From: Sebaldella termitidis ATCC 33386
GTDB lineage: Bacteria; Fusobacteriota; Fusobacteriia; Fusobacteriales; Leptotrichiaceae
DNA length: 64,000 nucleotides
Reading direction: 5' to 3'
Assembly (NCBI RefSeq): GCF_000024405.1
Contig: NC_013517.1
Span: 1,364,001 to 1,428,000, forward strand
Shown: positions 1 to 64,000 of the stretch, piece after piece
Layout of the letters: every line of letters starts with the position of its first letter
Numbering within the stretch: the stretch's first letter is position 1
Notes under the pieces: generated by a model
Database searches by the model: none
Seen by the model: the letters and a program-made list of their open reading frames with translations, nothing else
What the model was told of the DNA's origin: nothing
Translations under genes and position numbers: made by a program

Positions 1-789
1 AAAGAAACAGAAGCAATATTTTTACACAGTTCATTATGGGCTAAAAATGAAAAGCCTTTGAATCTGGGTAAATTCAGTAATTATGAGTTTAAAGATGCAG
101 ATGGAGAAATAGAAGTATTTGCTGATCTTGAATTAAATGAAACCGGAGAAAAATTCTATAACGGAAGAGTGTTAAACGGAGTATCAGTGGAACTTCCTAA
201 TGATGAACTTACAAAAATAGCAATACTGCCAAATAAGGTTAATCCAGCAGTAGAAGGAGCAGAATTTCAGGAAGCACCAATATTTATGGAATTTCAGGAA
301 ATAGAAGAAAAAAAATCAGAAAAGAAAGAAAAAGGAGAAGATAAAACTATGGATAGAACAGAGGTATTAAATTCATTAACAAAAGAAGAAATACAAGGAC
401 AAGCCCAAAGGCTTAACATAGAAGTAAAGGAGAAACTAAAAGCAAAAACACCGGAAGAAATAGAAACAGATATAAAAGCAAAGCTGAATAAAGAATATGC
501 GGATAAAGAAAAAGTAACGGAATTCATGAAAGAGAATGATAAAAAAATCCTGCCGGCATTTAAACCTTTTTTTGAAAAAATAGCGGAAGAGAGTTTAAAA
601 AGTGAAGTAAACTGGGAATTCAATAAAAAAGATACAACACTCTTTGAGGGGTTACAGGAATTTATGAAACAGATGAATGAGTTTTCAGGCTTTAAAAACT
701 ATTCAGATAATATAGAGTTTGCTGATCAGGGAACAAATGAAAACAGTCCGTTTAAACAAGGACAAAAAGCAGTAGAAGGAGGAAATTAA
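1..789 (+). CDS. Phage capsid maturation protease/scaffold (5' end off the window)
   Basis: The reading frame is open from base 1, so the gene starts left of the window; an in-window start at 58 (TTG) has no ribosome site. The visible 262 residues have a compact N-terminal part (LHSSLWAKN..., then a strand-rich stretch with PNDELTKIAILPN) and, from about residue 90, a highly charged Lys/Glu-rich region typical of capsid scaffolds. Position directly before a decoration protein and a major capsid protein fits a Mu gpI-like or lambda C/Nu3-like protease-scaffold. The catalytic part is probably only partly visible, so the protease call rests on context. An internal start at 349 may give a scaffold-only product. 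Confidence 0.6.
   Translation, partial: KETEAIFLHSSLWAKNEKPLNLGKFSNYEFKDADGEIEVFADLELNETGEKFYNGRVLNGVSVELPNDELTKIAILPNKVNPAVEGAEFQEAPIFMEFQEIEEKKSEKKEKGEDKTMDRTEVLNSLTKEEIQGQAQRLNIEVKEKLKAKTPEEIETDIKAKLNKEYADKEKVTEFMKENDKKILPAFKPFFEKIAEESLKSEVNWEFNKKDTTLFEGLQEFMKQMNEFSGFKNYSDNIEFADQGTNENSPFKQGQKAVEGGN
349..789 (+). CDS. Possible nested scaffold protein within the protease gene
   Basis: An in-frame ATG at 349 is preceded by AAAGGAGA ending about 11 bases upstream, a good ribosome site inside a coding region. It would yield 146 residues (MDRTEVLNSLTKEEIQGQAQ...), only the charged helical part. Nested in-frame scaffolds are known from lambda (C/Nu3) and Mu (I/Z). Seen: start and SD. Inferred: use of the start. 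Confidence 0.4.
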   Translation: MDRTEVLNSLTKEEIQGQAQRLNIEVKEKLKAKTPEEIETDIKAKLNKEYADKEKVTEFMKENDKKILPAFKPFFEKIAEESLKSEVNWEFNKKDTTLFEGLQEFMKQMNEFSGFKNYSDNIEFADQGTNENSPFKQGQKAVEGGN

Positions 790-790
790 T

Positions 791-1168
791 ATGGCAAGAA
801 TGGGAATAGAGTCAATAAAGAAGGAATTTGATTACAGAGTAATAGAAATTACAAGAACAGGAACATATAAAGCAGTGGCTAACATTACAGTTCCGGATAA
901 TAAAGTTGTGATAGTGGCAATAGATAATTCGGATCCTGCCGAGGCACAAATAAAAGAATACACAGGAACTGCAGGCGATCTTATTGTAGGAGTAATTAAA
1001 GAAAATGTAACAGCAGGAGATAATTCTGTTGTAATAAAGAGAGGGAAACTTGATAAAAAGGCAATACACACTTCAAATATATCTGGTTTGGAAGATTATG
1101 AAGTATATGAAATATTGGAACAACAAAACTTGTTCCCAGAAAATATAAGTGAAAGACAAGAATTTTAG
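791..1168 (+). CDS. Phage head decoration/stabilisation protein
   Basis: 125 residues, start ATG one base after the previous stop, ribosome site AGGAGG overlapping the upstream 3' end. The protein is rich in short beta strands with Gly/Asp turns (VIVAIDNSDPAEAQ, GDLIVGVIKENVTAGDN, VVIKRGKLDKKAI), the pattern of lambda gpD-type decoration proteins that trimerise on the expanded capsid. It lies between scaffold and major capsid gene, the standard place for this protein. No catalytic motif is visible. Confidence 0.65.
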   Translation: MARMGIESIKKEFDYRVIEITRTGTYKAVANITVPDNKVVIVAIDNSDPAEAQIKEYTGTAGDLIVGVIKENVTAGDNSVVIKRGKLDKKAIHTSNISGLEDYEVYEILEQQNLFPENISERQEF

Positions 1169-1180
1169 GAGGATATAAGA

Positions 1181-2179
1181 ATGGATAAGAAAATAGCACA
1201 AATAATATATTTTGTAGGGATACTTAGTAAAATAGAACCTACAGAAAAGACTTTTTACCTTGACCTGTTAAAAGGACCTAAGATAAAAACACCAGTATCA
1301 ACGATAATATATGATGCATATGTACCAAAATATGTTAGGGCAATGTTAATTGGAAATGATGATAAAACAGCTGGGAATTATGCAGGAAGAGAAGGGTATA
1401 ACCAGTTTAAAGTTACACCTGGAAAAACTAGAGAAAGATATCAACTGACAGCTGATGAGGCGGAATATATAAAAGCAGGAGAAACAGCATATTTTAACGG
1501 AACTGAGAGAAAAGCTTCTGATGCCATATATGAAAATGTGGCAGTATATTTGAAAAATTCCATAATATCAAGAATGGATCTGATAACAGCTGAGTTATTG
1601 TCAAAAGGTGAATATTATGCTGATACCGGAGAAAAAATAAGTTTTGATATACCAGCAGTGAAGTCAAGAAAGAAAAATGATATATCAGATTTTAAAAGTT
1701 TTCTTAGAATTATGAAAGAAGAGATAAATGATTACAAGAAGAAATCATTTGATACTCCGGACAGAATATTGGTAGGAGAAGATATAGTAAATGATCTTAT
1801 AGATGATGAATTCTTCATAAATCAGGTAAATAAACTGGGACTTGCCAATGTAACAATAGATGATAAGTATATTGCAATAGCAAAAGTATTTAATTATCTG
1901 TTGTTGGAAAGTGAACCAATAACAGATATGAAGGGAGTAAGCATAGATATAGCCAAAGGTAACAGGATGACGTTACTTGCCACAAAGAGGTTACATGTAG
2001 GCCATGCCGGGGTAGATGTACTTGATTCAACAGGAACTCCAAAGAAAATAGCAGCAGAATACATTATGAGAAATACTTCGGATGAACTAAATGCCACAGC
2101 CCTATACGTGGGTGAGTCATGTTTTACACCAATAATATCAAATCCAAAATCTGTAGTAAGAATAGATGTAACTAAATAG
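1181..2179 (+). CDS. Phage major capsid protein (lambda gpE-like)
   Basis: 332 residues, close to the 341 of lambda gpE. ATG preceded by TAGGAGGA. The N-terminal third holds the family pattern seen in Phage_cap_E proteins: a region around APKY-type strands (DAYVPKYVRAM), then YQLTADEAEYIKAGE, and a helix leading to ISRMDLITAELLSKGEY. The C-terminal part (KRLHVGHAGVDVLD ... VGESCFTPIISNPKSVVRID) is the usual conserved end of the HK97-fold family. It forms the icosahedral shell. Downstream genes follow in head-to-tail order with 4-13 base gaps, consistent with one late operon. Confidence 0.85.
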   Translation: MDKKIAQIIYFVGILSKIEPTEKTFYLDLLKGPKIKTPVSTIIYDAYVPKYVRAMLIGNDDKTAGNYAGREGYNQFKVTPGKTRERYQLTADEAEYIKAGETAYFNGTERKASDAIYENVAVYLKNSIISRMDLITAELLSKGEYYADTGEKISFDIPAVKSRKKNDISDFKSFLRIMKEEINDYKKKSFDTPDRILVGEDIVNDLIDDEFFINQVNKLGLANVTIDDKYIAIAKVFNYLLLESEPITDMKGVSIDIAKGNRMTLLATKRLHVGHAGVDVLDSTGTPKKIAAEYIMRNTSDELNATALYVGESCFTPIISNPKSVVRIDVTK

Positions 2180-2188
2180 GGGAAGAGT

Positions 2189-2524
2189 ATGGGAGCTGAT
2201 TATGAGCTCCCTCAGGCTCTGAAAATTAGATTGAATAAGCTTGGCTACAATGATGAAAAGATAACAGAGAAAATAACAGAATATTCAGAGGAAGCAAGAG
2301 TATATATAAATTTGGAGCTTGAGGGATTTGAACTGAAAGAAGAAGAAATACATCTTATAAAAAATAATTATATTCAATATAAGTTGTTTTCAGATGTAGA
2401 AATGGAATCCCTTGTGGAAGATAAAAGAATTTTCATAAGGGAACTCATTGCAAATATAAAAAAGAATAAATTAAGACTTCAAAATGAAGAAAGAGAGAAA
2501 CCTAAGAGGACGAAGGTGTTTTGA
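2189..2524 (+). CDS. Phage head-tail connector (adaptor) protein
   Basis: 111 residues, acidic and almost wholly helical (NKLGYNDEKITEKITEYSEEAR...). ATG preceded by GGGGAAGAG. Size, helix content and position directly after the major capsid gene match the gp6/HK97-type head-tail adaptor that plugs onto the portal. No specific motif proves this; the assignment is by synteny. Confidence 0.55.
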   Translation: MGADYELPQALKIRLNKLGYNDEKITEKITEYSEEARVYINLELEGFELKEEEIHLIKNNYIQYKLFSDVEMESLVEDKRIFIRELIANIKKNKLRLQNEEREKPKRTKVF

Positions 2525-2527
2525 AAT

Positions 2528-2935
2528 ATGAAAACAGTAGATATATTTTTAAAGAGAATAAAGGAATTAAGCGGAAAAGAATGTGAATTCGGGTTTCTCA
2601 ATGATTATACATTTAAATCAATGACTTTGGCAGAAGGCAGATTTATAATAGAGCCTCAGAGTATAAATTCCCGTACAATAGGAATAAACCACAGAAAAGA
2701 AAGAAACAGAAAACTGACTTTGTATTATGTAATTTCAAATGATGTGGTAACCAACTCAAAAGAAGTTGTGGAAGAAATAGAGGGATTATTGAAAGAAATG
2801 GAAAAAGACAGAGAAATATTATCAGAGATAATAAACTTTGATTATTATTGCATGGTAAGAAATGCAAAAGAAGATGAAGGAGATTTAACAGGGCTTGTAA
2901 TCTTCGAAGTAAATTTGGATATAAAGGAGAGATAA
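2528..2935 (+). CDS. Phage head closure or tail completion protein
   Basis: 135 residues, starting 3 bases after the previous gene. Mixed strand/helix composition (MKTVDIFLKRIKELSGKECE..., then LTLYYVISNDVVTNSKEVVEEIEGLLKEM). The last strands (LTGLVIFEVNLDIKER) resemble the tail-terminator type proteins that end in a beta sheet after a long helix. It sits between connector and tail tube, where head closure and tail terminator proteins are encoded. Which of the two it is cannot be decided by eye. Confidence 0.5.
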   Translation: MKTVDIFLKRIKELSGKECEFGFLNDYTFKSMTLAEGRFIIEPQSINSRTIGINHRKERNRKLTLYYVISNDVVTNSKEVVEEIEGLLKEMEKDREILSEIINFDYYCMVRNAKEDEGDLTGLVIFEVNLDIKER

Positions 2936-2938
2936 TAA

Positions 2939-3877
2939 ATGGAAGTAAGAGTATTGGTAGGAAAACAAACTGCCAGAGGAACAGCAGAGATATCGACTAT
3001 GTACAGATTAGCAAGTACAGATTTTGGAATGGCTCCGAGTGTTGATAAGACTACATCAGAAGCATTAGGTTCAGGGAGATGGGAGCGTGACGGTTTTGTA
3101 TCAAAGATAGCAGTTGAAGGAGATTTACCGGTAGAAGCAACAAGAGAACAACTGGAACTGCTCTTCTACGGAGCAGGATTTGACGGCGTAGCTGATTCAG
3201 TGGATCCTGATTTATGGTTAATTTCTCCATCAAGTGCAACAAAGAATTATCTTACTGTAGGAATGGATGATGTAGATAACAGTATGTTTGAATATTCAAA
3301 AGATTGTCTCATATCTTCAATAGGGATAAGTGCTTCTGTAGCATCGTATGTGACAGCAACAGCCAGTATGATAGGAATGGATTTTACAACAAATAGTACA
3401 GGATATACGGGAACAGAAATAGCACCTAAAGGAGAACCGCTGATTTGTCTGGGAACAACAATAAAACAAAACGGGGTAGATATAACTTCAAAAGTAGAAA
3501 GTATAGATATCAACATAGATAATAAACTTGAAGGAAAACAGTCACTGAACTCTGAGTATTACAAAGCAATAAGACAAGGAGAGCGGGGAAGTGTGACAAT
3601 ATCAATGACTTTTAACGAATTTGATAAACCAACATATATTCAGGATTTAAGCGATATAAAGTCGAACAATTCATATGAAATAATAACTGAATTTGCAGAA
3701 AAAAAGAATCCGACAAAGATATTCAGAATGACTTTTCCTAACTGTAAGCCAACAAAAACAGAAAGAACAGACCTTGCAGGAGCAGGGGGACTTACAAAAG
3801 AAGTATCAGCATATTACGATGAAACAGCAAAAACACCGGTAAAGATAGAGATGACAGATTATGCAAGTATTTTATAG
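2939..3877 (+). CDS. Phage major tail (tube) protein
   Basis: 312 residues; ATG preceded by AAGGAGAG. Features of tail tube proteins are visible: an early GxRW-like segment (ALGSGRWERDG), a central segment with many small and Thr residues (TAKGEP/TIKQNGVDITSKVESIDINIDNKLEGKQ), and a C-terminal strand set ending in KIEMTDYAS. Tube subunits polymerise as stacked hexamers around the tape measure. Placement before a frameshift-type tail chaperone and the tape measure supports the call. Confidence 0.75.
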   Translation: MEVRVLVGKQTARGTAEISTMYRLASTDFGMAPSVDKTTSEALGSGRWERDGFVSKIAVEGDLPVEATREQLELLFYGAGFDGVADSVDPDLWLISPSSATKNYLTVGMDDVDNSMFEYSKDCLISSIGISASVASYVTATASMIGMDFTTNSTGYTGTEIAPKGEPLICLGTTIKQNGVDITSKVESIDINIDNKLEGKQSLNSEYYKAIRQGERGSVTISMTFNEFDKPTYIQDLSDIKSNNSYEIITEFAEKKNPTKIFRMTFPNCKPTKTERTDLAGAGGLTKEVSAYYDETAKTPVKIEMTDYASIL

Positions 3878-3889
3878 TAAGGTGATAAT

Positions 3890-4474
3890 GTGGCCAAAAA
3901 GAATATAGAAATAATAGACAGAAGTAAGGAGAATGTTTCTTCTGTTCCGGATAAACAAGAAAATTTAAAGTATCAAAATGAAAAGCTAAGAGTGAATAAC
4001 CAGAATCCTGATAATAAGGGCCTCAAGAATACAGGTGAAGATATCAAAAAAGAAATAGAAAGTAATGAATCACCTGTAATACCTGAACAGCAAATAACTA
4101 ATATAAAAACATATGGAACAAAAACAGATAAATTAGTAGTAGAACTGGTAGGAAAATACAGAAATATATGGAACTATCTTACAAAGCCGGATGTAATAAG
4201 AAGAATAAAGGAAAACAGCAAAGATATAGAAGTAATACCAATAGAATACAGTTTCATGGAAAGTAAAGAAATAGAATTTCTGTTTTCTCAGATAAAAGAA
4301 ATTTATCTGGATGGTGTCAGTATAGAAGTAAGTATGGAAAACTTAAATAAATTCAGCGATAGGCATGGGGAGATATTAAGTGAAGTATTACTGGAATTAA
4401 TATCCTCAAATGTAGAACAGATAAAAAAGTATCAGGCCAGAATTCAGATAATATATATGCTAGGGCGTGTCTAA
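3890..4474 (+). CDS. Tail assembly chaperone, short (G-like) product
   Basis: 194 residues, GTG start at 3890 with AAGGTGAT just upstream. The N-terminal 70 residues are polar and low in complexity; the rest is helical (ELVGKYRNIWNYLTKPDVIRR ... ILSEVLLELISSNVEQIKKYQ). It lies directly before the tape measure gene, the fixed place of G/GT chaperones in siphophages. The frame ends at 4474, but a second open frame (-1) continues to 4701 and can be reached through a slippery site at 4423-4429. The short form binds the tape measure and prevents its aggregation (known for lambda gpG). Confidence 0.75.
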   Translation: MAKKNIEIIDRSKENVSSVPDKQENLKYQNEKLRVNNQNPDNKGLKNTGEDIKKEIESNESPVIPEQQITNIKTYGTKTDKLVVELVGKYRNIWNYLTKPDVIRRIKENSKDIEVIPIEYSFMESKEIEFLFSQIKEIYLDGVSIEVSMENLNKFSDRHGEILSEVLLELISSNVEQIKKYQARIQIIYMLGRV

Positions 4475-4701
4475 ATATAGTAAAAGGACATGAGACAACA
4501 GATGAGGGATTACAAAAAGTAATAAGTGATATTCAGAGATATGTAATATATTTTGGCATAGCAGGTATGGGTGGTTCATATGAGATAAGACATTTACCAC
4601 TAAGTAGATCAATGGATGAGCATCCATATTGGATGATAGTAAAACTAAAATATATAAAAGACAGACTAAATATAGCATATCAGGAGAAAAAACCAAAGTA
4701 A
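3890..4701 (+). CDS. Tail assembly chaperone frameshift fusion (GT-like)
   Basis: Joining the zero frame to codon AAG at 4427-4429 and continuing in the -1 frame from 4429 gives about 270 residues without a stop until TAA 4699-4701. The -1 frame stretch reads on as VSGQNSDNIYARACLNIVKG and ends IAYQEKKPK, and has no start codon or ribosome site of its own. Lambda gpGT-type fusions recruit tail tube subunits to the chaperone-coated tape measure. The ratio of the two products would be set by shift efficiency. Seen: slippery heptamer and open frames. Inferred: actual shifting. Confidence 0.7.
4423..4429 (+). promoter_or_regulatory. Programmed -1 ribosomal frameshift site A AAA AAG
   Basis: The heptamer is in the correct phase: the zero frame reads ATA AAA AAG from 4421. 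It obeys the X XXY YYZ rule and equals the heptamer of E. coli dnaX. The -1 frame behind it stays open for 90 codons. Confidence 0.75.
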
Positions 4702-4711
4702 GGAGGCAAAA

Positions 4712-7700
4712 GTGGAACAGGACAGAATAGAAACGGTCTTAAGTGTGGTAGATAACTATACAAGAGAGATAGAAAGATATAGAAATGAATTAAAGACTGT
4801 GACAAAGCAAATAACAGATATGGGTAATACTTCCGGAGGAGCCGTTTCTGGTGTTCGGAAATTGGCAGCCTCCTTAGGTGGAATAAAAGGAATTCTGGCC
4901 GGCTTAGGAATAGCAGTAGGAATAAAGGAAATAGGAAAATTAGGAATGAGTTGTATAGATGCAGCCTCAGAAATAAAAGAACTTGATAATGTCCTGGAAC
5001 AGGTATTTGAAAAAGGAAGTAATGAAGTAGTAAAGTGGGCAGACAGTATATCAACAAATGTAGGAAGAGCAAGTTTTGAACTACAAAAACAGGCTTCTAT
5101 ATTTGGAGCAGTATTTAAAGGAGCCGGGATAAAAACAGAAGATCTTCAGGATATGTCAATGGCCTTATCTCAACTGGCAGCGGATTTTAGTTCATTTTAT
5201 GATAATGATATGGAACAGGTATTTAATGCATTAAAATCTGGACTAACGGGAGAGACTGAACCATTAAAACGTTACGGGATAATTTTAAATGAGACAACTG
5301 CTGCTGAGTATGCTTTGTCAATGGGAATAAAAACAAAATGGAAAGAGATGTCGGAAGCTCAAAAACAAATTGTAAGATATAACTTTCTAATGGAAAAAAC
5401 AAAGTTTGTACAGGGAGATGCTGAAAGAACAATAGACAGTTATGCCAATCAGGTAAAAGTACTTAATGCATACTGGGACAGTATAAGCAGAACTCTTGGA
5501 CAAAAATTTATTCCTGTCGGAGAAGACACTCTTCATATAATTAATAACTTAATGGGAACTATAGATGGCTGGCTGAATAAACCAACAGCAGGAGGATATA
5601 TAGGAGAATTTTTAGGAGAAGCATCAGAAATCCAGAATCTTGCAGCAGAATATGAAGCATTATCTAAAAAAGCAAGCCTTACAAATGATGAGGAATCAAG
5701 GAGAGTACAGATATTTTCTGAATTACAGACAAAATATCCGGATATACTATCAGGTATAAGCGGAGAGAAAAGTGCATACAGGGATGTAATAACAGCTCTT
5801 GATGATGTAATAGAAAGGCTAAAGGAGAAAATAAAGCTTCAGATAATGGAAGGCTTTTCAGATGAAATGGCCAAAGAAGTAAAGAAATTTACAGATAAAA
5901 TAAATAAAGCCATGGAAACAGCAAATAATATAAAAGTAAAAATAGCAACAGATTTTAACATAGATGCAGATAAATTTGTAACTCCTCAAATGGTAGAAGA
6001 ACTGAAAAAGTCAATGGATAAAGGTATGGCAGAGCGAATGGCAGCTACAGGAAAAATGACAGCAGAGTTTGAAGATATGCTGGTCCAGCAGGGAGTCAAT
6101 GATAAAAATGCTATATACATAGCCAGAATGTTAACAGATTACGCAGCTAACCAAGTAGAAGTAATGCAAAAACAAGAGCAGGGGTATGTAAAACTTGAGG
6201 ATAATCTGACAAAAATAGCTCAAAAGAGAGATAATACAATAGAAATATTTGATAAGTTTGCCAGTTCAATAGAAGCAGGTGATAATCAGATATTACAAGG
6301 AATTTTCTCGGTCAAACAAGACATAAAGAATAATGCAAATAACATAATATCAAATTCAAAAATAGCTCAACTGGAATCAGATAAATATATAGCTGGAGTG
6401 GTAAGAGATTCCAAAGGAGAAGTAGTAGGAAGAATAGATGGAAGTGAAAAAGCTCTGTCAATGGAAATGTTACAAGGATTTTTGGAAACTAATGACCATA
6501 TCACAATAATGGGAAGTGAACTTCATACGACAATATCCAAAGGACTAAACGGAATGTATAACATAGTCCAAAGAAGTGCACAAAATGGAGTAGTCGTAAA
6601 TGAAACTGATAAAAATGCCGAGAACCTTGAAAAAGCAATAAGAGGATTAAGTAAAAATATAAATAAGCCAAATCTTGGAGATTATAATAAAGCGAGCGGA
6701 GGAAGCAGTAAAAATAAAGGTGGAAAAGGAAAAAGTCCAGAAAAAGATAAATGGGAGCAGATGCTTGAGAGTCTAAATAAACAGATAAAAGATTTTAGTA
6801 TTAACAGTGAAGTATTGGCAGGAAAAATAAAAAATGCCAGAAATGAACTTGATAAACTGGAAATAAGTAAAATAATAGATTTTAGAGATGCCCTAGACTG
6901 GTCAAATGCCGAAGTATTACAATCCTTCATAAAAATAAAAGAAACATCAAGGGATTTAGCAAGAACTCTGGGAGATAAAGGAGCAGTAGAGCAATATACA
7001 CAGGAAATAAAGAAACTGAATGAACAGCTGTATTTTGCCAATACTTCGAAGGACTATAAGAAAAAGACAGAAGAGCTAAATTATAACATAAAAAAAGATG
7101 ATAATAAGCAGGTTTACAATGAATTAATAAAAAATATGGCAGAATACTTTGAAGCATCCAGTATAGACTTAGAAAAAAGATATACAGAAGGAATGGACGA
7201 TTATGATATTTACTTAGATAAACAGATTAAGCTGTTAGAGGGAATAGAAGATACATTTGATAAATTGGGATTAACCAATAAAAAACTGGCAGCAGTGATG
7301 GAAAAAGAAGCCTTAATAAGAGAAAAAAACCAAAATAATGTAATAGATCAAATAAAAGAAATAAGGGCAATGGGCGAGCTATTGGGAACAGATCAAAGCG
7401 AGGTAGACAAACAAATAGCAGATGTATATAAAAATAGTTCAGAAACAATAGCAAAATCCATATACGAACTTACTAAGAGGATAGAGCAATTAAAGAAAAA
7501 TACACCACAATCAACAGAAGTAAAAGAAGAAAAAACGGAAAATTCGGTAAAAAATATAGAAAAATCTGATAAAAGTACAGAAGAATTACAAAAGGAATTA
7601 ATCTTTATAAATTCAGAAATAGTAAAAAATCAAAAAGTTTTAAGTGAATTAAATAGTCATCTATCTATATTACCAGAAAACTTAAGAAGTAAACAGGAAG

Positions 7701-10489
7701 AAGAGTTTAAAAGGAATATAGACTTATGGCAAAAGCTTTTGGATAACGCCTATGCTAAAAAAGAACAGTTAGAATATAGTCTTGGGACACCGGCAGTAGT
7801 AGCAAGTACGAAAAAAGATGGAGAAATAACAGGGCTGTTAACAACAGAAGACAAGAAAATACTGGAAGATTTTAATATAAAACTTGGAGAGAAGCTCAAA
7901 TATATAACTCATGGAATAAATATAGATTTTAGCGTATTTAATACTATTGATGACATAAAAGCCATGTATGATGAAACACAAAAACAGTTATCGGAATTAT
8001 CAGGGAAAAAAGATAATGCAGTAAATAAGAGCAAAAAAGAAACATATACAGTTTTACTGCAATCATTATCAGAAATACTTAAAACGAATACGGGCAGGGA
8101 AATAGTAAATAAAGGGACACAAAAGACAGTAAAAGCAAAGGATATAGGAGAATTAGAAAGATTAAAAGCAGAAGAAACTGAAAAACTTGTCCAAGCTCTG
8201 AAAAATGAAAGAGAACAAAGGGAAATAGCAAGACAAAGTTCACAAGTATATGATTTTGAAAAAGGAATAGAAGATCTGTTTTTAAATATAAACCCACAAG
8301 GAATACAGGAAAGTCTTATATCCGGAGTAAAAGATCTTTTTGATAAAGCAGTTACTGGAACAGATATAGGTGGGGTATACCGAGATAAATACAATGTAGC
8401 TTTTGGAAATACCTTTAAGGAAGTAATGGCAGATTTTAAGCCAAGCGGAAATTATCTTAAGGACCAGGAAGAATATCAGAAAAGATTTATCGGAGCTCTT
8501 AAAGAACTGGCGACGAGTTCGGATGCAGCAGTACGAAGTATAGCCAACCTTACCTTATTTGATACAGTAAAAGGTCAGCTTGATGAACTTGCCGGGCATC
8601 TAACTACGGCAGGAGAAGTATTAAAAGATGACTTCCTAAAAAATCTGGCAATAACAGTAGAAAGCCTGGCATCATTAGCTGAAAGCCTTAAAAATACAAG
8701 TTTAACAAGTAATTCAAAACTAGGTGGAATACTTGGAGGAGTAGGAGGATTTCTTTCAAATGTAACGAGTGGAATAGGCATGGTAACAGGTTTAGTAACT
8801 ACAGGAGTATCTTTATTCCGAAGTGCTGGAAATCTTTTAGGTTTTGGAAGTAGTAAGAAGCAAAAAGCTAAAAATGAAGAGGAAAGAAAAAAAGCAGCTG
8901 AATGGTATGAAAAACAATTCAAAGAAAATGCTGATCTTATAAAGAGTATAAATGATCTTACAGGCTCTATAGTAGATTTAAATACAAAACTTATTCAGAA
9001 TATTGCAAATGATACATCAGATAAAAATATAACAAAACAGAAAAATTATTATGATAACCTGATTACAAAAACAGGAGATCTGTTTGATGAGAATATCACA
9101 GCGACAGGATACAGTACAAGTAAGAAAAGAAGATTATTCGGTTCAAAAACAAAAGATTCATATGGAACATTAAATCAAAGCTTTGATGAGTATTTCGGAG
9201 ATGCTTGGAAATACACAGCAAGAGATTCAAAAAGTCTAGAGCAGTTCTATGATGCATATTTAAAGAACTTTGACATAAATACTCTTAAAAAGAAACTTGG
9301 GAAAAACAGCCTGGACAATCAGAATATAGATGAAGTAAAAGGTCAATTTCTCAGATTTATTGATGATATTAAAACTATGGAACGACACTCTGCAAATTTA
9401 CCAAAAAATGGAATACTGGAAAGTTTTGAGGGTGTGGAAGTAGTTGATGTATTTGAGCTTAGAGATGAATATCAGAAACAGCTTGAGAACATCTATAAAG
9501 GAATGGGAAAAGATCCTGAAAACCACAGGGAAGAAATCCTAAATCAGGTCAATGTTCTTATTCAGGAGGGACAGACTATAATTAGTGCCTTTAATGATGT
9601 GAAAAGTACATTCTATGGCAAAATTATTGAAGGCGACCAAACTATTATGTCTCTTGCTACTGGAATGGAAAGCTATTTTACAAAGCTGAGAACAAATATA
9701 TCAAAAGTATTTTATGATATTAATTTTCAAGGCTTAGAGGAAGGTTTTAATAGTAAATTTGCAAATATTTCTGATAAGTTGGCCGACCTTAGGCTTTCCG
9801 GAAATACAGACTTAAATGCTTTTGTAAATGAAAACCTCAATTTCTGGAATGAATTTACAATGCTTAAAAGTACTGAAAATATAAAAAATGATATGAATGA
9901 AGTACTTAATATCTTAAAATCCCAAGCCAAAGGAGCAGGCTTAAGTGATGATGTAATAAATGCAATGTTTCCTGACTCGGCTATTGAAGATAAAGCCTCG
10001 GATATAAAAAATGCATTGGAAAAAGCAATGAGAGATGCATTGGACACCAATTCATTCAGTCAGTTCAGTATGTCACTTGGAGATAGTATTTATAATAGTG
10101 TAAAAGACGGACTGATTGAAGCTTTTTATGAATCAAATACATTTAAGGCACTTGCCGAAAAGTATTTCCTGAATGAAGATTACACAAAAGCACTGGAAGG
10201 AGCCGGAAGTTTTAAAGATGCATACGATATTATTAAAGCACAGCTCGATAAAGCAGAAATACAACTACAGGCAGAAGGATTAGATTTCAGAGGAACAAAC
10301 TCATCTACAGGAGAATATTACGGTGGCTTATCAAATAGTTATAAAACAGCCACAGGACTTTTGGCTAGCGAAATGAAGTTTGATTTTACTATTAATAATT
10401 ATGGTTTTCTTGCTATTGATGACCTTATGAAACATATAACAAAAACAGTAAAAGAAGAATTACATAAATCAAGTAAGAAGGAGGTCTAA
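4712..10489 (+). CDS. Phage tail tape measure protein
   Basis: 1925 residues, GTG start with AAGGAGG 8 bases upstream. The N-terminus is coiled coil (IETVLSVVDNYTREIERYRNELKTV... begins it), followed by a Gly-rich hydrophobic stretch around residues 50-85 (LGGIKGILAGLGIAVG) and long helical and coiled-coil blocks. A second hydrophobic Gly-rich stretch lies near residues 1340-1380 (GGILGGVGGFLSNVTSGIG), as is common in tape measures, where it may help to cross the host membrane. Length predicts a tail of nearly 300 nm by the usual 0.15 nm per residue rule (inference). It is the largest gene in the window and follows the chaperone pair directly. Confidence 0.92.
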   Translation: MEQDRIETVLSVVDNYTREIERYRNELKTVTKQITDMGNTSGGAVSGVRKLAASLGGIKGILAGLGIAVGIKEIGKLGMSCIDAASEIKELDNVLEQVFEKGSNEVVKWADSISTNVGRASFELQKQASIFGAVFKGAGIKTEDLQDMSMALSQLAADFSSFYDNDMEQVFNALKSGLTGETEPLKRYGIILNETTAAEYALSMGIKTKWKEMSEAQKQIVRYNFLMEKTKFVQGDAERTIDSYANQVKVLNAYWDSISRTLGQKFIPVGEDTLHIINNLMGTIDGWLNKPTAGGYIGEFLGEASEIQNLAAEYEALSKKASLTNDEESRRVQIFSELQTKYPDILSGISGEKSAYRDVITALDDVIERLKEKIKLQIMEGFSDEMAKEVKKFTDKINKAMETANNIKVKIATDFNIDADKFVTPQMVEELKKSMDKGMAERMAATGKMTAEFEDMLVQQGVNDKNAIYIARMLTDYAANQVEVMQKQEQGYVKLEDNLTKIAQKRDNTIEIFDKFASSIEAGDNQILQGIFSVKQDIKNNANNIISNSKIAQLESDKYIAGVVRDSKGEVVGRIDGSEKALSMEMLQGFLETNDHITIMGSELHTTISKGLNGMYNIVQRSAQNGVVVNETDKNAENLEKAIRGLSKNINKPNLGDYNKASGGSSKNKGGKGKSPEKDKWEQMLESLNKQIKDFSINSEVLAGKIKNARNELDKLEISKIIDFRDALDWSNAEVLQSFIKIKETSRDLARTLGDKGAVEQYTQEIKKLNEQLYFANTSKDYKKKTEELNYNIKKDDNKQVYNELIKNMAEYFEASSIDLEKRYTEGMDDYDIYLDKQIKLLEGIEDTFDKLGLTNKKLAAVMEKEALIREKNQNNVIDQIKEIRAMGELLGTDQSEVDKQIADVYKNSSETIAKSIYELTKRIEQLKKNTPQSTEVKEEKTENSVKNIEKSDKSTEELQKELIFINSEIVKNQKVLSELNSHLSILPENLRSKQEEEFKRNIDLWQKLLDNAYAKKEQLEYSLGTPAVVASTKKDGEITGLLTTEDKKILEDFNIKLGEKLKYITHGINIDFSVFNTIDDIKAMYDETQKQLSELSGKKDNAVNKSKKETYTVLLQSLSEILKTNTGREIVNKGTQKTVKAKDIGELERLKAEETEKLVQALKNEREQREIARQSSQVYDFEKGIEDLFLNINPQGIQESLISGVKDLFDKAVTGTDIGGVYRDKYNVAFGNTFKEVMADFKPSGNYLKDQEEYQKRFIGALKELATSSDAAVRSIANLTLFDTVKGQLDELAGHLTTAGEVLKDDFLKNLAITVESLASLAESLKNTSLTSNSKLGGILGGVGGFLSNVTSGIGMVTGLVTTGVSLFRSAGNLLGFGSSKKQKAKNEEERKKAAEWYEKQFKENADLIKSINDLTGSIVDLNTKLIQNIANDTSDKNITKQKNYYDNLITKTGDLFDENITATGYSTSKKRRLFGSKTKDSYGTLNQSFDEYFGDAWKYTARDSKSLEQFYDAYLKNFDINTLKKKLGKNSLDNQNIDEVKGQFLRFIDDIKTMERHSANLPKNGILESFEGVEVVDVFELRDEYQKQLENIYKGMGKDPENHREEILNQVNVLIQEGQTIISAFNDVKSTFYGKIIEGDQTIMSLATGMESYFTKLRTNISKVFYDINFQGLEEGFNSKFANISDKLADLRLSGNTDLNAFVNENLNFWNEFTMLKSTENIKNDMNEVLNILKSQAKGAGLSDDVINAMFPDSAIEDKASDIKNALEKAMRDALDTNSFSQFSMSLGDSIYNSVKDGLIEAFYESNTFKALAEKYFLNEDYTKALEGAGSFKDAYDIIKAQLDKAEIQLQAEGLDFRGTNSSTGEYYGGLSNSYKTATGLLASEMKFDFTINNYGFLAIDDLMKHITKTVKEELHKSSKKEV

Positions 10490-10491
10490 AT

Positions 10492-12780
10492 ATGTTACCA
10501 CAAAGCTATATAGATAAAACATACCTGGAAGAAAATAATTTGAAACACCGGATAAAAATATATAACAAAACAAAAAATGTGGATATATCGGAATATCTAG
10601 ACAATGATACTTTGGAAATATCAAAATTTCTTGAAAATGAAACACAAAGTATAGCAGCTAATACTTTAGACCTTACTTTCTTAAAGCCTGAAACAGATAA
10701 ATCATCAGAAAAAGAAGTAATATATTTCTCAGACAGTGACAAAACCTTTGATGTATACGACATGTTGTTTACAGATTTTAAAGATAGTTATGAAAATAAC
10801 ATCATAAATTTAAATGATGAAATTCATGTAATAGATCTGTTTGACGGAGAAGAACTTCTTTTGTTTGTTGGAATAGTTTCAGAACCGGTCATTCGGCGTG
10901 AACACCTGAGAACATACATAAAGCTGAAACTGGAAGACAAAACATCTATAGGATTTAAGAAAAGATTTGATAAAGATTACGTATTTCAGGGTTATTATGT
11001 TTATCATTCAGGAGCAAAGAATTTATCTCTTTTGTATAAATTGGCCAAAGAACTAGGATTTGAAGATATTGATATAGAAATAGAAGAAATGAAGCATACT
11101 TTAGGAGATTACATAACAATACCCGTTGCAAAATTTGAAAAAGACAAAAGTATTATGGAAGAACTTGCAGAATTAGTCCGGTCAGTAGTAGGGGATATCT
11201 GGGTAACCCGCGAAGGAAAATTAAAAATAACAAGTCTATTAAATCAAAAGGATACTAATATTGTTGATTATAAACTAAAGTATCGAAATATCCTTAATTA
11301 TCTTGAGTCCACTGTAACAAAACCGGAAAGTAATAAAGTAGAAGTGTCATTTACAGAAAATAAGACAGAAGCAAGACAGGCTGTATTTATTCTTGCAGGA
11401 CAGAATGCAAATTATGAAGCTGACGATGCAAAAGTAAAAGTACCTGCAAATACACTAACCAATAACGAATATTGGCAGATAAAGTATCTGACTGATTATG
11501 TAAATAATCTTGAAAAAACTCCTGAGGTAGTTGCATATATTCCAAATTCAGACGGAACAAAGACATATATAACATACACAGACTATGAATTGGTTCTTGA
11601 TAATGACGGAGGAAAAGTAAAGTTTTTTAATCATACTACTTCGGATATCTTCATAGAGAAGTTTAAACTGTATGGAGAGCCGATCAAAGTATACGAGGGA
11701 AATACTGTTACTTATACAGAGAAGAATTTAGCAGATCATGAAATAGAGCTTTACACATATGACAATAAATATATTCAGGATATACGACTTGCCCAAAGTG
11801 TTGCAAGATATTTATATTTTAAAAATTGTAGAGAAAAAACAACACATAAAATGAGGACTAACAGTATTCCATTTCTGGAATTACAGGATGTTGTGAAACT
11901 TGATTTTGAAGAATTAACCGCAGATATACAGTTAACAAAGATAACACAGAAGCAAAATGAACTTGAGATAGAAGCTGTAGAATATGAGGAATACAAACCT
12001 AATACAGAGTATTTTGAGAATCAGAAGTCCAACCTTTTCGATGAATCATATCTAAATAATGGTTATGTTGAATGGGGAAATATAAAATATCCTGCAGATA
12101 AACCACCAACACCTATTAATTTAGTTCCAGAGAATCTACATTTAGGAGTGGGAGCAAAATGGGATAAAGTAAACAGGGATGACATTCAGGAATATATAGT
12201 GTATATGAAAGGCTTAACTGAAAATGGGGATTATACAGGACTGAATTTAAAATTTAGCCGTGGAAACAGTACTCACTTTTTAGCAAATACGGACCCGGGA
12301 TTTTATGAAATAAAAGTATCCTGCGTAACAATGGCAGGGATGGAAAGTGACCAGTCAACTGCTGTAATAGCTAAGTCACTTGAAATAACTGGGGAACAGA
12401 TAGGAGTGGACGGAGATACAATAGTTGTTGATACAGGAAGTAAAAAATTAATATTGGGAACAGTTTACGCTAAAAATATATCAGCTGATAATATCCTTGC
12501 AAGACATATAGCAGCGAATCAAATAGAAGCGAAGCATGTTAAGGCAAATACAATAACAACAGATAAAATACTTTTTGGAGCAGGAGATGCAATTCAGAAA
12601 AATGCTTCCGGGGGAATAGAAGTAAAATTAATTAATGGAAATAGTCTTGATATATCCGGAATGCTACAGGTGTACAGTAAGGCAGGGCTTACAGTATATA
12701 ACAATACTACAGATGCAAACTCTACTAAAAAGACTGTGATACAAGGCGGGATGATTATATTCTATGAGAGGTCTCCCTAG
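10492..12780 (+). CDS. Phage tail tip/host-specificity protein
   Basis: 762 residues; ATG 10492, ribosome site AAGGAGGT overlapping the end of the tape measure gene. The first 450 residues are strand-rich and look like a tail hub/baseplate protein. A fibronectin III-like segment starts near residue 535 (PPTPINLVPENLHLGVGAKWD). The C-terminal part has the helical register seen behind the hub of J-like proteins (ILARHIAANQIEAKHVKANT) and a GGIEV/GNSLDISG strand motif. The frame ends abruptly at TCT CCC TAG; the next frame carries on the same domain, so the full product probably ends at 13057. Confidence 0.75.
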   Translation: MLPQSYIDKTYLEENNLKHRIKIYNKTKNVDISEYLDNDTLEISKFLENETQSIAANTLDLTFLKPETDKSSEKEVIYFSDSDKTFDVYDMLFTDFKDSYENNIINLNDEIHVIDLFDGEELLLFVGIVSEPVIRREHLRTYIKLKLEDKTSIGFKKRFDKDYVFQGYYVYHSGAKNLSLLYKLAKELGFEDIDIEIEEMKHTLGDYITIPVAKFEKDKSIMEELAELVRSVVGDIWVTREGKLKITSLLNQKDTNIVDYKLKYRNILNYLESTVTKPESNKVEVSFTENKTEARQAVFILAGQNANYEADDAKVKVPANTLTNNEYWQIKYLTDYVNNLEKTPEVVAYIPNSDGTKTYITYTDYELVLDNDGGKVKFFNHTTSDIFIEKFKLYGEPIKVYEGNTVTYTEKNLADHEIELYTYDNKYIQDIRLAQSVARYLYFKNCREKTTHKMRTNSIPFLELQDVVKLDFEELTADIQLTKITQKQNELEIEAVEYEEYKPNTEYFENQKSNLFDESYLNNGYVEWGNIKYPADKPPTPINLVPENLHLGVGAKWDKVNRDDIQEYIVYMKGLTENGDYTGLNLKFSRGNSTHFLANTDPGFYEIKVSCVTMAGMESDQSTAVIAKSLEITGEQIGVDGDTIVVDTGSKKLILGTVYAKNISADNILARHIAANQIEAKHVKANTITTDKILFGAGDAIQKNASGGIEVKLINGNSLDISGMLQVYSKAGLTVYNNTTDANSTKKTVIQGGMIIFYERSP

Positions 12781-13057
12781 CACGGGTAGTTGGTACAGAG
12801 TAGCAATAACAACAATATCAATAAGAAATACAAGTCCTGTATATTTAAAAAATCTTGAAACTTTAACCGTCTATACTAATTCAACAAATGCTTCAAATAC
12901 AAATATAATAGTAAATCCCATAATGCTCGAATCAACAAGACTGACAGAGGGAGCAATAAGTACAACAAAGAGAATTGAAAACGGTAAAGTAGTATTTGAC
13001 CTAAAACCACTTAACTGTAATGCAAAATTCAATTATCAGGTATTTGAATATAATTAA
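12764..13057 (+). CDS. C-terminal part of the tail tip protein in the +1 frame
   Basis: The frame overlaps the upstream gene by 17 bases and has an ATG at 12764 but no ribosome site. Its product (STGSWYRVAITTISIRNTSP ... LNCNAKFNYQVFEYN) is all-beta and looks like a carbohydrate-binding or jelly-roll C-terminus, not like an independent protein. It most likely belongs to the 762-residue protein, giving about 854 residues after a +1 shift at 12775-12778, or it was separated by a single-base mutation. Confidence 0.55.
   Translation: MRGLPSTGSWYRVAITTISIRNTSPVYLKNLETLTVYTNSTNASNTNIIVNPIMLESTRLTEGAISTTKRIENGKVVFDLKPLNCNAKFNYQVFEYN
12772..12780 (+). promoter_or_regulatory. Possible +1 frameshift site TCT CCC TAG C
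   Basis: The tail tip frame ends with TCT CCC TAG. A +1 slip of the Pro-tRNA from CCC to CCT gives ERSP-STGSWYRV and joins the downstream frame to 13057. Proline CCC before a stop is a known +1 shift context (Listeria phage PSA uses a CCC-based +1 shift). A plain one-base deletion is the alternative. Confidence 0.4.
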
Positions 13058-13067
13058 GGAGAGAAAC

Positions 13068-13679
13068 ATGGGAAACTGGGAAAAGAAAACAGTACTAATT
13101 AAAAGAAAAATGTTTCCAATATCAACCGGAATACAATTTAAACTTTCAGATTTGACTGATGGATTAGCTTGGGGAGATCATGTTGTGAGGGCAGGCATAA
13201 CTAATATGGAACATGGATATGATACTTTTTCTACTGAATGCGAAGTAGTGAGAACCGGTCATGATACCTATTATACGAGAATATGGAGACAGGGAGTAAT
13301 AAGTGAGGGAATAGTACGAAATTACTCTATTCCTTATACAGGATTCGGAGCAATTCACACTATTGTAAATGAAGTAAATTTTGGAGGAATATCGATCTAC
13401 ATAGCTGTGCATGACTGTATTCCACCGCTACAGGTATTAGTATTGGTGAATGATGAATACTGGCTTCTAAATCAGGTATTCAATAATACAAGTTTTAGTA
13501 TATCAAATACTCTAAAGGTTCCTGCAACAGATTATGTCACAGGAAATGTAAAGGTACAGTTAATACCACAAACAGGACAAATATATACCACAACAAGAGC
13601 AGATATATCTTTTAGTAAATTTGTAAAAACCAGAAATGAAATAGCCGGAACAACGAATGTTTTAGCTTATGAGGTGTAA
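13068..13679 (+). CDS. Phage tail fibre/tip-associated protein
   Basis: 203 residues from ATG 13068, chosen because AAGGAGAG lies 7 bases upstream; an in-frame start at 13020 lies inside the previous gene and has no ribosome site. Predicted all-beta. It shares the pattern L-x-x-L-T-x-G-x-x-W near residues 25-35 (LSDLTDGLAW) with the next gene (LRSLTGGVPW), and both start MG[ND]W, so the two are probably paralogs. Role in receptor binding is inferred from position. Confidence 0.55.
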   Translation: MGNWEKKTVLIKRKMFPISTGIQFKLSDLTDGLAWGDHVVRAGITNMEHGYDTFSTECEVVRTGHDTYYTRIWRQGVISEGIVRNYSIPYTGFGAIHTIVNEVNFGGISIYIAVHDCIPPLQVLVLVNDEYWLLNQVFNNTSFSISNTLKVPATDYVTGNVKVQLIPQTGQIYTTTRADISFSKFVKTRNEIAGTTNVLAYEV

Positions 13680-13681
13680 CT

Positions 13682-14278
13682 ATGGGTGATTGGATTGCAT
13701 TTAGACAAATGAAAAAGTTTGTGGAAGGAACTATACAAAGTGGAACAGTCTTAGATTTAAGAAGTCTTACGGGAGGAGTTCCATGGGAAAATGAACAGAT
13801 ATTTTTAGATATGTACTCTTACTTACCTGACTTCACCAAAACGCGATATTATGCTGAAGCAATTCCTCTTGGCGATAATAAATATCAGATTATCTGCCGG
13901 CTTGTAGGATATGATTACAGTAATGCAATAAGGCTTCCAGATATGAATGTGGATCCTAATGCGGAATGGATAACAATCTATTCAGGTCAGTTTTACGGGG
14001 TTAATTATACTTATAATAATGCAGGAACTTTAGGTGTAGAAGGACATAGAGCTTATGCAAACGGTAATTTGTTTGTAGAGCATGCTGGAAGTAGAGTGGA
14101 AAAGATTGCAGGGTACACAGCAAGTTATTTTAACCCGACACAACAAAACGGGGCAGTAGTTATTCAGCAGTTTGGGAGAAGTTACGGAGGAACACTTTCA
14201 AATATAACAATTTTTACAACTCCTGCAGAAATAAAAGATTTGTTAGTTAACTTTGTGGCAATGGAAGGAGATTTTTAA
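13682..14278 (+). CDS. Phage tail fibre/tip-associated protein, paralog of the preceding gene
   Basis: 198 residues, ATG 13682, ribosome site GAGGTG inside the previous stop region. All-beta composition with many aromatic residues. Shares the MGxW start and LTGGVPW motif with the gene at 13068. The stop TAA touches the ATG of the following gene, so translation is likely coupled. No enzymatic motif is visible. Confidence 0.55.
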   Translation: MGDWIAFRQMKKFVEGTIQSGTVLDLRSLTGGVPWENEQIFLDMYSYLPDFTKTRYYAEAIPLGDNKYQIICRLVGYDYSNAIRLPDMNVDPNAEWITIYSGQFYGVNYTYNNAGTLGVEGHRAYANGNLFVEHAGSRVEKIAGYTASYFNPTQQNGAVVIQQFGRSYGGTLSNITIFTTPAEIKDLLVNFVAMEGDF

Positions 14279-15568
14279 ATGAGTATAAAGGATGACATAA
14301 ATAAAGGCTTTACAGTAGGAGATGTAACAACAGCTAACTATGACAGCGAAGCTAAAATAAAAGTAAAAGAATACTATGAGCTTGATAAGCTTGAGAGAAG
14401 TAAGCTTCTGGAATTAGCAGGGCAGGTAGATATAGAGCTTGCTAAAAGAGATATAAAAATAGAGGAACTGGAAGAAAAAATAGATAACAGTAGTGGCGGA
14501 AATACAGGGGGCGGAATGTATACTTATTATCCACCTAAAGAGATGGGATATTATGTATTATATAAGAAAGTAATACCAAAATCTGAAATTGATGAAAAAT
14601 GTCTGTTAACACTGGATAAATATAATGCTTTATCAGGTTATGAGAAATTTAACGTAGATTCTTCACTTGAAGAACTAGGTTTTGAACTACCTGTGACATT
14701 AGAAAAAGTAAAAGCATATATTACAGGAAAACCAACAGGATATGGTGCTAAAAATTTAATGTATATATGCATGCTGTTTTCAGAATGTATAGAATTATCT
14801 ACAAATTTAAATATAGAATATTACAAAACGGATTTTAAAAGCAGCTATATAACAGAGACAATGGAGTACTACAAATTGTTCTTACCAAAACTTACAGTAT
14901 TTATAGGAGAAAATAAAGAATTGATAATATCAGAACGTGAGGCTATGGGGAAGTGGAGCAGAATAGATGGAAACAGAACACCTATGTATAATACCTCAGC
15001 TTGTCCCATGATGGTCAGATATAATTTCAATGAAACTGGAGATTGTGAGATATCAGTAGTTTGTAATGCCGACTATAGTTCGAATTATGTTCTTAGAGCG
15101 AATGTTGAAGCAGAGCTTATAGGTTCGCAGACATATTCATTTAGATATTTGATACCAATTACAGATTTTAATGTCACAATCATATTCCATAATTCAGTAT
15201 TATCATATATACCTGTAAATCTTGATTACTATCTATCAGATATTGAAGTTGACAAGATACGATTATTGAGTTTTAAAAACTCGGTGGGTAATCAGGTGAA
15301 TGAGGTAAATATTCAGTTTATGGTACTTGAAGATATTACTATAACTGCAGACAGTTACTCAGATAAAAGAATAAAAGTATTAAAAAATTTGAATTTCAGA
15401 AATATTGAAGGGAAAAAAGAAATAATTTTGATATCCGGTTCGGAAACAGTAAAAGCAGAACTGACATACTCGGAATTAACAATAATAGTGCCTAAAGGCG
15501 AAACAATAACATTGAAGAAAAATAATAGTTATGTCTACAAAGGTTCAGTAATAAATACTTTGCAGTAG
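14279..15568 (+). CDS. Phage tail fibre protein with coiled-coil neck
   Basis: 429 residues. Residues 1-75 are helical with a leucine/charge pattern of a trimeric coiled coil (LELAGQVDIELAKRDIKIEE), then a Gly/Ser linker (SSGGNTGGG) and a strand-rich body of about 340 residues. ATG directly follows the previous stop (TAAATG) with GGAG upstream. The architecture, a coiled neck plus beta head, suggests a receptor-binding fibre. Receptor unknown. Confidence 0.55.
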   Translation: MSIKDDINKGFTVGDVTTANYDSEAKIKVKEYYELDKLERSKLLELAGQVDIELAKRDIKIEELEEKIDNSSGGNTGGGMYTYYPPKEMGYYVLYKKVIPKSEIDEKCLLTLDKYNALSGYEKFNVDSSLEELGFELPVTLEKVKAYITGKPTGYGAKNLMYICMLFSECIELSTNLNIEYYKTDFKSSYITETMEYYKLFLPKLTVFIGENKELIISEREAMGKWSRIDGNRTPMYNTSACPMMVRYNFNETGDCEISVVCNADYSSNYVLRANVEAELIGSQTYSFRYLIPITDFNVTIIFHNSVLSYIPVNLDYYLSDIEVDKIRLLSFKNSVGNQVNEVNIQFMVLEDITITADSYSDKRIKVLKNLNFRNIEGKKEIILISGSETVKAELTYSELTIIVPKGETITLKKNNSYVYKGSVINTLQ

Positions 15569-15580
15569 GAAGGAGAGGAA

Positions 15581-16042
15581 ATGAGAAAAGAATATTCAGT
15601 TGATTTAGAATTATTTGACAATATAAAGCATACAAATATTTTGTATGTTCAGGGAGATAGTGAAGTATATCCATTAACAATTAATTTGCGAAAGCATGGT
15701 ATGCCGTTCGATTTGACAGGGAAAACAGCAACATTGACAGTAACAAAGATGTCAGGGGCTGTGGTGGTGGGAGAATGTGAGATAAAAGATATAGACGGTG
15801 TATTAGTATATAATTTTAAGGGAAATGAGATAACTGAGGGAGGGAAAGTAAGTGTATTAGTACAAGTTTATGAGGGAAATAAGAGGCTTACCTTTCAGGA
15901 ATTTGTATTCCATGTAAAATCAACAAAGGATTTAAACGAATCCATAAAAGTAACAGATGAGTTTAATGTTCTTACTGATTTAATTGATAGTGTAGAGAAC
16001 ATAGGCGACTGGAAGGACTATAAAATAGAATTAGAAGATTAG
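15581..16042 (+). CDS. Phage baseplate upper protein, BppU N-terminal domain type
   Basis: 153 residues; ATG preceded by GGAAGGAGAGG. The sequence follows the BppU_N pattern: QGDSEVYPLTINLRKHGMPFDLTGKTATLTVTK, then GVLVYNFKG and GGKVSVLVQVYEGNKRLTFQEFVFHV. In lactococcal and related phages this domain anchors receptor-binding proteins to the baseplate. Here the domain stands alone, followed by two short fibre genes it may hold. Membership by eye is good; function by homology. Confidence 0.7.
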   Translation: MRKEYSVDLELFDNIKHTNILYVQGDSEVYPLTINLRKHGMPFDLTGKTATLTVTKMSGAVVVGECEIKDIDGVLVYNFKGNEITEGGKVSVLVQVYEGNKRLTFQEFVFHVKSTKDLNESIKVTDEFNVLTDLIDSVENIGDWKDYKIELED

Positions 16043-16056
16043 AGAGGATGATTATA

Positions 16057-16494
16057 ATGGCAGTAAAAAAAGGAACTTTAAAAAGAAAAAACGGTGCAGG
16101 GACTTATGATGAGATAAATTTAAAGACAACAGCAGAACAGGTAAAAATGACAGATGGAACAACAGTACAGGCTTTTCTTGATACTCTACCTACAGGTGGA
16201 GGGGCAGGAGCAAAAGTGGTAGCAGATATTACAGCAAGGGATGCTCTGACATCAGAGGAAGGTTTAATTGCTTATGTAGTTGATGCGACAGGAGATAGTA
16301 CGGTAAAATCAGGTGGAGCTTCTTACATTTATGATGGAAGTAACTGGATAAAGATATCAGAATTTGAGAGCATGGACATGATAATTGACTGGACAGATAT
16401 ACAAAATAAGCCGAATATTGTTGACATCAAAGTATCGGCAACAGAGCCGACAGGGCAGATAGAAGGAGATATCTGGATACAAGAAACTGTGTAG
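16057..16494 (+). CDS. Phage tail fibre/appendage protein
   Basis: 145 residues from ATG 16057 (MAVKKGTLKRKNGAG). The upstream in-frame ATG at 16048 is too close to the ribosome site GAGAGG to be used. Residues 15-45 hold the pattern YDEINLKTTAEQVKMTDG, common in phage fibre proteins that start with a short repeat domain. A Gly-rich linker (LPTGGGAGAK) precedes a domain with SYIYDGSNWIKI. Probably a distal fibre or hinge protein. Confidence 0.55.
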   Translation: MAVKKGTLKRKNGAGTYDEINLKTTAEQVKMTDGTTVQAFLDTLPTGGGAGAKVVADITARDALTSEEGLIAYVVDATGDSTVKSGGASYIYDGSNWIKISEFESMDMIIDWTDIQNKPNIVDIKVSATEPTGQIEGDIWIQETV

Positions 16495-16504
16495 GTGATT
16501 AAGT

Positions 16505-17296
16505 ATGGCAAATGTGAAAATAAAAAAGAAAAAAGATGATGGCGGATATGAACAGCTATATCCGCATACACTTGCAAAAAATGTGATGACAGGAACAGGT
16601 AATGTAGATACGGATATAATCATGCTGAGACAAAGAATAGTAAATTTAGAATATACTAAAACTCCTGTAGTAATTGAAGTACAGGAAAAATATTCAGACG
16701 GAGAATACCAATTCTATGAAGCTTCAAGTTTTCATGCATGGCATTTTCAAAATACAGAAGCCAATTTGAAGATAGTATTTAATGAAACAAATCGGGGTGG
16801 AAATATAGTAATAGATGCTACCGATGATATGGGAATGACTATGAATTACCCTATTTTAGCAGGACTTTATGACAGAAAATTTGAAGACGGCGAAATAAAG
16901 CCTGGGAAGATATATGATCTTTTATATCACAATTACCAGTTTTATTTGACAGGTAGTGATTCTGGCAGGGATGACTTATTTTTCAAAAAACTAAATATAG
17001 CTATATCAGCATCAAACAACATTGTGCTAATGAATGCCTATCTTTCAGGAAATGTTTTAATAGTGAATGGTTTTCTTACTGATCCTACAACATTTAATTC
17101 AGCGGCACCCAGTACTGAATTTGTCAATTTGGGTACAATGATACCTGAAATTAAAGATTATATAGTAGTTGCAGAACCGATAGCAAGTATGAATTTGATA
17201 TTGAGTCCAAATTTTGCACTTACTAAAAGTACATCAGCTTCACCATTTTATACTAATCATCATTTTACGATTATAGCAGGTATTACAAAAAGATAA
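16505..17296 (+). CDS. Phage tail fibre protein (distal, receptor-binding candidate)
   Basis: 263 residues, ATG after GTGATTAAGT. The N-terminus (VKIKKKKDDGGYEQLYPHTLAKNV) resembles the start of the preceding protein, a repeated attachment motif KKG/GGYEQLYPHT seen in phage appendage proteins. The rest is strand-rich. It is the last structural gene before lysis, a common place for the receptor-binding protein. Function by position only. Confidence 0.55.
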   Translation: MANVKIKKKKDDGGYEQLYPHTLAKNVMTGTGNVDTDIIMLRQRIVNLEYTKTPVVIEVQEKYSDGEYQFYEASSFHAWHFQNTEANLKIVFNETNRGGNIVIDATDDMGMTMNYPILAGLYDRKFEDGEIKPGKIYDLLYHNYQFYLTGSDSGRDDLFFKKLNIAISASNNIVLMNAYLSGNVLIVNGFLTDPTTFNSAAPSTEFVNLGTMIPEIKDYIVVAEPIASMNLILSPNFALTKSTSASPFYTNHHFTIIAGITKR

Positions 17297-17306
17297 GGAG
17301 GAAAAC

Positions 17307-18050
17307 ATGGAACACAGATATAAAGACCCGAAAGAGCTTATCGGGATAGAATTTGAAGAATCAGGACAAACTTATAAAATAACCGGAATAGGAGAAACAA
17401 CAGAGGAATTCATGACACTGTTTACAGAAAAAGTAAAAGAGGAAATAATTAATTGGAATGGAAAAGTACTTATTGATGTAGGTCACGGTGGAACCAAAAC
17501 CACATCAAGTGGCAAAAAATACAGAGATTACGGAGCTGTAAACGATAAGTCAAAAGTGGACGAATTTACATGGAATCATGACTTTGTTATGAGATATATA
17601 ATTCCAGAATTAAATGCATCTGGAATAGCAAATAAAGTAGTTTTAAGAAGCACAAATATAACAAAACTTGTTACTGATTTAAATAAAGAATCAGGAAAAG
17701 ATGATATTATTCTATCTTTTCACCTGAACAGTGATATAAAAGCTTCTGGAACAGAGACATTGTACTGGCATACAAGTGAAAAAGGCAAAAAGCTTGCGGG
17801 ACTAATTCAAAAAGGACTGGTAGGAGTTTTAGGGTTGCCGGACAGAGGAATCAAAATAAGAAGAAAACCTTTAGATAATGCTGATGCATTAAATCAAAGA
17901 GGTTGGACAATGTTTAAAGATACCAAAGTTCCATTTGTAATGTTAGAAAGTTTCTTTATTACAAATGACGGGGATCTCAAAAGAGGAAATGAAAAAAAGG
18001 CAGAGTTAGCAAAAGCTGTGGTATCAGCAATAAAAGAATATATAAAATAA
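17307..18050 (+). CDS. Endolysin, N-acetylmuramoyl-L-alanine amidase (Amidase_3)
   Basis: 247 residues, ATG preceded by AAGGAGGAA. After an N-terminal 45-residue stretch with no clear family, the Amidase_3 zinc enzyme begins: IDVGHGG (zinc His, about residue 60), Glu in the DEFTWNHDF helix, SFHLNSD (second zinc His), and the catalytic Glu of MLESFF near residue 214. It cleaves the bond between MurNAc and L-Ala of the peptidoglycan stem. No signal peptide, so export depends on the holin encoded downstream. Confidence 0.9.
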   Translation: MEHRYKDPKELIGIEFEESGQTYKITGIGETTEEFMTLFTEKVKEEIINWNGKVLIDVGHGGTKTTSSGKKYRDYGAVNDKSKVDEFTWNHDFVMRYIIPELNASGIANKVVLRSTNITKLVTDLNKESGKDDIILSFHLNSDIKASGTETLYWHTSEKGKKLAGLIQKGLVGVLGLPDRGIKIRRKPLDNADALNQRGWTMFKDTKVPFVMLESFFITNDGDLKRGNEKKAELAKAVVSAIKEYIK

Positions 18051-18070
18051 AAAATAGGAGAGTGAGATAT

Positions 18071-18394
18071 ATGAAAGAATTAGCAGTGAAATTATTTATA
18101 GTAGGGAAAATCAATGAATGGATAAGAAAAAGAATTCTGGAAGAGGAAATTACAGGAAAAGGAAAAAAAGGAGTGGAGAAACTTCAAAATATACTTGATG
18201 AATATGTGTGGGATAATATACAAAAATTTATCGTAGCTGCTAAAGCAAAAGACAATAAATTTATTCCGAATTTTATAGAAACATTTTCAGAAGATATCTT
18301 TGATTCTGTATTCCAAGATACAAAAAAAACTCTGGATTTAAGAAACTTATTAGAAAGCATATTACTAGAAGAAAAGCAGGCAATAGGAATCTAA
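18071..18394 (+). CDS. Small phage protein in lysis cassette, unknown function
   Basis: 107 residues from ATG 18071, with AGGAG 10 bases upstream; the in-frame GTG at 18062 is too near the ribosome site. Helical, basic N-terminus (MKELAVKLFIVGKINEWIRKRI). No transmembrane segment of sufficient length. It lies between amidase and holin, so a role in lysis timing or an accessory one is possible, but nothing in the sequence shows it. Confidence 0.55.
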   Translation: MKELAVKLFIVGKINEWIRKRILEEEITGKGKKGVEKLQNILDEYVWDNIQKFIVAAKAKDNKFIPNFIETFSEDIFDSVFQDTKKTLDLRNLLESILLEEKQAIGI

Positions 18395-18410
18395 GAATAA
18401 GGAGAATACC

Positions 18411-18818
18411 ATGACAACAAAAATAGAGTATTCAGTTGTATTTTCAGTAATAGGAAGTTTTGTATTTTATTTTTTGGGTGGTGCCGATACGTTACTAAAA
18501 GTGACGGTCAGCCTTATCCTTTTAGATTATCTGACAGGATTTATAAAAGCGATAATGACAACTGGACTTAATTCAAATAAAGGTTTAAAAGGAATACTAA
18601 GAAAAACAATGTATTTATCAGCAATAATATTATCAGTATTATTGGATAAAGTAACACATTTAAATGAAGCAGGGCTAAGTTTTCGGACTATAATGTTATT
18701 ATATATGATAGGAACAGAAGGAATATCAATACTGGAAAACCTATCAATTATGGGAATAAAAATGCCAAAAAAGATAGAAAATATGTTAGAAAAATTGAAA
18801 GATGAAGTACCTAGATAA
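18411..18818 (+). CDS. Phage holin, Holin_4/TcdE-like family
   Basis: 135 residues, ATG after AAGGAGAA. Three to four hydrophobic segments (VVFSVIGSFVFYFLGGADTL; VTVSLILLDYLTGFIKAI; TMYLSAIILSVLLD; TIMLLYMIGTEG). LLDYLTG followed by the SNKGLKGILRK loop and the GTEGISILENLSIMG end are hallmarks of Phage_holin_4_1 proteins. It would form the membrane lesion that lets the amidase out. A remnant of a second holin of the same type lies at 22848-22979. Confidence 0.9.
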   Translation: MTTKIEYSVVFSVIGSFVFYFLGGADTLLKVTVSLILLDYLTGFIKAIMTTGLNSNKGLKGILRKTMYLSAIILSVLLDKVTHLNEAGLSFRTIMLLYMIGTEGISILENLSIMGIKMPKKIENMLEKLKDEVPR

Positions 18819-18883
18819 GTGGGTTCTTTTTTTACTAATGAAATAACAGAAAAATAAATTAATTTTTTAGAAATGCTTTTTTA

Positions 18884-18912
18884 TTGATTAAATATTTTTT
18901 TTATTATATAAT
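18884..18912 (+). promoter_or_regulatory. Promoter of the nuclease-ATPase module
   Basis: TTGATT (18884-18889), 17-base spacer, TATAAT (18907-18912), 28 bases before the ATG at 18940. It gives this module transcription of its own, apart from the phage late operon. Confidence 0.65.
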
Positions 18913-18939
18913 AATAAAAAATATTAAACTGGAGGCACA

Positions 18940-19965
18940 ATGTTGAGTGAAACTAAAGTTGATTTTGGTGGAGTGGAAGCAATAAGAGGATTTACTTATC
19001 AAAAAGCTGTCACAGCTCTTATTTTATTATTGAATTATAATAATGAAACCCTTTGGGTAGTGCCAGAAGGATATGAAGATATAGATGTTCATTTAGAAGA
19101 AAATCTTTATTATATTCAAGTAAAATCAAAATCATTAACAACTTCTAAACTAATCGTACCAGATAAGAATCAAGAATACTCAATAATTGAAAAATTGCAT
19201 AATAATAAAATAAATAGTGAAAATTTAAATTTTAAAATAGTTTGTATTGATTGTGATTGTATTAAAGAAGATAGTGCAGAAGCAACAGTATTATTTACTC
19301 GAACAGATACCCATATTAATAAATATAAGTATGGAATTGATATAGGAAAAATAGAAAAATCTAGAGCATACAAAAAGTTTAATGATAGTAAAAAAGAAAA
19401 TTTGAAAGAAATTGCTAAAAAGATATATGTATATAAAACTCCCTTTACAAAAGAATTAGATAGTTATTGGACATATTTATTAGGGGTTTTGACGGGAAAA
19501 AATATTGTTACAAATGATCATAAGGGGAAAAATACATTAATTTTAATTGATAGTATTATAAAGGCTAAGACGCAGATCAAGTTTTTAAATGATCAAGTTT
19601 ATGAAGATAAAAAAATACATACAAGTATGATAAAACCACTTATTGAGACAAATAAAATGTCAGCATTATTTAATGAGTGTTTGGAAGAGATAGGATATGG
19701 AATTTTACAAAAAGATGAAATAAATCAAGCTAAAGCAATGATTGCTATTCCTTTAATTTCTGATAGACATTATTCTTATATAGAGTCTTGTTTAAATGAT
19801 TTGAGCTATTTAAAATCATTAAGATATAAAATAAAAGATTACATTGATTTTTCTTTAGGAGAAATAAAGAAAAATGAACAAATTATGAATGAATTATCAG
19901 AGAATGATATAATAGCAAGAATTGTTTTATACTATGTCAGAAAGGAGTTTCAGCATGACATTTGA
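18940..19965 (+). CDS. Probable nuclease of a two-gene defence module (DUF4297-like N-terminus)
   Basis: 341 residues, ATG 18940 with GGAGG upstream. The N-terminus has RGFTYQKAVTALILLLNY, then VPEGYEDIDVHLEENLYYIQVKSK. Conserved Gly-aromatic-Tyr-Gln, Glu-Asp-hydrophobic-Asp and Gln-Val-Lys are the arrangement of DUF4297/Cap4-type PD-(D/E)xK-like nucleases (E/D and QxK as metal site). The rest is helical with no clear family. It overlaps the next gene by 11 bases, so the two are co-translated. Base composition is even more AT-rich than the phage genes beside it. Nuclease assignment is by motif only; a non-catalytic sensor is possible. Confidence 0.55.
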   Translation: MLSETKVDFGGVEAIRGFTYQKAVTALILLLNYNNETLWVVPEGYEDIDVHLEENLYYIQVKSKSLTTSKLIVPDKNQEYSIIEKLHNNKINSENLNFKIVCIDCDCIKEDSAEATVLFTRTDTHINKYKYGIDIGKIEKSRAYKKFNDSKKENLKEIAKKIYVYKTPFTKELDSYWTYLLGVLTGKNIVTNDHKGKNTLILIDSIIKAKTQIKFLNDQVYEDKKIHTSMIKPLIETNKMSALFNECLEEIGYGILQKDEINQAKAMIAIPLISDRHYSYIESCLNDLSYLKSLRYKIKDYIDFSLGEIKKNEQIMNELSENDIIARIVLYYVRKEFQHDI

Positions 19966-21628
19966 TAAATTTATTATTTTAGATTATGTTAATAAAAAAT
20001 CATTGAAGCTAGAATTTTCTAACACACAAAACTTAATAGTTGGAAAAAGAAATAAAATAGGAAAATCAAGTATTGTAAAATCATTATTTTATACATTAGG
20101 TTATAATAATGGAAGTTCTATGCCTGATGGTTGGATATATAATAATATGAAATTTAAATTATTTTTTACTAATAATGGCGAAAGTAGTTACATAATTAGA
20201 CATCAAGATTTATTCTATGTGGAAGGCAGTGAAAAACCATTAGATGAAAAGGAGTATAGATATTGGTTTCAAAATTTACTTGGTATAGATTATAGATTAA
20301 AATTAAGTAGAGAAAAAGAAATACAAAATGCGAATGAATATAAAATATATGCTTCAGCAGTAATTATGCCATTTTATATTGATCAAGATATTTCATGGCG
20401 TGGAACTCCTTATAAATCAGAAGTCATGGGAATGTATGGGCAAAGTTCATATAAAAATATGTTTGAAAAATTATTTTCTGTTTCAGACGATAAAATTACT
20501 AAATTGAAAGAAAAAATTAAAAAATTTAAAGATGAAAATAAAAAACTATTAGAAAAAATTTCTGTTCTTGAAGAATTAATAGAGGAGCAAATAAAACAAA
20601 AAAATAGTAGTATACAGTATGATGAAGAATATTTTGAGAAGAGAGAAGAGTATCTAAAAATTCTTAGTAAAATAAATGATGAAATACAAAATAATACTAA
20701 AGAAAAAATGAAAATCTCTGAAAAATTAAATACGATATTTTCTGAATTAAATCATTTAGAAGAAATAAAAAAGATGTTGGAGAAAAAAAATAAGAACTTG
20801 ATGGGAGTATGTAAACATTGTGGTTCATCTTCTTCAATAACGCAATTAGCGGATAGACTTACAGTTATGAATAATATTGATGAAATAAGCTATCAAATTG
20901 ATACTACTAGAAAAAGCATGGAATTAGAGCAACAAACAATGAATGAGTTTATTGAAAGAGAAAAGAAAGTAAAAAATATTTATAATGAGTATATGAGTAT
21001 AATAAAAAGAGAACCAGACTTAAAATCCATTGATAGTTATATTCAAAATTCAGCAGAAAGTTTGGCAAGTGATGTTCTTATAAAAAAGAAAGAAAAAGCA
21101 GGAACAAAAGTAGGAACAAATATTGTAGAAATAAAGAAAAATGAAAGTTTATTGCGTACTTTGGAATCTAAACAACAAAAGAAAACAGCTGAAATATCTA
21201 AAAAATATGAAGAATTGTTTTTAGATATAATATCAAGCTCATTAACTTCAATTTCAAATTATACATTAAAAGACTATCCTTTTTTAAATTTTACTAAAAT
21301 TAAAGGTAGTGGTACCGATGCAAATCTTAAAACTTATTTAGTATACTTAATATATTTTAATTTATTAAATTCATATTCAGAAGTAAAGATTCCTTTTTTA
21401 ATTGATTCTTTCATAACAACAGAGCTTGATATTGAAAATAAAAAAGAAATGTTTAGTGCAGTATCAAAATACTTTTTAGAATTAGATTCTCAAACTTTTT
21501 TTACAGTTATTGAAGAAAATTTAGAATATATAACGAACCATGAAAAATATAAAAAACATTTTATACATTCGAAACCAATATTAAAAGATGAAAATTATGA
21601 GGAAAATTTAGAAGAATTTAAATTATAA
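19955..21628 (+). CDS. SMC/Rad50-like ABC ATPase with CxxC hook, partner of the nuclease
   Basis: 557 residues from ATG 19955 (AAAGGAG 8 bases upstream); an earlier in-frame ATG at 19922 has no ribosome site. Walker A is GKRNKIGKSS near residues 30-39. Residues about 180-260 and 310-400 are coiled coil, and between them sits VCKHCGSS, a CxxC as in the Rad50 zinc hook. Toward the C-terminus come GSGTDANLKTYLVYL (ABC signature region) and PFLIDSFI (Walker B, with Ser where Glu is usual). Together with the upstream nuclease-like protein this resembles ABC-type anti-phage systems (ABC-3C or Rad50-like). It lies behind prophage lysis genes, a typical place for superinfection-exclusion cargo. Confidence 0.7.
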   Translation: MTFDKFIILDYVNKKSLKLEFSNTQNLIVGKRNKIGKSSIVKSLFYTLGYNNGSSMPDGWIYNNMKFKLFFTNNGESSYIIRHQDLFYVEGSEKPLDEKEYRYWFQNLLGIDYRLKLSREKEIQNANEYKIYASAVIMPFYIDQDISWRGTPYKSEVMGMYGQSSYKNMFEKLFSVSDDKITKLKEKIKKFKDENKKLLEKISVLEELIEEQIKQKNSSIQYDEEYFEKREEYLKILSKINDEIQNNTKEKMKISEKLNTIFSELNHLEEIKKMLEKKNKNLMGVCKHCGSSSSITQLADRLTVMNNIDEISYQIDTTRKSMELEQQTMNEFIEREKKVKNIYNEYMSIIKREPDLKSIDSYIQNSAESLASDVLIKKKEKAGTKVGTNIVEIKKNESLLRTLESKQQKKTAEISKKYEELFLDIISSSLTSISNYTLKDYPFLNFTKIKGSGTDANLKTYLVYLIYFNLLNSYSEVKIPFLIDSFITTELDIENKKEMFSAVSKYFLELDSQTFFTVIEENLEYITNHEKYKKHFIHSKPILKDENYEENLEEFKL

Positions 21629-21956
21629 AAATATTTCATATGTAGAGGAGTCATTATGCTACTTTCTTATTTGACAAAATAAATATTGACAGATATTATA
21701 AGAATTAATAAAATATTCTGAGCGCAGATATACTTTTATAGTATAGTCTATCTAGAAGTAAGTAGTAAAAAAGTAGGAAAGACCTATTGAAAAATCAATA
21801 TTTTATCAATGATATTAATAAGAGTATTAATTGGATAAAATAAGTTTGAGGCTAGATAACATCATGAGTTTTAGAAAAAGATATTTAAGAGTTTGGATAA
21901 GTAAAAATAAGAAGAGTACAATTAAATATTATATGGAAAAGTATTTAGGAATAAAA
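21629..21956 (+). other. Gap with orphan promoter and short relic frame
   Basis: A consensus promoter TTGACA (21686-21691), 17-base spacer, TAAAAT (21709-21714) points right, but no gene follows. The transcript would start with an imperfect hairpin around AGATATAC/GTATAGTCT (21728-21752). A 32-codon frame at 21865-21962 (MSFRKRYLRVW...) has no ribosome site and begins like the holin relic at 22848 (MSFR), so it may be another relic. Confidence 0.4.
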
Positions 21957-21985
21957 AAATGAGCTAAACTTTGCTCATTTTTTGT
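21957..21985. terminator. Bidirectional intrinsic terminator
   Basis: Stem ATGAGC / GCTCAT with an 8-base loop, followed by TTTTTT on + and preceded by A-rich sequence, so it works both ways. It separates the region behind the defence module from the convergent membrane protein gene. Confidence 0.7.
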
Positions 21986-21987
21986 TA

Positions 21988-22671
21988 TCATAGTACTTCT
22001 TTTTTTAGCGCTTCTGTTGATAAATAATAATATTTTCTACAAATTTTTAGAATCTTATATTTTTCCATGTTATTAGAATCTTTTAGAAGTGATTTGAAAT
22101 TTTTTTTATTTTTTCTTCGAAATAAAAATTTAATTTTAAAATAAGATTCAAAATTTGAAACTTCTAACTTGAAAAAAATATTTAAATCATTGAGAATGAT
22201 AAAGTTTTCTCTTTGTTTAACATTTTTACTGATTTCTTTTAGAGCAAAATCCATTTCAATTTTTTGCTTGTAAATATTTTTAATAACATTAATATCAAAT
22301 ATATTTTCCCACTCAAGTATAATATCTAAAGTAAGGAGAATTAAAAAACAAAACAGTATAAAAGAATAGAAAGAAGAAAAGTATACCAATAGGGGATCTT
22401 TGATTTCAATATTCCAAAAAAGATTAAAGTAAAATATGAAAATAAAAAAAATAATAGCAAAAATAACATGTTTTGAAATTTTATTATTATGAGATTTTAT
22501 TCCATATAGTAAAATACCACTTAGATATGAAAAAATAACAAAATTAGAACTTAGTGATGAAATATCCAATTTAATATATCTTTTTAAGTCATATGTAAAA
22601 TAAATAATTATTAAACAAATATAAATGCCTATAATTAATTTATAATTGTGGAATCTGTATTTTTTTTTCAT
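21988..22671 (-). CDS. Membrane protein, unknown function
   Basis: 227 residues; ATG 22671 preceded (minus strand) by TAGGAGG. Four hydrophobic segments in the first 115 residues (KLIIGIYICLIIIYFTY; NFVIFSYLSGILLYG; HVIFAIIFFIFIFYFNLF; FILFCFLILLTLDIIL), then a basic cytoplasmic tail rich in Lys and Phe. The junction LTLDIILEWENIFDI resembles GVLLEWEIHIDI in the membrane protein at 46438, so the two may belong to one family. No known family recognised. Confidence 0.6.
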   Translation of the reverse strand: MKKKYRFHNYKLIIGIYICLIIIYFTYDLKRYIKLDISSLSSNFVIFSYLSGILLYGIKSHNNKISKHVIFAIIFFIFIFYFNLFWNIEIKDPLLVYFSSFYSFILFCFLILLTLDIILEWENIFDINVIKNIYKQKIEMDFALKEISKNVKQRENFIILNDLNIFFKLEVSNFESYFKIKFLFRRKNKKNFKSLLKDSNNMEKYKILKICRKYYYLSTEALKKEVL

Positions 22672-22847
22672 AAATCCTCCTAAATAAAATATAAACTAAG
22701 TATAGCAAAAAGTTGATAAAAAACAAAGAAATTATTAGAATACTGATTTTCACATAAAAAAATATTAAGAACGAGAAATTATGTTTTGTTTACATAAAAC
22801 AAAGAAAAATAAAAGTAAAAAAGCAATATCTTTAATCAGATAACAGT

Positions 22848-22979
22848 ATGAGTTTTCGGATATTGGTGCTTATAATAGCAAATGAGGGAATATCAATACT
22901 GGAAAATATATCAGAAATGGGAGTACCGATACCCGGATTTTTAAAGAAGGTATTTGAAAGACTGGATAAGAATGAATAG
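22848..22979 (+). pseudogene. Holin relic (C-terminal 43 residues)
   Basis: The frame MSFRILVLIIANEGISILE...FLKKVFERLDKNE matches the end of the intact holin at 18411 (LSFRTIMLLYMIGTEGISIL...MPKKIENMLEKL). The N-terminal half with the first membrane segments is gone and there is no ribosome site. It marks the remains of a second prophage lysis region. Confidence 0.75.
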
Positions 22980-23006
22980 AACCTGATTAATTTCAGGTTT
23001 CTTTTA
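22980..23006 (+). terminator. Intrinsic terminator behind the holin relic
   Basis: Stem AACCTGA / TCAGGTT with loop TTAATT, then TCTTTTATTT. It directly follows the stop of the holin relic, so it is likely the old phage lysis terminator. Confidence 0.65.
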
Positions 23007-23060
23007 TTTAAAATGAAATTATGTTATAATACTATAGATTATTTTAAGGAGGGAAAAACA

Positions 23061-23237
23061 ATGGGATGGATCATGGTATCAGTAAGTGTTCTTTATCTTT
23101 CAATATTTGGATATAGGGTAGCAAAAGGGCATTCTTTTAACTATAGACCTAAATTTTTAATTGCGTTTATTATTATATTTATTTTAGGTGTTTACTGCCT
23201 AATTACAGGTGAAGATATATCTAAATATGTAGGATAA
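23061..23237 (+). CDS. Small two-helix membrane protein
   Basis: 58 residues from ATG 23061 with AAGGAGGG 8 bases upstream; an earlier in-frame ATG at 23013 lacks a ribosome site. Two membrane segments (MGWIMVSVSVLYLSIFGY; FLIAFIIIFILGVYCLIT) joined by a basic loop (RVAKGHSFNYRPK). A TATAAT box lies at 23024-23029. No family recognised. Confidence 0.6.
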   Translation: MGWIMVSVSVLYLSIFGYRVAKGHSFNYRPKFLIAFIIIFILGVYCLITGEDISKYVG

Positions 23238-23282
23238 GTTGAAAAATGCAATTAAAAATATTAATTTAAATAGGGGAATAAA

Positions 23283-23822
23283 ATGAAAAAGATAATTTTA
23301 GTTTTATTTAGTCTAATATTTTTAACAGGATATTCTTGTGATCCGGCTTATATAGATTTTTTACAAGAAGCCAACATTCCAGAAGATAGTAAGAATTTGA
23401 AATTATATGAAGATTCAAGTGAAGATTATAGTAATAACCTAATCTTTAGATTAGGAAATGACTTATATGTATACGGGAAGAAATTTCTAAAAGTTGACGA
23501 TAAATCATATGAATACTTAGGGAATGGGTATTATAAAAATGGAGAAACAATCTATTTTTTTACTAGAAAAGTTGCTAAAATAAAAGGTGAACACAAAATA
23601 AAAACTTCTGTTAAAATTAAAACAAATGGCAGCATGAAAGGCACGAGTTGTGAAGGGGCATTCCATGACTATACCTATTATTTGGAAATAGACGGAATGA
23701 AATTTAAAAATGATAGAAAAGAAGAAAACTTTTTAAATTTACTGATAAACCATATAAAAAGTTTAAGAGATCATCTATTTGGTTCTTTTTTATCAGAATT
23801 TAAGTATAAAACCTCCCAATAA
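23283..23822 (+). CDS. Secreted DKNYY-like protein
   Basis: 179 residues with a signal peptide (MKKIILVLFSLIFLTGYSC); Cys 19 is followed by Asp but the lipobox is poor, so lipoprotein status is unsure. Residues 55-100 contain a DKNYY-type repeat: NDLYVYGKKFLKVDDKSYEYLGNGYYKNGETIYFF. Intact relatives with more repeats lie at 38177 and 61749. Envelope-exposed; molecular role of this family is unknown. Start ATG preceded by AATAGGGGAAT. Confidence 0.6.
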   Translation: MKKIILVLFSLIFLTGYSCDPAYIDFLQEANIPEDSKNLKLYEDSSEDYSNNLIFRLGNDLYVYGKKFLKVDDKSYEYLGNGYYKNGETIYFFTRKVAKIKGEHKIKTSVKIKTNGSMKGTSCEGAFHDYTYYLEIDGMKFKNDRKEENFLNLLINHIKSLRDHLFGSFLSEFKYKTSQ

Positions 23823-24159
23823 TAGAGAGGCAATCAAAATCTCATAATTAGGGAAAGGAATACATAAAAATTAAAAAAGTCAATACCTTTTATTTATATT
23901 TATGAATATGTTAACGGACTTATTCAAAGAAGCTTGATGAAAATAAATCGGTGATTCACAGCGCTTTTGAACCACTTGAAAATCCACATGGAAAATCTGA
24001 AGAGGAAGAAAGTAAAAAATAGAGAAATAGAAATGGAGTATGCATTATATGATCCAAAAATAGAAAAATATCTGGAGGATAATATCAAGTTTGTAGAAGA
24101 GTATGATCGGTCATCAGAAGCAACTTTTTTTAATAAATTAACTTAAAGGAGATGAATGA
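23823..24159 (+). other. Gap with decayed coding fragments
   Basis: No complete gene. The stretch near 23940-24020 reads as a broken frame (SFEPLENPHGKSEEEESKK-like in pieces) and a 37-codon frame at 24033-24146 (MEYALYDPKIEKYLEDNIKF...) has no ribosome site. The string AAAAAAGTCAATACCTTTTA at 23869 recurs, slightly changed, at 32331, so both are pieces of a repeated flank. Confidence 0.4.
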
Positions 24160-24585
24160 ATGAGAAAATCATTACTATTTTTACTTTTAGGAGCCTTTAT
24201 ATTTGGAGATATAGATATAGTGCCTAAAGATCCTTCAGGTGCATCATCGTTTTATTCAGGGCTGGTTGTACTTGCACCTAGTTATGCATCCGGATATTGG
24301 TCAGAGGGTTCTTCAAAAGCTTCAGAAGAATCAAGTGGAATAAAAGAGAAAGAAACACCAGAATTAACATATAAATATTATGAAACACTACTAGAAAAGA
24401 GGTTTGTAAAAGCAAACGAAGTGTTTACAGATATAGGTTTAAATAAATTGAAATTATTGGACGCAGATTTGGTTGAATTGACTGAAACGAAAGTAGGAAT
24501 ACTAGTAACAGATAAAAAAAGGAATTTGGCGTTAATTCCCCAAAAGGAAATACACTATGATTTAGTAGATAGAGTAATAAGATAG
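24160..24585 (+). CDS. Secreted protein, unknown function
   Basis: 141 residues, ATG 24160 with AAAGGAGATG upstream. N-terminal hydrophobic signal (MRKSLLFLLLGAFIFG), then a Ser/Gly-rich linker, and a C-terminal folded part (ELTYKYYETLLEKRFVKANEVFTDIG ... LALIPQKEIHYDLVDRVIR). The signal MRKSLLFLLLGAFIFG is similar to that of the septoil-knot protein at 26008. No family recognised. Confidence 0.55.
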   Translation: MRKSLLFLLLGAFIFGDIDIVPKDPSGASSFYSGLVVLAPSYASGYWSEGSSKASEESSGIKEKETPELTYKYYETLLEKRFVKANEVFTDIGLNKLKLLDADLVELTETKVGILVTDKKRNLALIPQKEIHYDLVDRVIR

Positions 24586-24727
24586 ATAAAATGTTCAAAA
24601 AAAACTATAAATCAATTGGATAAGATATTTTAAGTAATAAAAGATAGTTTATATAATCTGTAGGAAGATTCCTTTTTTGGGAAATATATGATAAAATGTA
24701 GTACAATAAAAAATAAGGAGATTTTAC

Positions 24728-25237
24728 ATGAAAAAGAGCATAATTTTGACAATTTTAATAAGTATATTAATTTTTGCAACATTAGCATATGCAAATGTTA
24801 TAAGAACTCAGCCAGTTGTAGAGGATGCAAAAAGTAATAGTAATAAGTCATTGCTTGTAGCAGAAGCAAAATCAAGTCTTAGTAAAGTTCAGAGAGAAAT
24901 AGCAGAAGATGAGGCAGAGATAATAAGTGATGAAAAAAAAATAACAGCAGAAATAGAGGAAGACAGAGTAAAATATAGAGATAAACCAGCAAAATTAGCT
25001 GAAAAAGAAAGAGAATATAAGGCAGATTTAGAAGAATTGAATTTTGATAAGAAAGAATTGCAGTTTAAAAAAGATAATATTGATTTGTTAGTACAAATAG
25101 AAGAAAAACGTTATCAAATTCATATTGCGAAAAGAAGCGGAAATTCAGATTGGGCAGTAATAGAAAAGTTAATAACTGAAAGAAATGCTTTGGAAGCAGA
25201 CTATGAGAGAAAAAAAGCAAATGCTTTATATAAGTAA
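24728..25237 (+). CDS. Exported coiled-coil protein (FadA-like layout)
   Basis: 169 residues; ATG preceded by AAGGAG. A signal peptide (MKKSIILTILISILIFATLAYA, cut after AYA) precedes a long charged coiled coil, residues 40-169 (LVAEAKSSLSKVQREIAEDEAEI... opens it). Size and layout resemble fusobacterial FadA adhesins, which are short exported alpha-helical hairpins, but I see no specific sequence match. A chaperone-like or envelope-spacer role is equally possible. Confidence 0.55.
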   Translation: MKKSIILTILISILIFATLAYANVIRTQPVVEDAKSNSNKSLLVAEAKSSLSKVQREIAEDEAEIISDEKKITAEIEEDRVKYRDKPAKLAEKEREYKADLEELNFDKKELQFKKDNIDLLVQIEEKRYQIHIAKRSGNSDWAVIEKLITERNALEADYERKKANALYK

Positions 25238-25283
25238 AACGGAAATAACATGAATTGTTGTATAATATAATTTTAATTGTTTG

Positions 25284-25308
25284 AGAACCTAAAAAAAGGT
25301 TCTTTTTT
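25284..25308 (+). terminator. Intrinsic terminator
   Basis: Stem AGAACCT / AGGTTCT, loop of six A, followed by TTTTT. It ends the coiled-coil gene. Confidence 0.75.
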
Positions 25309-25358
25309 ATTTTATATATTTCGTGTATAATTATAAAAAATAAAGTGAGGTGGTTAAT

Positions 25359-25877
25359 ATGAAGACTAAATTTCCAAGTGAGAAACATTATGAGTTATTA
25401 GCTAAAGATTTTCCCAGTGTTGATAGTGATATTACTAAGTCTTATCTGGAATATATTTTGATATGTCAGAAAACTATTGCTAAAATAGAGAGTTATTTAA
25501 GCAAAATAGAAATGACGAACAGTCAATTTTTAATTTTACTTTGTTTATATGTAAGTGACAAAAATATTGATAATATAACTAATATTTCTAAAAAATTAGG
25601 AATTTCAAATGTAACTGTAAGTAATGTTGTGAAAACTCTACAAATAAAAGGTTTAGTTGAAAGAAAAAAATTAAAAGAAGATAAAAGATTTTCACGTGTA
25701 GTTTTGAATAAGAAAGGAAAAGATTTTATGAAAAATTTTATTCCGGAATATTATTCTAAATATAAGGGATTATTTAAAGAGTTTGATAAAGAAGAATTGC
25801 TGCAACTGCAATTTTTAATAGTAAAATTGAACCTTGCAATTGAGTCAATGTCAGGCAAAGAAAAATTTTGGTGGTAA
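25359..25877 (+). CDS. MarR-family transcriptional regulator
   Basis: 172 residues from ATG 25359; the in-frame GTG at 25350 lies within the ribosome site GAGGTGG. Winged helix: NSQFLILLCLYVSD, then ISKKLGISNVTVSNVVKTL (recognition helix) and the wing LVERKKLKEDKRFSRVVLNKKG with the MarR Asp-Lys-Arg. C-terminal dimerisation helices follow. Target and ligand unknown; no divergent gene, so it may act elsewhere or on itself. Confidence 0.8.
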   Translation: MKTKFPSEKHYELLAKDFPSVDSDITKSYLEYILICQKTIAKIESYLSKIEMTNSQFLILLCLYVSDKNIDNITNISKKLGISNVTVSNVVKTLQIKGLVERKKLKEDKRFSRVVLNKKGKDFMKNFIPEYYSKYKGLFKEFDKEELLQLQFLIVKLNLAIESMSGKEKFWW

Positions 25878-26007
25878 AAGCTAAATTGATTGAATAATCA
25901 ATGAACCATTCAAAATATTTTAAAGGATCTGTGAGGGTTCTTTTTCTCATCTTCACATAAATGTCACAGTTATAGTATAAGATATAAATAAAACATTAGG
26001 AGGTATT

Positions 26008-26313
26008 ATGAAAAGAGTTCCTCTATTCTTATTATTTGGAGCAGTAATTTTTTCAGGAAACATTGGCAGTGACTGCACATTAAATGGTAAGAGATTGTAT
26101 GGTAAAGTAAGAGTTGTATCATCTATGGCCGATTTTAAAGTAGAAGTTGTTAGTAGTGGTGCAGATCTTAAGGTTGAGCAAGTGAATATGTTTTCTGATT
26201 CTTGTGGTAAATGGGAATTTACCGATATGTTCTCAGATTTTACAGTTGAATTTGTAAATGTAAATTCTGATTTTAAGATTGAATTTGTTAATATGTTTCC
26301 TGGAGTTCAATAA
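26008..26313 (+). CDS. 7(1) septoil-knot family secreted protein
   Basis: 101 residues with a signal peptide (MKRVPLFLLFGAVIFSG) and ribosome site AGGAGG. The mature part is a chain of about ten-residue beta repeats: GKVRVVSSMADFKVEVV, GADLKVEQVNMFSDSCGKW, DFTVEFVNVNSDFKIEFVN, ending FPGVQ. Spacing, the CTLNGKRLYGKV start and the DSCGKW turn match the small bacterial family named 7(1) septoil knot (Pfam Septknot), among the most complex protein knots described. Two Cys could form a disulphide. Biological role unknown. Confidence 0.75.
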   Translation: MKRVPLFLLFGAVIFSGNIGSDCTLNGKRLYGKVRVVSSMADFKVEVVSSGADLKVEQVNMFSDSCGKWEFTDMFSDFTVEFVNVNSDFKIEFVNMFPGVQ

Positions 26314-26344
26314 CAAATATAAGAAAAATAAAAATTATTATAAC

Positions 26345-26379
26345 AAAACGATCTTATTATTTTTATATAAGGTCGTTTT
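26345..26379 (+). terminator. Intrinsic terminator
   Basis: Thirteen-base stem AAAACGATCTTAT / ATAAGGTCGTTTT (one G-U), loop of nine, ends in T-rich sequence. Similar ACGACCTTAT hairpins occur at 28868 and 32235. Confidence 0.8.
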
Positions 26380-26532
26380 ATATTTTCCTCTTATCAATTT
26401 TCTATACTAATATCATCAATAAAAATAGAAAGAATTCTTTTTTGCAATAAAAAAATTAATGAATTTTATTTTTAATTATTTGAATTTTTATGGTTTTATA
26501 TTCTGAATAATTTTTTATATTGATTAATTTTC

Positions 26533-26561
26533 TTGACATTTTTAAAGTATGTTGTTATAAA
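26533..26561 (+). promoter_or_regulatory. Strong promoter of the alkylsulfatase gene
   Basis: TTGACA (26533-26538), 17-base spacer, TGT-TATAAA extended -10 (26553-26561). The leader to ATG 26643 is about 75 bases. Confidence 0.7.
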
Positions 26562-26642
26562 TGTTGTATATGTAAATAACTATATGTTATATTAAGGTGT
26601 GTTATATATTTTTTAAAAAATGAATTGCAGGAGGAAAATTTT

Positions 26643-28613
26643 ATGAGTAGAATGAACATTTTGAAAGTTAGTTTGCTGTCTATTTTAATGACAATTACTA
26701 TTTATGCAGCTGATCAACCTAAACCAGCAACATCTTTTACAAAGGAAAAAAATGAACAAGTGTTAAAAGAGCTGCCATTTAATAACATGCAGGATTTTGA
26801 GGATGCTAAAAGAGGATTTATAGATACGATACCTAATTTAGTTATAAAAAATAAAGCAGGAACTGAGGCTTGGGATATGACAAAATTTGATTTTGTAAAT
26901 AATAAAGAAATTCCAAGTACGGTAAATCCAAGTTTATGGAGAATTGCCCAGTTAAATAATATCAACGGGCTCTTTAAAGTAACTGATAAAGTATATCAAA
27001 TAAGAGGATTTGATATTTCTAATATGACAATTATAGAAGGAAATACAGGACTTATAATAATAGATCCATTATTAGCGGAAGAAATAGCAAAAACAGCATT
27101 AGATTTTTATTATGAAAACAGACCAAAAAAACCTGTGAAAGCTATTATTTATACACATAGCCATGGTGACCATTATGGAGGAGTACGTGGAGTGGCTGAT
27201 GAAAAAGATGTGAAATCCGGAAAAGTAAAAATATATGCTCCTGAGTTTTTTTTACAAGAGGCAGCCAGTGAAAATGTATATGCTGGAACGGCAATGAGCA
27301 GAAGGGCTATATATCAATATGGAGCTTTACTTCCTAAAGGTGTAGACGGTCAGGTAGATGCAGGGTTGGGGAAAACAGGTTCTCTTGGAAATACTGGATT
27401 AATTGCTCCAACAGATCTAATATCAAAAACTGGAGAAAAAAAGATTATAGATGGAATAGAAATAGAATTTATAATGGCTCCTGGAACTGAAGCTCCGGCA
27501 GAAATGTTATTGTATTTTCCACAATTTAAGATGTTAAATACAGCTGAGGATGCTACACATACTCTACATAATTTATATACATTGAGAGGAGCTCAGGTAA
27601 GGAATGCAGTAGTATGGTGGAAAACTTTAGATTTATTATTAGCGGATTATGGGGATAAGACTGAGATAGTGATAGCGCAACATCACTGGCCAAAGTGGGG
27701 GAAGGAGAATATAAGTAATTATTTGGTAAAACAAAGAGATATATATAAGTATATTCATGATCAGACATTAAGGCTCGCAAATGAAGGATATACGATGAAT
27801 GAAATAGCTGAAGTAATGAGCTATCCCAAAGGTTTAGACGATGAATGGTCTATAAGAGGTTATTATGGAAGTTTAAGTCATAATTCAAAAGCCGTGTATC
27901 AAAGATATCTGGGATGGTATGACAGTAATCCGGCTAATTTAAATCCTCTCCCTCCGATGGAATCTTCTAAAAGATACGTTGAATTTATGGGAGGATCTAA
28001 AGCTGTAATAAAAAAAGCAAAAGAATATTATAATAGAGGTGAGTATAGATGGGTAGCAGAAGTCATGAACAAGGTTGTATTTGCAGAACCAGATAATCAA
28101 GAAGCTAAAAATCTGGCAGCTGATGCATTGGAACAATTAGGATATCAGGCAGAAGATCCGACTTGGAGAAATGAATATTTAATGGGAGCATACGAATTAA
28201 GAAATGGAACTCCGAAAGTCCCAGATACATTTGGGACAAATACACCTGATACTGTAAAAGCTATGACAATGGATATGTATTTGGATTATTTAGGAATACG
28301 TTTGAACGGAGATAAAGCAAACGGGAAAAATTTATCATTGAACTGGGAACTTCCGGATATAAAAGAGAAGTATACAGTAAATTTAGAAAATTCAGTATTG
28401 ACATATAGAAAAGTTAATTCATTTACTAAAAATGCAGAAATAACATTAACAATGGATAAAACAGTTCTTGATGCAATTCAAACTAAAGAAACAACACTTG
28501 ATAAAGAAATTAGTTCAGGTAAGGTAAAAATATCAGGAGATGTAAATAAATTAAAAGAATATCTTGGATTATTTGATAGTTTTACACCTGACTTCAATAT
28601 AGTTACACCATAA
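26643..28613 (+). CDS. Periplasmic alkyl sulfatase (SDS hydrolase, MBL fold)
   Basis: 656 residues from ATG 26643 with GGAGGA 7 bases upstream. Signal peptide MSRMNILKVSLLSILMTITI-YAA. The metallo-beta-lactamase core has THSHGDHYGG near residue 170 (THxHxDH binuclear zinc site), followed by NTAEDATHTLHNLYTLRG and QHHWPKWG, all typical of the BDS1/SdsA1 alkylsulfatase family. A dimerisation domain follows (YNRGEYRWVAEVMNKVVFAEP, a TPR-like helix pair). The last 110 residues form an SCP2-like lipid-binding domain. It hydrolyses alkyl sulfates to alcohol plus sulfate. It stands alone between promoter and terminator. Confidence 0.9.
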   Translation: MSRMNILKVSLLSILMTITIYAADQPKPATSFTKEKNEQVLKELPFNNMQDFEDAKRGFIDTIPNLVIKNKAGTEAWDMTKFDFVNNKEIPSTVNPSLWRIAQLNNINGLFKVTDKVYQIRGFDISNMTIIEGNTGLIIIDPLLAEEIAKTALDFYYENRPKKPVKAIIYTHSHGDHYGGVRGVADEKDVKSGKVKIYAPEFFLQEAASENVYAGTAMSRRAIYQYGALLPKGVDGQVDAGLGKTGSLGNTGLIAPTDLISKTGEKKIIDGIEIEFIMAPGTEAPAEMLLYFPQFKMLNTAEDATHTLHNLYTLRGAQVRNAVVWWKTLDLLLADYGDKTEIVIAQHHWPKWGKENISNYLVKQRDIYKYIHDQTLRLANEGYTMNEIAEVMSYPKGLDDEWSIRGYYGSLSHNSKAVYQRYLGWYDSNPANLNPLPPMESSKRYVEFMGGSKAVIKKAKEYYNRGEYRWVAEVMNKVVFAEPDNQEAKNLAADALEQLGYQAEDPTWRNEYLMGAYELRNGTPKVPDTFGTNTPDTVKAMTMDMYLDYLGIRLNGDKANGKNLSLNWELPDIKEKYTVNLENSVLTYRKVNSFTKNAEITLTMDKTVLDAIQTKETTLDKEISSGKVKISGDVNKLKEYLGLFDSFTPDFNIVTP

Positions 28614-28630
28614 AATACTCAATAGGAATA

Positions 28631-28656
28631 AAGCGCCTTAATATAGGGCGCTTTTA
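28631..28656 (+). terminator. Intrinsic terminator
   Basis: Stem AAGCGCC / GGCGCTT, loop TTAATATAG, then TTTATAAAA. It ends the alkylsulfatase gene. Confidence 0.75.
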
Positions 28657-28791
28657 TAAAAAAATAACTTTGCTTGGAATTGTAAGGTTATATTTTTATA
28701 AAAATATTCATTGAACTAATTTTTAAATATGACATAATATTATCATATTTAAAATGATATAATAAAGAAAAAAGATGCCAGCAGGTATGAC

Positions 28792-28929
28792 ATGAGTGAG
28801 GTAAAGGATTATACTATTGAAGGTTTTAGTCAGTACTATTTGAAACATAGAGATGAATTTTTATATGAAAAACGACCTTATATGGAATCAGAAGGTCGTT
28901 TTTTAGTTTTACTCAATATTATGCTATAA
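28792..28929 (+). pseudogene. Gene tail fragment running into a terminator
   Basis: A 45-codon frame (MSEVKDYTIEGFSQYYLKHR...) has no ribosome site and its last third is made by the terminator at 28868-28905. Its real part is therefore the 3' end of a lost gene. No family recognised. Confidence 0.35.
28868..28905 (+). terminator. Intrinsic terminator
   Basis: Stem AAAAACGACCTT / AAGGTCGTTTTT, 12 base pairs, loop of 12, T-tract. It remains although its upstream gene is decayed. Confidence 0.7.
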
Positions 28930-28964
28930 TATTATAAATCTTTTATGGGGGAGTTTGAGCATTT

Positions 28965-29141
28965 ATGAAAAAATGAAAAAAGAGAAGTACTTTAATAGTA
29001 GGAATTATAATTTTTGGAGTTTTAGATTTAGGCAGCATTGAGATTAATACGATATTCTCGACTCTGAATTTTAAGACAAACAATGGGAGTTTTTATGATC
29101 AAGTAAGGAAGAATCCGCAGAATAAATATATAAGCAATTAA
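28965..29141 (+). pseudogene. Small secreted protein gene with in-frame stop at codon 4
   Basis: ATG AAA AAA TGA is followed in the same frame by 54 open codons (KKRSTLIVGIIIFGVLDLGS... FYDQVRKNPQNKYISN), which look like a signal peptide and mature part. A GGGGGAG ribosome site lies 12 bases before the ATG. The stop must come from a point mutation or a change in the A-run. No family recognised. Confidence 0.5.
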
Positions 29142-29174
29142 AGGTATAATATAAATAAAATATGAGGAGGTATT

Positions 29175-29357
29175 ATGAAAAAAATCATTTTTTCATTATT
29201 TTTAATTTTCAATATAATAAGTTACTCAGGTTATTATTCAGTGACAGTTACTTCTGAAGAGGCAGGAAAACAACTTGTTCGATTGTTAGAATACAAGTAT
29301 ATAATTGATCATATTGTTGTTGTTGGAAACTCTGTAGTCATTGTTTACCATAATTAA
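29175..29357 (+). CDS. Small secreted protein, unknown function
   Basis: 60 residues, ATG with GAGGAGGT upstream. Signal peptide MKKIIFSLFLIFNIISYS, then a 42-residue mature part (GYYSVTVTSEEAGKQLVRLL...VVIVYHN) with strand-helix-strand character. No family recognised. It follows the broken small secreted gene at 28965. Confidence 0.5.
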   Translation: MKKIIFSLFLIFNIISYSGYYSVTVTSEEAGKQLVRLLEYKYIIDHIVVVGNSVVIVYHN

Positions 29358-29563
29358 AAAAGAGTTATAAGAATCTTTTTTATATAGAATTAGGGCATTT
29401 AATCCAATCATCATAATTAAGAAGAATGCTACAACGATAAATTAAGTATAAGAAAGCAAATGTAAAAATTGACAAAAACAATAGAAAAATCAGAATTTTT
29501 TTTATGAATTAAAAAAGTTAATGAAAAAAGATTGTAAAATAGTAAATTATTGAATTTGTAAAT

Positions 29564-29677
29564 TTAAAAGCTTGTTTTTTCTCCAACAAATATAATTAAG
29601 ACAGTACAAAAACTAATAATAAAAAGTGAAACTAAAATATTGTAGAGAATAATTAAGTAAAAAAATTTTTCTTTCAT
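29564..29677 (-). CDS. Possible 37-residue membrane peptide
   Basis: On the minus strand AAAAGGAG lies 7 bases before ATG 29677. The product begins MKEKFFYLIILYNILVSLF and has one long membrane segment followed by VGEKTSF. TAA at 29564-29566. A small-membrane-protein call is reasonable; nothing else is known. Confidence 0.4.
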   Translation of the reverse strand: MKEKFFYLIILYNILVSLFIISFCTVLIIFVGEKTSF

Positions 29678-29842
29678 GAAAAAACTCCTTTTGAATTTAG
29701 TATGGAATATTATAACATAAACAGCATATAAATTTATATAAAAACAATATTGAGAAGAAGAGAAAGAATTTTCTTTTATCTTTATATAAACTTTACTTGT
29801 ATATTATAATATTTATATAATGGTTAAGAACGGAGATTATCC

Positions 29843-29979
29843 ATGAAAAAAGTAAAAAGAAAGGTTTTTTATAGAACTGTAATTATTCTAGTTACAATAT
29901 TTTGCAGTCTGGTATTTTTTTATTTGTGGTTGTATTGAATGATGATACAGTAGATTATATAAAGTATGGCAACCTATAA
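29843..29979 (+). pseudogene. Small membrane-anchored protein, frameshifted at a T7 run
   Basis: ATG 29843 (GGAG upstream) reads MKKVKRKVFYRTVIILVTIF and stops at 29938. A -1 shift at the seven-T run (29915-29921) joins LFVVVLNDDTVDYIKYGNL, stop 29977-29979, giving a more protein-like 45-residue product. A homopolymer indel (true or sequencing) or phase variation would explain it. Confidence 0.4.
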
Positions 29980-30047
29980 AAAATAGAAAATACTTTTAAT
30001 TTATAGTGCTACAAAAGAAACTATTGTATTTTTGGGGAGGAAAATAA

Positions 30048-30290
30048 ATGTATTACAAAAAAAGGAAAATGATTATATCACTCATTATTACAATATTACT
30101 TGTATTGACTTTAGTTCCTAAAACTTTCTATCTAAAAGATGGTGGGACAATAAGGCACGAAGCCATGTTGTATCAAATAATAAATTGGCATGCTATGCGC
30201 GGTGTGAGAAATACATATTATATTGGTCTTGAAGTTAAAGTACTAGGAATAACTATTTATAATGATGCTAAAGAAATAGAGAGGAAATAA
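30048..30290 (+). CDS. Small exported protein of the KDGG family
   Basis: 80 residues, ATG with GGGGAGGA upstream. Signal anchor MIISLIITILLVLTLVP, then YLKDGGTIRHEAMLYQIINW and the end YIGLEVKVLGITIYNDA. It is a paralog of the gene at 63265 on the minus strand (YKDGGTVEYRAVLYQVIQW ... YKGLEVKILGITVYNNA). The family is common as small hypothetical proteins in firmicutes and fusobacteria; function unknown. Confidence 0.7.
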   Translation: MYYKKRKMIISLIITILLVLTLVPKTFYLKDGGTIRHEAMLYQIINWHAMRGVRNTYYIGLEVKVLGITIYNDAKEIERK

Positions 30291-30297
30291 TGAAGAA

Positions 30298-30324
30298 AAG
30301 CTAGGTATAGAGCCTAGTTTTTTT
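30298..30324. terminator. Terminator between convergent genes
   Basis: Stem CTAGG / CCTAG extended by A-T pairs, followed by TTTTTTTG on +. The minus-strand DUF421 gene ends inside it at 30314. Confidence 0.65.
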
Positions 30325-30967
30325 GTTTTAATGGGATTCCATATGGATAAATAAAAATTTTTTGATATATATATTCAGCTATATATATTTGTGATAGCGT
30401 GAAACCTTGTTTTTCTATTTCATTAATAATCCAATCTTCATCTTTATTTATTATTTCTAGTACATCAAAATTAATTTGTCCATCAATTACAATTGGATAT
30501 TTTATATCATCCTTATCATTGACTGTTATTATGCTTAACTGACCATTTTCTTGAAGAACAACTCTTTTTAAAGAATGAATATGATATATTCCCAGAGTGC
30601 GTAATTTAAATGTTAAATCATTGGCAGTTATTCCAGATTTCATACATTCATCTGTTAATACTTTTCCATTAAGTATTAAAGTTACAGGTTTTCCATCTAA
30701 TAAATACTTGATGTATCTATTATGATTTTTAATAAATTTAAGTGTAAAAATTAGTAATGTCCAAATTACTAAAATTAAAAAAAATTGTAAAACAGTAATA
30801 TCTTTATTATATATAACACCCCCAATAATTCCACCAAGTACATAATTTTGAACCTGATCCATTGCTGTAGAAGGAGCTAAATTTCCTTTTCCCATTAAAT
30901 TAATTTGGAAAATTAAACAAAAAATACCTAAAACTAGTTTTATAAAAGTATAATAAAATAATATCAT
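30314..30967 (-). CDS. DUF421 (YetF-like) membrane protein
   Basis: 217 residues. Two to three membrane segments (FIKLVLGIFCLIFQINLMG; NYVLGGIIGGVIYN; ITVLQFFLILVIWTLLIFTL) are followed by the cytoplasmic YetF domain: GKPVTLILNGKVLTDECMKSGITANDLTFKLRTLGI and RVVLQENGQLSI. ATG 30967, with AGGAGTTAATC upstream on minus. It pairs with the DUF3290 gene 9 bases upstream, a known two-gene arrangement. Function in the envelope is not established. Confidence 0.85.
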   Translation of the reverse strand: MILFYYTFIKLVLGIFCLIFQINLMGKGNLAPSTAMDQVQNYVLGGIIGGVIYNKDITVLQFFLILVIWTLLIFTLKFIKNHNRYIKYLLDGKPVTLILNGKVLTDECMKSGITANDLTFKLRTLGIYHIHSLKRVVLQENGQLSIITVNDKDDIKYPIVIDGQINFDVLEIINKDEDWIINEIEKQGFTLSQIYIAEYIYQKIFIYPYGIPLKQKN

Positions 30968-30976
30968 GATTAACTC

Positions 30977-31423
30977 CTATTCTTCTTTGATTTCAATATC
31001 AGAAACTAATAATTCAACATTTTTTAATGAGTAGAATTTGAATCCACTGTCAAAATTAACTTGATAATATGTTCTATCAAGTCTTATAACTATACCATCA
31101 TATAAATAAGTACTATTTACTAAAATATTTTCAACTGAAATTGATTTATCAGTACTCATTTTTTGGATAAAACTAAGCATTTCAGAGGTTTGAGCAGAAT
31201 TCGTTTTACTTTGATTATACTCACTATAATTAATACCTAACATTAAAATAATAATTAAAATAAGGATAATAATTAAATCTCTATATTTAGAAGATATACG
31301 ATTTTGTAAATATTTAACAATTAAAAAAAAGAATAATACTAATACAGAAATTATAATAATATACTTTAGAACAGTATTAGAATGAACTTTATTTTCAAAA
31401 TATTGATAAGTATAAAATACCAT
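30977..31423 (-). CDS. DUF3290 membrane protein
   Basis: 148 residues from ATG 31423; the earlier in-frame ATG at 31441 is ruled out because AAAGGAGG lies between the two. FYTYQYFENKV at the N-terminus and two membrane segments (YIIIISVLVLFFFLIVKYL; LIIILILIIILMLGINY) are followed by a soluble domain ending YYQVNFDSGFKFYSLKNVELL. It forms an operon with the DUF421 gene. DUF3290-DUF421 pairs are known mainly from lactobacilli and relatives. Confidence 0.8.
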   Translation of the reverse strand: MVFYTYQYFENKVHSNTVLKYIIIISVLVLFFFLIVKYLQNRISSKYRDLIIILILIIILMLGINYSEYNQSKTNSAQTSEMLSFIQKMSTDKSISVENILVNSTYLYDGIVIRLDRTYYQVNFDSGFKFYSLKNVELLVSDIEIKEE

Positions 31424-32388
31424 AAAGCCTCCTTTATTCATATGTTAAGAATAACATATTTTTATATACAATTCAATCTTTATTCTTCTATATACAAGAT
31501 TTTGAAAAACATAAAAATGAAGATATGAAAAATACAGAATCCTATATATCTAGGATTTTTTAGAAAATTCAGAAAAATAGCTGAGATTGAATGGGTTATG
31601 TTAAATCAGGTAGAAAAAATAAGTTAGTATAAAATCGTCAGGATAAGATAGACATACAAATCTCTGCTTCAATTTTTCAGATTAACTAATAAATATCAAG
31701 AAATAAAAAACCTCCTATTAGGAGGTTTACCAATAATTGGAGTGAAAAATGTTTTAATAAACTAGATTTATTTATTTTATTTTTCATAGACCTAAATTTA
31801 CTTTAACACATAAATTAAAAGAAGTAAAGAAAAATAACCACTCCTAAAGTTAATTATGAGCGTATCCGCATTACCTTCATTTTGTAATATGTTTTTAGTG
31901 TAAATTAATATGCATTACTATTCTTATATATTGGCATCTTTTAAGTGGAGTTTCAATATTTTTTTCATGATTGTAATAATGATTTATTTTGAAATATATT
32001 GATAAATAATGAAATATTATAAGGATAATCAAATGACAATATAATTAATTGCATATACAAATTAAAGAAATTTATATGTATTAAAAAAGATATTTTAAGT
32101 ATAATGTATACATGAAAAGGCTTATTATAGAAATATAGGAACAGAATGTTAATATATGCATATAATAAGTCTTCTATCTTGCAAAGAGATTAAGTATAAA
32201 TAACTAGAGCTCGTAAGAGTTCTTTTTTTATAATAAAACGACCTTATATGGGAATTTAAAGGTCGTAGTTACGAGATTCTATCAATTTTTTAGTTGTTAC
32301 CTATCTGCATTATTATTTTACCATACAAATTAAAAAAGTCAATATCTTTTATTTAGCTTTATGATATAATAATTATAAATATTTTATA
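31424..32388. other. Gap of 965 bases with orphan hairpins
   Basis: No credible gene. Hairpins: AATCCTA/TAGGATT with T-tract at 31539-31561; AAACCTCC/GGAGGTTT at 31708-31728; AGAGCTC/GAGTTCT with T-tract at 32206-32229; ACGACCTT/AAGGTCGT near 32240-32267. A long-loop stem AAGGCTTATTATA / TATAATAAGTCTT (32117-32129, 32161-32173) lies just behind a TATAAT box (32099-32104) and could be part of a small RNA. The rest looks like decayed sequence. Confidence 0.4.
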
Positions 32389-33150
32389 GTGAGGTTTATG
32401 TATTTATGGAAAACGGCAAAAGGAGAACAGGATGAAAAAGATGGGGCCTGGAAATCAGAATATAATATTGGAGAACAGACACCTTCAGTAAAATTTGGAA
32501 AAGGAACTGGTTCTACACCAACTCTTATGGGATTTGGTTCTGATAAAGATAAACTAGTGATGATAACAGATGGACAGGACAGAATGAATATAGTGACAAT
32601 CTGGAGAGATGAAATACCAGTAGGATTTAAACAAAAACCTGGAACAAAATCAAACCATATAGCCGACCAGATGCCTATAACAGCAGGGCAACCCAAAACT
32701 GCAAAATGGATACATTCGGAACAGTCAGTAGTAGTAAAAGGTTATGGGGCATTTGTAGTAAATAATATAGTGTATAAGGCACCAGATGACAGATTGGTTG
32801 GAGTAATAGCACTAGGTCCAGTAATTAAACCTCCTGTAGGATTGGAAAGAGTACAATGGGATTCAAAAACAGATTCATGGAAATCTGTATGGGCAAGAGG
32901 AGATGTATCATCGATTAGTATGGTACCTTCAATGAGTACAGGCTCAAATATAGTATTCGTAAACGGATATGACCAAAAAACTGGTTGGGAAGTAACAGGA
33001 TTAGACTGGGAGAACGGTAGAACAGTATATAGAGCAAAATTTGGATTTGATAACTATGGTAATGGAGCCTATGCAATAGTACAGTTTTTACCAAATGGGG
33101 ATTTATTGTTTAATAGTATAGCAGGTCCTATAAGAGTAACCACTAAATGA
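32389..33150 (+). pseudogene. C-terminal part of a beta-propeller-like secreted protein
   Basis: 253 residues without a signal peptide. The GTG at 32389 and ATG 32398 have no proper ribosome site, and the sequence seems to enter in mid-domain (LWKTAKGEQDEKDGAWKSEY). Repeating blade-like units contain GSTPTLMGFGSDKDKLVMITDG, QSVVVKGYGAFVVNN and GLDWENGRTVYRAKFGFDN, ending FLPNGDLLFNSIAGPIRV. The 5' half appears deleted and the gap before it is full of relics. Original function unknown. Confidence 0.5.
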
Positions 33151-33205
33151 AATCATGCAAAAAAGATATTATAGGTTACTTTTACAAAATTTAAGAATTA
33201 AATTA

Positions 33206-33237
33206 AAAAAAGTTAGGTAGTAAGCCTAACTTTTTTA
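33206..33237 (+). terminator. Intrinsic terminator
   Basis: Stem AAAAAGTTAGG / CCTAACTTTTT, loop TAGTAAG, T-tract. The AGTTAGG..CCTAACT core also serves as the terminator of the short RNA at 39041-39068. Confidence 0.8.
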
Positions 33238-33297
33238 TTTTGAATAGAGTTATAATACTTGGAAGTTTGTGGGCTTTTTCTATTAATTCAAAAAAAG

Positions 33298-33341
33298 TTG
33301 ACAATATATTTTCATTTATGATATTATTTGTATAACCGGTT
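33298..33341 (+). promoter_or_regulatory. ars operon promoter with candidate ArsR operator
   Basis: TTGACA (33298-33303), 18-base spacer, TATTAT (33322-33327). Directly behind it, over the expected start point, lies AACCGGTT (33334-33341), a perfect 8-base palindrome inside an imperfect dyad (ATTTGT..ACGAAT). A repressor there would block initiation, fitting the ArsR gene in this operon. Confidence 0.6.
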
Positions 33342-33368
33342 TAACGAATATGAAGAATGGAGAAAAAT

Positions 33369-34385
33369 ATGGAAATGTTTATAAAAGGGTTTAATTCTAT
33401 AATGGATATTTTTTTTAAAATGACTTGGTTGAATGATTTGTCTGGACTTATAGTACAAAAATTACTAAGACTTGACTTAGCTTCTCAAATAGGTGGAAGT
33501 ATTCAGTTCTTTATATTTGATACTATAAAAATATTTATATTATTAACATTGTTAATATATGGGATTTCTTATATACAAAGCTATTTTCCGCCCGAAAGAA
33601 CTAAAAAATTATTGGGAAATATGAAAGGAATTAAAGGTAGAATAGTAGGAGCTTTATTAGGAACGATAACACCTTTCTGCAGCTGTTCAAGCATTCCTAT
33701 TTTTATAGGATTTACAGCCTCAGGATTACCATTAGGAACTACTTTTTCATTTTTAATTTCCTCACCATTAGTGGATCTCGGAAGTTTTTTGTTATTAATG
33801 TCTTTTTTTGGATTTAAGATAGCGTTTGTATATGTTTTAGTGGGATTAGTACTGGCTGTTGTAGGCGGTGGTATAATAGACCATTTAAATTTAGAATCAC
33901 AGGTAGAGGAATATGTGAGAGAAATGCCTGATGTTGACGGTGAGCTGGAAACCATGACAAAAAGAAAAAGACATGAGTTTGCCAAGGAACAGGTAAAAGA
34001 TATATTTAAAAAAGTATGGCCTTATGTAATAATCGGAGTAGGAATAGGAGCACTGATTCATAACTGGATACCGCAGGAATTAATAGAAAATCTAATAGGG
34101 AATAATAATAAATTTGCTGTATTAATATCAACAATATTAGGAATGCCGATGTATGCAGATATATTCGGTACTATCCCGATAGCAGAAGCTTTATTTTTAA
34201 AAGGAGTAGGAATAGGAACAATATTATCTTTCATGATGGCAGTTACAGCACTGTCTCTGCCTTCAGTAATAATGTTAAGTAAAGTGGTAAAGCCAAAGTT
34301 GTTAACGATTTTTGTTTTAATAGTAGGTATAGGAATAATAATAATCGGATATTCTTTTAATTTTTTCGGTTATATGTTTATATAA
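33369..34385 (+). CDS. Permease, ArsP/DUF318 family
   Basis: 338 residues from ATG 33369 with GGAG 6 bases upstream; the ATG at 33357 has none. About eight membrane segments in two halves. The family motif TPFCSCSSIPIFIGF lies near residue 100 and a second conserved block, LGMPMYADIFGTIPIAEAL, in the second half. ArsP permeases export trivalent organoarsenicals; other members of the family handle unknown substrates. First gene of the ars operon, followed by a small thioredoxin typical of this permease family. Confidence 0.8.
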   Translation: MEMFIKGFNSIMDIFFKMTWLNDLSGLIVQKLLRLDLASQIGGSIQFFIFDTIKIFILLTLLIYGISYIQSYFPPERTKKLLGNMKGIKGRIVGALLGTITPFCSCSSIPIFIGFTASGLPLGTTFSFLISSPLVDLGSFLLLMSFFGFKIAFVYVLVGLVLAVVGGGIIDHLNLESQVEEYVREMPDVDGELETMTKRKRHEFAKEQVKDIFKKVWPYVIIGVGIGALIHNWIPQELIENLIGNNNKFAVLISTILGMPMYADIFGTIPIAEALFLKGVGIGTILSFMMAVTALSLPSVIMLSKVVKPKLLTIFVLIVGIGIIIIGYSFNFFGYMFI

Positions 34386-34404
34386 TTTAAAGGAGGAAAA
34401 AAAT

Positions 34405-34632
34405 ATGAAAATTAAAGTTTTGGGAAGCGGATGCAAAAATTGTCAAAATTTAGAAAAAAATGTTAAAGAGGCTTTGAAAGAAAGCGGAAAAGAAGCAGAG
34501 GTGGAAAAGGTAACAGATATGAAAGAGATTTTGAAATTCGGCGTAATGAAAACTCCTGCTCTGGTAATTGATGAAAAAGTAGTAGTTTCCGGAAGAGTAG
34601 CAACAATAAAAGAATTAATAGAAATTTTATAG
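34405..34632 (+). CDS. Small thioredoxin-fold redox protein
   Basis: 75 residues, ATG with AAAGGAGGA upstream. Glutaredoxin-like fold: MKIKVLGSGCKNCQNLEKNV with CxxC at residues 10-13, cis-Pro in VMKTPALVIDEKVVVSGRV. This Thioredoxin_3 type accompanies ArsP/DUF318 permeases and ArsR in many bacteria. It may reduce a substrate or a Cys pair of the permease or reductase (inference). Confidence 0.85.
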   Translation: MKIKVLGSGCKNCQNLEKNVKEALKESGKEAEVEKVTDMKEILKFGVMKTPALVIDEKVVVSGRVATIKELIEIL

Positions 34633-34652
34633 TTACAGTATGGAGGTAAGTA

Positions 34653-34991
34653 ATGATTGATATCGTAGACCAGTTAAAAGCATTATCAGATGAAACTAGG
34701 TTAAGAATAGTTAATTTATTATATGACAGAGAATTGTGTGTATGTGATATTTTAAAAGTGCTTGATATCACACAGACAAAAGCTTCGAGACACTTGGCGT
34801 ATTTAAAAAATAATGCTTTTGTCAAGGATAGAAAAGAAGCTCAATGGTCACATTATACATTGATAAAAAAGGAAAATGAGTTATTAAAATTATTAGTAGA
34901 AAATTATTTGAGAAAAGAAGATATGTATCAAGAAGATTTAAAAAAATTAGAAAAATATTTTGAACTTAAAAACGAAAAATGTGCTATCTAA
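34653..34991 (+). CDS. arsR: ArsR-family arsenic-responsive repressor
   Basis: 112 residues, ATG with GGAGGT upstream. Winged helix: LKALSDETRLRIVNLLYDRELCVCDILKVL with ELCVCD, the As(III)/Sb(III) box of ArsR, near residues 26-31, and TQTKASRHLAYLKNNAFV as recognition helix. The C-terminus ends in KCAI, a further Cys. It would repress the promoter at 33298 until arsenite binds. It lies inside the operon and so is autoregulated. Confidence 0.88.
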   Translation: MIDIVDQLKALSDETRLRIVNLLYDRELCVCDILKVLDITQTKASRHLAYLKNNAFVKDRKEAQWSHYTLIKKENELLKLLVENYLRKEDMYQEDLKKLEKYFELKNEKCAI

Positions 34992-35028
34992 ACATGCTCA
35001 CTTAATTAATAAGAGAAGAGGATAAGTC

Positions 35029-35490
35029 ATGGATAAAGAGGTAAGCTTAGGAAATATAAAAAAAGAAGCAGAAAAATATTATGCGGAAGGTGACTATTAT
35101 TGTTCAGAAGCAATTGTTGCTGTTATAAAAAAATATATAGATAATAATATACCCAAAGAAGCTATAGCGATGGCATCAGGATTTCCTGTAGGTATTGGAG
35201 GATCAAAATGTGTTTGTGGTGCAGTATCAGGTGGAATCATTAGCTTAGGATACTTTTTCGGAAGAAGTAATCCAAAAGATAAACAAGTAAATAAAACATT
35301 AGAGCTTGCAGATGAATTACAGCAAAGTTTCAAAGAAAATCATAAAGTATTGTGTTGTAGAGTTTTAACAAAGGATATGGAAATGGGCTCAGATGTACAT
35401 ATGAAACAATGCATAGAATTTACTGGGGAAATTGCTAGAAAAACTGCAGAAATAATAACAAGAGAGCTGAATATCAAAACTGTAGAATAA
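35029..35490 (+). CDS. C_GCAxxG_C_C family redox protein
   Basis: 153 residues. Conserved Cys pattern: YYCSEAIVAVI, SKCVCGAVSGGIISLG (the GCAxxG variant is CGAVSG), CCRVLT and MKQCIEFTG. The family is predicted to be redox-active or metal-binding and often occurs in ars or selenate operons. ATG 35029 is preceded by GAAGAGGAT. It lies between arsR and acr3, so a role in arsenic handling is likely; reaction unknown. Confidence 0.8.
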   Translation: MDKEVSLGNIKKEAEKYYAEGDYYCSEAIVAVIKKYIDNNIPKEAIAMASGFPVGIGGSKCVCGAVSGGIISLGYFFGRSNPKDKQVNKTLELADELQQSFKENHKVLCCRVLTKDMEMGSDVHMKQCIEFTGEIARKTAEIITRELNIKTVE

Positions 35491-35507
35491 AATTTGAGGA
35501 GTAGTTT

Positions 35508-36569
35508 ATGAATAATGAAAATAAAAAAATAGGATTTTTTGAAAGATACCTAACAGTATGGGTAGCTATTTGTATAATTCTGGGAGTGGCAATAGGTAAA
35601 TTTATTCCGCTGATTCCTGAAACATTAAGTAAATTTGAATATTACAATGTTTCTATTCCAACAGCAATACTAATTTGGTTAATGATATATCCAATGATGT
35701 TAAAGATAGATTTCAAAAGTATACTTAATGCTACTAAAAAACCAAAAGGATTAATAATAACCTGCACAACAAATTGGTTAATAAAACCATTTACAATGTA
35801 TGCAATCTCAAGTTTTTTTCTTTACATAGTCTTTAAATCATTTATTCCAACTGATTTAGCAAAAGAGTATTTAGCAGGAGCTGTTTTATTGGGAGCAGCA
35901 CCGTGTACAGCAATGGTATTTGTATGGAGTTATTTAACTGACGGGGATCCTGCCTATACTTTAGTTCAGGTAGCAGTAAATGATCTTATAATTTTGGTAG
36001 CTTTTGCACCAATTGTGGGATTTTTATTAGGAATTGGCGGGATAACAATACCATGGAATACTCTGATTTTATCAACGGTTTTATTTGTAGTAATACCATT
36101 ATTATTAGGTTTTATTACTAGAAATATAGTAATAAAAAATAAAGGTATGGAATATTTTAATGAAGTATTTTTAAAAAAATTCAATGGAATAACTATAATT
36201 GGTTTATTACTAACTTTAATAATAATATTTTCATTTCAAGGAGATAGAATTCTAAATAATCCGTTACATATATTATTAATTGCGATACCGCTAACAATAC
36301 AAACATTCTTAATCTTTTTTCTGGCTTATTTATGGGCTAAAGCATGGAAATTACCACATAACATAGCATCACCAGCCGGAATGATAGGTGCTAGTAATTT
36401 TTTTGAACTATCTGTGGCAGTTGCAATATCATTGTTTGGCTTAAGATCCGGTGCCACTCTTGCAACAGTTGTTGGAGTGTTAGTTGAAGTTCCTGTGATG
36501 CTTATGTTAGTCAGAATATCAAATAATACGATAAGTTGGTTTGAAAAAAATAGCTATGAAAGAGGATAA
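35508..36569 (+). CDS. acr3: Arsenite efflux transporter, ACR3 family
   Basis: 353 residues, about ten membrane segments, usual length for ACR3. ATG preceded by GAGGAG. Family signatures: WLMIYPMMLKIDF, GAAPCTAMVFVWSYLTDGDPAYTLVQVAVND with the conserved essential Cys, and SPAGMIGASNFFELSVAVAISLFG. It extrudes As(OH)2O- by proton exchange. It follows the redox protein and ends 4 bases before arsC. Confidence 0.92.
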   Translation: MNNENKKIGFFERYLTVWVAICIILGVAIGKFIPLIPETLSKFEYYNVSIPTAILIWLMIYPMMLKIDFKSILNATKKPKGLIITCTTNWLIKPFTMYAISSFFLYIVFKSFIPTDLAKEYLAGAVLLGAAPCTAMVFVWSYLTDGDPAYTLVQVAVNDLIILVAFAPIVGFLLGIGGITIPWNTLILSTVLFVVIPLLLGFITRNIVIKNKGMEYFNEVFLKKFNGITIIGLLLTLIIIFSFQGDRILNNPLHILLIAIPLTIQTFLIFFLAYLWAKAWKLPHNIASPAGMIGASNFFELSVAVAISLFGLRSGATLATVVGVLVEVPVMLMLVRISNNTISWFEKNSYERG

Positions 36570-36573
36570 TGAT

Positions 36574-36975
36574 ATGTTAAAAGTTGGTTTTATATGTGTG
36601 CATAATTCATGTAGATCACAAATTGCAGAAGCATTAGGGAAAAAATTAGCTCTTAATACATTTGAAGCTTATTCAGCTGGAACGGAGTTTAAACCAGAAA
36701 TTAACCAAGATGCAGTAAGATTAATGAAAGAAAAATATGGAATAGATATGGAAAAAACTCAAAGATCAAAATTATTAGCAGAGTTACCAGAATTAGATAT
36801 AGTTATTACAATGGGTTGTAATGTTGAATGCCCATATCTGCCATGTAAATATAGAGAGGACTGGGGGTTAGATGATCCAACAGGAAGAAGTGATGATGAA
36901 TTCTTAATGATAATCAAAATTATTGAAAGTAAAATTTTAGATTTAAAAGACAGAATAGAAAATAAGTTAATATAA
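36574..36975 (+). CDS. arsC: Arsenate reductase, low-MW phosphatase type
   Basis: 133 residues from ATG 36574 (AGAGGAT 8 bases upstream); an in-frame start at 36541 lies inside acr3. P-loop CVHNSCRSQIAEA (CX5R, residues 8-14), resolving Cys in MGCNVECPYLPC, and DDPTGRSDDEF with the general acid Asp. This is the thioredoxin-coupled type known from Staphylococcus and Bacillus. It produces arsenite for ACR3. Confidence 0.92.
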   Translation: MLKVGFICVHNSCRSQIAEALGKKLALNTFEAYSAGTEFKPEINQDAVRLMKEKYGIDMEKTQRSKLLAELPELDIVITMGCNVECPYLPCKYREDWGLDDPTGRSDDEFLMIIKIIESKILDLKDRIENKLI

Positions 36976-37466
36976 AAGGCTTGTATGAGTCTTTTATATT
37001 TTAAATTTATGTGTATTGTTATACTCAAAATATTCTTTAACAAAAACTTCTACTGTGTGTGGGAAATTTTAGAGGGATAAATCTCTAAAAAAGTGTTGCT
37101 TTGATGAAGAGACTACCCTTAATAAGATATAACTATAAAAAAAAATTTATATATGTTATTATAGAAGTATCTTCATAATATATATTTTGATAATAAAAAT
37201 TTGATTTATCTGTTAGTATCTGAGGATAAAATTTTAATTATTTTATATTTAAAGAATGGCAATTTAAAATAAATAAAAAATGATTGATAACATTTGATAT
37301 CAGTCATTTTTTTAAAGTGGAAAAATAGATAAAGAAAGACAAGAAAATATGAAAACTATTAACAAAAGAAAATGGAAGAAAAACAGCAATAAATTAGGAG
37401 CATGATAAAAGTATTTGATATAGTTTTTAAAATAGGATATTTTAAAATTAGGGAGGAGCAAATGAT
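36976..37466. other. Gap behind the ars operon
   Basis: AT-rich, no credible gene. AAAAGGCTTGTATGAGTCTTTT directly after arsC is a weak terminator. A better one lies at 37278-37313. Ribosome site AGGGAGGAGC for the next gene at 37450. Confidence 0.45.
37278..37313 (+). terminator. Intrinsic terminator
   Basis: Stem AAAATGATTGAT / ATCAGTCATTTT (one G-U), loop of ten, then TTTT. Confidence 0.6.
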
Positions 37467-38078
37467 ATGGAAGATAAGTATAAAAAAATAATAAAAAATT
37501 TTGAAAAAAAAGAATATGAAGTAAGCTTTTTTGAAACAATAGAAAATGCCGTTGATTATTTAGAACAATCAATTGTTGGGAAAAATATCGGTTTTGGTGA
37601 TTCATTGACTTTAGATTACATTAATTTAAAAGAAAAACTATCTTTGAAAAATAATGTAATTGATCCTGGAGTTTGTAAAAATACTGAAGAGTTTATTGAA
37701 ACGGCGAGAAAGTGTTTAACAACAAACATCTTTATAACTTCTGTTAATGCAGCCACAGAATCAGGGGAATTAATAAATATTGATGATACAGGTAATAGAA
37801 TAGCTGGCTCATTATTTGGTCATGATAAAGTATATTTCATTATAGGCTTAAATAAATTAACTTTAAATTTGGATGATGCAATTAACAGGGCAAGAAATTT
37901 AGCAGCACCATTAAATGCAAGAAGATTAAAATTGAAAACTCCTTGTGCGATTTCTGAAATTAAATGCTACGATTGTTCAAGTAAATCTAGAATATGTAAT
38001 GGAATGATGATTTATTATAAAAAAATGAATAATATTAAAATGGAAATAATACTAATAAATGAAAATTTAGGCTATTAA
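37467..38078 (+). CDS. LUD-domain protein (LutC/DUF162-like)
   Basis: 203 residues. LUD pattern: IGFGDSLTL (substrate-site GxGxS), GVCKNTEEFIETARKCL, TNIFITSVNAATESGELINIDDTGNRIAG, GHDKVYFIIGLNKLT, and a C-terminal Cys cluster CAISEIKCYDCSSKSRIC. Proteins of this type are related to the LutC/YkgG part of lactate oxidation and are often stand-alone in anaerobes. The Cys cluster may hold Fe-S. Single gene with AGGGAGG ribosome site. Confidence 0.8.
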   Translation: MEDKYKKIIKNFEKKEYEVSFFETIENAVDYLEQSIVGKNIGFGDSLTLDYINLKEKLSLKNNVIDPGVCKNTEEFIETARKCLTTNIFITSVNAATESGELINIDDTGNRIAGSLFGHDKVYFIIGLNKLTLNLDDAINRARNLAAPLNARRLKLKTPCAISEIKCYDCSSKSRICNGMMIYYKKMNNIKMEIILINENLGY

Positions 38079-38176
38079 TTTTTACATTCTCTGATTATAT
38101 TATATAAAGAATAATAGAAAAGTCGATTTAAAATCTTATATAAAGCGTAATTTTAAAATAAAAAGGAGTTGTTAAA

Positions 38177-38764
38177 ATGAGAAAAATTATATCAGTTATT
38201 TTCTTAAGTATATCTATTTTTATCTATTGTGAAATCAAAGATAAAAAAATAAATTTTTCTGAAAAACAAGAAAATAGTGAAGAGGTAAAAAAAATAGAAT
38301 TTTTAAGTATTCATGGGTATACTAAAGAAAAAAATAAAATATATTTTGCTGGTATACAATTGGAAGGAGTAGATTCAGAAAGTTTTGAATATTTAGGTAA
38401 TGAATATGCCAAAGATAAAAATCATGTTTATGCTTTTGGGGATAACTCTTTTCTTAGTACTGAAGATGTAGATTTGAAAAGCTTTAAATATTTAGGGGCG
38501 GATTATAGTAAGGATAAATATAGTGTTTATTATGGATATAGAAAATTAGAAAAAATAGATCCGTCAAGTTTTGAAGTTTTAGGAGGTTTTTATGGAAAAG
38601 ATAAAAACAATGTATATTATTTTGATTCAAAAATAAATAATGCCGATCCAGAAACATTTAAAGTATATACAGAAGATAGGTATATTAAAGATACAATTTA
38701 TAATGCAGAAGATAAAAATAATTACTATTATCAAGAAGATATAGTGAAGAATAAAAAAAAGTAA
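38177..38764 (+). CDS. Exported DKNYY-repeat protein
   Basis: 195 residues. N-terminal signal MRKIISVIFLSISIFIYC, with Cys 18 possibly lipidated. At least four DKNYY repeats of about 30-37 residues: EKNKIYFAGIQLEGVDSESF, DKNHVYAFG..., DKYSVYYGYRKLEKIDPSSF, DKNNVYYFDSKINNADPETF. Ribosome site AAAAGGAG. Related genes in this window: 23283 and 61749. These proteins are envelope-exposed; no function is established. Confidence 0.8.
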   Translation: MRKIISVIFLSISIFIYCEIKDKKINFSEKQENSEEVKKIEFLSIHGYTKEKNKIYFAGIQLEGVDSESFEYLGNEYAKDKNHVYAFGDNSFLSTEDVDLKSFKYLGADYSKDKYSVYYGYRKLEKIDPSSFEVLGGFYGKDKNNVYYFDSKINNADPETFKVYTEDRYIKDTIYNAEDKNNYYYQEDIVKNKKK

Positions 38765-38975
38765 CTTCTTACTAAAGATTATGTTTCTATTTATATGTAT
38801 AAACTATGTTATTGGAATGATATCGAGTATTATGATAGAATTAGTAATAAAAAAATATTTTCTAAAGTAAAAATAATTATATTAATAAGTAAAATTATAA
38901 TGAAACTCTCTGAGAAGACCTTTATTATGCAAATAGAGTACTTATAATGACATAAATAAATACATTTTTTAAAAC

Positions 38976-39003
38976 TTACACTTTTTCGGAAATATGATAT
39001 AAT
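38976..39003 (+). promoter_or_regulatory. Promoter of short RNA, copy A
   Basis: TTACAC (38976-38981), 16 bases, TATAAT (38998-39003). The spacer TTTTTCGGAAATATGA is shared with copy D. Confidence 0.75.
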
Positions 39004-39009
39004 AACATT

Positions 39010-39068
39010 AAAAACAAAGATTAAGTTTTAAATTGCTAGAAAAAGTTAGGTGTAAACCTAACTTTTTT
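39010..39068 (+). ncRNA. Candidate antitoxin RNA, copy A
   Basis: Expected start about 39010, end at the terminator AAGTTAGG/CCTAACTTTTTTT (39043-39068). Bases 39015-39028 and 39033-39040 are exact reverse complements of 39108-39121 and 39095-39102 in the leader of the downstream peptide. Pairing is 14/14 and 8/8. Confidence 0.6.
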
Positions 39069-39120
39069 TATCATATATTATAATAATTCGTGGCTCTAGC
39101 AAGCCATAAACTTAATCTTT

Positions 39121-39176
39121 GGAGCGTATATTAGCAATAGTTACTATATTTTATAGTAATTACTAAAGTACTGTAT
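39121..39176 (+). pseudogene. Decayed small hydrophobic toxin, copy A
   Basis: The stretch TATTAGCAATAGTTACTATA ... AGTACTGTAT matches the toxin of copy D, but the ATG region has been deleted (SD GGAG runs straight into CGTATATT) and two bases are missing in the middle. No peptide can be made. The short RNA and its pairing site are still intact. Confidence 0.7.
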
Positions 39177-39400
39177 CAAGAGTTCCTCAACCCCTTTGGA
39201 ACTTTTATACTGATAGAGTACCTACCTAAAATAATAGATAAAGTAAATCTTAAATGAGCAATACAAGTTGGAGTAGGGGATTGAATTCTCTTTTTTTAAT
39301 TAAAAAAGAGGGCATATTTTATGACTTTTAGTTATAATTAGATTGAAAGATTGTATTTAAGATAGAATTATTTTGAGTCTTAAAATTGAATTTTTTAATT

Positions 39401-40402
39401 TTATTTATCTAAATTAACAATCTTCCTCCCCGTATGATCTTCAAATAGAAAGTTTTTCAATGATATAACTAGTTCTTCCATAGAAATTTCTTGAACAAGA
39501 TTTTCAATAGATGAATTTTTCCATTCTTTAGATAGTTTATTCCAAATTTCTTTTCTAAGATCTGTAGAACATTGAACAGAATCTATTCCAATTAAACTAA
39601 CACCTCTTAAAATAAAGGGATAAATACTGGAAGAAAGTTTATGTGAAGAAACATTACCACAACAAGTAACAATTCCGCCATATTTTGTTGATTTTATAGC
39701 ATTAGATAAAGTTTCACCACCAACTGTATCAATTACACCAGAATATATTTCTTTTAATAAAGGTTTTTCAGAATTTATATTAAAATCTTCTCTATAAATG
39801 ACCTCATTAGCCCCGAGTTTTAATAAGAAATCTCTAGTTTCTTTTTTTCCTGTTAGTGCTGTAACAGTATAGCCAAGTGAATTTAAAATAGTAATAGCTA
39901 AAGAACCAACTCCGCCAGTTGATCCAGTTACTAATATATTTCCTAAATCTGGAGTTATTCCTGATTTTATTAGTTGATAAACAGAAAGACCGGCAGTAAG
40001 ACCAGCTGTTCCATAAATCATACTATCTCTTAATGAAAAATTATCCGGTAATTTTAAAATCCATTCTTTGGGCACACTAATATATTGACTATACCCCCCT
40101 GAAGTATTCATACCAAAATCATATCCTGTTATGAGAACTTTATCTCCGATTTTAAAATCAGGGTAATTACTTTTAACAATGACTCCTGCAGCATCAATTC
40201 CAGGAGTATGAGGGAATTTTCTAGTAACGCCTCTATTTCCCTGACTTGATAAAGCATCTTTGTAGTTTAGAGAGGAATATTTTACATTTATTATAATATT
40301 GCTATCTTCTATTTCATTAAAATTTTTATTAACAATATTAATATCAAATTTTCCATTATGTGCTTCTGAGACAACAATAGCTTTAAAAGTATTAATTTTC
40401 AT
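39401..40402 (-). CDS. YhdH/YhfP-type quinone oxidoreductase (acrylyl-CoA reductase family)
   Basis: 333 residues, ATG 40402 with AAAGGAGAT on minus. MDR superfamily without the zinc ligands: YSSLNYKDAL, GIDAAGVIVKS, TAGLTAGLSVYQLI, then the nucleotide fold VTGSTGGVGSLAITIL and GVIDTVGG. SLNYKD and PGIDAAG mark the YhdH/YhfP/AcuI group, NADPH-dependent enoyl reductases. Divergent from a MarR regulator across an inverted repeat, which suggests induction by a small electrophile or similar ligand. Confidence 0.88.
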   Translation of the reverse strand: MKINTFKAIVVSEAHNGKFDINIVNKNFNEIEDSNIIINVKYSSLNYKDALSSQGNRGVTRKFPHTPGIDAAGVIVKSNYPDFKIGDKVLITGYDFGMNTSGGYSQYISVPKEWILKLPDNFSLRDSMIYGTAGLTAGLSVYQLIKSGITPDLGNILVTGSTGGVGSLAITILNSLGYTVTALTGKKETRDFLLKLGANEVIYREDFNINSEKPLLKEIYSGVIDTVGGETLSNAIKSTKYGGIVTCCGNVSSHKLSSSIYPFILRGVSLIGIDSVQCSTDLRKEIWNKLSKEWKNSSIENLVQEISMEELVISLKNFLFEDHTGRKIVNLDK

Positions 40403-40454
40403 ATTTAAATCTCCTTTTGATTAGTATTATTTAATTATAATAACATATAATTGG

Positions 40455-40471
40455 TTTAGTATCAAACTAAA
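40455..40471. promoter_or_regulatory. Candidate MarR operator between divergent genes
   Basis: TTTAGT-ATCAA-ACTAAA, perfect 6-base arms, in the 135-base gap between the oxidoreductase and the MarR gene. TTTAG occurs again at 40477. Position suits control of both genes. Confidence 0.55.
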
Positions 40472-40537
40472 ATTGTTTTAGATTGTTAATTATATAGAAA
40501 AAAGTTATAATATATTACATTTAAAGGAGGAAAAAAA

Positions 40538-40966
40538 TTGAATGATAAATATATAGTTTATTTTATAAGTAGAACAAAGAAAAAAATAATGACATTTATT
40601 GAAAAAGAACTACAAAAAGAAGGTTTAAATGATTTAATACCATCATGTGGAAATATATTAACAGTATTATATGAAAATAATAGTCCACTATCTATGAAAG
40701 AAATAAGTAAGTTAATTGGTAAGGATAAATCGACAGTAACTTTTTTAATAAATAAACTCTTAGAATTAGAATATATTGAAAAATTTAAGAATGATAATGA
40801 TAAAAGAAAACTAAATATAGTTTTGACAAATAAGGGTAAGAAGTTAAGGAAAAAATTTGATAAAATTTCTAAAAATGTTTATAATACAGCTTATAAGAAT
40901 TTCACAATTGAAGAAAAGGAACAGTTTCTTAATTTGTTAAAAAAATTAAACAATAATTTTTCTTAG
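40538..40966 (+). CDS. MarR-family regulator, divergent from the oxidoreductase
   Basis: 142 residues, TTG start at 40538 with AAAGGAGG and a 7-base spacing. Winged helix: GNILTVLYENNSPLSMKEISKLIGKDKSTVTFLINKLLELEYIEKF, then the wing NDNDKRKLNIVLTNKGKKL. Gene pair and operator suggest it represses itself and the oxidoreductase gene. TATAAT (40508-40513) lies just upstream. Confidence 0.85.
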   Translation: MNDKYIVYFISRTKKKIMTFIEKELQKEGLNDLIPSCGNILTVLYENNSPLSMKEISKLIGKDKSTVTFLINKLLELEYIEKFKNDNDKRKLNIVLTNKGKKLRKKFDKISKNVYNTAYKNFTIEEKEQFLNLLKKLNNNFS

Positions 40967-41147
40967 AAGTATTTTCAATTTCAAAAGATAATAGAGTATT
41001 TGATTTTTTTGGATATTCATTATATCCATTTTTTAAAGAAAAAAATCATACTAGCAAGAATTATAATAAAATAAAACTTTCCAAGAGAATCTTTATTATG
41101 CAGATAGAGTGCTTATAATAAATGTAAATAAACACATTTTTAAAAAC

Positions 41148-41175
41148 TTGCACTTTTTCGGAAATGTGATATAAT
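41148..41175 (+). promoter_or_regulatory. Promoter of short RNA, copy B
   Basis: TTGCAC (41148-41153), 16 bases, TATAAT (41170-41175). A second TATAAT at 41256-41261, after the terminator, may start the toxin mRNA. Confidence 0.8.
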
Positions 41176-41181
41176 ATATTT

Positions 41182-41243
41182 GAAAACAATATGTATAAAT
41201 TAAAATCTGTGAAAAAAAGCTGGGTTTCGATCTAGCTTTTTTT
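41182..41243 (+). ncRNA. Candidate antitoxin RNA, copy B
   Basis: About 62 bases, ending at hairpin AAAAGCTGG/CTAGCTTTTTTT. Bases 41187-41202 pair with 41284-41299 (15 of 16 plus one G-U); 41206-41213 pair with 41272-41279 (8 of 8). The target lies just before GGAGG of the toxin. Confidence 0.7.
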
Positions 41244-41309
41244 ATATTCATTTATTATAATATTTTGTGGCTTCACAGAGCCATAATTTATGCATATTGG
41301 AGGAATACA

Positions 41310-41366
41310 ATGTTTAAAGTAGTCCTGATAATCTTGTTCTTGATTATCACAAAATTACTTCACTAA
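41310..41366 (+). CDS. Small hydrophobic toxin peptide, copy B (Ibs-like)
   Basis: 18 residues, MFKVVLIILFLIITKLLH, ATG 41310 with TTGGAGGA 7 bases upstream, TAA 41364-41366. One short membrane helix with a basic residue near each end. Length and composition resemble E. coli Ibs toxins (18-19 residues, inner-membrane depolarisers), but no antisense gene of the Sib kind is needed: the complementary RNA is encoded upstream on the same strand. The coding region itself folds (TGATAATC/GATTATCA). A terminator-like hairpin CTCACCCC/GGGGATGAG follows at 41375-41395. Confidence 0.7.
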   Translation: MFKVVLIILFLIITKLLH

Positions 41367-41489
41367 AGTATTCCTCACCCCGTTAGGGGATGAGCCGTTC
41401 TTATTGAAGGCTTTTTTTATTTATATTTTCAAAATTAATATAATTTTATGGTATAATTATACTAAATAACTTTATAGGGAGGTTTATGA

Positions 41490-42140
41490 TTGGAAAAAAC
41501 TGAAAGAATAGAAAAAAAGTTTTGTAACAAATGTAATGGGAAGAGAAATCATAAATATCAAGTAGATTTTTTATTTGAAGATTCCGAAATTATTGAAAAT
41601 ATGTTTGGAGTAGAGTGGAGTGAGAATTGGATCATTTGGCAATGTATGGGTTGTGATGAAATAGTCATTGAAAAAGTTGATTATTTTTCTGAAGATAGAG
41701 ATGAAGAAGGCAATCCTATTTTAACAAATACTTTCTATCCAACAAGAAATATAAAATCATTAAAGAAAAAAATATATATAAAAATACCACAAAAATTAAG
41801 AGTTATTTATAATGAAATAATTGATAGTTATAATAACTCATGTTTATTACTTTGTTCAATAGGACTAAGAACTTTACTTGAAGCTATTTGTGTAGATAAA
41901 GGAGTAAAAGGGAAAAATTTAATGAATAAAATAGATAATTCTACTTTTATAACTGATAATATAAAAAAGAATTTACATGGAATCAGATACTTAGGAAATG
42001 ATGCGACTCATGATTTTATTTCATCTAAAAAAGAGGATTTAGAATTAACAATAAAAATACTCGAGGATATACTAAATACTGTATATGATTTAGATTATAA
42101 GAGTACGATTATGTATAATAAATTTAAGAAGATTACATAA
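41490..42140 (+). CDS. DUF4145 protein with zinc ribbon
   Basis: 216 residues, TTG start at 41490 with GGGAGG 7 bases upstream. N-terminal zinc ribbon CNKCNGKRNHKY ... WQCMGCDEIV. DUF4145 core: NNSCLLLCSIGLRTLLEAICVDKGVKG and GIRYLGNDATHDF. The domain is frequent in restriction and other defence proteins as a stand-alone or fused unit; here it stands alone between a TA cassette and an ATPase/TOPRIM-like pair. Reaction unknown. Confidence 0.8.
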   Translation: MEKTERIEKKFCNKCNGKRNHKYQVDFLFEDSEIIENMFGVEWSENWIIWQCMGCDEIVIEKVDYFSEDRDEEGNPILTNTFYPTRNIKSLKKKIYIKIPQKLRVIYNEIIDSYNNSCLLLCSIGLRTLLEAICVDKGVKGKNLMNKIDNSTFITDNIKKNLHGIRYLGNDATHDFISSKKEDLELTIKILEDILNTVYDLDYKSTIMYNKFKKIT

Positions 42141-42175
42141 AATTTCTTTAAATAATATAATTATAAAAAAGTTAT

Positions 42176-42553
42176 TTGAGTAGGGAAGTGATCAAAATAG
42201 AAATATTAACTCGTAACAGCTGGAAATTTAATCCTATAAATATGCCAATACCATTAGAGTACAATCGTGTATTATCTCTTAATGAATTGAAACTATTAAA
42301 AAGAGGATTGAAACCAAAAGTAATGGAAGACAAGTGGTTTATATTTTTGGAAGAGAATACGATGCATTTTGCCCGAAGTTGGACCAGATATTGTATTTTT
42401 TCAATAGAGATAAAAATATTGAATAATGAGACTGTCTTACTCTATAAAGCAATAATGGAAAGTGATAAAAGTATTTACAAAGGAGGCACATCGGATAGTG
42501 TACTTGATGATTTAATAGCAATGGTAATAAGGTATAATAAAAAGAATGACTAG
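42176..42553 (+). CDS. Conserved small protein with RSWT motif
   Basis: About 120-125 residues; the start is unsure: TTG 42176 has no ribosome site and GTG 42188 sits too near AGGGAA. Conserved centre KWFIFLEENTMHFARSWTRYCIFSIEI, as in a widespread hypothetical family with WxxY..L..HRSWTG..I. C-terminal GGTSDSVLDDLIAMVIRY. Cytoplasmic, function unknown. Confidence 0.55.
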   Translation: MSREVIKIEILTRNSWKFNPINMPIPLEYNRVLSLNELKLLKRGLKPKVMEDKWFIFLEENTMHFARSWTRYCIFSIEIKILNNETVLLYKAIMESDKSIYKGGTSDSVLDDLIAMVIRYNKKND

Positions 42554-42714
42554 GCTTTTTTAGCCATTTTCTTATATATAGATTTATTTTTTGTTAGACA
42601 ATTTATTTTTTTATATTAAAAAATAAATGGATGTGTTATAATAAATAACAAGATTTTGGAGAAACTTAATTGGAAAAATAAATATAATATAAAATTAAAA
42701 GTCAGGAGAGTTTT

Positions 42715-44241
42715 ATGTTTAAAATGGGGTATAAGAATTTAAGAAGTTTAAATATGGAAGAATCACTTGAAATTAAACCAATAACTACTTTAGTTGGACT
42801 AAATAGTTCCGGGAAGAGTACTTTTTTGAGAGCGTTAATGTTATTAAAACAAAGTTTTGATTTAAACAATGCTGCACCAATCATATGGTATAATTATGAT
42901 AATCAAGTAGATTTCGGTTCTTTTGATGAGGCTATAAATAATAATGCTTCTGAAGAAGAAATTATGTTTTCATTTGAATTTTTATTTTCAAATATTATAA
43001 GCGGATATAGTTTTGAAGACAAAAGAGAAGAAAAAATACCAATAAAAATAAATAGTACATTAAAAAAAAGTGGTGGAAAAGAATATATATCTAAAGTAGA
43101 GTTTGAATTTTTTGGCAATAATTTTTTAATTAGTCATGAAAAGAAAAATACTGTTAAGGTAAAAATAAATAATGAAATATTTGAAGAAGTTGAAAAAAAA
43201 CATTGGATATATCCATTTAAATTAAGTACTTTAATTCCGGAGATTCATGTTGGGAGAGAAAAGCTTTTTGCTGAAATAGATGAGGATATTTTTGATGTAG
43301 AGAAGTTAGGAAAACTTATGAATAAAAAAAATAGCTTTGAAATAGAAATATTAGGAAGAAAAAAAAATTCTAAAAAACAGGAAGAATTTTTAAAGTTTTT
43401 TTCGTTGATAGAAAAAATTCTAAGATATGAGGAATTTGCTGAACTTATAACAAAGTTCTCAAAAATAACTTTGAAAAAAAATGATACGATGAAATATTAT
43501 AATTTGTTTTTAGCATATAACTTGTATAAAATTAATATGAATATTTCGATTACACTTTGTAAAATAATAGAGAATGTTGAGTATATAACCCCATTAAGAG
43601 CAATGAGTGAAAGATATTATAGAATAAATTCCAACATTAGAAAGATAGATCCTAGTGGTAGAAATTTAGCTACTTATATTTCTAATTTTTCTGAAACTGA
43701 CATGATTAAATTAAAAAAATGGTTAATTGAAAATTTTCAATTTTCAATTGACTTAAAAGAATCTACTGGACATAATTCAATTAAAGTAATTGATGCCTCA
43801 AACAATGAAGGAGCAAATATAATAGATACTGGCTTTGGATACTCACAAATTTTACCAATTTTAATTAATTTGTGGGAAATTTCAAATAAAACTAATAAAA
43901 GTAGACAATATGACAAAAATTTAAAAATTTTATTAATAGAACAACCAGAACTACATTTACATCCAGCTTTTCAAGCGAAATTAACTGATGTGATAATAAA
44001 TTTAGTTGAAAAAACGAAAGAAAAAATTGATTTTAGAATAATAATGGAAACTCATAGTGAAACAATTATAAATAGAATTTGTAATCAGATAGGAAAAGGA
44101 AACTTAAATAAAGAGGATATTTCGTTGTTGATCTTTGAAAAAGAAAAAATAGGTACTGTAATTAAAGAAGCAGAATTTGACGATGAGGGATATTTGACAA
44201 ATTGGCCTTATGGTTTTTTTGAACCAGAAGGAGTGAAATAA
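42715..44241 (+). CDS. AAA/ABC-type ATPase, DUF3696 family, of a putative defence pair
   Basis: 508 residues; ATG with CAGGAGAG upstream. Walker A GLNSSGKSTFLRALMLLKQ near residue 28, a long insertion (residues 90-280), signature region DTGFGYSQILPILINL, Walker B LLIEQPELHLHPAFQAKL, His switch METHSETIINRI. The end (FEPEG) matches DUF3696. OLD/AAA-15 type ATPases of this kind work as sensors in defence modules (PARIS AriA, retron, Gabija-like). Stop and next ATG overlap by one base (TAATG), so both proteins are made together. Confidence 0.8.
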   Translation: MFKMGYKNLRSLNMEESLEIKPITTLVGLNSSGKSTFLRALMLLKQSFDLNNAAPIIWYNYDNQVDFGSFDEAINNNASEEEIMFSFEFLFSNIISGYSFEDKREEKIPIKINSTLKKSGGKEYISKVEFEFFGNNFLISHEKKNTVKVKINNEIFEEVEKKHWIYPFKLSTLIPEIHVGREKLFAEIDEDIFDVEKLGKLMNKKNSFEIEILGRKKNSKKQEEFLKFFSLIEKILRYEEFAELITKFSKITLKKNDTMKYYNLFLAYNLYKINMNISITLCKIIENVEYITPLRAMSERYYRINSNIRKIDPSGRNLATYISNFSETDMIKLKKWLIENFQFSIDLKESTGHNSIKVIDASNNEGANIIDTGFGYSQILPILINLWEISNKTNKSRQYDKNLKILLIEQPELHLHPAFQAKLTDVIINLVEKTKEKIDFRIIMETHSETIINRICNQIGKGNLNKEDISLLIFEKEKIGTVIKEAEFDDEGYLTNWPYGFFEPEGVK

Positions 44242-45296
44242 TGCTTATAAAATTAGATAGTTCTATTGTTGAATTAAATAGAAATTATGAAGATGAAGAA
44301 ATTTATGCTATACAGAAGTTAATAAATTTAGTAAGAAAAAGATACCATCTTATATATTCAAAATATGAAGTTTTGGAAAAATTATCAAAAATTGAAGATT
44401 TAGGCTGCAGAGATAGAAAAATTTTTGAAAAGCTTGCAACAAGAATTCGTCAAAAATTTAATTTTTATGAAAAAAATTTCAAAAAAAGACTTTTAATATA
44501 TATAGATACACCAAAGGAAAAAAAATCTAAAAATGATATTCAAATAGAGTTAAAAGATTTTGATAAAATTGACGAAACTAAAACAAATTTTTTAGTAGAA
44601 GGAAAGGATATAACTTTTTTTGATTTTATTGTCAATTTTCATTTTGAAAATTTTAATAAAAAAATAGCTTATAATTACATAAATACTTATGATGAAATTA
44701 CTGGTGGTGGAAACACCACTGCTGATAATTTTAGAAAATTAAAAAAAAATAAAATTGTGATTTGTGTATGTGATAGTGATAGAGATTATAAAAATTGTAG
44801 ACTTGGAGATACAGCAAAAAAAATAAAAAAAGTTAAGATACTTTGCCATGAAATTGCTCATTTGATGATTTTAGAAGAAAAAGCAATTGAAAATCTAATT
44901 CCAAGAGTAATCTATAATCCAATTCTTGAAAATAAGTCAGATTTTTTAGATAAATTAGAAAAAGAAAAAGAATTCGAATATATAAAACATTTAGATTTTA
45001 AAAAAGGGATGAAAAAGAAAAGATTTTTGGAGTGTAAAGAATATAAAAAATTCTGGAAATTGAAAATAGAAGAATTCTTTAAAGAAGAATTGGATAAAAA
45101 ATTAGATGATTTGGATGAAGAGAGTTGTGTGATAGAAAAAGTTTCAGAAAATTTATTAAATTCAGTAAATAAAAGAATAGAAACAGGTAAAATAAATATA
45201 GAATATAGTTCATTATCTGATTATCATAAAAAAAGATGGCAGGAAATTGCTGAAGAGTTGATTTGTTGGTTTATTTGTGAAACCAATCCAATATAA
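44241..45296 (+). CDS. TOPRIM-like effector candidate, partner of the ATPase
   Basis: 351 residues, translation coupled to the ATPase. Residues 115-125 TNFLVEGKDITFFDF and 172-182 IVICVCDSDRDY form the E and DxD pairs of a TOPRIM fold; CDSDRDY is close to the DUF4435/AriB style. Residues 1-110 are helical and basic; the C-terminus is Lys/Glu-rich. With the preceding ATPase it resembles PARIS (AriA-AriB) or a split OLD nuclease, but I cannot assign a named subtype. Expected action: nucleic acid cleavage upon phage infection. Confidence 0.6.
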   Translation: MLIKLDSSIVELNRNYEDEEIYAIQKLINLVRKRYHLIYSKYEVLEKLSKIEDLGCRDRKIFEKLATRIRQKFNFYEKNFKKRLLIYIDTPKEKKSKNDIQIELKDFDKIDETKTNFLVEGKDITFFDFIVNFHFENFNKKIAYNYINTYDEITGGGNTTADNFRKLKKNKIVICVCDSDRDYKNCRLGDTAKKIKKVKILCHEIAHLMILEEKAIENLIPRVIYNPILENKSDFLDKLEKEKEFEYIKHLDFKKGMKKKRFLECKEYKKFWKLKIEEFFKEELDKKLDDLDEESCVIEKVSENLLNSVNKRIETGKINIEYSSLSDYHKKRWQEIAEELICWFICETNPI

Positions 45297-45344
45297 GGTA
45301 GTTTTTTCAAACAATAATAGATATATCAATATATTTCTAAAAAC

Positions 45345-45372
45345 TTGCACTTTTCCAGAAATATGATATAAT
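45345..45372 (+). promoter_or_regulatory. Promoter of short RNA, copy C
   Basis: TTGCAC (45345-45350), 16 bases, TATAAT (45367-45372). Second, extended -10 TGTTATAAT at 45446-45454 before the toxin leader. Confidence 0.8.
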
Positions 45373-45378
45373 AATATT

Positions 45379-45436
45379 GAAAACAATATTATGTATGTAA
45401 ATCGCGAAAAAAGTCGGATTATTTCTGGCTTTTTTA
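45379..45436 (+). ncRNA. Candidate antitoxin RNA, copy C
   Basis: About 58 bases, ends at AAGTCGG/CTGGCTTTTTT. Bases 45384-45398 are the exact reverse complement of 45477-45491 (15 of 15); CGCGAAA 45403-45409 pairs with TTTCGCG 45465-45471. Confidence 0.7.
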
Positions 45437-45502
45437 TTTTTCATTTGTTATAATTATCTGTGGCTTTCGCGGGCCAACATACATAATATTGGAGGAATAC
45501 AA

Positions 45503-45559
45503 ATGTTGAAAGTACTTCTGATAATCATGTTTTTGGTTATCACAAAAATACTTTACTAA
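45503..45559 (+). CDS. Small hydrophobic toxin peptide, copy C (Ibs-like)
   Basis: 18 residues, MLKVLLIIMFLVITKILY, ATG 45503 with TTGGAGGA 7 bases upstream and TAA 45557-45559. Same length and V-I-T-K near the end as copies B and D. The message folds internally (TGATAAT/GTTATCA; AAAGTA/TACTTT). A hairpin ATCCC/GGGAT follows. It directly follows the ATPase/TOPRIM-like pair. Confidence 0.7.
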   Translation: MLKVLLIIMFLVITKILY

Positions 45560-45637
45560 AGTATTTCTCATCCCGATAGGGGATAGCGTGAAGAAAATAT
45601 AGAGATCTAAAATAACTACTAACTAGGAGAATAAAAA

Positions 45638-46012
45638 ATGGGAGATTGGAGTTATGAACCTTGGGGAAATGATGAAGCCGCTGATTGGTTCGGGAAATTT
45701 TGGAAAAATGGGAAATTTATAGTTTTAATAGATGAAATAGAAAATTTTGATGAAAGAGAAGAACGCTATGATTCATTGCGTGCTGCAGCATACTTACTAC
45801 AAACATTAGGTGTTGTCTATATTTGGCCTGTAGAATATCTCAATAAATTGAAGCCATTGCTTGATAAAACAATCATTATTTTAAATAATATGATTAATCC
45901 TCCTGATGAAAACTGGGCTTATTTGGAAATGGGCGGAGATAAAGAAAAACTAATGCAGGCTGTAAAAGAACAAATTGATATTCTCAAGGAACGACGAAAA
46001 GATATTATATAA
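45638..46012 (+). CDS. DUF4259 protein
   Basis: 124 residues, ATG with CTAGGAGA upstream. Family start MGDWSYEPWGNDEAADWFGKFW (usual form MGxWGxGxxxNDxAxDW), helical rest with LRAAAYLLQTLGVVYIWP. The family is common in bacteria and may act as an immunity or regulatory protein; unknown. It lies between TA copy C and a decayed CRISPR unit. Confidence 0.75.
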   Translation: MGDWSYEPWGNDEAADWFGKFWKNGKFIVLIDEIENFDEREERYDSLRAAAYLLQTLGVVYIWPVEYLNKLKPLLDKTIIILNNMINPPDENWAYLEMGGDKEKLMQAVKEQIDILKERRKDII

Positions 46013-46013
46013 A

Positions 46014-46042
46014 TTAACAGAATAGTGTATTTGATGTATAAT
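46014..46042 (+). promoter_or_regulatory. CRISPR leader promoter, second copy
   Basis: TTAACA (46014-46019), 17 bases, TATAAT (46037-46042). From GAATAGTGTATTTGA to ATAAATAAAA it is nearly identical to the leader of the array at 51582. Confidence 0.6.
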
Positions 46043-46067
46043 AAATAAAAGAAGTTTTATGGGTAAG

Positions 46068-46163
46068 GTGTTAATATAGCTATACTAGAATGTAAATTTT
46101 AAAATTTTTGTAGTTTTACCCGCTTGAGACAAACTATTAATATAACTATCTTAGAATTATATA
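46068..46163 (+). CRISPR. Decayed one-spacer CRISPR unit
   Basis: First repeat 46068-46097 (4 mismatches of 30 to the main array repeat), spacer 46098-46133 (36 bases), second repeat 46134-46163 (degraded 3' end, as in the last repeat of the main array). Spacer length equals that of the main array. Preceded by a leader with promoter. No cas genes. Confidence 0.7.
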
Positions 46164-46167
46164 TAAT

Positions 46168-46194
46168 AAAAAAGCCCTTTAAAGAGGGCTTTTA
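46168..46194 (+). terminator. Intrinsic terminator behind the CRISPR relic
   Basis: AAAAGCCCT / AGGGCTTTT hairpin. The same GCCCT(C)..(G)AGGGC hairpin stands at 51067, behind the main array at 52012, and at 60867. Confidence 0.75.
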
Positions 46195-46437
46195 CTAATT
46201 GAAGGAGAACTATTTTAAATCAAAAACTTAGAAGTTGTTTCTCTATAATTTTTTAAAATATTTTCTGAATCATTGAAATATTTTTCATTTTCTTATAAAA
46301 GAGGCAAAGTTTTTTTTGATTTCCAAAAATATAATTTATTGTATAGATTGATTCTTGCAATCTTATCCCTGAAAAAGAAATTGATACTATTAAGTAGACA
46401 GAGATCATCGAGAGTATATATATTATTTTCTACTTTA
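46195..46437. other. Gap without recognisable features
   Basis: AT-rich sequence between the CRISPR terminator and the convergent membrane gene. No frame, hairpin or promoter stands out. Confidence 0.4.
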
Positions 46438-46869
46438 TTAATAATATAGTAGAGTTTTATTTTCTTCGTATTCTATGGAAGATTTTATATCAATATGAAT
46501 TTCCCATTCCAGTAAAACACCAAGCGAGAATATAAGCAAGCCGAAAAATAAAATTGTTCTTATAAAAAAAATTGTATCTTTAGAATATAAAAAAGAAAAT
46601 TTTCCGGAAAACAAGAATAGCACCATAAATATTATTAGTATTACAGGAAATTTTACTAAAAAATAGTTTTTAAATTTAACTCCAAACCCACATAAGGCTA
46701 TAACAAAAGGAACTAAAAACTTAATATTAGCAATACTTAGAAATGTGAAATTAGGATTATCTTTCATATGTAAATATGTGAGAAAACCAACTCCAAGTAA
46801 AAGAATTTCAAATCCAAAAATTAATCTAAGTTTACTTCTATGCCTTTTCTCAATTAACTTTATATCCAA
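46438..46869 (-). CDS. Membrane protein, unknown function
   Basis: 143 residues, ATG 46869, AAGGAGGT on minus. Four hydrophobic segments (LIFGFEILLLGVGFLTYL; IKFLVPFVIALCGFGV; FPVILIIFMVLFLFSG; IRTILFFGLLIFSLGVLLEW). The end GVLLEWEIHIDIKSS resembles part of the membrane protein at 21988. No known family recognised. Confidence 0.6.
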   Translation of the reverse strand: MDIKLIEKRHRSKLRLIFGFEILLLGVGFLTYLHMKDNPNFTFLSIANIKFLVPFVIALCGFGVKFKNYFLVKFPVILIIFMVLFLFSGKFSFLYSKDTIFFIRTILFFGLLIFSLGVLLEWEIHIDIKSSIEYEENKTLLYY

Positions 46870-46960
46870 ATGATATACCTCCTTAAAATAATTTAAATTA
46901 TAACATATTAGTTAATAAAAAAAATTTTTTAAATAGTTTATTAGAAAAAATAGATAAATA

Positions 46961-47040
46961 GAGTAGTGTTTGTGAGATATAATAAATAAAAGAAGTTTTG
47001 GAATATGATGTTGCAATACAACTATCTGAAAAGTTATATT
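46961..47040 (+). other. Third, decayed CRISPR leader
   Basis: GAGTAGTGTTTGTGAGATATAATAAATAAAAGAAG follows the leader pattern found at 46020 and 51534 (shown here only by position), including TATAAT 46978-46983; the -35 is lost. Behind it, GTTGCAATACAACTATCTGA looks like a strongly decayed repeat. Confidence 0.5.
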
Positions 47041-47253
47041 TAATCAAAAAGTCTTCCAAAAGAAGTACATACATCAAATTTATTGATAGAAATAAAATTC
47101 TTACATATGAGTAACAATTCGTAGGCATTCCTTTATAGAAAGAGTTATAAACTATTTTTTTAGACAGTAAGGTATAGCTTGATAAAAAATAAAAAAAATG
47201 TTATGATATTTATAATATTAAAAGTATCATTTGATACTCCAATGGAGGGAACT

Positions 47254-47610
47254 ATGTCTGAAACAATAGTTAGTTTATTAGAAACAGTAAGAGGATATAT
47301 AGTAAATGGAGAGTATGATTTTCTGGTATATAGAGAGAAAAATAAAAAAACTTTAGAAGATTATGGAATAACAGCTGAATTTTTAGTTAGTAACATCTTT
47401 GATGAATTGGAGCCAGGTGATTTATTCAGAGGACCAATTCCTGATAAAGATCCAAATAAACAAGATGGAGATGTTTATATATTTATGAAGGATATAAATT
47501 GTATAATTCCAGAAATTAGCAAGAAATTTTATATAAAATTTAAAATTGTAGAAGAAAATAACAAGAAATTAATAATATTGTCATTACATGAGGAAGGAAT
47601 GTTTGAATGA
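47254..47610 (+). CDS. MqsR-like type II toxin
   Basis: 118 residues from ATG 47254 (TGGAGGGA 6 bases upstream); the in-frame TTG 47179 has none. Pattern of the RelE/MqsR-type family: IFDELEPGDLFRGPIPDKD, DGDVYIFMKDI, KFYIKFKIVEENNKKLIILSLHEEG. The C-terminal strands with SLHE correspond to the end of MqsR (IVSFKE). Followed by an HTH protein as antitoxin. mRNA interferase action is inferred from the family. Confidence 0.65.
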   Translation: MSETIVSLLETVRGYIVNGEYDFLVYREKNKKTLEDYGITAEFLVSNIFDELEPGDLFRGPIPDKDPNKQDGDVYIFMKDINCIIPEISKKFYIKFKIVEENNKKLIILSLHEEGMFE

Positions 47611-47650
47611 TTTTAAAAGGGTTATAGAAGATAAATTATGGAGGATATTT

Positions 47651-48295
47651 ATGCAAATTGAAAAAATAGTATCAAAAAAGAAAACATATAAAGTTAAGAA
47701 TTTAGATATTACATTTATTGAACAAACTAAAATTAATATTGAAACTGGGGAAGAAATATTTGATTCAAAATTAGAGAAAGAGAATGGAATAAGAGTAACA
47801 GATGAATATAAAAATCAAGTTGGTCTTCTCACATCAAATGAATTAAAAAAAATAAGAAATAAGTATAAAATTAGTCAAATTGAATTTGCTTTATTACTGG
47901 ATTTAGGAGAAAAAAATATAACAAGATATGAAAATGGAATGATACAAAATAAATCAATTGATTCATTGATTAGATTAATGAAAAATAATATGAATTTTTT
48001 AACATTATTAGTAGAAAATAAGAATAATTTTTCTAATGAACGATATTATGAATTATTAAGAAATATAACTTTAAAAATTTTACAAGAGAATTTGACACAA
48101 AATATTATGATAGATTCAAGGAAAAATATACCAGTTCGTTCTAGAGTGGTGGCTGCTCCTTTTAGTCCTAGAAAAGCAAAAAATAGAAATAGAAGAATAA
48201 AGGAAAATGGAATGATTCAAGTTTCTAAGATTGGGAATAGAAAAATTGGAGAAAATGAAAAAAGTGAAATTTTAAAAAGCCGATTTTATAAGTAA
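47651..48295 (+). CDS. HTH antitoxin partner of the MqsR-like toxin
   Basis: 214 residues from ATG 47651 with GGAGGAT 6 bases upstream; in-frame codons back to 47588 overlap the toxin. Residues 1-65 are a strand-rich toxin-binding part like the MqsA/YgiT N-terminus but without the Cys of the zinc finger. Residues 70-125 form the HTH: LTSNELKKIRNKYKISQIEFALLLDLGEKNITRYENG. The last 60 residues are basic. Toxin-first order fits MqsRA. Autorepression is likely. Confidence 0.65.
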   Translation: MQIEKIVSKKKTYKVKNLDITFIEQTKINIETGEEIFDSKLEKENGIRVTDEYKNQVGLLTSNELKKIRNKYKISQIEFALLLDLGEKNITRYENGMIQNKSIDSLIRLMKNNMNFLTLLVENKNNFSNERYYELLRNITLKILQENLTQNIMIDSRKNIPVRSRVVAAPFSPRKAKNRNRRIKENGMIQVSKIGNRKIGENEKSEILKSRFYK

Positions 48296-48313
48296 AGAAA
48301 GGGTTAGAAAATA

Positions 48314-48721
48314 ATGAGCGATGTGAATCTTAAGAAAAATATTGTTGAAGAAATAGATGAAATGGTAAAAAAAATAAAAGAAGCTCGTGAAAATAATGAA
48401 GAATATAAAAGTAGAGTAGAAAATTTAGTACTCTACTCCTTAGATAATGGAGAATACCAAAAAGTAACAGATGCGATTGAGTCATTAGGACTGTCAAGTG
48501 AAGGGGATTCTAGTTTATATAATAACTTGGGTGTATTATATATAAGGCAAAATTTGTATGAGAAGTCGATAGAAAATTTTGAAAAGTCAATAGAGATGGG
48601 AAATAAAAATATTGGTGTTTATATCAATTTAAGTAGAGTTTATTTGGAAGAGAAGAAGTTCAATGATGCAATAGAAACATTGGAAAAAGCTAAAAATATT
48701 TATGAAAATAAAAGAAACTAA
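48314..48721 (+). CDS. TPR protein, 5' part of a frameshifted TPR-DUF2971 gene
   Basis: 135 residues, ATG 48314 with AAAGGG upstream. Two TPR units (SSLYNNLGVLYIRQNLYEKSIENFEKSI; GVYINLSRVYLEEKKFNDAIETLEKA). The frame stops in the middle of what would be the next TPR, and the downstream frame resumes exactly there. Most likely one original gene of about 660 residues, split by a one-base change in the A-rich run near 48700-48720. Confidence 0.6.
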   Translation: MSDVNLKKNIVEEIDEMVKKIKEARENNEEYKSRVENLVLYSLDNGEYQKVTDAIESLGLSSEGDSSLYNNLGVLYIRQNLYEKSIENFEKSIEMGNKNIGVYINLSRVYLEEKKFNDAIETLEKAKNIYENKRN

Positions 48722-50306
48722 AGAGCAAATTTTATTAAAAGAAATGAAAGAGAATTTATCTGATATATATAATCAGTTAGGAATTACTTATTCAGAAATG
48801 CAAGAATATGATAAAGCTATTAAAAATTTAGATAAAGCGATAGAAATAAATCCTGATAATAGCTTAGCATATAATAATTTAGGATTTATTTATTCAGAAC
48901 AAAAAGATTTTGAAAATGCAATATCTAAATATAAGATAGCTATAGAAAAAGGGAATACAATAGCATATAATAACTTAGGTACAATTTATTTATCACAAGA
49001 AAGATATAAAGAAGCAGAGGACAGTTATAAAAAGGCTCTAATTTCCTTCAAAGATAATAGTATGATACTTTATAATTTAGGAATATTTTATTTTGAACAA
49101 GAACAATATGATGAAGCAATAAAATTTTATGAAAAGTCATTAGAAATACAGGATGATGAAGCAACAAGATTTCATTTAGGTTTAGTTTTTTCTTTGACCA
49201 ATCAATATGAAAAAGCAAAAAATAATTATGAGAAAGTAACTAAAAATCCTCGTTTTTCTTTTCCATATCTAAATGAAATATATCTTCAAATGATAAAAAA
49301 TATAAAAGAATTAGACAGTGAAATACTGGTAAGAATTATCTTGATGATGTATTTTACGGATGAAATTCTAAAAAGATGCCATATAAAAATTGATAATATT
49401 GCACATTATACATCAATAAATGTTTTTAGTAAGATTTTAGAGGGGAAAAAAAATGAAGAAGATGAAAAAATAAAAGAAAAATTTTTAAGAATGGGAATCT
49501 CTCATCTTTGTAATGATCCAACAGAAGGTCATCTTTTATATAATTATTTAGAATTACCAATTGAAAGATTAATAGAACAATATCTTTGTTTTTTAACATG
49601 CTTTTCTTTAGATACTGACTCTCTAAATCAATTCAGATTATATGGTAAAGAAAATGGGAGAGAAGCAACAGGAGTTGCAATAGTGCTAAATAGTTCTTTT
49701 TTTAGTAAGGATTTTAATAATCTTGATTATTTTTGTGAAAAATCAAGTTCTAAAATAAAGTTTGAAGAAACAAACAAAATTATTAAGACTGAACATAGAT
49801 CATTATATCGGTGTATATATTTTGGATTTGATAATAAAAATAAAGAGCGTATATATTGTAAATTGGCTAAAAGAAGTGAATGGTCAGAATTTAATGAAAT
49901 ACATAAAAGCCAAGAAGATTATGATAATCTAGAAAAGTTAGAAAAAGAGATAGAAAATTCAATAAAAAAAATAATGGAGCATAATAATATGTTAGTAGAA
50001 ACTAAAATGACTAAAGTAACGAATCTTATTCCTGAAATTTTAATGCCTTTAAGGTACTTAATTAAAGATCCGGCATATGAAGAAGAAAGAGAGTGTAGGA
50101 TTATAAAAATACTAAAATTTGGAAATGAAGAAATAATAGAAGATAATGAATTAAAAAGAATCTACAGCGAATATAAAGTAAATATAGAAGATCATATTGC
50201 TTACATAAACATACATCAAAGGCAAGAACTATATACGACATTTTTTCAAAATAAATTAAAAGATAGAAATAAAGTAAAAATATCAAAGAATCCTTTCAAT
50301 GGCTAA
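48702..50306 (+). CDS. TPR-DUF2971 protein (3' part of the split gene)
   Basis: 534 residues as drawn, but the ATG at 48702 has no ribosome site. Residues 15-185 are five TPR units (LSDIYNQLGITYSEMQEYDKAIKNLDKAI and so on). Residues 230-500 match DUF2971: IAHYTSINVFSKILEGK, LCNDPTEGHLL, FLTCFSLDTDSLNQFRLYGK, GVAIVLNSSFF, EEERECRIIKI. DUF2971 proteins with helical repeats occur in defence islands; catalytic action is not established. Continuous with the frame of 48314 if one base is added or removed. Confidence 0.65.
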   Translation: MKIKETKEQILLKEMKENLSDIYNQLGITYSEMQEYDKAIKNLDKAIEINPDNSLAYNNLGFIYSEQKDFENAISKYKIAIEKGNTIAYNNLGTIYLSQERYKEAEDSYKKALISFKDNSMILYNLGIFYFEQEQYDEAIKFYEKSLEIQDDEATRFHLGLVFSLTNQYEKAKNNYEKVTKNPRFSFPYLNEIYLQMIKNIKELDSEILVRIILMMYFTDEILKRCHIKIDNIAHYTSINVFSKILEGKKNEEDEKIKEKFLRMGISHLCNDPTEGHLLYNYLELPIERLIEQYLCFLTCFSLDTDSLNQFRLYGKENGREATGVAIVLNSSFFSKDFNNLDYFCEKSSSKIKFEETNKIIKTEHRSLYRCIYFGFDNKNKERIYCKLAKRSEWSEFNEIHKSQEDYDNLEKLEKEIENSIKKIMEHNNMLVETKMTKVTNLIPEILMPLRYLIKDPAYEEERECRIIKILKFGNEEIIEDNELKRIYSEYKVNIEDHIAYINIHQRQELYTTFFQNKLKDRNKVKISKNPFNG

Positions 50307-50400
50307 TGTAAATGATTGTAAATAATATGTTAAAATGGTGGAGTTACCTCAAAGAAGTATACCTGAAGTTAAGATAGTGAGAAAAAATTGAGGAAGGTTC

Positions 50401-50987
50401 ATGGTGGAAAAAATATTAATTATATTGATTTTATGTTTAGGGACGTTGGGCTGTGATGCAATGCTTAGTGAAGCTGACAAGCAGTTAAAAGTAATAGAGA
50501 AATTAGAAAAAATATTCCAGAAGAGTTGGAAAATAACCGACAAGCTATTATTGGATATTGTTTAGAATTGGGAACTGTAGTCCCTGATGTGATAGATTCG
50601 AGTTGCACAATGGTAAAAACAAGTGGAGCTGATAAGCAGTTAGAATTTTTAAATAAAAATGCTCAGTTAATAAAAGCAAAAAGTGTGAGTGAAGCTGTAG
50701 AAGTATTACAAGCGGAGTATAATGCAATGGAAAAGGAAGTTATATTTTTTGATGGGATAGAAACGATAAAATTTGTAGTAGATAAAGCGAACTTAATACC
50801 AGTTGTTCCTGAAAATGAGTTAAAACTCTTGAAAATAATGAATTTAAGTTATATGTTAGGTTTAGATTTATCTTTAGGGACTAATTATATGGAAAAAACA
50901 GGAGAAATATTGTTGAATGATGATATTGAATACCAGAGAACTAAGTACAGAAGTCTAAAAGCATTAAGTGAATCTTCAGGAAAATAA
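50401..50987 (+). pseudogene. Lipoprotein gene with frameshift
   Basis: ATG 50401 (GAGGAAGG upstream) gives a lipoprotein signal MVEKILIILILCLGTLGC followed by DAMLSEADKQLKVIEKLEK. A -1 shift near 50511-50516 (GAAAAAATA) joins the long frame NIPEELENNRQAIIGYCLEL that runs to 50987. The joined product is about 195 residues; without it the signal-bearing part stops at 50564. The mature part is helical with one Cys. No family recognised. Confidence 0.6.
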
Positions 50988-51066
50988 TAATGATGAAAAT
51001 TGGCAGTTAGTTATATTTGTTAAAATAAGGTAAATATCAAAATTTATATTGAGAATTATACTAAAA

Positions 51067-51091
51067 TAAAGCCCTCCAAAGAGGGCCTTTT
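51067..51091 (+). terminator. Intrinsic terminator
   Basis: Stem GCCCTC / GAGGGC, loop CAAA, T-tract. Ends the lipoprotein region left of TA copy D. Confidence 0.75.
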
Positions 51092-51143
51092 ATTATGCGG
51101 ATAGAGTGCTTACAATAATATAAATAAACATATTTTTAAAAAC

Positions 51144-51171
51144 TTGCACTTTTTCGGAAATATGATATAAT
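51144..51171 (+). promoter_or_regulatory. Promoter of short RNA, copy D
   Basis: TTGCAC (51144-51149), 16 bases, TATAAT (51166-51171). An extended -10 TGTTATAAT (51240-51248) after the terminator may drive the toxin. Confidence 0.8.
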
Positions 51172-51177
51172 AATATT

Positions 51178-51240
51178 GAAAACGAGTATAAAGATTTAAA
51201 ATTTTGTGACAATTAAGCTAGACGTGAGTCTGGCTTTTTT
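51178..51240 (+). ncRNA. Candidate antitoxin RNA, copy D
   Basis: About 63 bases ending at AGCTAGAC-GTGA-GTCTGGCT-TTTTT (51216-51240). Bases 51183-51198 are the exact reverse complement of 51272-51287, which ends on the first G of the toxin's GGAGGA; 51202-51209 pair with 51260-51267 (8 of 8). Confidence 0.75.
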
Positions 51241-51297
51241 GTTATAATAATTTGTGGTTTCACAAAAACCATAAATCTTTATACTCGGAGGACATCT

Positions 51298-51357
51298 ATG
51301 CGTACATTAGCAATAGTTACTATATTATTTATAGTAATTACTAAAGTACTGTATTAA
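51298..51357 (+). CDS. Small hydrophobic toxin peptide, copy D (Ibs-like)
   Basis: 19 residues, MRTLAIVTILFIVITKVLY. ATG 51298, GGAGGA at 51287-51292, TAA 51355-51357. One membrane helix, Arg at position 2 and Lys at 16. The coding region folds (GTTACTATA/TAGTAATTA). It lies 44 bases before the inverted repeat that opens the CRISPR leader. Toxicity is inferred from similarity in length and composition to Ibs peptides. Confidence 0.75.
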   Translation: MRTLAIVTILFIVITKVLY

Positions 51358-51366
51358 CAGTTCCTC

Positions 51367-51387
51367 AGCCCCTTTGGGGCTTTTTTT
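51367..51387 (+). terminator. Terminator of toxin mRNA, copy D
   Basis: AGCCCC-TTT-GGGGCT followed by seven T. A worn version stands behind copy A (CAACCCCTTTGGAACTT). Confidence 0.85.
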
Positions 51388-51400
51388 AATTCTATAATTT

Positions 51401-51534
51401 CTGTCGACCTCCATTAAGGTAAAAACTATAGGAGATCGACAACTTTAAGTAGAACAATGCTTTGATAGCATTTTCTCATAAAATGAGACATGATTATGTC
51501 AAGGTTTCAGTAAACGAAAAAAATAGGTCGACAG
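51401..51534. repeat. Inverted repeat CTGTCGACCT / AGGTCGACAG at the CRISPR leader
   Basis: Perfect 10-base arms at 51401-51410 and 51525-51534 enclose 114 bases. The right arm contains TCGACA, the -35 of the leader promoter. The enclosed stretch has no frame. It may be a small inserted element or a protein-binding site. Confidence 0.6.
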
Positions 51535-51556
51535 AATAGTGTATTTGAGGTATAAT
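51528..51556 (+). promoter_or_regulatory. CRISPR leader promoter
   Basis: TCGACA (51528-51533), 17 bases, TATAAT (51551-51556), 25 bases before the first repeat. It sets transcription of the array left to right. Confidence 0.7.
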
Positions 51557-51581
51557 AAATAAAAGGTTTTTAAATAGAGGA

Positions 51582-52006
51582 CTATTAATATAACTATCCT
51601 AGAATGTAAATTTCTCTAGCTTTTGCAAATATTTTTTTCATTGTTGCCTATTAATATAACTATCCTAGAATGTAAATTCTTGTCATGGGAGCGTTTCAAC
51701 TTGATTTTTACAGCTATTAATATAACTATCCTAGAATGTAAATTTTTCTAATTCTTCCGCAACTATTATAGTTTTATCTATTAATATAACTATCCTAGAA
51801 TGTAAATATAGTTCCTTGCAGTATTGCAAATACAAGCAAGATTCTATTAATATAACTATCCTAGAATGTAAATTATAAAACAAAAGTAAAGCAATTAGCT
51901 GATCTGTTTCTATTAATATAACTATCCTAGAATGTAAATATGTACTCTTCCCAGATTAGGCCAAAAGTTTTTTTATCTATTAATGTAACTATCTTAGAAG
52001 TAATAC
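51582..52006 (+). CRISPR. CRISPR array, 7 repeats and 6 spacers
   Basis: Repeat of 30 bases starting CTATTAATATAACTATC and ending AGAATGTAAAT, at 51582, 51648, 51714, 51778, 51844, 51910 (all identical) and 51977 (degenerate, CTATTAATGTAACTATCTTAG). Spacers of 36, 36, 34, 36, 36 and 37 bases. Degeneration at the right end and a promoter-bearing leader at the left fix the orientation; the repeat ends in ATGTAAAT, a plausible 8-base crRNA tag of type I-B/III systems. No cas gene lies in the window. I found no spacer match within the prophage by eye. Confidence 0.97.
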
Positions 52007-52011
52007 ATAAT

Positions 52012-52038
52012 AAAAAAGCCCTCCAAAGAGGGCCTTTT
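52012..52038 (+). terminator. Terminator of the CRISPR array
   Basis: GCCCTC-CAAA-GAGGGC with T-tract. Same hairpin as at 51067. Confidence 0.75.
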
Positions 52039-52041
52039 ATT

Positions 52042-52112
52042 ATGGGGATAGAGTGCTTACAATATTCTTCAAAATATCAATAATCTTTATATAATACCTG
52101 AAAATTTTAGTT
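52042..52112 (-). pseudogene. 3' end fragment of a KilAC antirepressor gene
   Basis: On minus it ends ...ATATTGTAAGCACTCTATCC..., matching base for base, with few changes, the 3' end of the antirepressor gene at 52779. It is the right boundary of the CRISPR/TA segment. Shorter versions of the same tail stand left of TA copies A, B and D. Confidence 0.65.
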
Positions 52113-52135
52113 ATATTTCTATATAAATTAGATTT

Positions 52136-52681
52136 TTATTTTCTTATTTCATCTAATAAATTTTTAGCTCCTTCAACTCCATTATCATAAGCCATTTTTG
52201 CATATTTTTCAGCAAGTTTATATTTTCCTTGCTCATAGTATAAAACACTTAAATTAATCATGGCATCATAATTATTATTTTCAATAGCCATAAGATAGTA
52301 TTTTTCAGCAAGTTTGAATTTTTCTTGATCATGATATAAAAGTCCTAAATTATATAAGGCTAATTTATTATCGTATTTAATGGCCATGAGAAAGAGCCTT
52401 TCTGCAAGTTCAAATTTCTCTTGTTTTTTATATAGATTTCCTAAATTGTTCATAGCATTAGAGTCACTATGTTCGCTAGCCATAAGATAGTATTTTTCAG
52501 CAAGTTCGAATTTTCCTTGTTCTTGATATAAAAGACCTAATTGAAACATAGATTCTCGATCTTCAATTTTTATTTTTTCAAGATAATATTCTTCAGTTCC
52601 TACAGTTGGTTCAGGATTTGAAGGAGAGCAAGAATAAAATACACCAAAGATAATGAAAGTAACGAATATTTTTTTAATCAT
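52136..52681 (-). CDS. TPR/Sel1-like lipoprotein
   Basis: 181 residues, ATG 52681 with TGGAGGAAC on minus. Lipoprotein signal MIKKIFVTFIIFGVFYSC. Four repeats of 36 residues (AMFQLGLLYQEQGKFELAEKYYLMA style: LGLLYQEQGKFELAEKYYL, LGNLYKKQEKFELAERLFL, LGLLYHDQEKFKLAEKYYL, LSVLYYEQGKYKLAEKYAK). Outer-face protein for protein contacts. Independent of the phage-type cluster downstream on minus. Confidence 0.8.
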   Translation of the reverse strand: MIKKIFVTFIIFGVFYSCSPSNPEPTVGTEEYYLEKIKIEDRESMFQLGLLYQEQGKFELAEKYYLMASEHSDSNAMNNLGNLYKKQEKFELAERLFLMAIKYDNKLALYNLGLLYHDQEKFKLAEKYYLMAIENNNYDAMINLSVLYYEQGKYKLAEKYAKMAYDNGVEGAKNLLDEIRK

Positions 52682-52778
52682 TAGTTCCTCCAGTAGTTAA
52701 GATATGAAAAATTGTAACAGCTAAATTATAAAAAATCAAACAAATAATTTATAAAAATTTTTATATAGAGATTTTTCT

Positions 52779-53489
52779 TTATGCGGATAGAGTGCTAACA
52801 ATATTCTTTAAAATATCAATAACCTTAATATAATACCTGAAAGTCTCAACTTCCTTACTGGAATACTTAGACTTGTCATAAAAGACTTTTCCATATTCTT
52901 CAGTACGGAGATTATGCTTTTTAGTTAATCTTCCAACCATATTAGCTGAGATATTAAGCATTTTGCCAATTTCAGTAGCACTATAGGTTATTTCACCAAC
53001 AACAGGTAATGGAAGTAGAAAATCCCCGGTTAGTACCTTAGTAGCATGAGCATTAAGTATCTGCTTGTATTCAGGAATCAGAATACTGTCAGCCATATTA
53101 TTAAGAAATTCAGCAGTTTTAAGTTGGATTTCTTTTTCTTTTAGTTCAAGTTCTTTTGGTGTTTGGTTTATTGAGTAGCTGCCAGTTTTTCTTAGTGAAG
53201 GTAATACATCATGGGTTACCCATTTAGTAAATTGATTAGCTTGAGGTTTGTCACTTCTAAAAATTACTTTATATAATCCGCTTTCATTAATGATATTGGT
53301 AATCCCTGATAAGCTCCCTAAGTCAAACTTAGTCACCTCGTCCTCATCTAATCTTTTGATCACACTACTTGGATTTGAAAGTTCTAATATCTTACATATA
53401 TCAATTAATACAAACCAGACTTCATTTTCTATCAATACAGTTCTTACTTTTCCAAATTCTTTACTTTGAAATATTTGAAGTTTATCCAT
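52779..53489 (-). CDS. Phage antirepressor (Bro-N plus KilAC)
   Basis: 236 residues from ATG 53489 with GAGGTGG upstream on minus; the in-frame ATG 53504 lies before that ribosome site. Bro-N: VRTVLIENEVWFVLIDICKILELSNPSSVIKRLDEDE ... ESGLYKVIFRSDKPQANQFTKWVTHDVLPSLRKTGSY. KilAC region from residue 170 (SATEIGKMLNISANMVGRLTKK). Such proteins lift phage repression. Overlaps the upstream small gene by 8 bases. Its 3' end sequence recurs at several TA cassettes. Confidence 0.88.
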   Translation of the reverse strand: MDKLQIFQSKEFGKVRTVLIENEVWFVLIDICKILELSNPSSVIKRLDEDEVTKFDLGSLSGITNIINESGLYKVIFRSDKPQANQFTKWVTHDVLPSLRKTGSYSINQTPKELELKEKEIQLKTAEFLNNMADSILIPEYKQILNAHATKVLTGDFLLPLPVVGEITYSATEIGKMLNISANMVGRLTKKHNLRTEEYGKVFYDKSKYSSKEVETFRYYIKVIDILKNIVSTLSA

Positions 53490-53769
53490 GAAGTACCACC
53501 TCATTTGGAGTTAAATACATTTTGTTGATATTAGATATTCCAGAAGTAGCTCCGTGTTCAAAATAGGTTTTCTTTGCGGTTAATAATACAGTTTCAAAAG
53601 TGTTAATAAGCTGTTGGATGTCATTTTTAGTACATGTAGTTTTAGAATTGATGTTTTCAATTAAGTTATAAAAGTTATCTTCCATTTTAGACAGGTCGTC
53701 TTTTAAATGACCGTAATCATACATCTCTTCAATGTGAGAGATCATAAATTCTTTAATGTTTTGATTCAT
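53482..53769 (-). CDS. Small phage-type protein upstream of the antirepressor
   Basis: 95 residues from ATG 53769 with TAGGAGGAATC on minus; longer in-frame starts have no ribosome site. Acidic and helical (MISHIEEMYDYGHLKDDLSKM), with a C-terminal SGISNINKMYLTPNEVVLHG whose codons overlap the antirepressor start. Probably cotranslated with it. Function unknown. Confidence 0.6.
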   Translation of the reverse strand: MNQNIKEFMISHIEEMYDYGHLKDDLSKMEDNFYNLIENINSKTTCTKNDIQQLINTFETVLLTAKKTYFEHGATSGISNINKMYLTPNEVVLHG

Positions 53770-53973
53770 AGTGATTCCTCCTAAAAAATTGTATTTTTTT
53801 AGGATATTTGTTATAATGTACATATTCGGGGGTACTTATAACAAGTATCCTTTATAATAGTCAGCTGCTTCAACAGTTGGCTATTTTTATTTCTAATAAT
53901 AATATATAACATATTTACTTTTTTGTCAAATGTATTTACGTATTTTTTGAAAAAAAGAGACCATGAAATGGCC

Positions 53974-54465
53974 TCAAGTTATAGTAAATAAATCATCTAA
54001 GCTACAATTGAAAAATTTTTTTAATTTAATGATAGTTGATAAATTCATCTTTTCAACTCCAATATTCTGAGAAAGTCTCTGTAGAGTTTGTCTGGAAATA
54101 TATAAATTTTTCATTTTTAATTGTCGTTCTAAAGAAGAAACACTTTTTATATTATGTTTTTCCATAAGTTCTTCTAAATTGATTTTTACATTTATTAGTG
54201 ATGCACTAAGAACATCAATTAATTCTTGAGCATATTCACCTAAATAAGGTGACTTTTCAGAATGAAGATAATTTCCTTTTATTTTACTTATATATTCTTC
54301 AATTTGACTGTTATCGAAATTCTTTTTTTGAATATTTTCATTCATTTTTGCTATATAATCTAATAATAGTTCAGAATATTCTTTATCACGACCAGATTCT
54401 TTTTCTATAATTATACGCAATTCTCCAGTAATTTTTCTTATAATTTTATCTACTGATTCATTCAT
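53974..54465 (-). CDS. HTH (Cro/C1-type) regulator with N-terminal helical domain
   Basis: 163 residues, ATG 54465 with TAGGAGTAATG on minus. Residues 1-90 are helical with no family; residues 98-163 form a C-terminal HTH: NLEELMEKHNIKSVSSLERQLKMKNLYISRQTLQRLS, then MNLSTIIKLKKFFNCSLDDLF. This end is typical of Cro/C1 domains. Likely the repressor or Cro-like switch of the small element that also contains the antirepressor. Confidence 0.7.
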   Translation of the reverse strand: MNESVDKIIRKITGELRIIIEKESGRDKEYSELLLDYIAKMNENIQKKNFDNSQIEEYISKIKGNYLHSEKSPYLGEYAQELIDVLSASLINVKINLEELMEKHNIKSVSSLERQLKMKNLYISRQTLQRLSQNIGVEKMNLSTIIKLKKFFNCSLDDLFTIT

Positions 54466-54564
54466 ATGGATTCATTACTCCTAACTTTCAAGTATATATA
54501 CTCTTGTATATTTTAAGTCATTTTTTGTATAAATGCAAGATAAGTATTTTATATAGAATCAATA

Positions 54565-54855
54565 TTAATAAAAGTATCTTCTATCTTCTATCTTCATCAT
54601 TCTTTTTAATTCTTTACCTAAAGCATAATAGTTAGGCAGGTCTTTCTTTAAAACACATATTATGTTTCCGGCTTCTCCTTGTGAAAGACATGTAAGCTGC
54701 AAATATTCATTGTTACCGTAAATCTCTGATATCAGATATTCATAATAATCTTTAGATTTATCTGAAACATTCAAGCCAACATTGTATAATTTTACAATTA
54801 TTCCAGACCAGATTTTAGCATCATCACTTAATTGTGAAATAGGAATCCAATTCAT
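54565..54855 (-). CDS. Small phage-type protein, unknown
   Basis: 96 residues, ATG 54855 with GGAGGGAA on minus. MNWIPISQLSDDAKIWSGIIVKL then a mixed fold and a basic end (KELKRMMKIEDRRYFY). No family recognised. Follows the gene at 54873 with a 17-base gap, so the two are cotranscribed. Confidence 0.5.
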   Translation of the reverse strand: MNWIPISQLSDDAKIWSGIIVKLYNVGLNVSDKSKDYYEYLISEIYGNNEYLQLTCLSQGEAGNIICVLKKDLPNYYALGKELKRMMKIEDRRYFY

Positions 54856-54872
54856 ATTTTCCCTCCATTTGA

Positions 54873-55169
54873 TTATTCCAAAAAATTCTGATAAAGTTCT
54901 TCAAGTTGAATAAATTTATCATTATTAATGTCATCGTTAAATTGTATCATAATTTCCAGAGTAGTAGTAGGCATAAATTTATTTAAATTATCGTTTATAT
55001 ATATATATGATAAAGATAAGCTGATATAAATATTATTCAGCATAAGAAAAGTTCCAGAAGAGATACTTTTTAAAACATATCCATTACATTCCTTAATTCC
55101 TAGTTCTTCCATCATAGTCACAATTTCCTGTGACTTTTCATATAGTTCATTCATTTTTTCTTTAGTCAT
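54873..55169 (-). CDS. Small phage-type protein, unknown
   Basis: 98 residues, ATG 55169 with AGGAGGAAAAC on minus. Helix (MTKEKMNELYEKSQEIVTMM) followed by strands (YVLKSISSGTFLMLNN). Acidic C-terminus. No family recognised. Confidence 0.5.
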   Translation of the reverse strand: MTKEKMNELYEKSQEIVTMMEELGIKECNGYVLKSISSGTFLMLNNIYISLSLSYIYINDNLNKFMPTTTLEIMIQFNDDINNDKFIQLEELYQNFLE

Positions 55170-55264
55170 GTTTTCCTCCTGATTAAATTTATTTGACAGG
55201 AGAAACCTAAAAAAGGTATAATCTATTTGCGGTAGAGTGCCTTTTATTAGGTGCTCCTTTTTTA

Positions 55265-55915
55265 TTAGTTTATTTCCTTTAATGTATCAATTTTTTCCTT
55301 TAGAGAATTTTTTATAAAAGTTCTGTTTTGTGTTATATCAGTTTTAAGGCTATCTGTATATCTAATAAAATGATATTTTGAATATTCTCCTATATAAGCT
55401 TTTAATAAAAAGCTCGGTAAGTATTCAACAGATTTTTTAATAGCAAAATGAAAGCTATTATCAATAAATGGTTCATAAAAATCAATTTGATCATTTAATT
55501 CGGTGTTTTTAATATCTAATTGTGTTATTAAATTAGATATTTTTTTGGTATTGCTATTTAGATCATTTGCTTTTAAAAAAGAAAAAAGTTCATAAAATAA
55601 ATTGTAATAAATATTATATTTATCCCAAAGTTTAAAGCAAGCTTCAAAATCTTTTTTAAATTTTAAAGTATAAACAAGTTTATTTTTATTGATGACATCA
55701 TTTAATTTGATAATTTCTTTTTCATATTCAATTTTTTGTTCTTGTATTTCAGTATTAAAAGTATGTTGGTATTCAAGTTTTTCAATTTCAAAATTATGTT
55801 TTAAATTGGTAAGTTGCCTATTGAAAAGAAAACCAATAATGAGTGGGATTACTGTTGAAATAATAAGATTTAGTATAATTAACATAATATTTTGTTCTTT
55901 TAAAAATTCTCCCAT
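55265..55915 (-). CDS. Membrane-anchored coiled-coil protein
   Basis: 216 residues, ATG 55915. One N-terminal membrane segment (IMLIILNLIISTVIPLIIGFLF), then a coiled coil (LKHNFEIEKLEYQHTFNTE) and a helical C-terminal part. This build, an anchor plus a stalk, is common in phage-encoded and defence accessory proteins, but no family is recognised. It starts immediately after the stop of the gene at 55916, so translation is coupled. Confidence 0.55.
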   Translation of the reverse strand: MGEFLKEQNIMLIILNLIISTVIPLIIGFLFNRQLTNLKHNFEIEKLEYQHTFNTEIQEQKIEYEKEIIKLNDVINKNKLVYTLKFKKDFEACFKLWDKYNIYYNLFYELFSFLKANDLNSNTKKISNLITQLDIKNTELNDQIDFYEPFIDNSFHFAIKKSVEYLPSFLLKAYIGEYSKYHFIRYTDSLKTDITQNRTFIKNSLKEKIDTLKEIN

Positions 55916-56482
55916 TTAAACCACCTTCTCATACTTAATCAAATAAAACCAATACCCGGTAAAAGCAAGATGCAAGGTCTCCTTAGTTTCACTATATATG
56001 ATATCCTCATCAATATCATGCTTATCCCGGAACTTTTCCAGTTCTTCTTTTGATGCATACAACTCGCAATGATTATTAAAAATCTTATGCTTCATTCCTT
56101 TGATATCAATCTTATCTTCAATATAGTAAGACTTTATTTCTTCAATTTTAGTTCCCTTATTAAGCGGGATTCCGTTTCTTAAATAAGCTAAGAATGAAGT
56201 TTCGTTATAATCAAATTTGATGGCAGCATCTTTTGCTGTAATCCCTTTTTTATAGAGATCAAATAATAGTTTGCTTTCCTTGTATTCTGCATAATTTTCA
56301 TGATCAGCAAGGAAATCTTCATATGTATAATTAAGCTCATTAACTACATCGACTCTGCCGGCTATTGAAGTCAGCTTGGGATGTATCCTGTAATTGACAA
56401 GTTCATATACATATTGTCTGGGGAAAATCCCCTCTAATTCCTTCTTTGTATACTTACTAAATAATTTTTCCAATAAAATCAC
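55916..56482 (-). CDS. Phage-type protein of unknown function next to the dprA junction
   Basis: 188 residues from GTG 56482 with AAAGGAGGG 7 bases upstream on minus; a longer in-frame start (56560) has no ribosome site. Helical N-terminus (LEKLFSKYTKKELEGIFPRQYV) and a possible HTH-like middle (LYKKGITAKDAAIKFDYNETSFLAYLRNG). First gene of the minus-strand cluster that ends with the antirepressor. DNA-binding is possible but unproven. Confidence 0.5.
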   Translation of the reverse strand: MILLEKLFSKYTKKELEGIFPRQYVYELVNYRIHPKLTSIAGRVDVVNELNYTYEDFLADHENYAEYKESKLLFDLYKKGITAKDAAIKFDYNETSFLAYLRNGIPLNKGTKIEEIKSYYIEDKIDIKGMKHKIFNNHCELYASKEELEKFRDKHDIDEDIIYSETKETLHLAFTGYWFYLIKYEKVV

Positions 56483-56570
56483 TTGTAACCCTCCTTTGAA
56501 TATGTTATAAGTATTATAGCATAAAGTTAAAAAAAAGTGGAATATATGTTTGTTTTGCATTAGCTTATTT

Positions 56571-56948
56571 CGTCAAGGAGGCGCTTTGATAACCGCAGAG
56601 CTCGGTTTTCAGAATAACAGGGAGATTTTTGCAGTACCCGGATTTATAAATTATCCTTCTTTCAAAGGCTGTAATAAACTAATAAGAGAATTAAAGGCAA
56701 AGCTGGTGCTGACCGGAAAGGATATAGCTGATGAATTTTTATGGGAAAAAAAATCAAAAGCAGAAGCTGAGCAGAGTCTAAGCTCTGAAGAGAAAAAAAT
56801 TCTTTCCCTGCTTGATATGGAAAAGAGTCTGGATGAACTGATAATGGAAACAGGACTTAGTGCAGGAATTATTTTGGCAGTACTTGCCAATCTTGAAGTA
56901 AAGGATTTTATATTTGAAATATCCGGAGGAAGATATAAAGGGAGATAG
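56571..56948 (+). pseudogene. dprA: dprA 3' part (DNA-processing protein A, N-terminal part absent)
   Basis: The frame starts abruptly at RQGGALITAELGFQNNREIF and continues AVPGFINYPSFKGCNKLI, the end of the DprA Rossmann fold, then LVLTGKDIADEF and the C-terminal winged helix (LSSEEKKILSLLDMEKSLDELIMETG). The 200 or more residues normally preceding GALITAE are missing; there is no start or ribosome site. DprA loads RecA on incoming single-stranded DNA during transformation. The break lies next to phage-type genes, as expected if an element integrated within dprA. Confidence 0.85.
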
Positions 56949-57018
56949 ATAAAGGAAAATTTTAATAATGATATTTTATGTTAACTGCAATTGTTTTTCA
57001 GACTTTATACAGAATTTC

Positions 57019-57052
57019 AGCTGTCTGTTATAATTTTCAAAGACAGCTTTTT
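57019..57052 (+). terminator. Terminator behind dprA
   Basis: AGCTGTCT / AGACAGCT with a 14-base loop, then TTTTTATT. Confidence 0.7.
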
Positions 57053-57088
57053 ATTATATGAGAGTACAGTATTTTTGAGAATAGATAC

Positions 57089-57215
57089 TTAAAAACTTTT
57101 ATTTTTTAAGAATATGGCGTAATATACTCGAAAACAATGCAAAAGATCAGAATTTTTCGATAATTAAGCTGGACGCAAGTCTAAATTTTTTGTTATAATA
57201 ATTTATAGATTTACT
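57089..57215 (+). other. Relic of TA cassette, copy E (no toxin)
   Basis: The order AAAAACTT..., CGAAAACAATGCAAAAGAT, TAATTAAGCTGGACGCAAGTC, TTTTTTGTTATAATAATTTA follows copy D, but the short-RNA promoter is decayed and the pairing block has no partner. The extended -10 TGTTATAAT (57191-57199) is kept and now stands 56 bases before the aldo-keto reductase ATG. Confidence 0.65.
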
Positions 57216-57254
57216 AATGAATATGAATACTCAATCTATGGAAAGAGGTATTTT

Positions 57255-58157
57255 ATGAGAAAAATTTTTTTGGGGAAATCAAATCTTAAAGTTTCACAGC
57301 TTGGGCTTGGATGCATAAATTTCGGCAGTAAAACATCAGAATCTGATTCTTTTGAACTTCTGGATACCTATATTGAAAATGGCGGTAACTTTATAGACAC
57401 TGCCAATAATTATGCAGTATGGGCAGGAGGAAACGGAAAACAGAGTGAAGAAACGCTTGGAAAATGGATATCTGCACGAAAAAATAGAAAAGATTATATC
57501 TTAGCGACAAAATTAGGGGCTTATCCTAAGGATATAAATTCCAGAGATTTTTCCAATATGCAGGGACTAGACAGCAAAACAATAAAGGAAGAGATAGAAA
57601 AATCCCTTAATAATCTAAAAACAGATTATATAGATCTTTTATATCTTCATGTTGATGACTATAAAACACCTCAGGAAGAAACTATGGAAACCCTTGACGA
57701 AATGATACGTAAGGGATTTATCAGAGAGATTGGATGCAGTAACTTTCAAACATGGAGAATCGAAAGTGCTAGGAATATCTGTGAAAAAAATAATTATAAA
57801 TTTTTTAGTGCTGTACAGCAGCGATATACATATCTTCAGCCTGTGCTTGATGCTGATTTTTTTCCTCAGGTAGCGGCAGATAAAAGTCTTGGTGAGTATA
57901 TAGAATTCTATCATGATATTACGATGGTGTCACATACCTCACTTTTAAAAGGGCAGTATCTAAAAGATGAAATTACTTTGAAAGTTTATGATACCGCAGA
58001 AAACAGAGAAAAGTTACAAAAGCTGCGTGCTGAAGAAAAAAATCCTGTTTCATGGGTATTGAAGTATATAACAGAACAATTTGGGGGCAGTGTTGCTTTG
58101 TTTACTACAAATAGTACAAAACATCTTGTAGAAAATATAAAATATTTTGAGGAGTAA
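57255..58157 (+). CDS. Aldo-keto reductase
   Basis: 300 residues, ATG 57255 with AAAGAGGT upstream. AKR fold: LGLGCINFGS, FIDTANNYAVWAGGNGKQSEETLGKW (catalytic Asp and Tyr), ATKLGAY (Lys), YIDLLYLHVDD (His), IREIGCSNF. The C-terminal NADPH loop is ALFTTNSTKHLVENI. It reduces aldehydes or ketones; substrate unknown. The only promoter in sight is the extended -10 left by the TA relic. Followed by a cupin gene. Confidence 0.88.
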   Translation: MRKIFLGKSNLKVSQLGLGCINFGSKTSESDSFELLDTYIENGGNFIDTANNYAVWAGGNGKQSEETLGKWISARKNRKDYILATKLGAYPKDINSRDFSNMQGLDSKTIKEEIEKSLNNLKTDYIDLLYLHVDDYKTPQEETMETLDEMIRKGFIREIGCSNFQTWRIESARNICEKNNYKFFSAVQQRYTYLQPVLDADFFPQVAADKSLGEYIEFYHDITMVSHTSLLKGQYLKDEITLKVYDTAENREKLQKLRAEEKNPVSWVLKYITEQFGGSVALFTTNSTKHLVENIKYFEE

Positions 58158-58290
58158 TTTTACTTTTGACTGCCATAAATTTTTTTTGCTTTATTAGGGA
58201 ATAGCGAAAATTATAAAGCAGTGATTTAAAAATATCTGAAAGAGAAATAGCAAAAAAAGAACGGCTGACTATAAAAGGAGGTTTGTAAAC

Positions 58291-58365
58291 ATGAATTTTA
58301 AAGAATATGGAGAAAAAGTATTTAAAGAAAGTCTTGAGTTATACAAGGAGGTAGTATGTCTTTAA
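58291..58365 (+). CDS. Short 24-codon frame before the cupin gene
   Basis: ATG 58291 with an excellent AAAAGGAGG and 8-base spacing reads MNFKEYGEKVFKESLELYKE and ends within the cupin start. It may be the stump of a deleted gene or a leader frame for translational coupling. Confidence 0.35.
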   Translation: MNFKEYGEKVFKESLELYKEVVCL

Positions 58366-58832
58366 AAAAAATTTTAGTAACCAATATCAATCAAATTGAA
58401 CCAAAACATGTATCACCTAATGAGATTTATGAATTTGACAGATATGATGTAAGTGGTTTATTACATGAAAACAAGTGTACGGTAACATTTTATTCTCTTT
58501 CCCCGGGCAAATCTAATTATCCGTATCATTATCATACATCAAATGAAGAGGTGTTCTATATTATTAGCGGACAAGGACTTCTTGAAACACCGGCAGGTGA
58601 AATTTCTGTTAAGGGAGGAGATGTTATTGTATTTCCGCCTTGTAAAGATGCTGCACATAGATTGAAAAACTCATCAGAAAATGAGATGTTAGTTTACTTG
58701 GATGTTGATACAAATAATTCTCCGGATGTTGTTATTTATCCTCATACAAACAAAGTTGGCGTATTTGTAAATGGTGAATTCCCAAAATTCTATAAGCAGG
58801 ATTCAAATATTCCTTATTATGAAGATGAATAA
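58356..58832 (+). CDS. Cupin-domain protein
   Basis: 158 residues, ATG with AAGGAGGT upstream. Cupin motif 1: YPYHYHTSNEEVFYIISGQGLLETPAGE (His, His, Glu metal ligands), motif 2: GGDVIVFPPCKDAAHRLKN. Single-domain metal-binding beta barrel, often an isomerase or sugar-binding enzyme. Ends before a strong terminator. Confidence 0.85.
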   Translation: MSLKKILVTNINQIEPKHVSPNEIYEFDRYDVSGLLHENKCTVTFYSLSPGKSNYPYHYHTSNEEVFYIISGQGLLETPAGEISVKGGDVIVFPPCKDAAHRLKNSSENEMLVYLDVDTNNSPDVVIYPHTNKVGVFVNGEFPKFYKQDSNIPYYEDE

Positions 58833-58917
58833 TATAAGGATGCATAAATATTCCGGAGCAGTTATATTTATGCTTTTAAAATATATAAAATTGTTACTGC
58901 TTTATCTATTAATAATA

Positions 58918-58947
58918 TAAAAAGACCGGATTATCCCGGTCTTTTTA
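58918..58947. terminator. Bidirectional terminator
   Basis: AAAAGACCGG-ATTATC-CCGGTCTTTT, perfect 10-base stem between the cupin gene and the convergent small secreted genes. Confidence 0.9.
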
Positions 58948-58966
58948 TATGTACACAGATTCAGTA

Positions 58967-59128
58967 TTATTCTCCCTGATATCTTCTCATCATTTCTTCT
59001 AATCTTTCATCTTTTGTAGTTTCTTTTGATTGTGTTTGTCCAGTAAATTTAAGATTTATCATAGTTTCGGCTGCAAAAGCTGAAGAAACTAAAGTTAATA
59101 AAGTAAAAAATAAGATTGTCTTTTTCAT
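58967..59128 (-). CDS. Small secreted protein, unknown
   Basis: 53 residues, ATG 59128 with TAGGAGGAAATACT on minus, TAA at 58967-58969. Signal peptide MKKTILFFTLLTLVSSAFA, mature part of 34 residues, polar (TKDERLEEMMRRYQGE end). Same ribosome site and layout as the next gene upstream on minus, so the pair are probably duplicates or one family of small periplasmic peptides. Confidence 0.55.
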   Translation of the reverse strand: MKKTILFFTLLTLVSSAFAAETMINLKFTGQTQSKETTKDERLEEMMRRYQGE

Positions 59129-59152
59129 AGTATTTCCTCCTAAATATTATAT

Positions 59153-59335
59153 TTATTTGTGTTTTATTTCTTGTTGTATTCTTTCTATTATTTCTTCCGG
59201 CGAATCATAGGTTACTGCTTTTTGTGTAGCAGTAGGCACTGTCTTTTTAGCTATTTTAACTGCATAATTATTTTCAGCTAAGGACATAAAAGATACTGTT
59301 GTGCATAAGGTTAAAATTAATATTGATTTTTTCAT
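59153..59335 (-). CDS. Small secreted protein, unknown
   Basis: 60 residues, ATG 59335 with CAGGAGGAAATACT on minus. Signal peptide MKKSILILTLCTTVSFMSLA, mature part Lys/Thr-rich with an acidic-amphipathic end (YDSPEEIIERIQQEIKHK). Pair with 58967. No family recognised. Confidence 0.55.
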   Translation of the reverse strand: MKKSILILTLCTTVSFMSLAENNYAVKIAKKTVPTATQKAVTYDSPEEIIERIQQEIKHK

Positions 59336-59498
59336 AGTATTTCCTCCTGTTAAATTTTTTTATTATAAAAGTTATGAGATAAGTATGGTCTTGTATATTT
59401 ATTAGCCGATAATATCTGAATTAAATTCGGGCGCTAACAGTTATGTTCCTAACAATATGTTTTGAAAAATAACCATCTTTAATATTAGATGGAATATT

Positions 59499-59936
59499 TT
59501 AATACATAATGTTTTTCATCATTTTTGCAATAATTTTCAAAAAAAATTCTATTTCTTCTGCTGTAAGATTTTCAGTCAATTTTTTCTCATCCGCTATAAG
59601 GGTTTCACGGATTTTCTTGCAAAAAAGGTTGGACTTTTCTGTTAAAACTAATTTTTTTAAGCGCTTGTCATATGAAACAGATTCGCGTTTTAACATATCG
59701 TTTTTTTCTAAAGAATTTAGAATACCAGTTGCTGTAGAACGTCTTATGTTAAATTCTTCTTCAATATCTTTCTGAAACACTTCTCCTGTTTCACTTGAAA
59801 TATTAATATATGCAATAATTCCTGCCTGAATACCCGTCATGTCTTTTTCAATATTTGCAGCACTTTCATCAAGCAGTCGTTTTAATTGGAGTGTTAATGA
59901 TTTTATTGCAAACATTACATAACGATTTCTATTAAT
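59499..59936 (-). CDS. MarR-family regulator, probably with ATT start
   Basis: About 145 residues. AAGGAGG (minus, 59945-59951) is followed after 8 bases by ATT at 59936-59934; the only ATG nearby is further inside at codon 8 (VMFAIK), and GTG 59945 lies within the ribosome site. Winged helix: VFQKDIEEEFNIRRSTATGILNSLEKNDMLKRES, wing SYDKRLKKLVLTEKS. Own promoter TTGACA-17-TATACT on minus (60008-59980). Target unknown; the adjoining small secreted genes are candidates. Confidence 0.75.
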   Translation of the reverse strand: MNRNRYVMFAIKSLTLQLKRLLDESAANIEKDMTGIQAGIIAYINISSETGEVFQKDIEEEFNIRRSTATGILNSLEKNDMLKRESVSYDKRLKKLVLTEKSNLFCKKIRETLIADEKKLTENLTAEEIEFFLKIIAKMMKNIMY

Positions 59937-59979
59937 AAAAAGCACCTCCTTAGTTCGCTCCCTAACAATTATATGTCTA

Positions 59980-60008
59980 AGTATATAACATAAAAAATAT
60001 TTTGTCAA
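59980..60008 (-). promoter_or_regulatory. Promoter of the MarR gene
   Basis: Minus strand TTGACA (60008-60003), 17 bases, TATACT (59985-59980). TTAG/CTAA inverted repeats around 59950-59966 downstream could be an operator. Confidence 0.65.
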
Positions 60009-60238
60009 TACTTTTTTGAAAAAAATTGGAAAACTGCAGATAAGCAGCTTAAGAAAGTAAGAACAGAAGTCTAAAAAAGTTTTATCTAAAATGTAGATTT
60101 TATATAACTTAAAACAGAGAATATATTGTAGGGAAGATAAAACACTAATAAAGTAATTTTTCTTAGTGTCAAAAGATATTAGTTTTTACAAAAAATAATA
60201 TTTATAGTATAATGGAACAAAAAATAAGGAGAAAATTT

Positions 60239-60829
60239 ATGAAAAAGTTATTATTAGTAGTATTTGTTCTTTTTTTAGGTTTATTTATTGTAAGCTGTAA
60301 AAAAAAGGATATAGTAGATCCGAAAAACCGTATTGAAGAAACGTTAGAGGAAGAAATAAATGAAAAGCAGCCAAAAAAAGTATTTGAAAGTTCTTTTAGC
60401 ATAGATGATATTTCGAATACAGTTTTAGACTATAATGGTACTTATGGCGGTAAAAGTTTAGCACTCAAGATAAAAAATATATCTAAAGGAATAGAAAAGG
60501 TGAAATTGCAATCAATAACGGTAAACGGAGAAAACCAGCCGATAGTTATAAGTAAAGGGAATAATAATGTTTTTGAATATCCAAAAGATAATTCTTTTGT
60601 TGTTTTAATGCCTGATAATGAAAAAATAATTTTAATAAAATTATTTGAAAAATCAAAAGATAATATAAGAATATTAGAAAAAGAGTTTGATTATCCTGCC
60701 ATGGTGACTTTTGTAGTGGAGGAAAAAATAACTGGTACTGAGTATTTGCAAGAATTTATAATAAATGAAAAAGGTCAGGTTTTATATGAAAATTTAAAAA
60801 TAATAAAAGGCAAAAAATCTTCATATTAA
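60239..60829 (+). CDS. Lipoprotein, unknown function
   Basis: 196 residues from ATG 60239 with TAAGGAGA 7 bases upstream. Lipoprotein signal MKKLLLVVFVLFLGLFIVSC (C20) followed by KKK, an acidic linker, and a beta-rich domain with immunoglobulin-like spacing (YGGKSLALKIKNISKGIEKVKLQ ... VTFVVEEKITGTEYLQEFIIN). Promoter-like TATAGTATAATGG just upstream. Ends at a terminator. Confidence 0.7.
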   Translation: MKKLLLVVFVLFLGLFIVSCKKKDIVDPKNRIEETLEEEINEKQPKKVFESSFSIDDISNTVLDYNGTYGGKSLALKIKNISKGIEKVKLQSITVNGENQPIVISKGNNNVFEYPKDNSFVVLMPDNEKIILIKLFEKSKDNIRILEKEFDYPAMVTFVVEEKITGTEYLQEFIINEKGQVLYENLKIIKGKKSSY

Positions 60830-60866
60830 TGAAAATAAATTTTTGTCTTATAAAAATTAAAAGCAG

Positions 60867-60892
60867 AAAAAGCCCTTTTTAGAGGGCTTTTT
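60867..60892 (+). terminator. Intrinsic terminator
   Basis: AAAAAGCCCT / AGGGCTTTTT hairpin, loop TTTTAG. Confidence 0.8.
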
Positions 60893-60992
60893 CTTATATA
60901 GGTATTTGTATCTGAATTATTATAAAAACTTTAGCGTATTCTTTCATATGAAAATGAAAAATTTATAATTTATCAACAATGCAGATATGGAT

Positions 60993-61494
60993 TTATATGT
61001 TTTTCATCATATGTAACAAGACATAACTATTACTTCCTATTATTATGTTTTCTTCGCCAAAAACAGAAAAGTTATTCTTTTCATAAAATGAAACAGCAGG
61101 TTTATTAAGCATTAAGACTCCAAGAGTCAGATAACTTTTATTATTATTTTTAGCAATAGATTCAGCCTTTTGCAAAAGCTTGGTTCCAAACCCTCTGCCT
61201 TTATATGCGTCAGATAAATAAATCCTGTCAATATCAAGTGAATTGTTAAGTTTATAAGAGTCATGATTATACTTCATATATCCTATTTTTTTATTATCAA
61301 ATGTCAGGAATAAAAACCGGGTTGTTTTATCTTCAAGCTCGGCTCTTAAATTTTCTAAGCTGTATTTAGCTGAGATATATGCTTTTACATCATTTTCATT
61401 TAATATTTTGCAAAAAGAATTTAAGTAGGTAGTACGGCTGAGCTCTTGTAAATTCCTTAATATCTTCAATTTTACATTCTTTAAAGTCTGTCAT
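60993..61494 (-). pseudogene. GNAT acetyltransferase with N-terminal frameshift
   Basis: ATG 61494 (GGAGAG upstream on minus) reads MTDFKECKIEDIKEF, the usual GNAT start. One base too many near 61453 throws it out of frame; the correct continuation (LQELSRTTYLNSFCKILNEN) runs to 60993. The rest is intact: IDRIYLSDAYKGRGFGTKLLQ is the acetyl-CoA loop, followed by VLMLNKPAVSFYEKNNF. Without the shift the only start is TTG without a ribosome site. Substrate unknown. Confidence 0.65.
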
Positions 61495-61748
61495 ATTTCT
61501 CTCCTATGTATTAGTTTGATATATGTTTCTGAGTAAGCAGGTTCATTGCTTAGCATAAAAAGGTTTCATAATGAGATATATCCTATTTATACTTAATTTT
61601 TGAATTTTCTTCAAGTTCAGCAATACTGAAAGAAGAAATGGCCAATATGAAAAGCAATAATATTTTTCTTGTTTCTAACAATCATTGTTCACCAAAACTT
61701 CACATTTATAGTATATCATGTATTTAAATACTTGAGTGGAGGTTTTTT

Positions 61749-62234
61749 ATGAAAAAATTTTTATTTACTGTTTTAATGATTATATTTATTTTTAATACAG
61801 GCTTTTCTAACAGAAAATATGATAATAACTTGTATTATAAAGATTCTTATAATGTTTACTATGAAGGGAAAAAAATTAGCGGAGCATCCGCCGCTTCTTT
61901 TGTAGTCCTTAGTAACGGATATGCCAGAGATAATTATTACGCTTATTACAGAGGAAATAAAATCAGCGGTTCAAGCGGCAATTCCTTTAAAATTCTTGAT
62001 AACGGATATGCCAGAGATAATTATTATGCTTATTACAGAGGAAATAAGATCAGCGGCTCAAGCGGCAATTCTTTTGAAGCTCTTGGTAACGGATATGCCA
62101 GAGATAATTATTACGCTTATTACAGAGGAAATAAAATCAGCGGTTCAAGCGGCAATTCTTTTAAAAATCTTGATAACGGATATGCTAAGGACAATTACAG
62201 TACTTATTATAAAGGTAAAAAAGTCAATAACTGA
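61749..62234 (+). CDS. Exported DKNYY-type tandem repeat protein
   Basis: 161 residues; ATG with GTGGAGG upstream. Signal peptide MKKFLFTVLMIIFIFNTGFS. Five units of 29 residues; the middle three are nearly identical (NGYARDNYYAYYRGNKISGS, then SGNSFKILD). The N- and C-terminal units differ more (YYKDSYNVYYEGKKISGASA; NGYAKDNYSTYYKGKKVNN). Very regular repeats suggest unit number can vary by recombination. Envelope protein, function unknown. Confidence 0.8.
   Translation: MKKFLFTVLMIIFIFNTGFSNRKYDNNLYYKDSYNVYYEGKKISGASAASFVVLSNGYARDNYYAYYRGNKISGSSGNSFKILDNGYARDNYYAYYRGNKISGSSGNSFEALGNGYARDNYYAYYRGNKISGSSGNSFKNLDNGYAKDNYSTYYKGKKVNN
61914..62174 (+). repeat. Three 87-base tandem repeats in the DKNYY gene
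   Basis: Units start at 61914, 62001 and 62088, with a partial fourth at 62175, each beginning AACGGATATGCCAGAGA. Differences are few. Length is a multiple of three, so gain or loss keeps the frame. Confidence 0.9.
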
Positions 62235-62598
62235 TATTTTAAGTAAAAAACAGAGTGAGCCGGTAATTATGCAATGGTAGTGAATACTTGTACTTTTTCC
62301 TGAAATATGATATATTTAAAAATAATTATATAAAGTATAAAAATAAACCAAATGGTAAGCAGCTGTAAATTTTGAGCTAAGTAAGTGAGTAAAATCAAAG
62401 GAAAAATATAATATATGATTATATTAAAATTATGAAAGGCGGTTAAACCAATGTACTAAAATTTTTGATAATATGATTTTTATAATAAAAAAATTTTGAG
62501 GAGTGATTAATTTTGGGAATTACATATGGTTTTAGAATAACCCCGCCTTTTTTTGCTTTACTATTACAAAACAAAATAATAGTAAAGGATATTTTAAT
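62235..62598. other. Gap with relic promoter of TA cassette, copy F
   Basis: ACTTGTACTTTTTCCTGAAA (62286-62305) followed by TATGATATATTT keeps the cassette promoter shape (TTGTAC 62288-62293, TATATT 62311-62316). No short RNA or peptide follows. The rest is without clear features; AGTAAAGGA is the ribosome site for the next gene. Confidence 0.45.
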
Positions 62599-63159
62599 AT
62601 GGAAAAAATTATTTGGAGAGTGGAATATACTTCACTTCCAAGAGTAAAAAAATATTGTAAAAAATGTGGTAAAAAAAGTGAATTTTTATCATCGAAATTA
62701 TTCAGAGTGAATGCCAATCAAAAAAATCTTGATGTATGGCTTATCTATAATTGCTCTAATTGTAAAACTACGTGGAAACAAGAGTTGTTTTCCAGAGTAA
62801 AGCACAATTATTTTTCCAGAGAAATGCTTGATAAATTCTATGGAAATGACACTGAATTAGCTCATTATTATACTATGAGCTGCAATCATTTATCAAAAAC
62901 CGGTTTTGAGATATTGCCGCCGACTTATTCACTTATCGGAGAACATATTGATATTTACACAGACAATAGCTTTGAAATACATCTGAAATCAGATTATCAG
63001 TTTGATATTAAATTAATGTCTATTTTGAAAGAAAAGCTTTGTATCTCGAACAGCCGGTTAGATTATTTAATAAAAAATAACAAGATCTTTTGTAATATGG
63101 ACAGGAAAATTAAGAAATGTAAATTACAAAAGGAACAGATAATATATTTGACAACATAG
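62599..63159 (+). CDS. DUF1062 protein
   Basis: 186 residues, ATG 62599 with AAAGGA upstream. Family pattern: IIWRVEYTSLPRVKKYCKKCG, SSKLFRVNANQKNLDVWLIYNCSNCKTTWK, with four Cys of a zinc ribbon, and a basic C-terminal part. Cytoplasmic, possibly nucleic-acid binding; function of the family is unknown. Confidence 0.82.
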   Translation: MEKIIWRVEYTSLPRVKKYCKKCGKKSEFLSSKLFRVNANQKNLDVWLIYNCSNCKTTWKQELFSRVKHNYFSREMLDKFYGNDTELAHYYTMSCNHLSKTGFEILPPTYSLIGEHIDIYTDNSFEIHLKSDYQFDIKLMSILKEKLCISNSRLDYLIKNNKIFCNMDRKIKKCKLQKEQIIYLTT

Positions 63160-63170
63160 TAAGACAGAGA

Positions 63171-63203
63171 AATGAGAGCTTTGATTTTTAAAGCTCTCAT
63201 TTA
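63171..63203 (+). terminator. Hairpin behind the DUF1062 gene
   Basis: ATGAGAGCTT / AAGCTCTCAT, 10 base pairs, loop of nine. T-tract is short, so termination may be weak. Confidence 0.5.
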
Positions 63204-63264
63204 GCGTATTAATAAAAAATATGTAATTGTAAACCAAAAATCTGAAATATTATTATTTATAATT

Positions 63265-63516
63265 TTATTCTCCTTTTACCTGAGCATTATTATAAACAGT
63301 AATTCCAAGTATTTTGACCTCGAGCCCTTTATAAACATAAAATATTTTTGAAGAAACATTTTCTTTGTTATTTATGCTCTGCCATTGAATAACCTGATAT
63401 AAAACCGCTCTATATTCCACTGTCCCGCCGTCTTTATAATGTATGGTCACAGGCATCAGAGAAAATACAAACAATAACATAATTATAGTAATTATTTTTT
63501 TCTTTTTATTACGCAT
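63265..63516 (-). CDS. Small exported protein of the KDGG family
   Basis: 83 residues, ATG 63516 with AGGAGTATTG on minus. Signal anchor IITIIMLLFVFSLMPVTI, then HYKDGGTVEYRAVLYQVIQW and YKGLEVKILGITVYNNA. Paralog of 30048. Follows the YdcF-like gene on minus. Confidence 0.7.
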   Translation of the reverse strand: MRNKKKKIITIIMLLFVFSLMPVTIHYKDGGTVEYRAVLYQVIQWQSINNKENVSSKIFYVYKGLEVKILGITVYNNAQVKGE

Positions 63517-63544
63517 ACAATACTCCTGGAATTCTTAATTATTT

Positions 63545-64000
63545 TTAGAGACCAGACTTAAACAGCCGTGAAATATAGTCGAACATAGTATATATTTTAT
63601 ATCCCACATAAAAAAACACTTCTCTTAATAAAAAAGGCAGAGTACTTTTCAAAGTTATATATTTTGTTGTAGGAGTGGGGGAGCTGTAACAGTCTATCTT
63701 GCTATTTTTAGCCATTAGCATAGCTCTTTTCATATGCAGCGGATCACTGACAAGAATTGCTGTATGATAAGAATTTTTATCCATTATCATCTTTGCATTC
63801 TTAATGTTTTCCTGCGTAATTACGGACATTTCTTCGAGTAATATATCATCCTTCGGAACGCCTTGCTTTATTGCATACTGCATTGCAGTATAAGCATCTG
63901 AATTTTGATTTCCTTTTCCTGTGCCGCCTGTAAAAATAAGTTTTTTTACATATTTATTTTTGTATAATGATATCCCGTGATTGATACGTTCCTGAAAAAC
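63545..64000 (-). CDS. YdcF/SanA-type DUF218 protein (5' end off the window)
   Basis: The minus frame is open to the right edge, giving 151 visible residues: FQERINHGISLYKNKYVKKL, IFTGGTGKGNQNSDAYTAMQ, VPKDDILLEEMSVITQENIKNAKMIM, AILVSDPLHMKRAMLMA. These are the DUF218 blocks (TGG, SxxTxENxxN, VTSxxHxxRA with Asp-Pro-Leu-His). A hydrophobic end (LPFLLREVFFYVGYKIYTMF) follows. Family members act in envelope biogenesis; exact reaction not known. Confidence 0.82.
   Translation of the reverse strand, partial: VFQERINHGISLYKNKYVKKLIFTGGTGKGNQNSDAYTAMQYAIKQGVPKDDILLEEMSVITQENIKNAKMIMDKNSYHTAILVSDPLHMKRAMLMAKNSKIDCYSSPTPTTKYITLKSTLPFLLREVFFYVGYKIYTMFDYISRLFKSGL

What the first reader, a model, noticed from the sequence alone, without database searches (positions are those of the whole stretch)
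18940..21628. Prophage-borne nuclease plus Rad50-like ATPase module
Two overlapping genes with their own promoter lie just behind the holin: a protein with a DUF4297-like nuclease start and a coiled-coil ATPase with Walker A, CxxC hook and an altered Walker B (Asp-Ser). The pair is more AT-rich than the phage genes and sits at a classical cargo site. It may be an undescribed or little-known ABC-type anti-phage system.
Basis: partly seen in the sequence, partly recalled or inferred. Interest (0 to 1): 0.72.

Follow-up and report, generated by a model that had tools for sequence, protein, structure and literature searches.

The report
Two-gene Lamassu defence operon in prophage
The two genes are a textbook "type I" Lamassu anti-phage system, a DNA-cutting enzyme paired with a Rad50-like sensor, carried as extra cargo next to the lysis genes of a prophage in a Fusobacteriales genome; it is a new member of a family that is already described and already has a solved structure.

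Summary
Gene 1 (18940-19965, 341 aa) is LmuA with a Cap4/DUF4297 dsDNA endonuclease domain (Pfam E=9e-10; PADLOC LmuA 5e-30). Gene 2 (start best placed at ATG 19955, end 21628, 557 aa) is LmuB (PADLOC LmuB 1.2e-168). The closest solved structure for both is 9ux7, "LmuAB-DNA complex", by sequence (7e-60 and 6e-20) and by predicted fold. There is no LmuC, so this is the two-gene (type I) form. The pair is conserved: 81 of 83 other loci have a 230-460 aa ORF directly upstream of lmuB, and 20 of 22 LmuA proteins tested carry Cap4. The "altered Walker B" (Asp-Ser) is a family trait: 76 of 79 relatives have Ser/Thr/Ala there. LmuB here groups with copies from Bacilli and other phyla, not with the other Fusobacteriales copies, so it was probably acquired horizontally. 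It lies between an intact holin and the broken remains of a second holin, inside a ~79.5 kb insertion that splits dprA next to a large serine recombinase. Most likely it is a DNA-structure or DNA-end sensing abortive-infection system. Defence activity was not testable here.

The parts
18884..18912 (+). promoter-like site (TTGATT-17-TATAAT) upstream of lmuA
   Evidence: 10 of 12 consensus matches, but no excess of such sites over shuffles
18940..19965 (+). lmuA, 341 aa: Cap4/DUF4297 PD-(D/E)XK-type dsDNA endonuclease plus C-terminal helical domain
   Evidence: Pfam Cap4 9e-10; PADLOC LmuA 5e-30; PDB 9ux7_C 6e-20; predicted model (pLDDT 80.3) best PDB fold match 9ux7_C, E=6e-13
19955..21628 (+). 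lmuB, 557 aa: Rad50/SMC-like ATPase with coiled coils, CKHC hook, Walker B Asp-Ser
   Evidence: PADLOC LmuB 1.2e-168; PDB 9ux7_A 7e-60; predicted model (pLDDT 83.5) best PDB fold match 9ux7_A, E=5.9e-35
18411..18818 (+). intact phage holin (phage late gene, left border of the cargo)
   Evidence: PF05105 1.4e-33; PHROG holin 8.8e-21
17307..18050 (+). endolysin (amidase); 95% DNA identity to another prophage of the same genome
   Evidence: PHROG endolysin 2.7e-32
21755..21890 (+). remnant of a second holin gene, upstream piece
   Evidence: blastn to intact holin of sister prophage L017 and to L021
22838..23000 (+). remnant of the second holin gene, 3' end, plus terminator (22979-23000)
   Evidence: 89% identity to L017; terminator scan

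Best explanation
A type I (two-gene) Lamassu anti-phage system carried as prophage cargo. Shown: the gene pair, the nuclease and ATPase families, the conserved nuclease residues, the zinc-hook cysteines, the absence of LmuC, and the same domain architecture as the solved LmuAB-DNA complex. Inferred: two LmuB molecules and one LmuA form the resting complex. LmuB heads and coiled coils detect DNA ends or hairpin/fork-like structures made by an incoming phage or plasmid. ATP binding rather than fast hydrolysis sets the switch. LmuA is then released or oligomerises and cuts DNA, phage and host alike, ending the infection by abortive infection. Carried by a prophage, it would protect the lysogen, and so the prophage, from competing phages.
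For: PADLOC LmuA 5e-30 and LmuB 1.2e-168, far ahead of any other family. Pfam Cap4 9e-10. PDB 9ux7 LmuB 7e-60 and LmuA 6e-20, both genes hitting the same deposited complex, with two LmuB chains to one LmuA chain per entry. AlphaFold models of both proteins hit 9ux7 first (E=6e-13, TM 0.67-0.74; E=5.9e-35, TM 0.68). The lmuA-lmuB pair is intact in 4 of 5 genomes of the phylum that have this LmuB, with a shortened lmuA frame in the fifth, and an adjacent upstream 230-460 aa ORF is found in 81 of 83 non-window loci. Cap4 is in 20 of 22 partner proteins. D47, Q60 and K62 are invariant in 22 LmuAs. Hook Cys are conserved in 79-80 of 80 aligned LmuBs. Mechanism from reviews: Lamassu composition, Abi outcome and unusual Walker B (PMC10586767); DNA-end and hairpin sensing (PMC12904381).
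Against: No activity was measured. LmuA is only ~24% identical to its relatives. The P-loop lacks the first Gly, so ATP binding itself is not certain. The sensing step is taken from other Lamassu systems, partly from three-gene ones.
Confidence: 0.93

Rival explanations
1. A three-component ABC-3C or type II Lamassu (DdmABC-like) system whose middle component lies elsewhere or was lost.
For: The Lamassu superfamily includes ABC-3C and DdmABC. LmuB also matches type II structures 9hqx and 9uxh by fold.
Against: No LmuC-like ORF between or beside the genes, and no PADLOC LmuC hit in neighbours. The whole clade is two-gene. Type II structures score far lower than 9ux7 (2.7e-13 against 5.9e-35).
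Confidence: 0.03
2. A Rad50/SbcC-type repair complex or phage recombination nuclease used by the prophage for its own replication.
For: LmuB has weak SMC/Rad50 similarity (NCBIfam 7e-4) and SMC/Rad50 structures follow in the fold search.
Against: The partner is a Cap4 endonuclease, not Mre11/SbcD. The pair lies in the late/cargo zone, not with replication genes. Walker B lacks the catalytic Glu. A close sister prophage lacks it.
Confidence: 0.02
3. A decayed, non-functional Lamassu left over in a defective prophage.
For: The neighbourhood is eroding: the second holin is split and the region is AT-rich. The first Gly of the P-loop is missing.
Against: Both frames are full length, with ribosome-binding sites and all conserved nuclease and hook residues. 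The P-loop change is shared by Bacilli relatives and the solved 9ux7 protein.
Confidence: 0.1

Closest known systems
Lamassu type I (LmuAB), PDB 9ux7/9ux8
   Same: Two genes in the same order; Cap4 nuclease LmuA; LmuB of the same length with CxxC hook, identical P-loop spacing and Asp-Ser Walker B; best hit by sequence and fold for both proteins.
   Different: About 30% identical in LmuB and 21-24% in LmuA. The solved LmuA is nearly identical to a Bacillus xiamenensis protein, whereas this one is in a prophage of a Fusobacteriales genome.
Lamassu type II / DdmABC (PDB 9hqx, 9uxh)
   Same: Same superfamily: Rad50-like LmuB and, where present, Cap4 LmuA.
   Different: Those have a middle subunit, LmuC, which is absent here. 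Fold match much weaker. Reported Walker B change is Glu to Gln (PMC10586767), here Ser.
Cap4 (CBASS effector)
   Same: N-terminal dsDNA endonuclease domain (Pfam PF14130).
   Different: No SAVED/CARF domain and no cyclase next door.
Hachiman HamA
   Same: Weak match to the nuclease part (5e-4).
   Different: No HamB helicase; the partner is LmuB.

Membership tests
Lamassu type I (LmuAB) | LmuB: Rad50/SMC-like ATPase of the LmuB family | tested here: met
   PDLC00252 E=1.2e-168, nearly full length; 9ux7_A 7e-60
Lamassu type I (LmuAB) | LmuA effector directly upstream, here Cap4/DUF4297 | tested here: met
   PDLC00241 5e-30, Cap4 9e-10; 11-bp gene overlap
Lamassu type I (LmuAB) | No LmuC between or beside the two genes | tested here: met
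   Genes overlap; neighbours have no PADLOC LmuC hit
Lamassu type I (LmuAB) | Conserved catalytic residues of the nuclease (E..D..QxK) | tested here: met
   D47, Q60 and K62 invariant in 22 sequences
Lamassu type I (LmuAB) | Zinc-hook CxxC in LmuB | tested here: met
   C286 and C289
Lamassu type I (LmuAB) | Assembly into an LmuAB-DNA complex | not testable with these tools
   Only single-chain predictions were run
Lamassu type I (LmuAB) | Anti-phage or anti-plasmid activity | not testable with these tools
   Needs an assay
ABC-3C / Lamassu type II (DdmABC) | Third, middle component (MC/LmuC) | tested here: not met
Rad50/SbcCD repair complex | Mre11/SbcD phosphoesterase partner and canonical Walker B Asp-Glu | tested here: not met
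   Partner is Cap4 nuclease; Walker B is Asp-Ser
Hachiman | HamB helicase beside HamA | tested here: not met
   Only a weak HamA hit to gene 1 (5e-4); gene 2 is LmuB

The most novel reading that the evidence does not exclude
The two-gene Lamassu clade works as a one-shot ATP-binding switch. Its LmuB has lost the catalytic Walker B Glu (Ser/Thr/Ala in 76 of 79) and shows no clear H-loop His; in this subclade the first P-loop Gly is usually missing too. Activation would then need ATP binding but no turnover, which would make it irreversible.
Probability: 0.35. Interest if true: 0.4.

Novelty: new member of a known kind. Interest (0 to 1): 0.18.

Why it matters
It adds a Fusobacteriales prophage to the carriers of type I Lamassu and shows likely horizontal transfer between phyla. 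The family-wide loss of the catalytic Walker B Glu gives a simple, testable prediction about ATP turnover.

Tried and rejected
Searches of phage and plasmid records with LmuB found only distant partial matches (Klebsiella, 27-29% of the query) and one Enterococcus plasmid fragment; LmuA found no phage match. Single-sequence scans of genome and viral contigs found nothing; the five-sequence alignment found 80 genome loci. A viral-contig scan with the holin found nothing. DUF3732, Rad50 and housekeeping SMC assignments were rejected: only weak SMC_N/Rad50 similarity. A weak Cas11 hit of the 110-aa gene (0.0018) and HTH hits of the MarR gene to CARF/CasR models were treated as noise. Whole genome not available as a file. 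The 2025 PNAS Lamassu structure paper is not held.

Full report
Observation. The two reading frames are present as described. The second gene's best start is ATG 19955, with AAGGAG ten bases upstream. Family matches begin there, not at TTG 19922. Both frames are open over their full length.

Identity. Gene 1 matches Pfam Cap4_nuclease (9e-10, above cut-off) and PADLOC LmuA (5e-30). Gene 2 matches PADLOC LmuB at 1.2e-168 over nearly its whole length. Against solved structures, gene 2 hits only one significant sequence, 9ux7_A 'Lamassu protein LmuB' (7e-60), and gene 1 hits 9ux7_C 'Lamassu protein LmuA' (6e-20). The entry title is 'CryoEM structure of LmuAB-DNA complex'. AlphaFold models of both proteins (pLDDT 80.3 and 83.5) return the same entry first in the fold search. 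Three-gene Lamassu structures and Rad50/SMC proteins follow at much weaker scores. The LmuA of 9ux7 is nearly identical to a Bacillus xiamenensis LmuA.

Conserved pairing. In the window's phylum, 5 of 98 genomes have a close LmuB. Four, the window's own included, have an intact lmuA directly upstream; in the fifth (L003) the lmuA frame is short, probably broken. An alignment search of GTDB genomes gave 80 loci from many phyla. In 81 of 83 non-window LmuB loci an ORF of 230-460 aa lies directly upstream on the same strand, with no separate middle gene; the two exceptions are L003 and a contig edge. Of 22 partner proteins scanned, 20 carry Cap4. These counts include a few near-duplicates.

Altered Walker B. 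It is a family trait, not a peculiarity of this gene. The residue after the Walker B Asp is Ser 58, Thr 11, Ala 7, Glu 3 (79 rows with a residue), and it is Ser in 9ux7. A review reports Glu to Gln in Lamassu generally and predicts low ATPase (PMC10586767), so the type I clade shows the same loss by different substitutions. In the near relatives the first P-loop Gly is also usually replaced, by Lys, Glu or others (13 of 17), and there is no clear H-loop His. I infer an ATP-binding switch with little turnover. This is not shown.

Origin. In a maximum-likelihood tree the window LmuB falls (95/92) in a clade of Bacilli, Clostridia and other phyla, while the other Fusobacteriales copies branch elsewhere. 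With its low GC this suggests horizontal acquisition.

Setting. Upstream genes are phage late genes: major head protein, tail proteins, tape measure, endolysin, holin. dprA is split: its 5' part ends at genome position about 1,341,007 beside a large serine recombinase, and its 3' part starts near window 56571, so about 79.5 kb is inserted in it. I did not prove that this is one element; the right arm holds many metabolic genes and may be composite. Behind lmuB lie the pieces of a second holin, intact in a sister prophage (L017) whose endolysin is 95% identical and which has no lmuAB. So lmuAB sits at the junction between an intact lysis cassette and the ruin of another, as expected for swapped-in cargo. 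The pair's AT-richness is shared by the whole right arm and does not single it out.

Mechanism. Following the literature read here, Lamassu LmuB senses DNA ends or secondary structures and triggers the LmuA effector, causing abortive infection (PMC10586767; PMC12904381). The intact nuclease residues, hook and architecture fit that. Activity, stoichiometry and trigger for this copy are untested.

Verdict. A well-supported type I Lamassu, new only as a member and for its carrier.

Noticed in passing
window 42715-45296: A second candidate defence pair in the same insertion: an AAA_15 ATPase (PADLOC NsnB 2.5e-45, PDC-M55A 2.9e-42) followed by a 351-aa protein (PDC-M55B 8.4e-7).
   Followed up: partly
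genome C1 1341007 to window 56571: dprA is split by about 79.5 kb with a large serine recombinase at the left end (L015:11165-12574, - strand), so dprA looks like the attachment site.
   Followed up: partly
window 21854-22856: A 227-aa ORF of unknown family (- strand, 21988-22671) interrupts the second holin remnant; an imperfect 19-bp direct repeat (AGATAACATCATGAGTTTT / AGATAACAGTATGAGTTTT) flanks the insert.
   Followed up: partly
L017:9153-9473 and window 26008-26313: A nearly identical small secreted-type protein (MKRV...GNIGSDC) lies right behind the holin in a sister prophage and also 3 kb beyond the holin remnant in the window.
   Followed up: no
window 41490-42140 and 52779-53504: DUF4145 protein with a weak PD-T7-4 match (4.5e-5), and a BRO-N protein near the right end of the insertion.
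   Followed up: no
L003:3443-4027: The lmuA of genome G086 is only 194 aa as an open frame beside an intact lmuB, next to phage-like genes; probably a broken copy.
   Followed up: no
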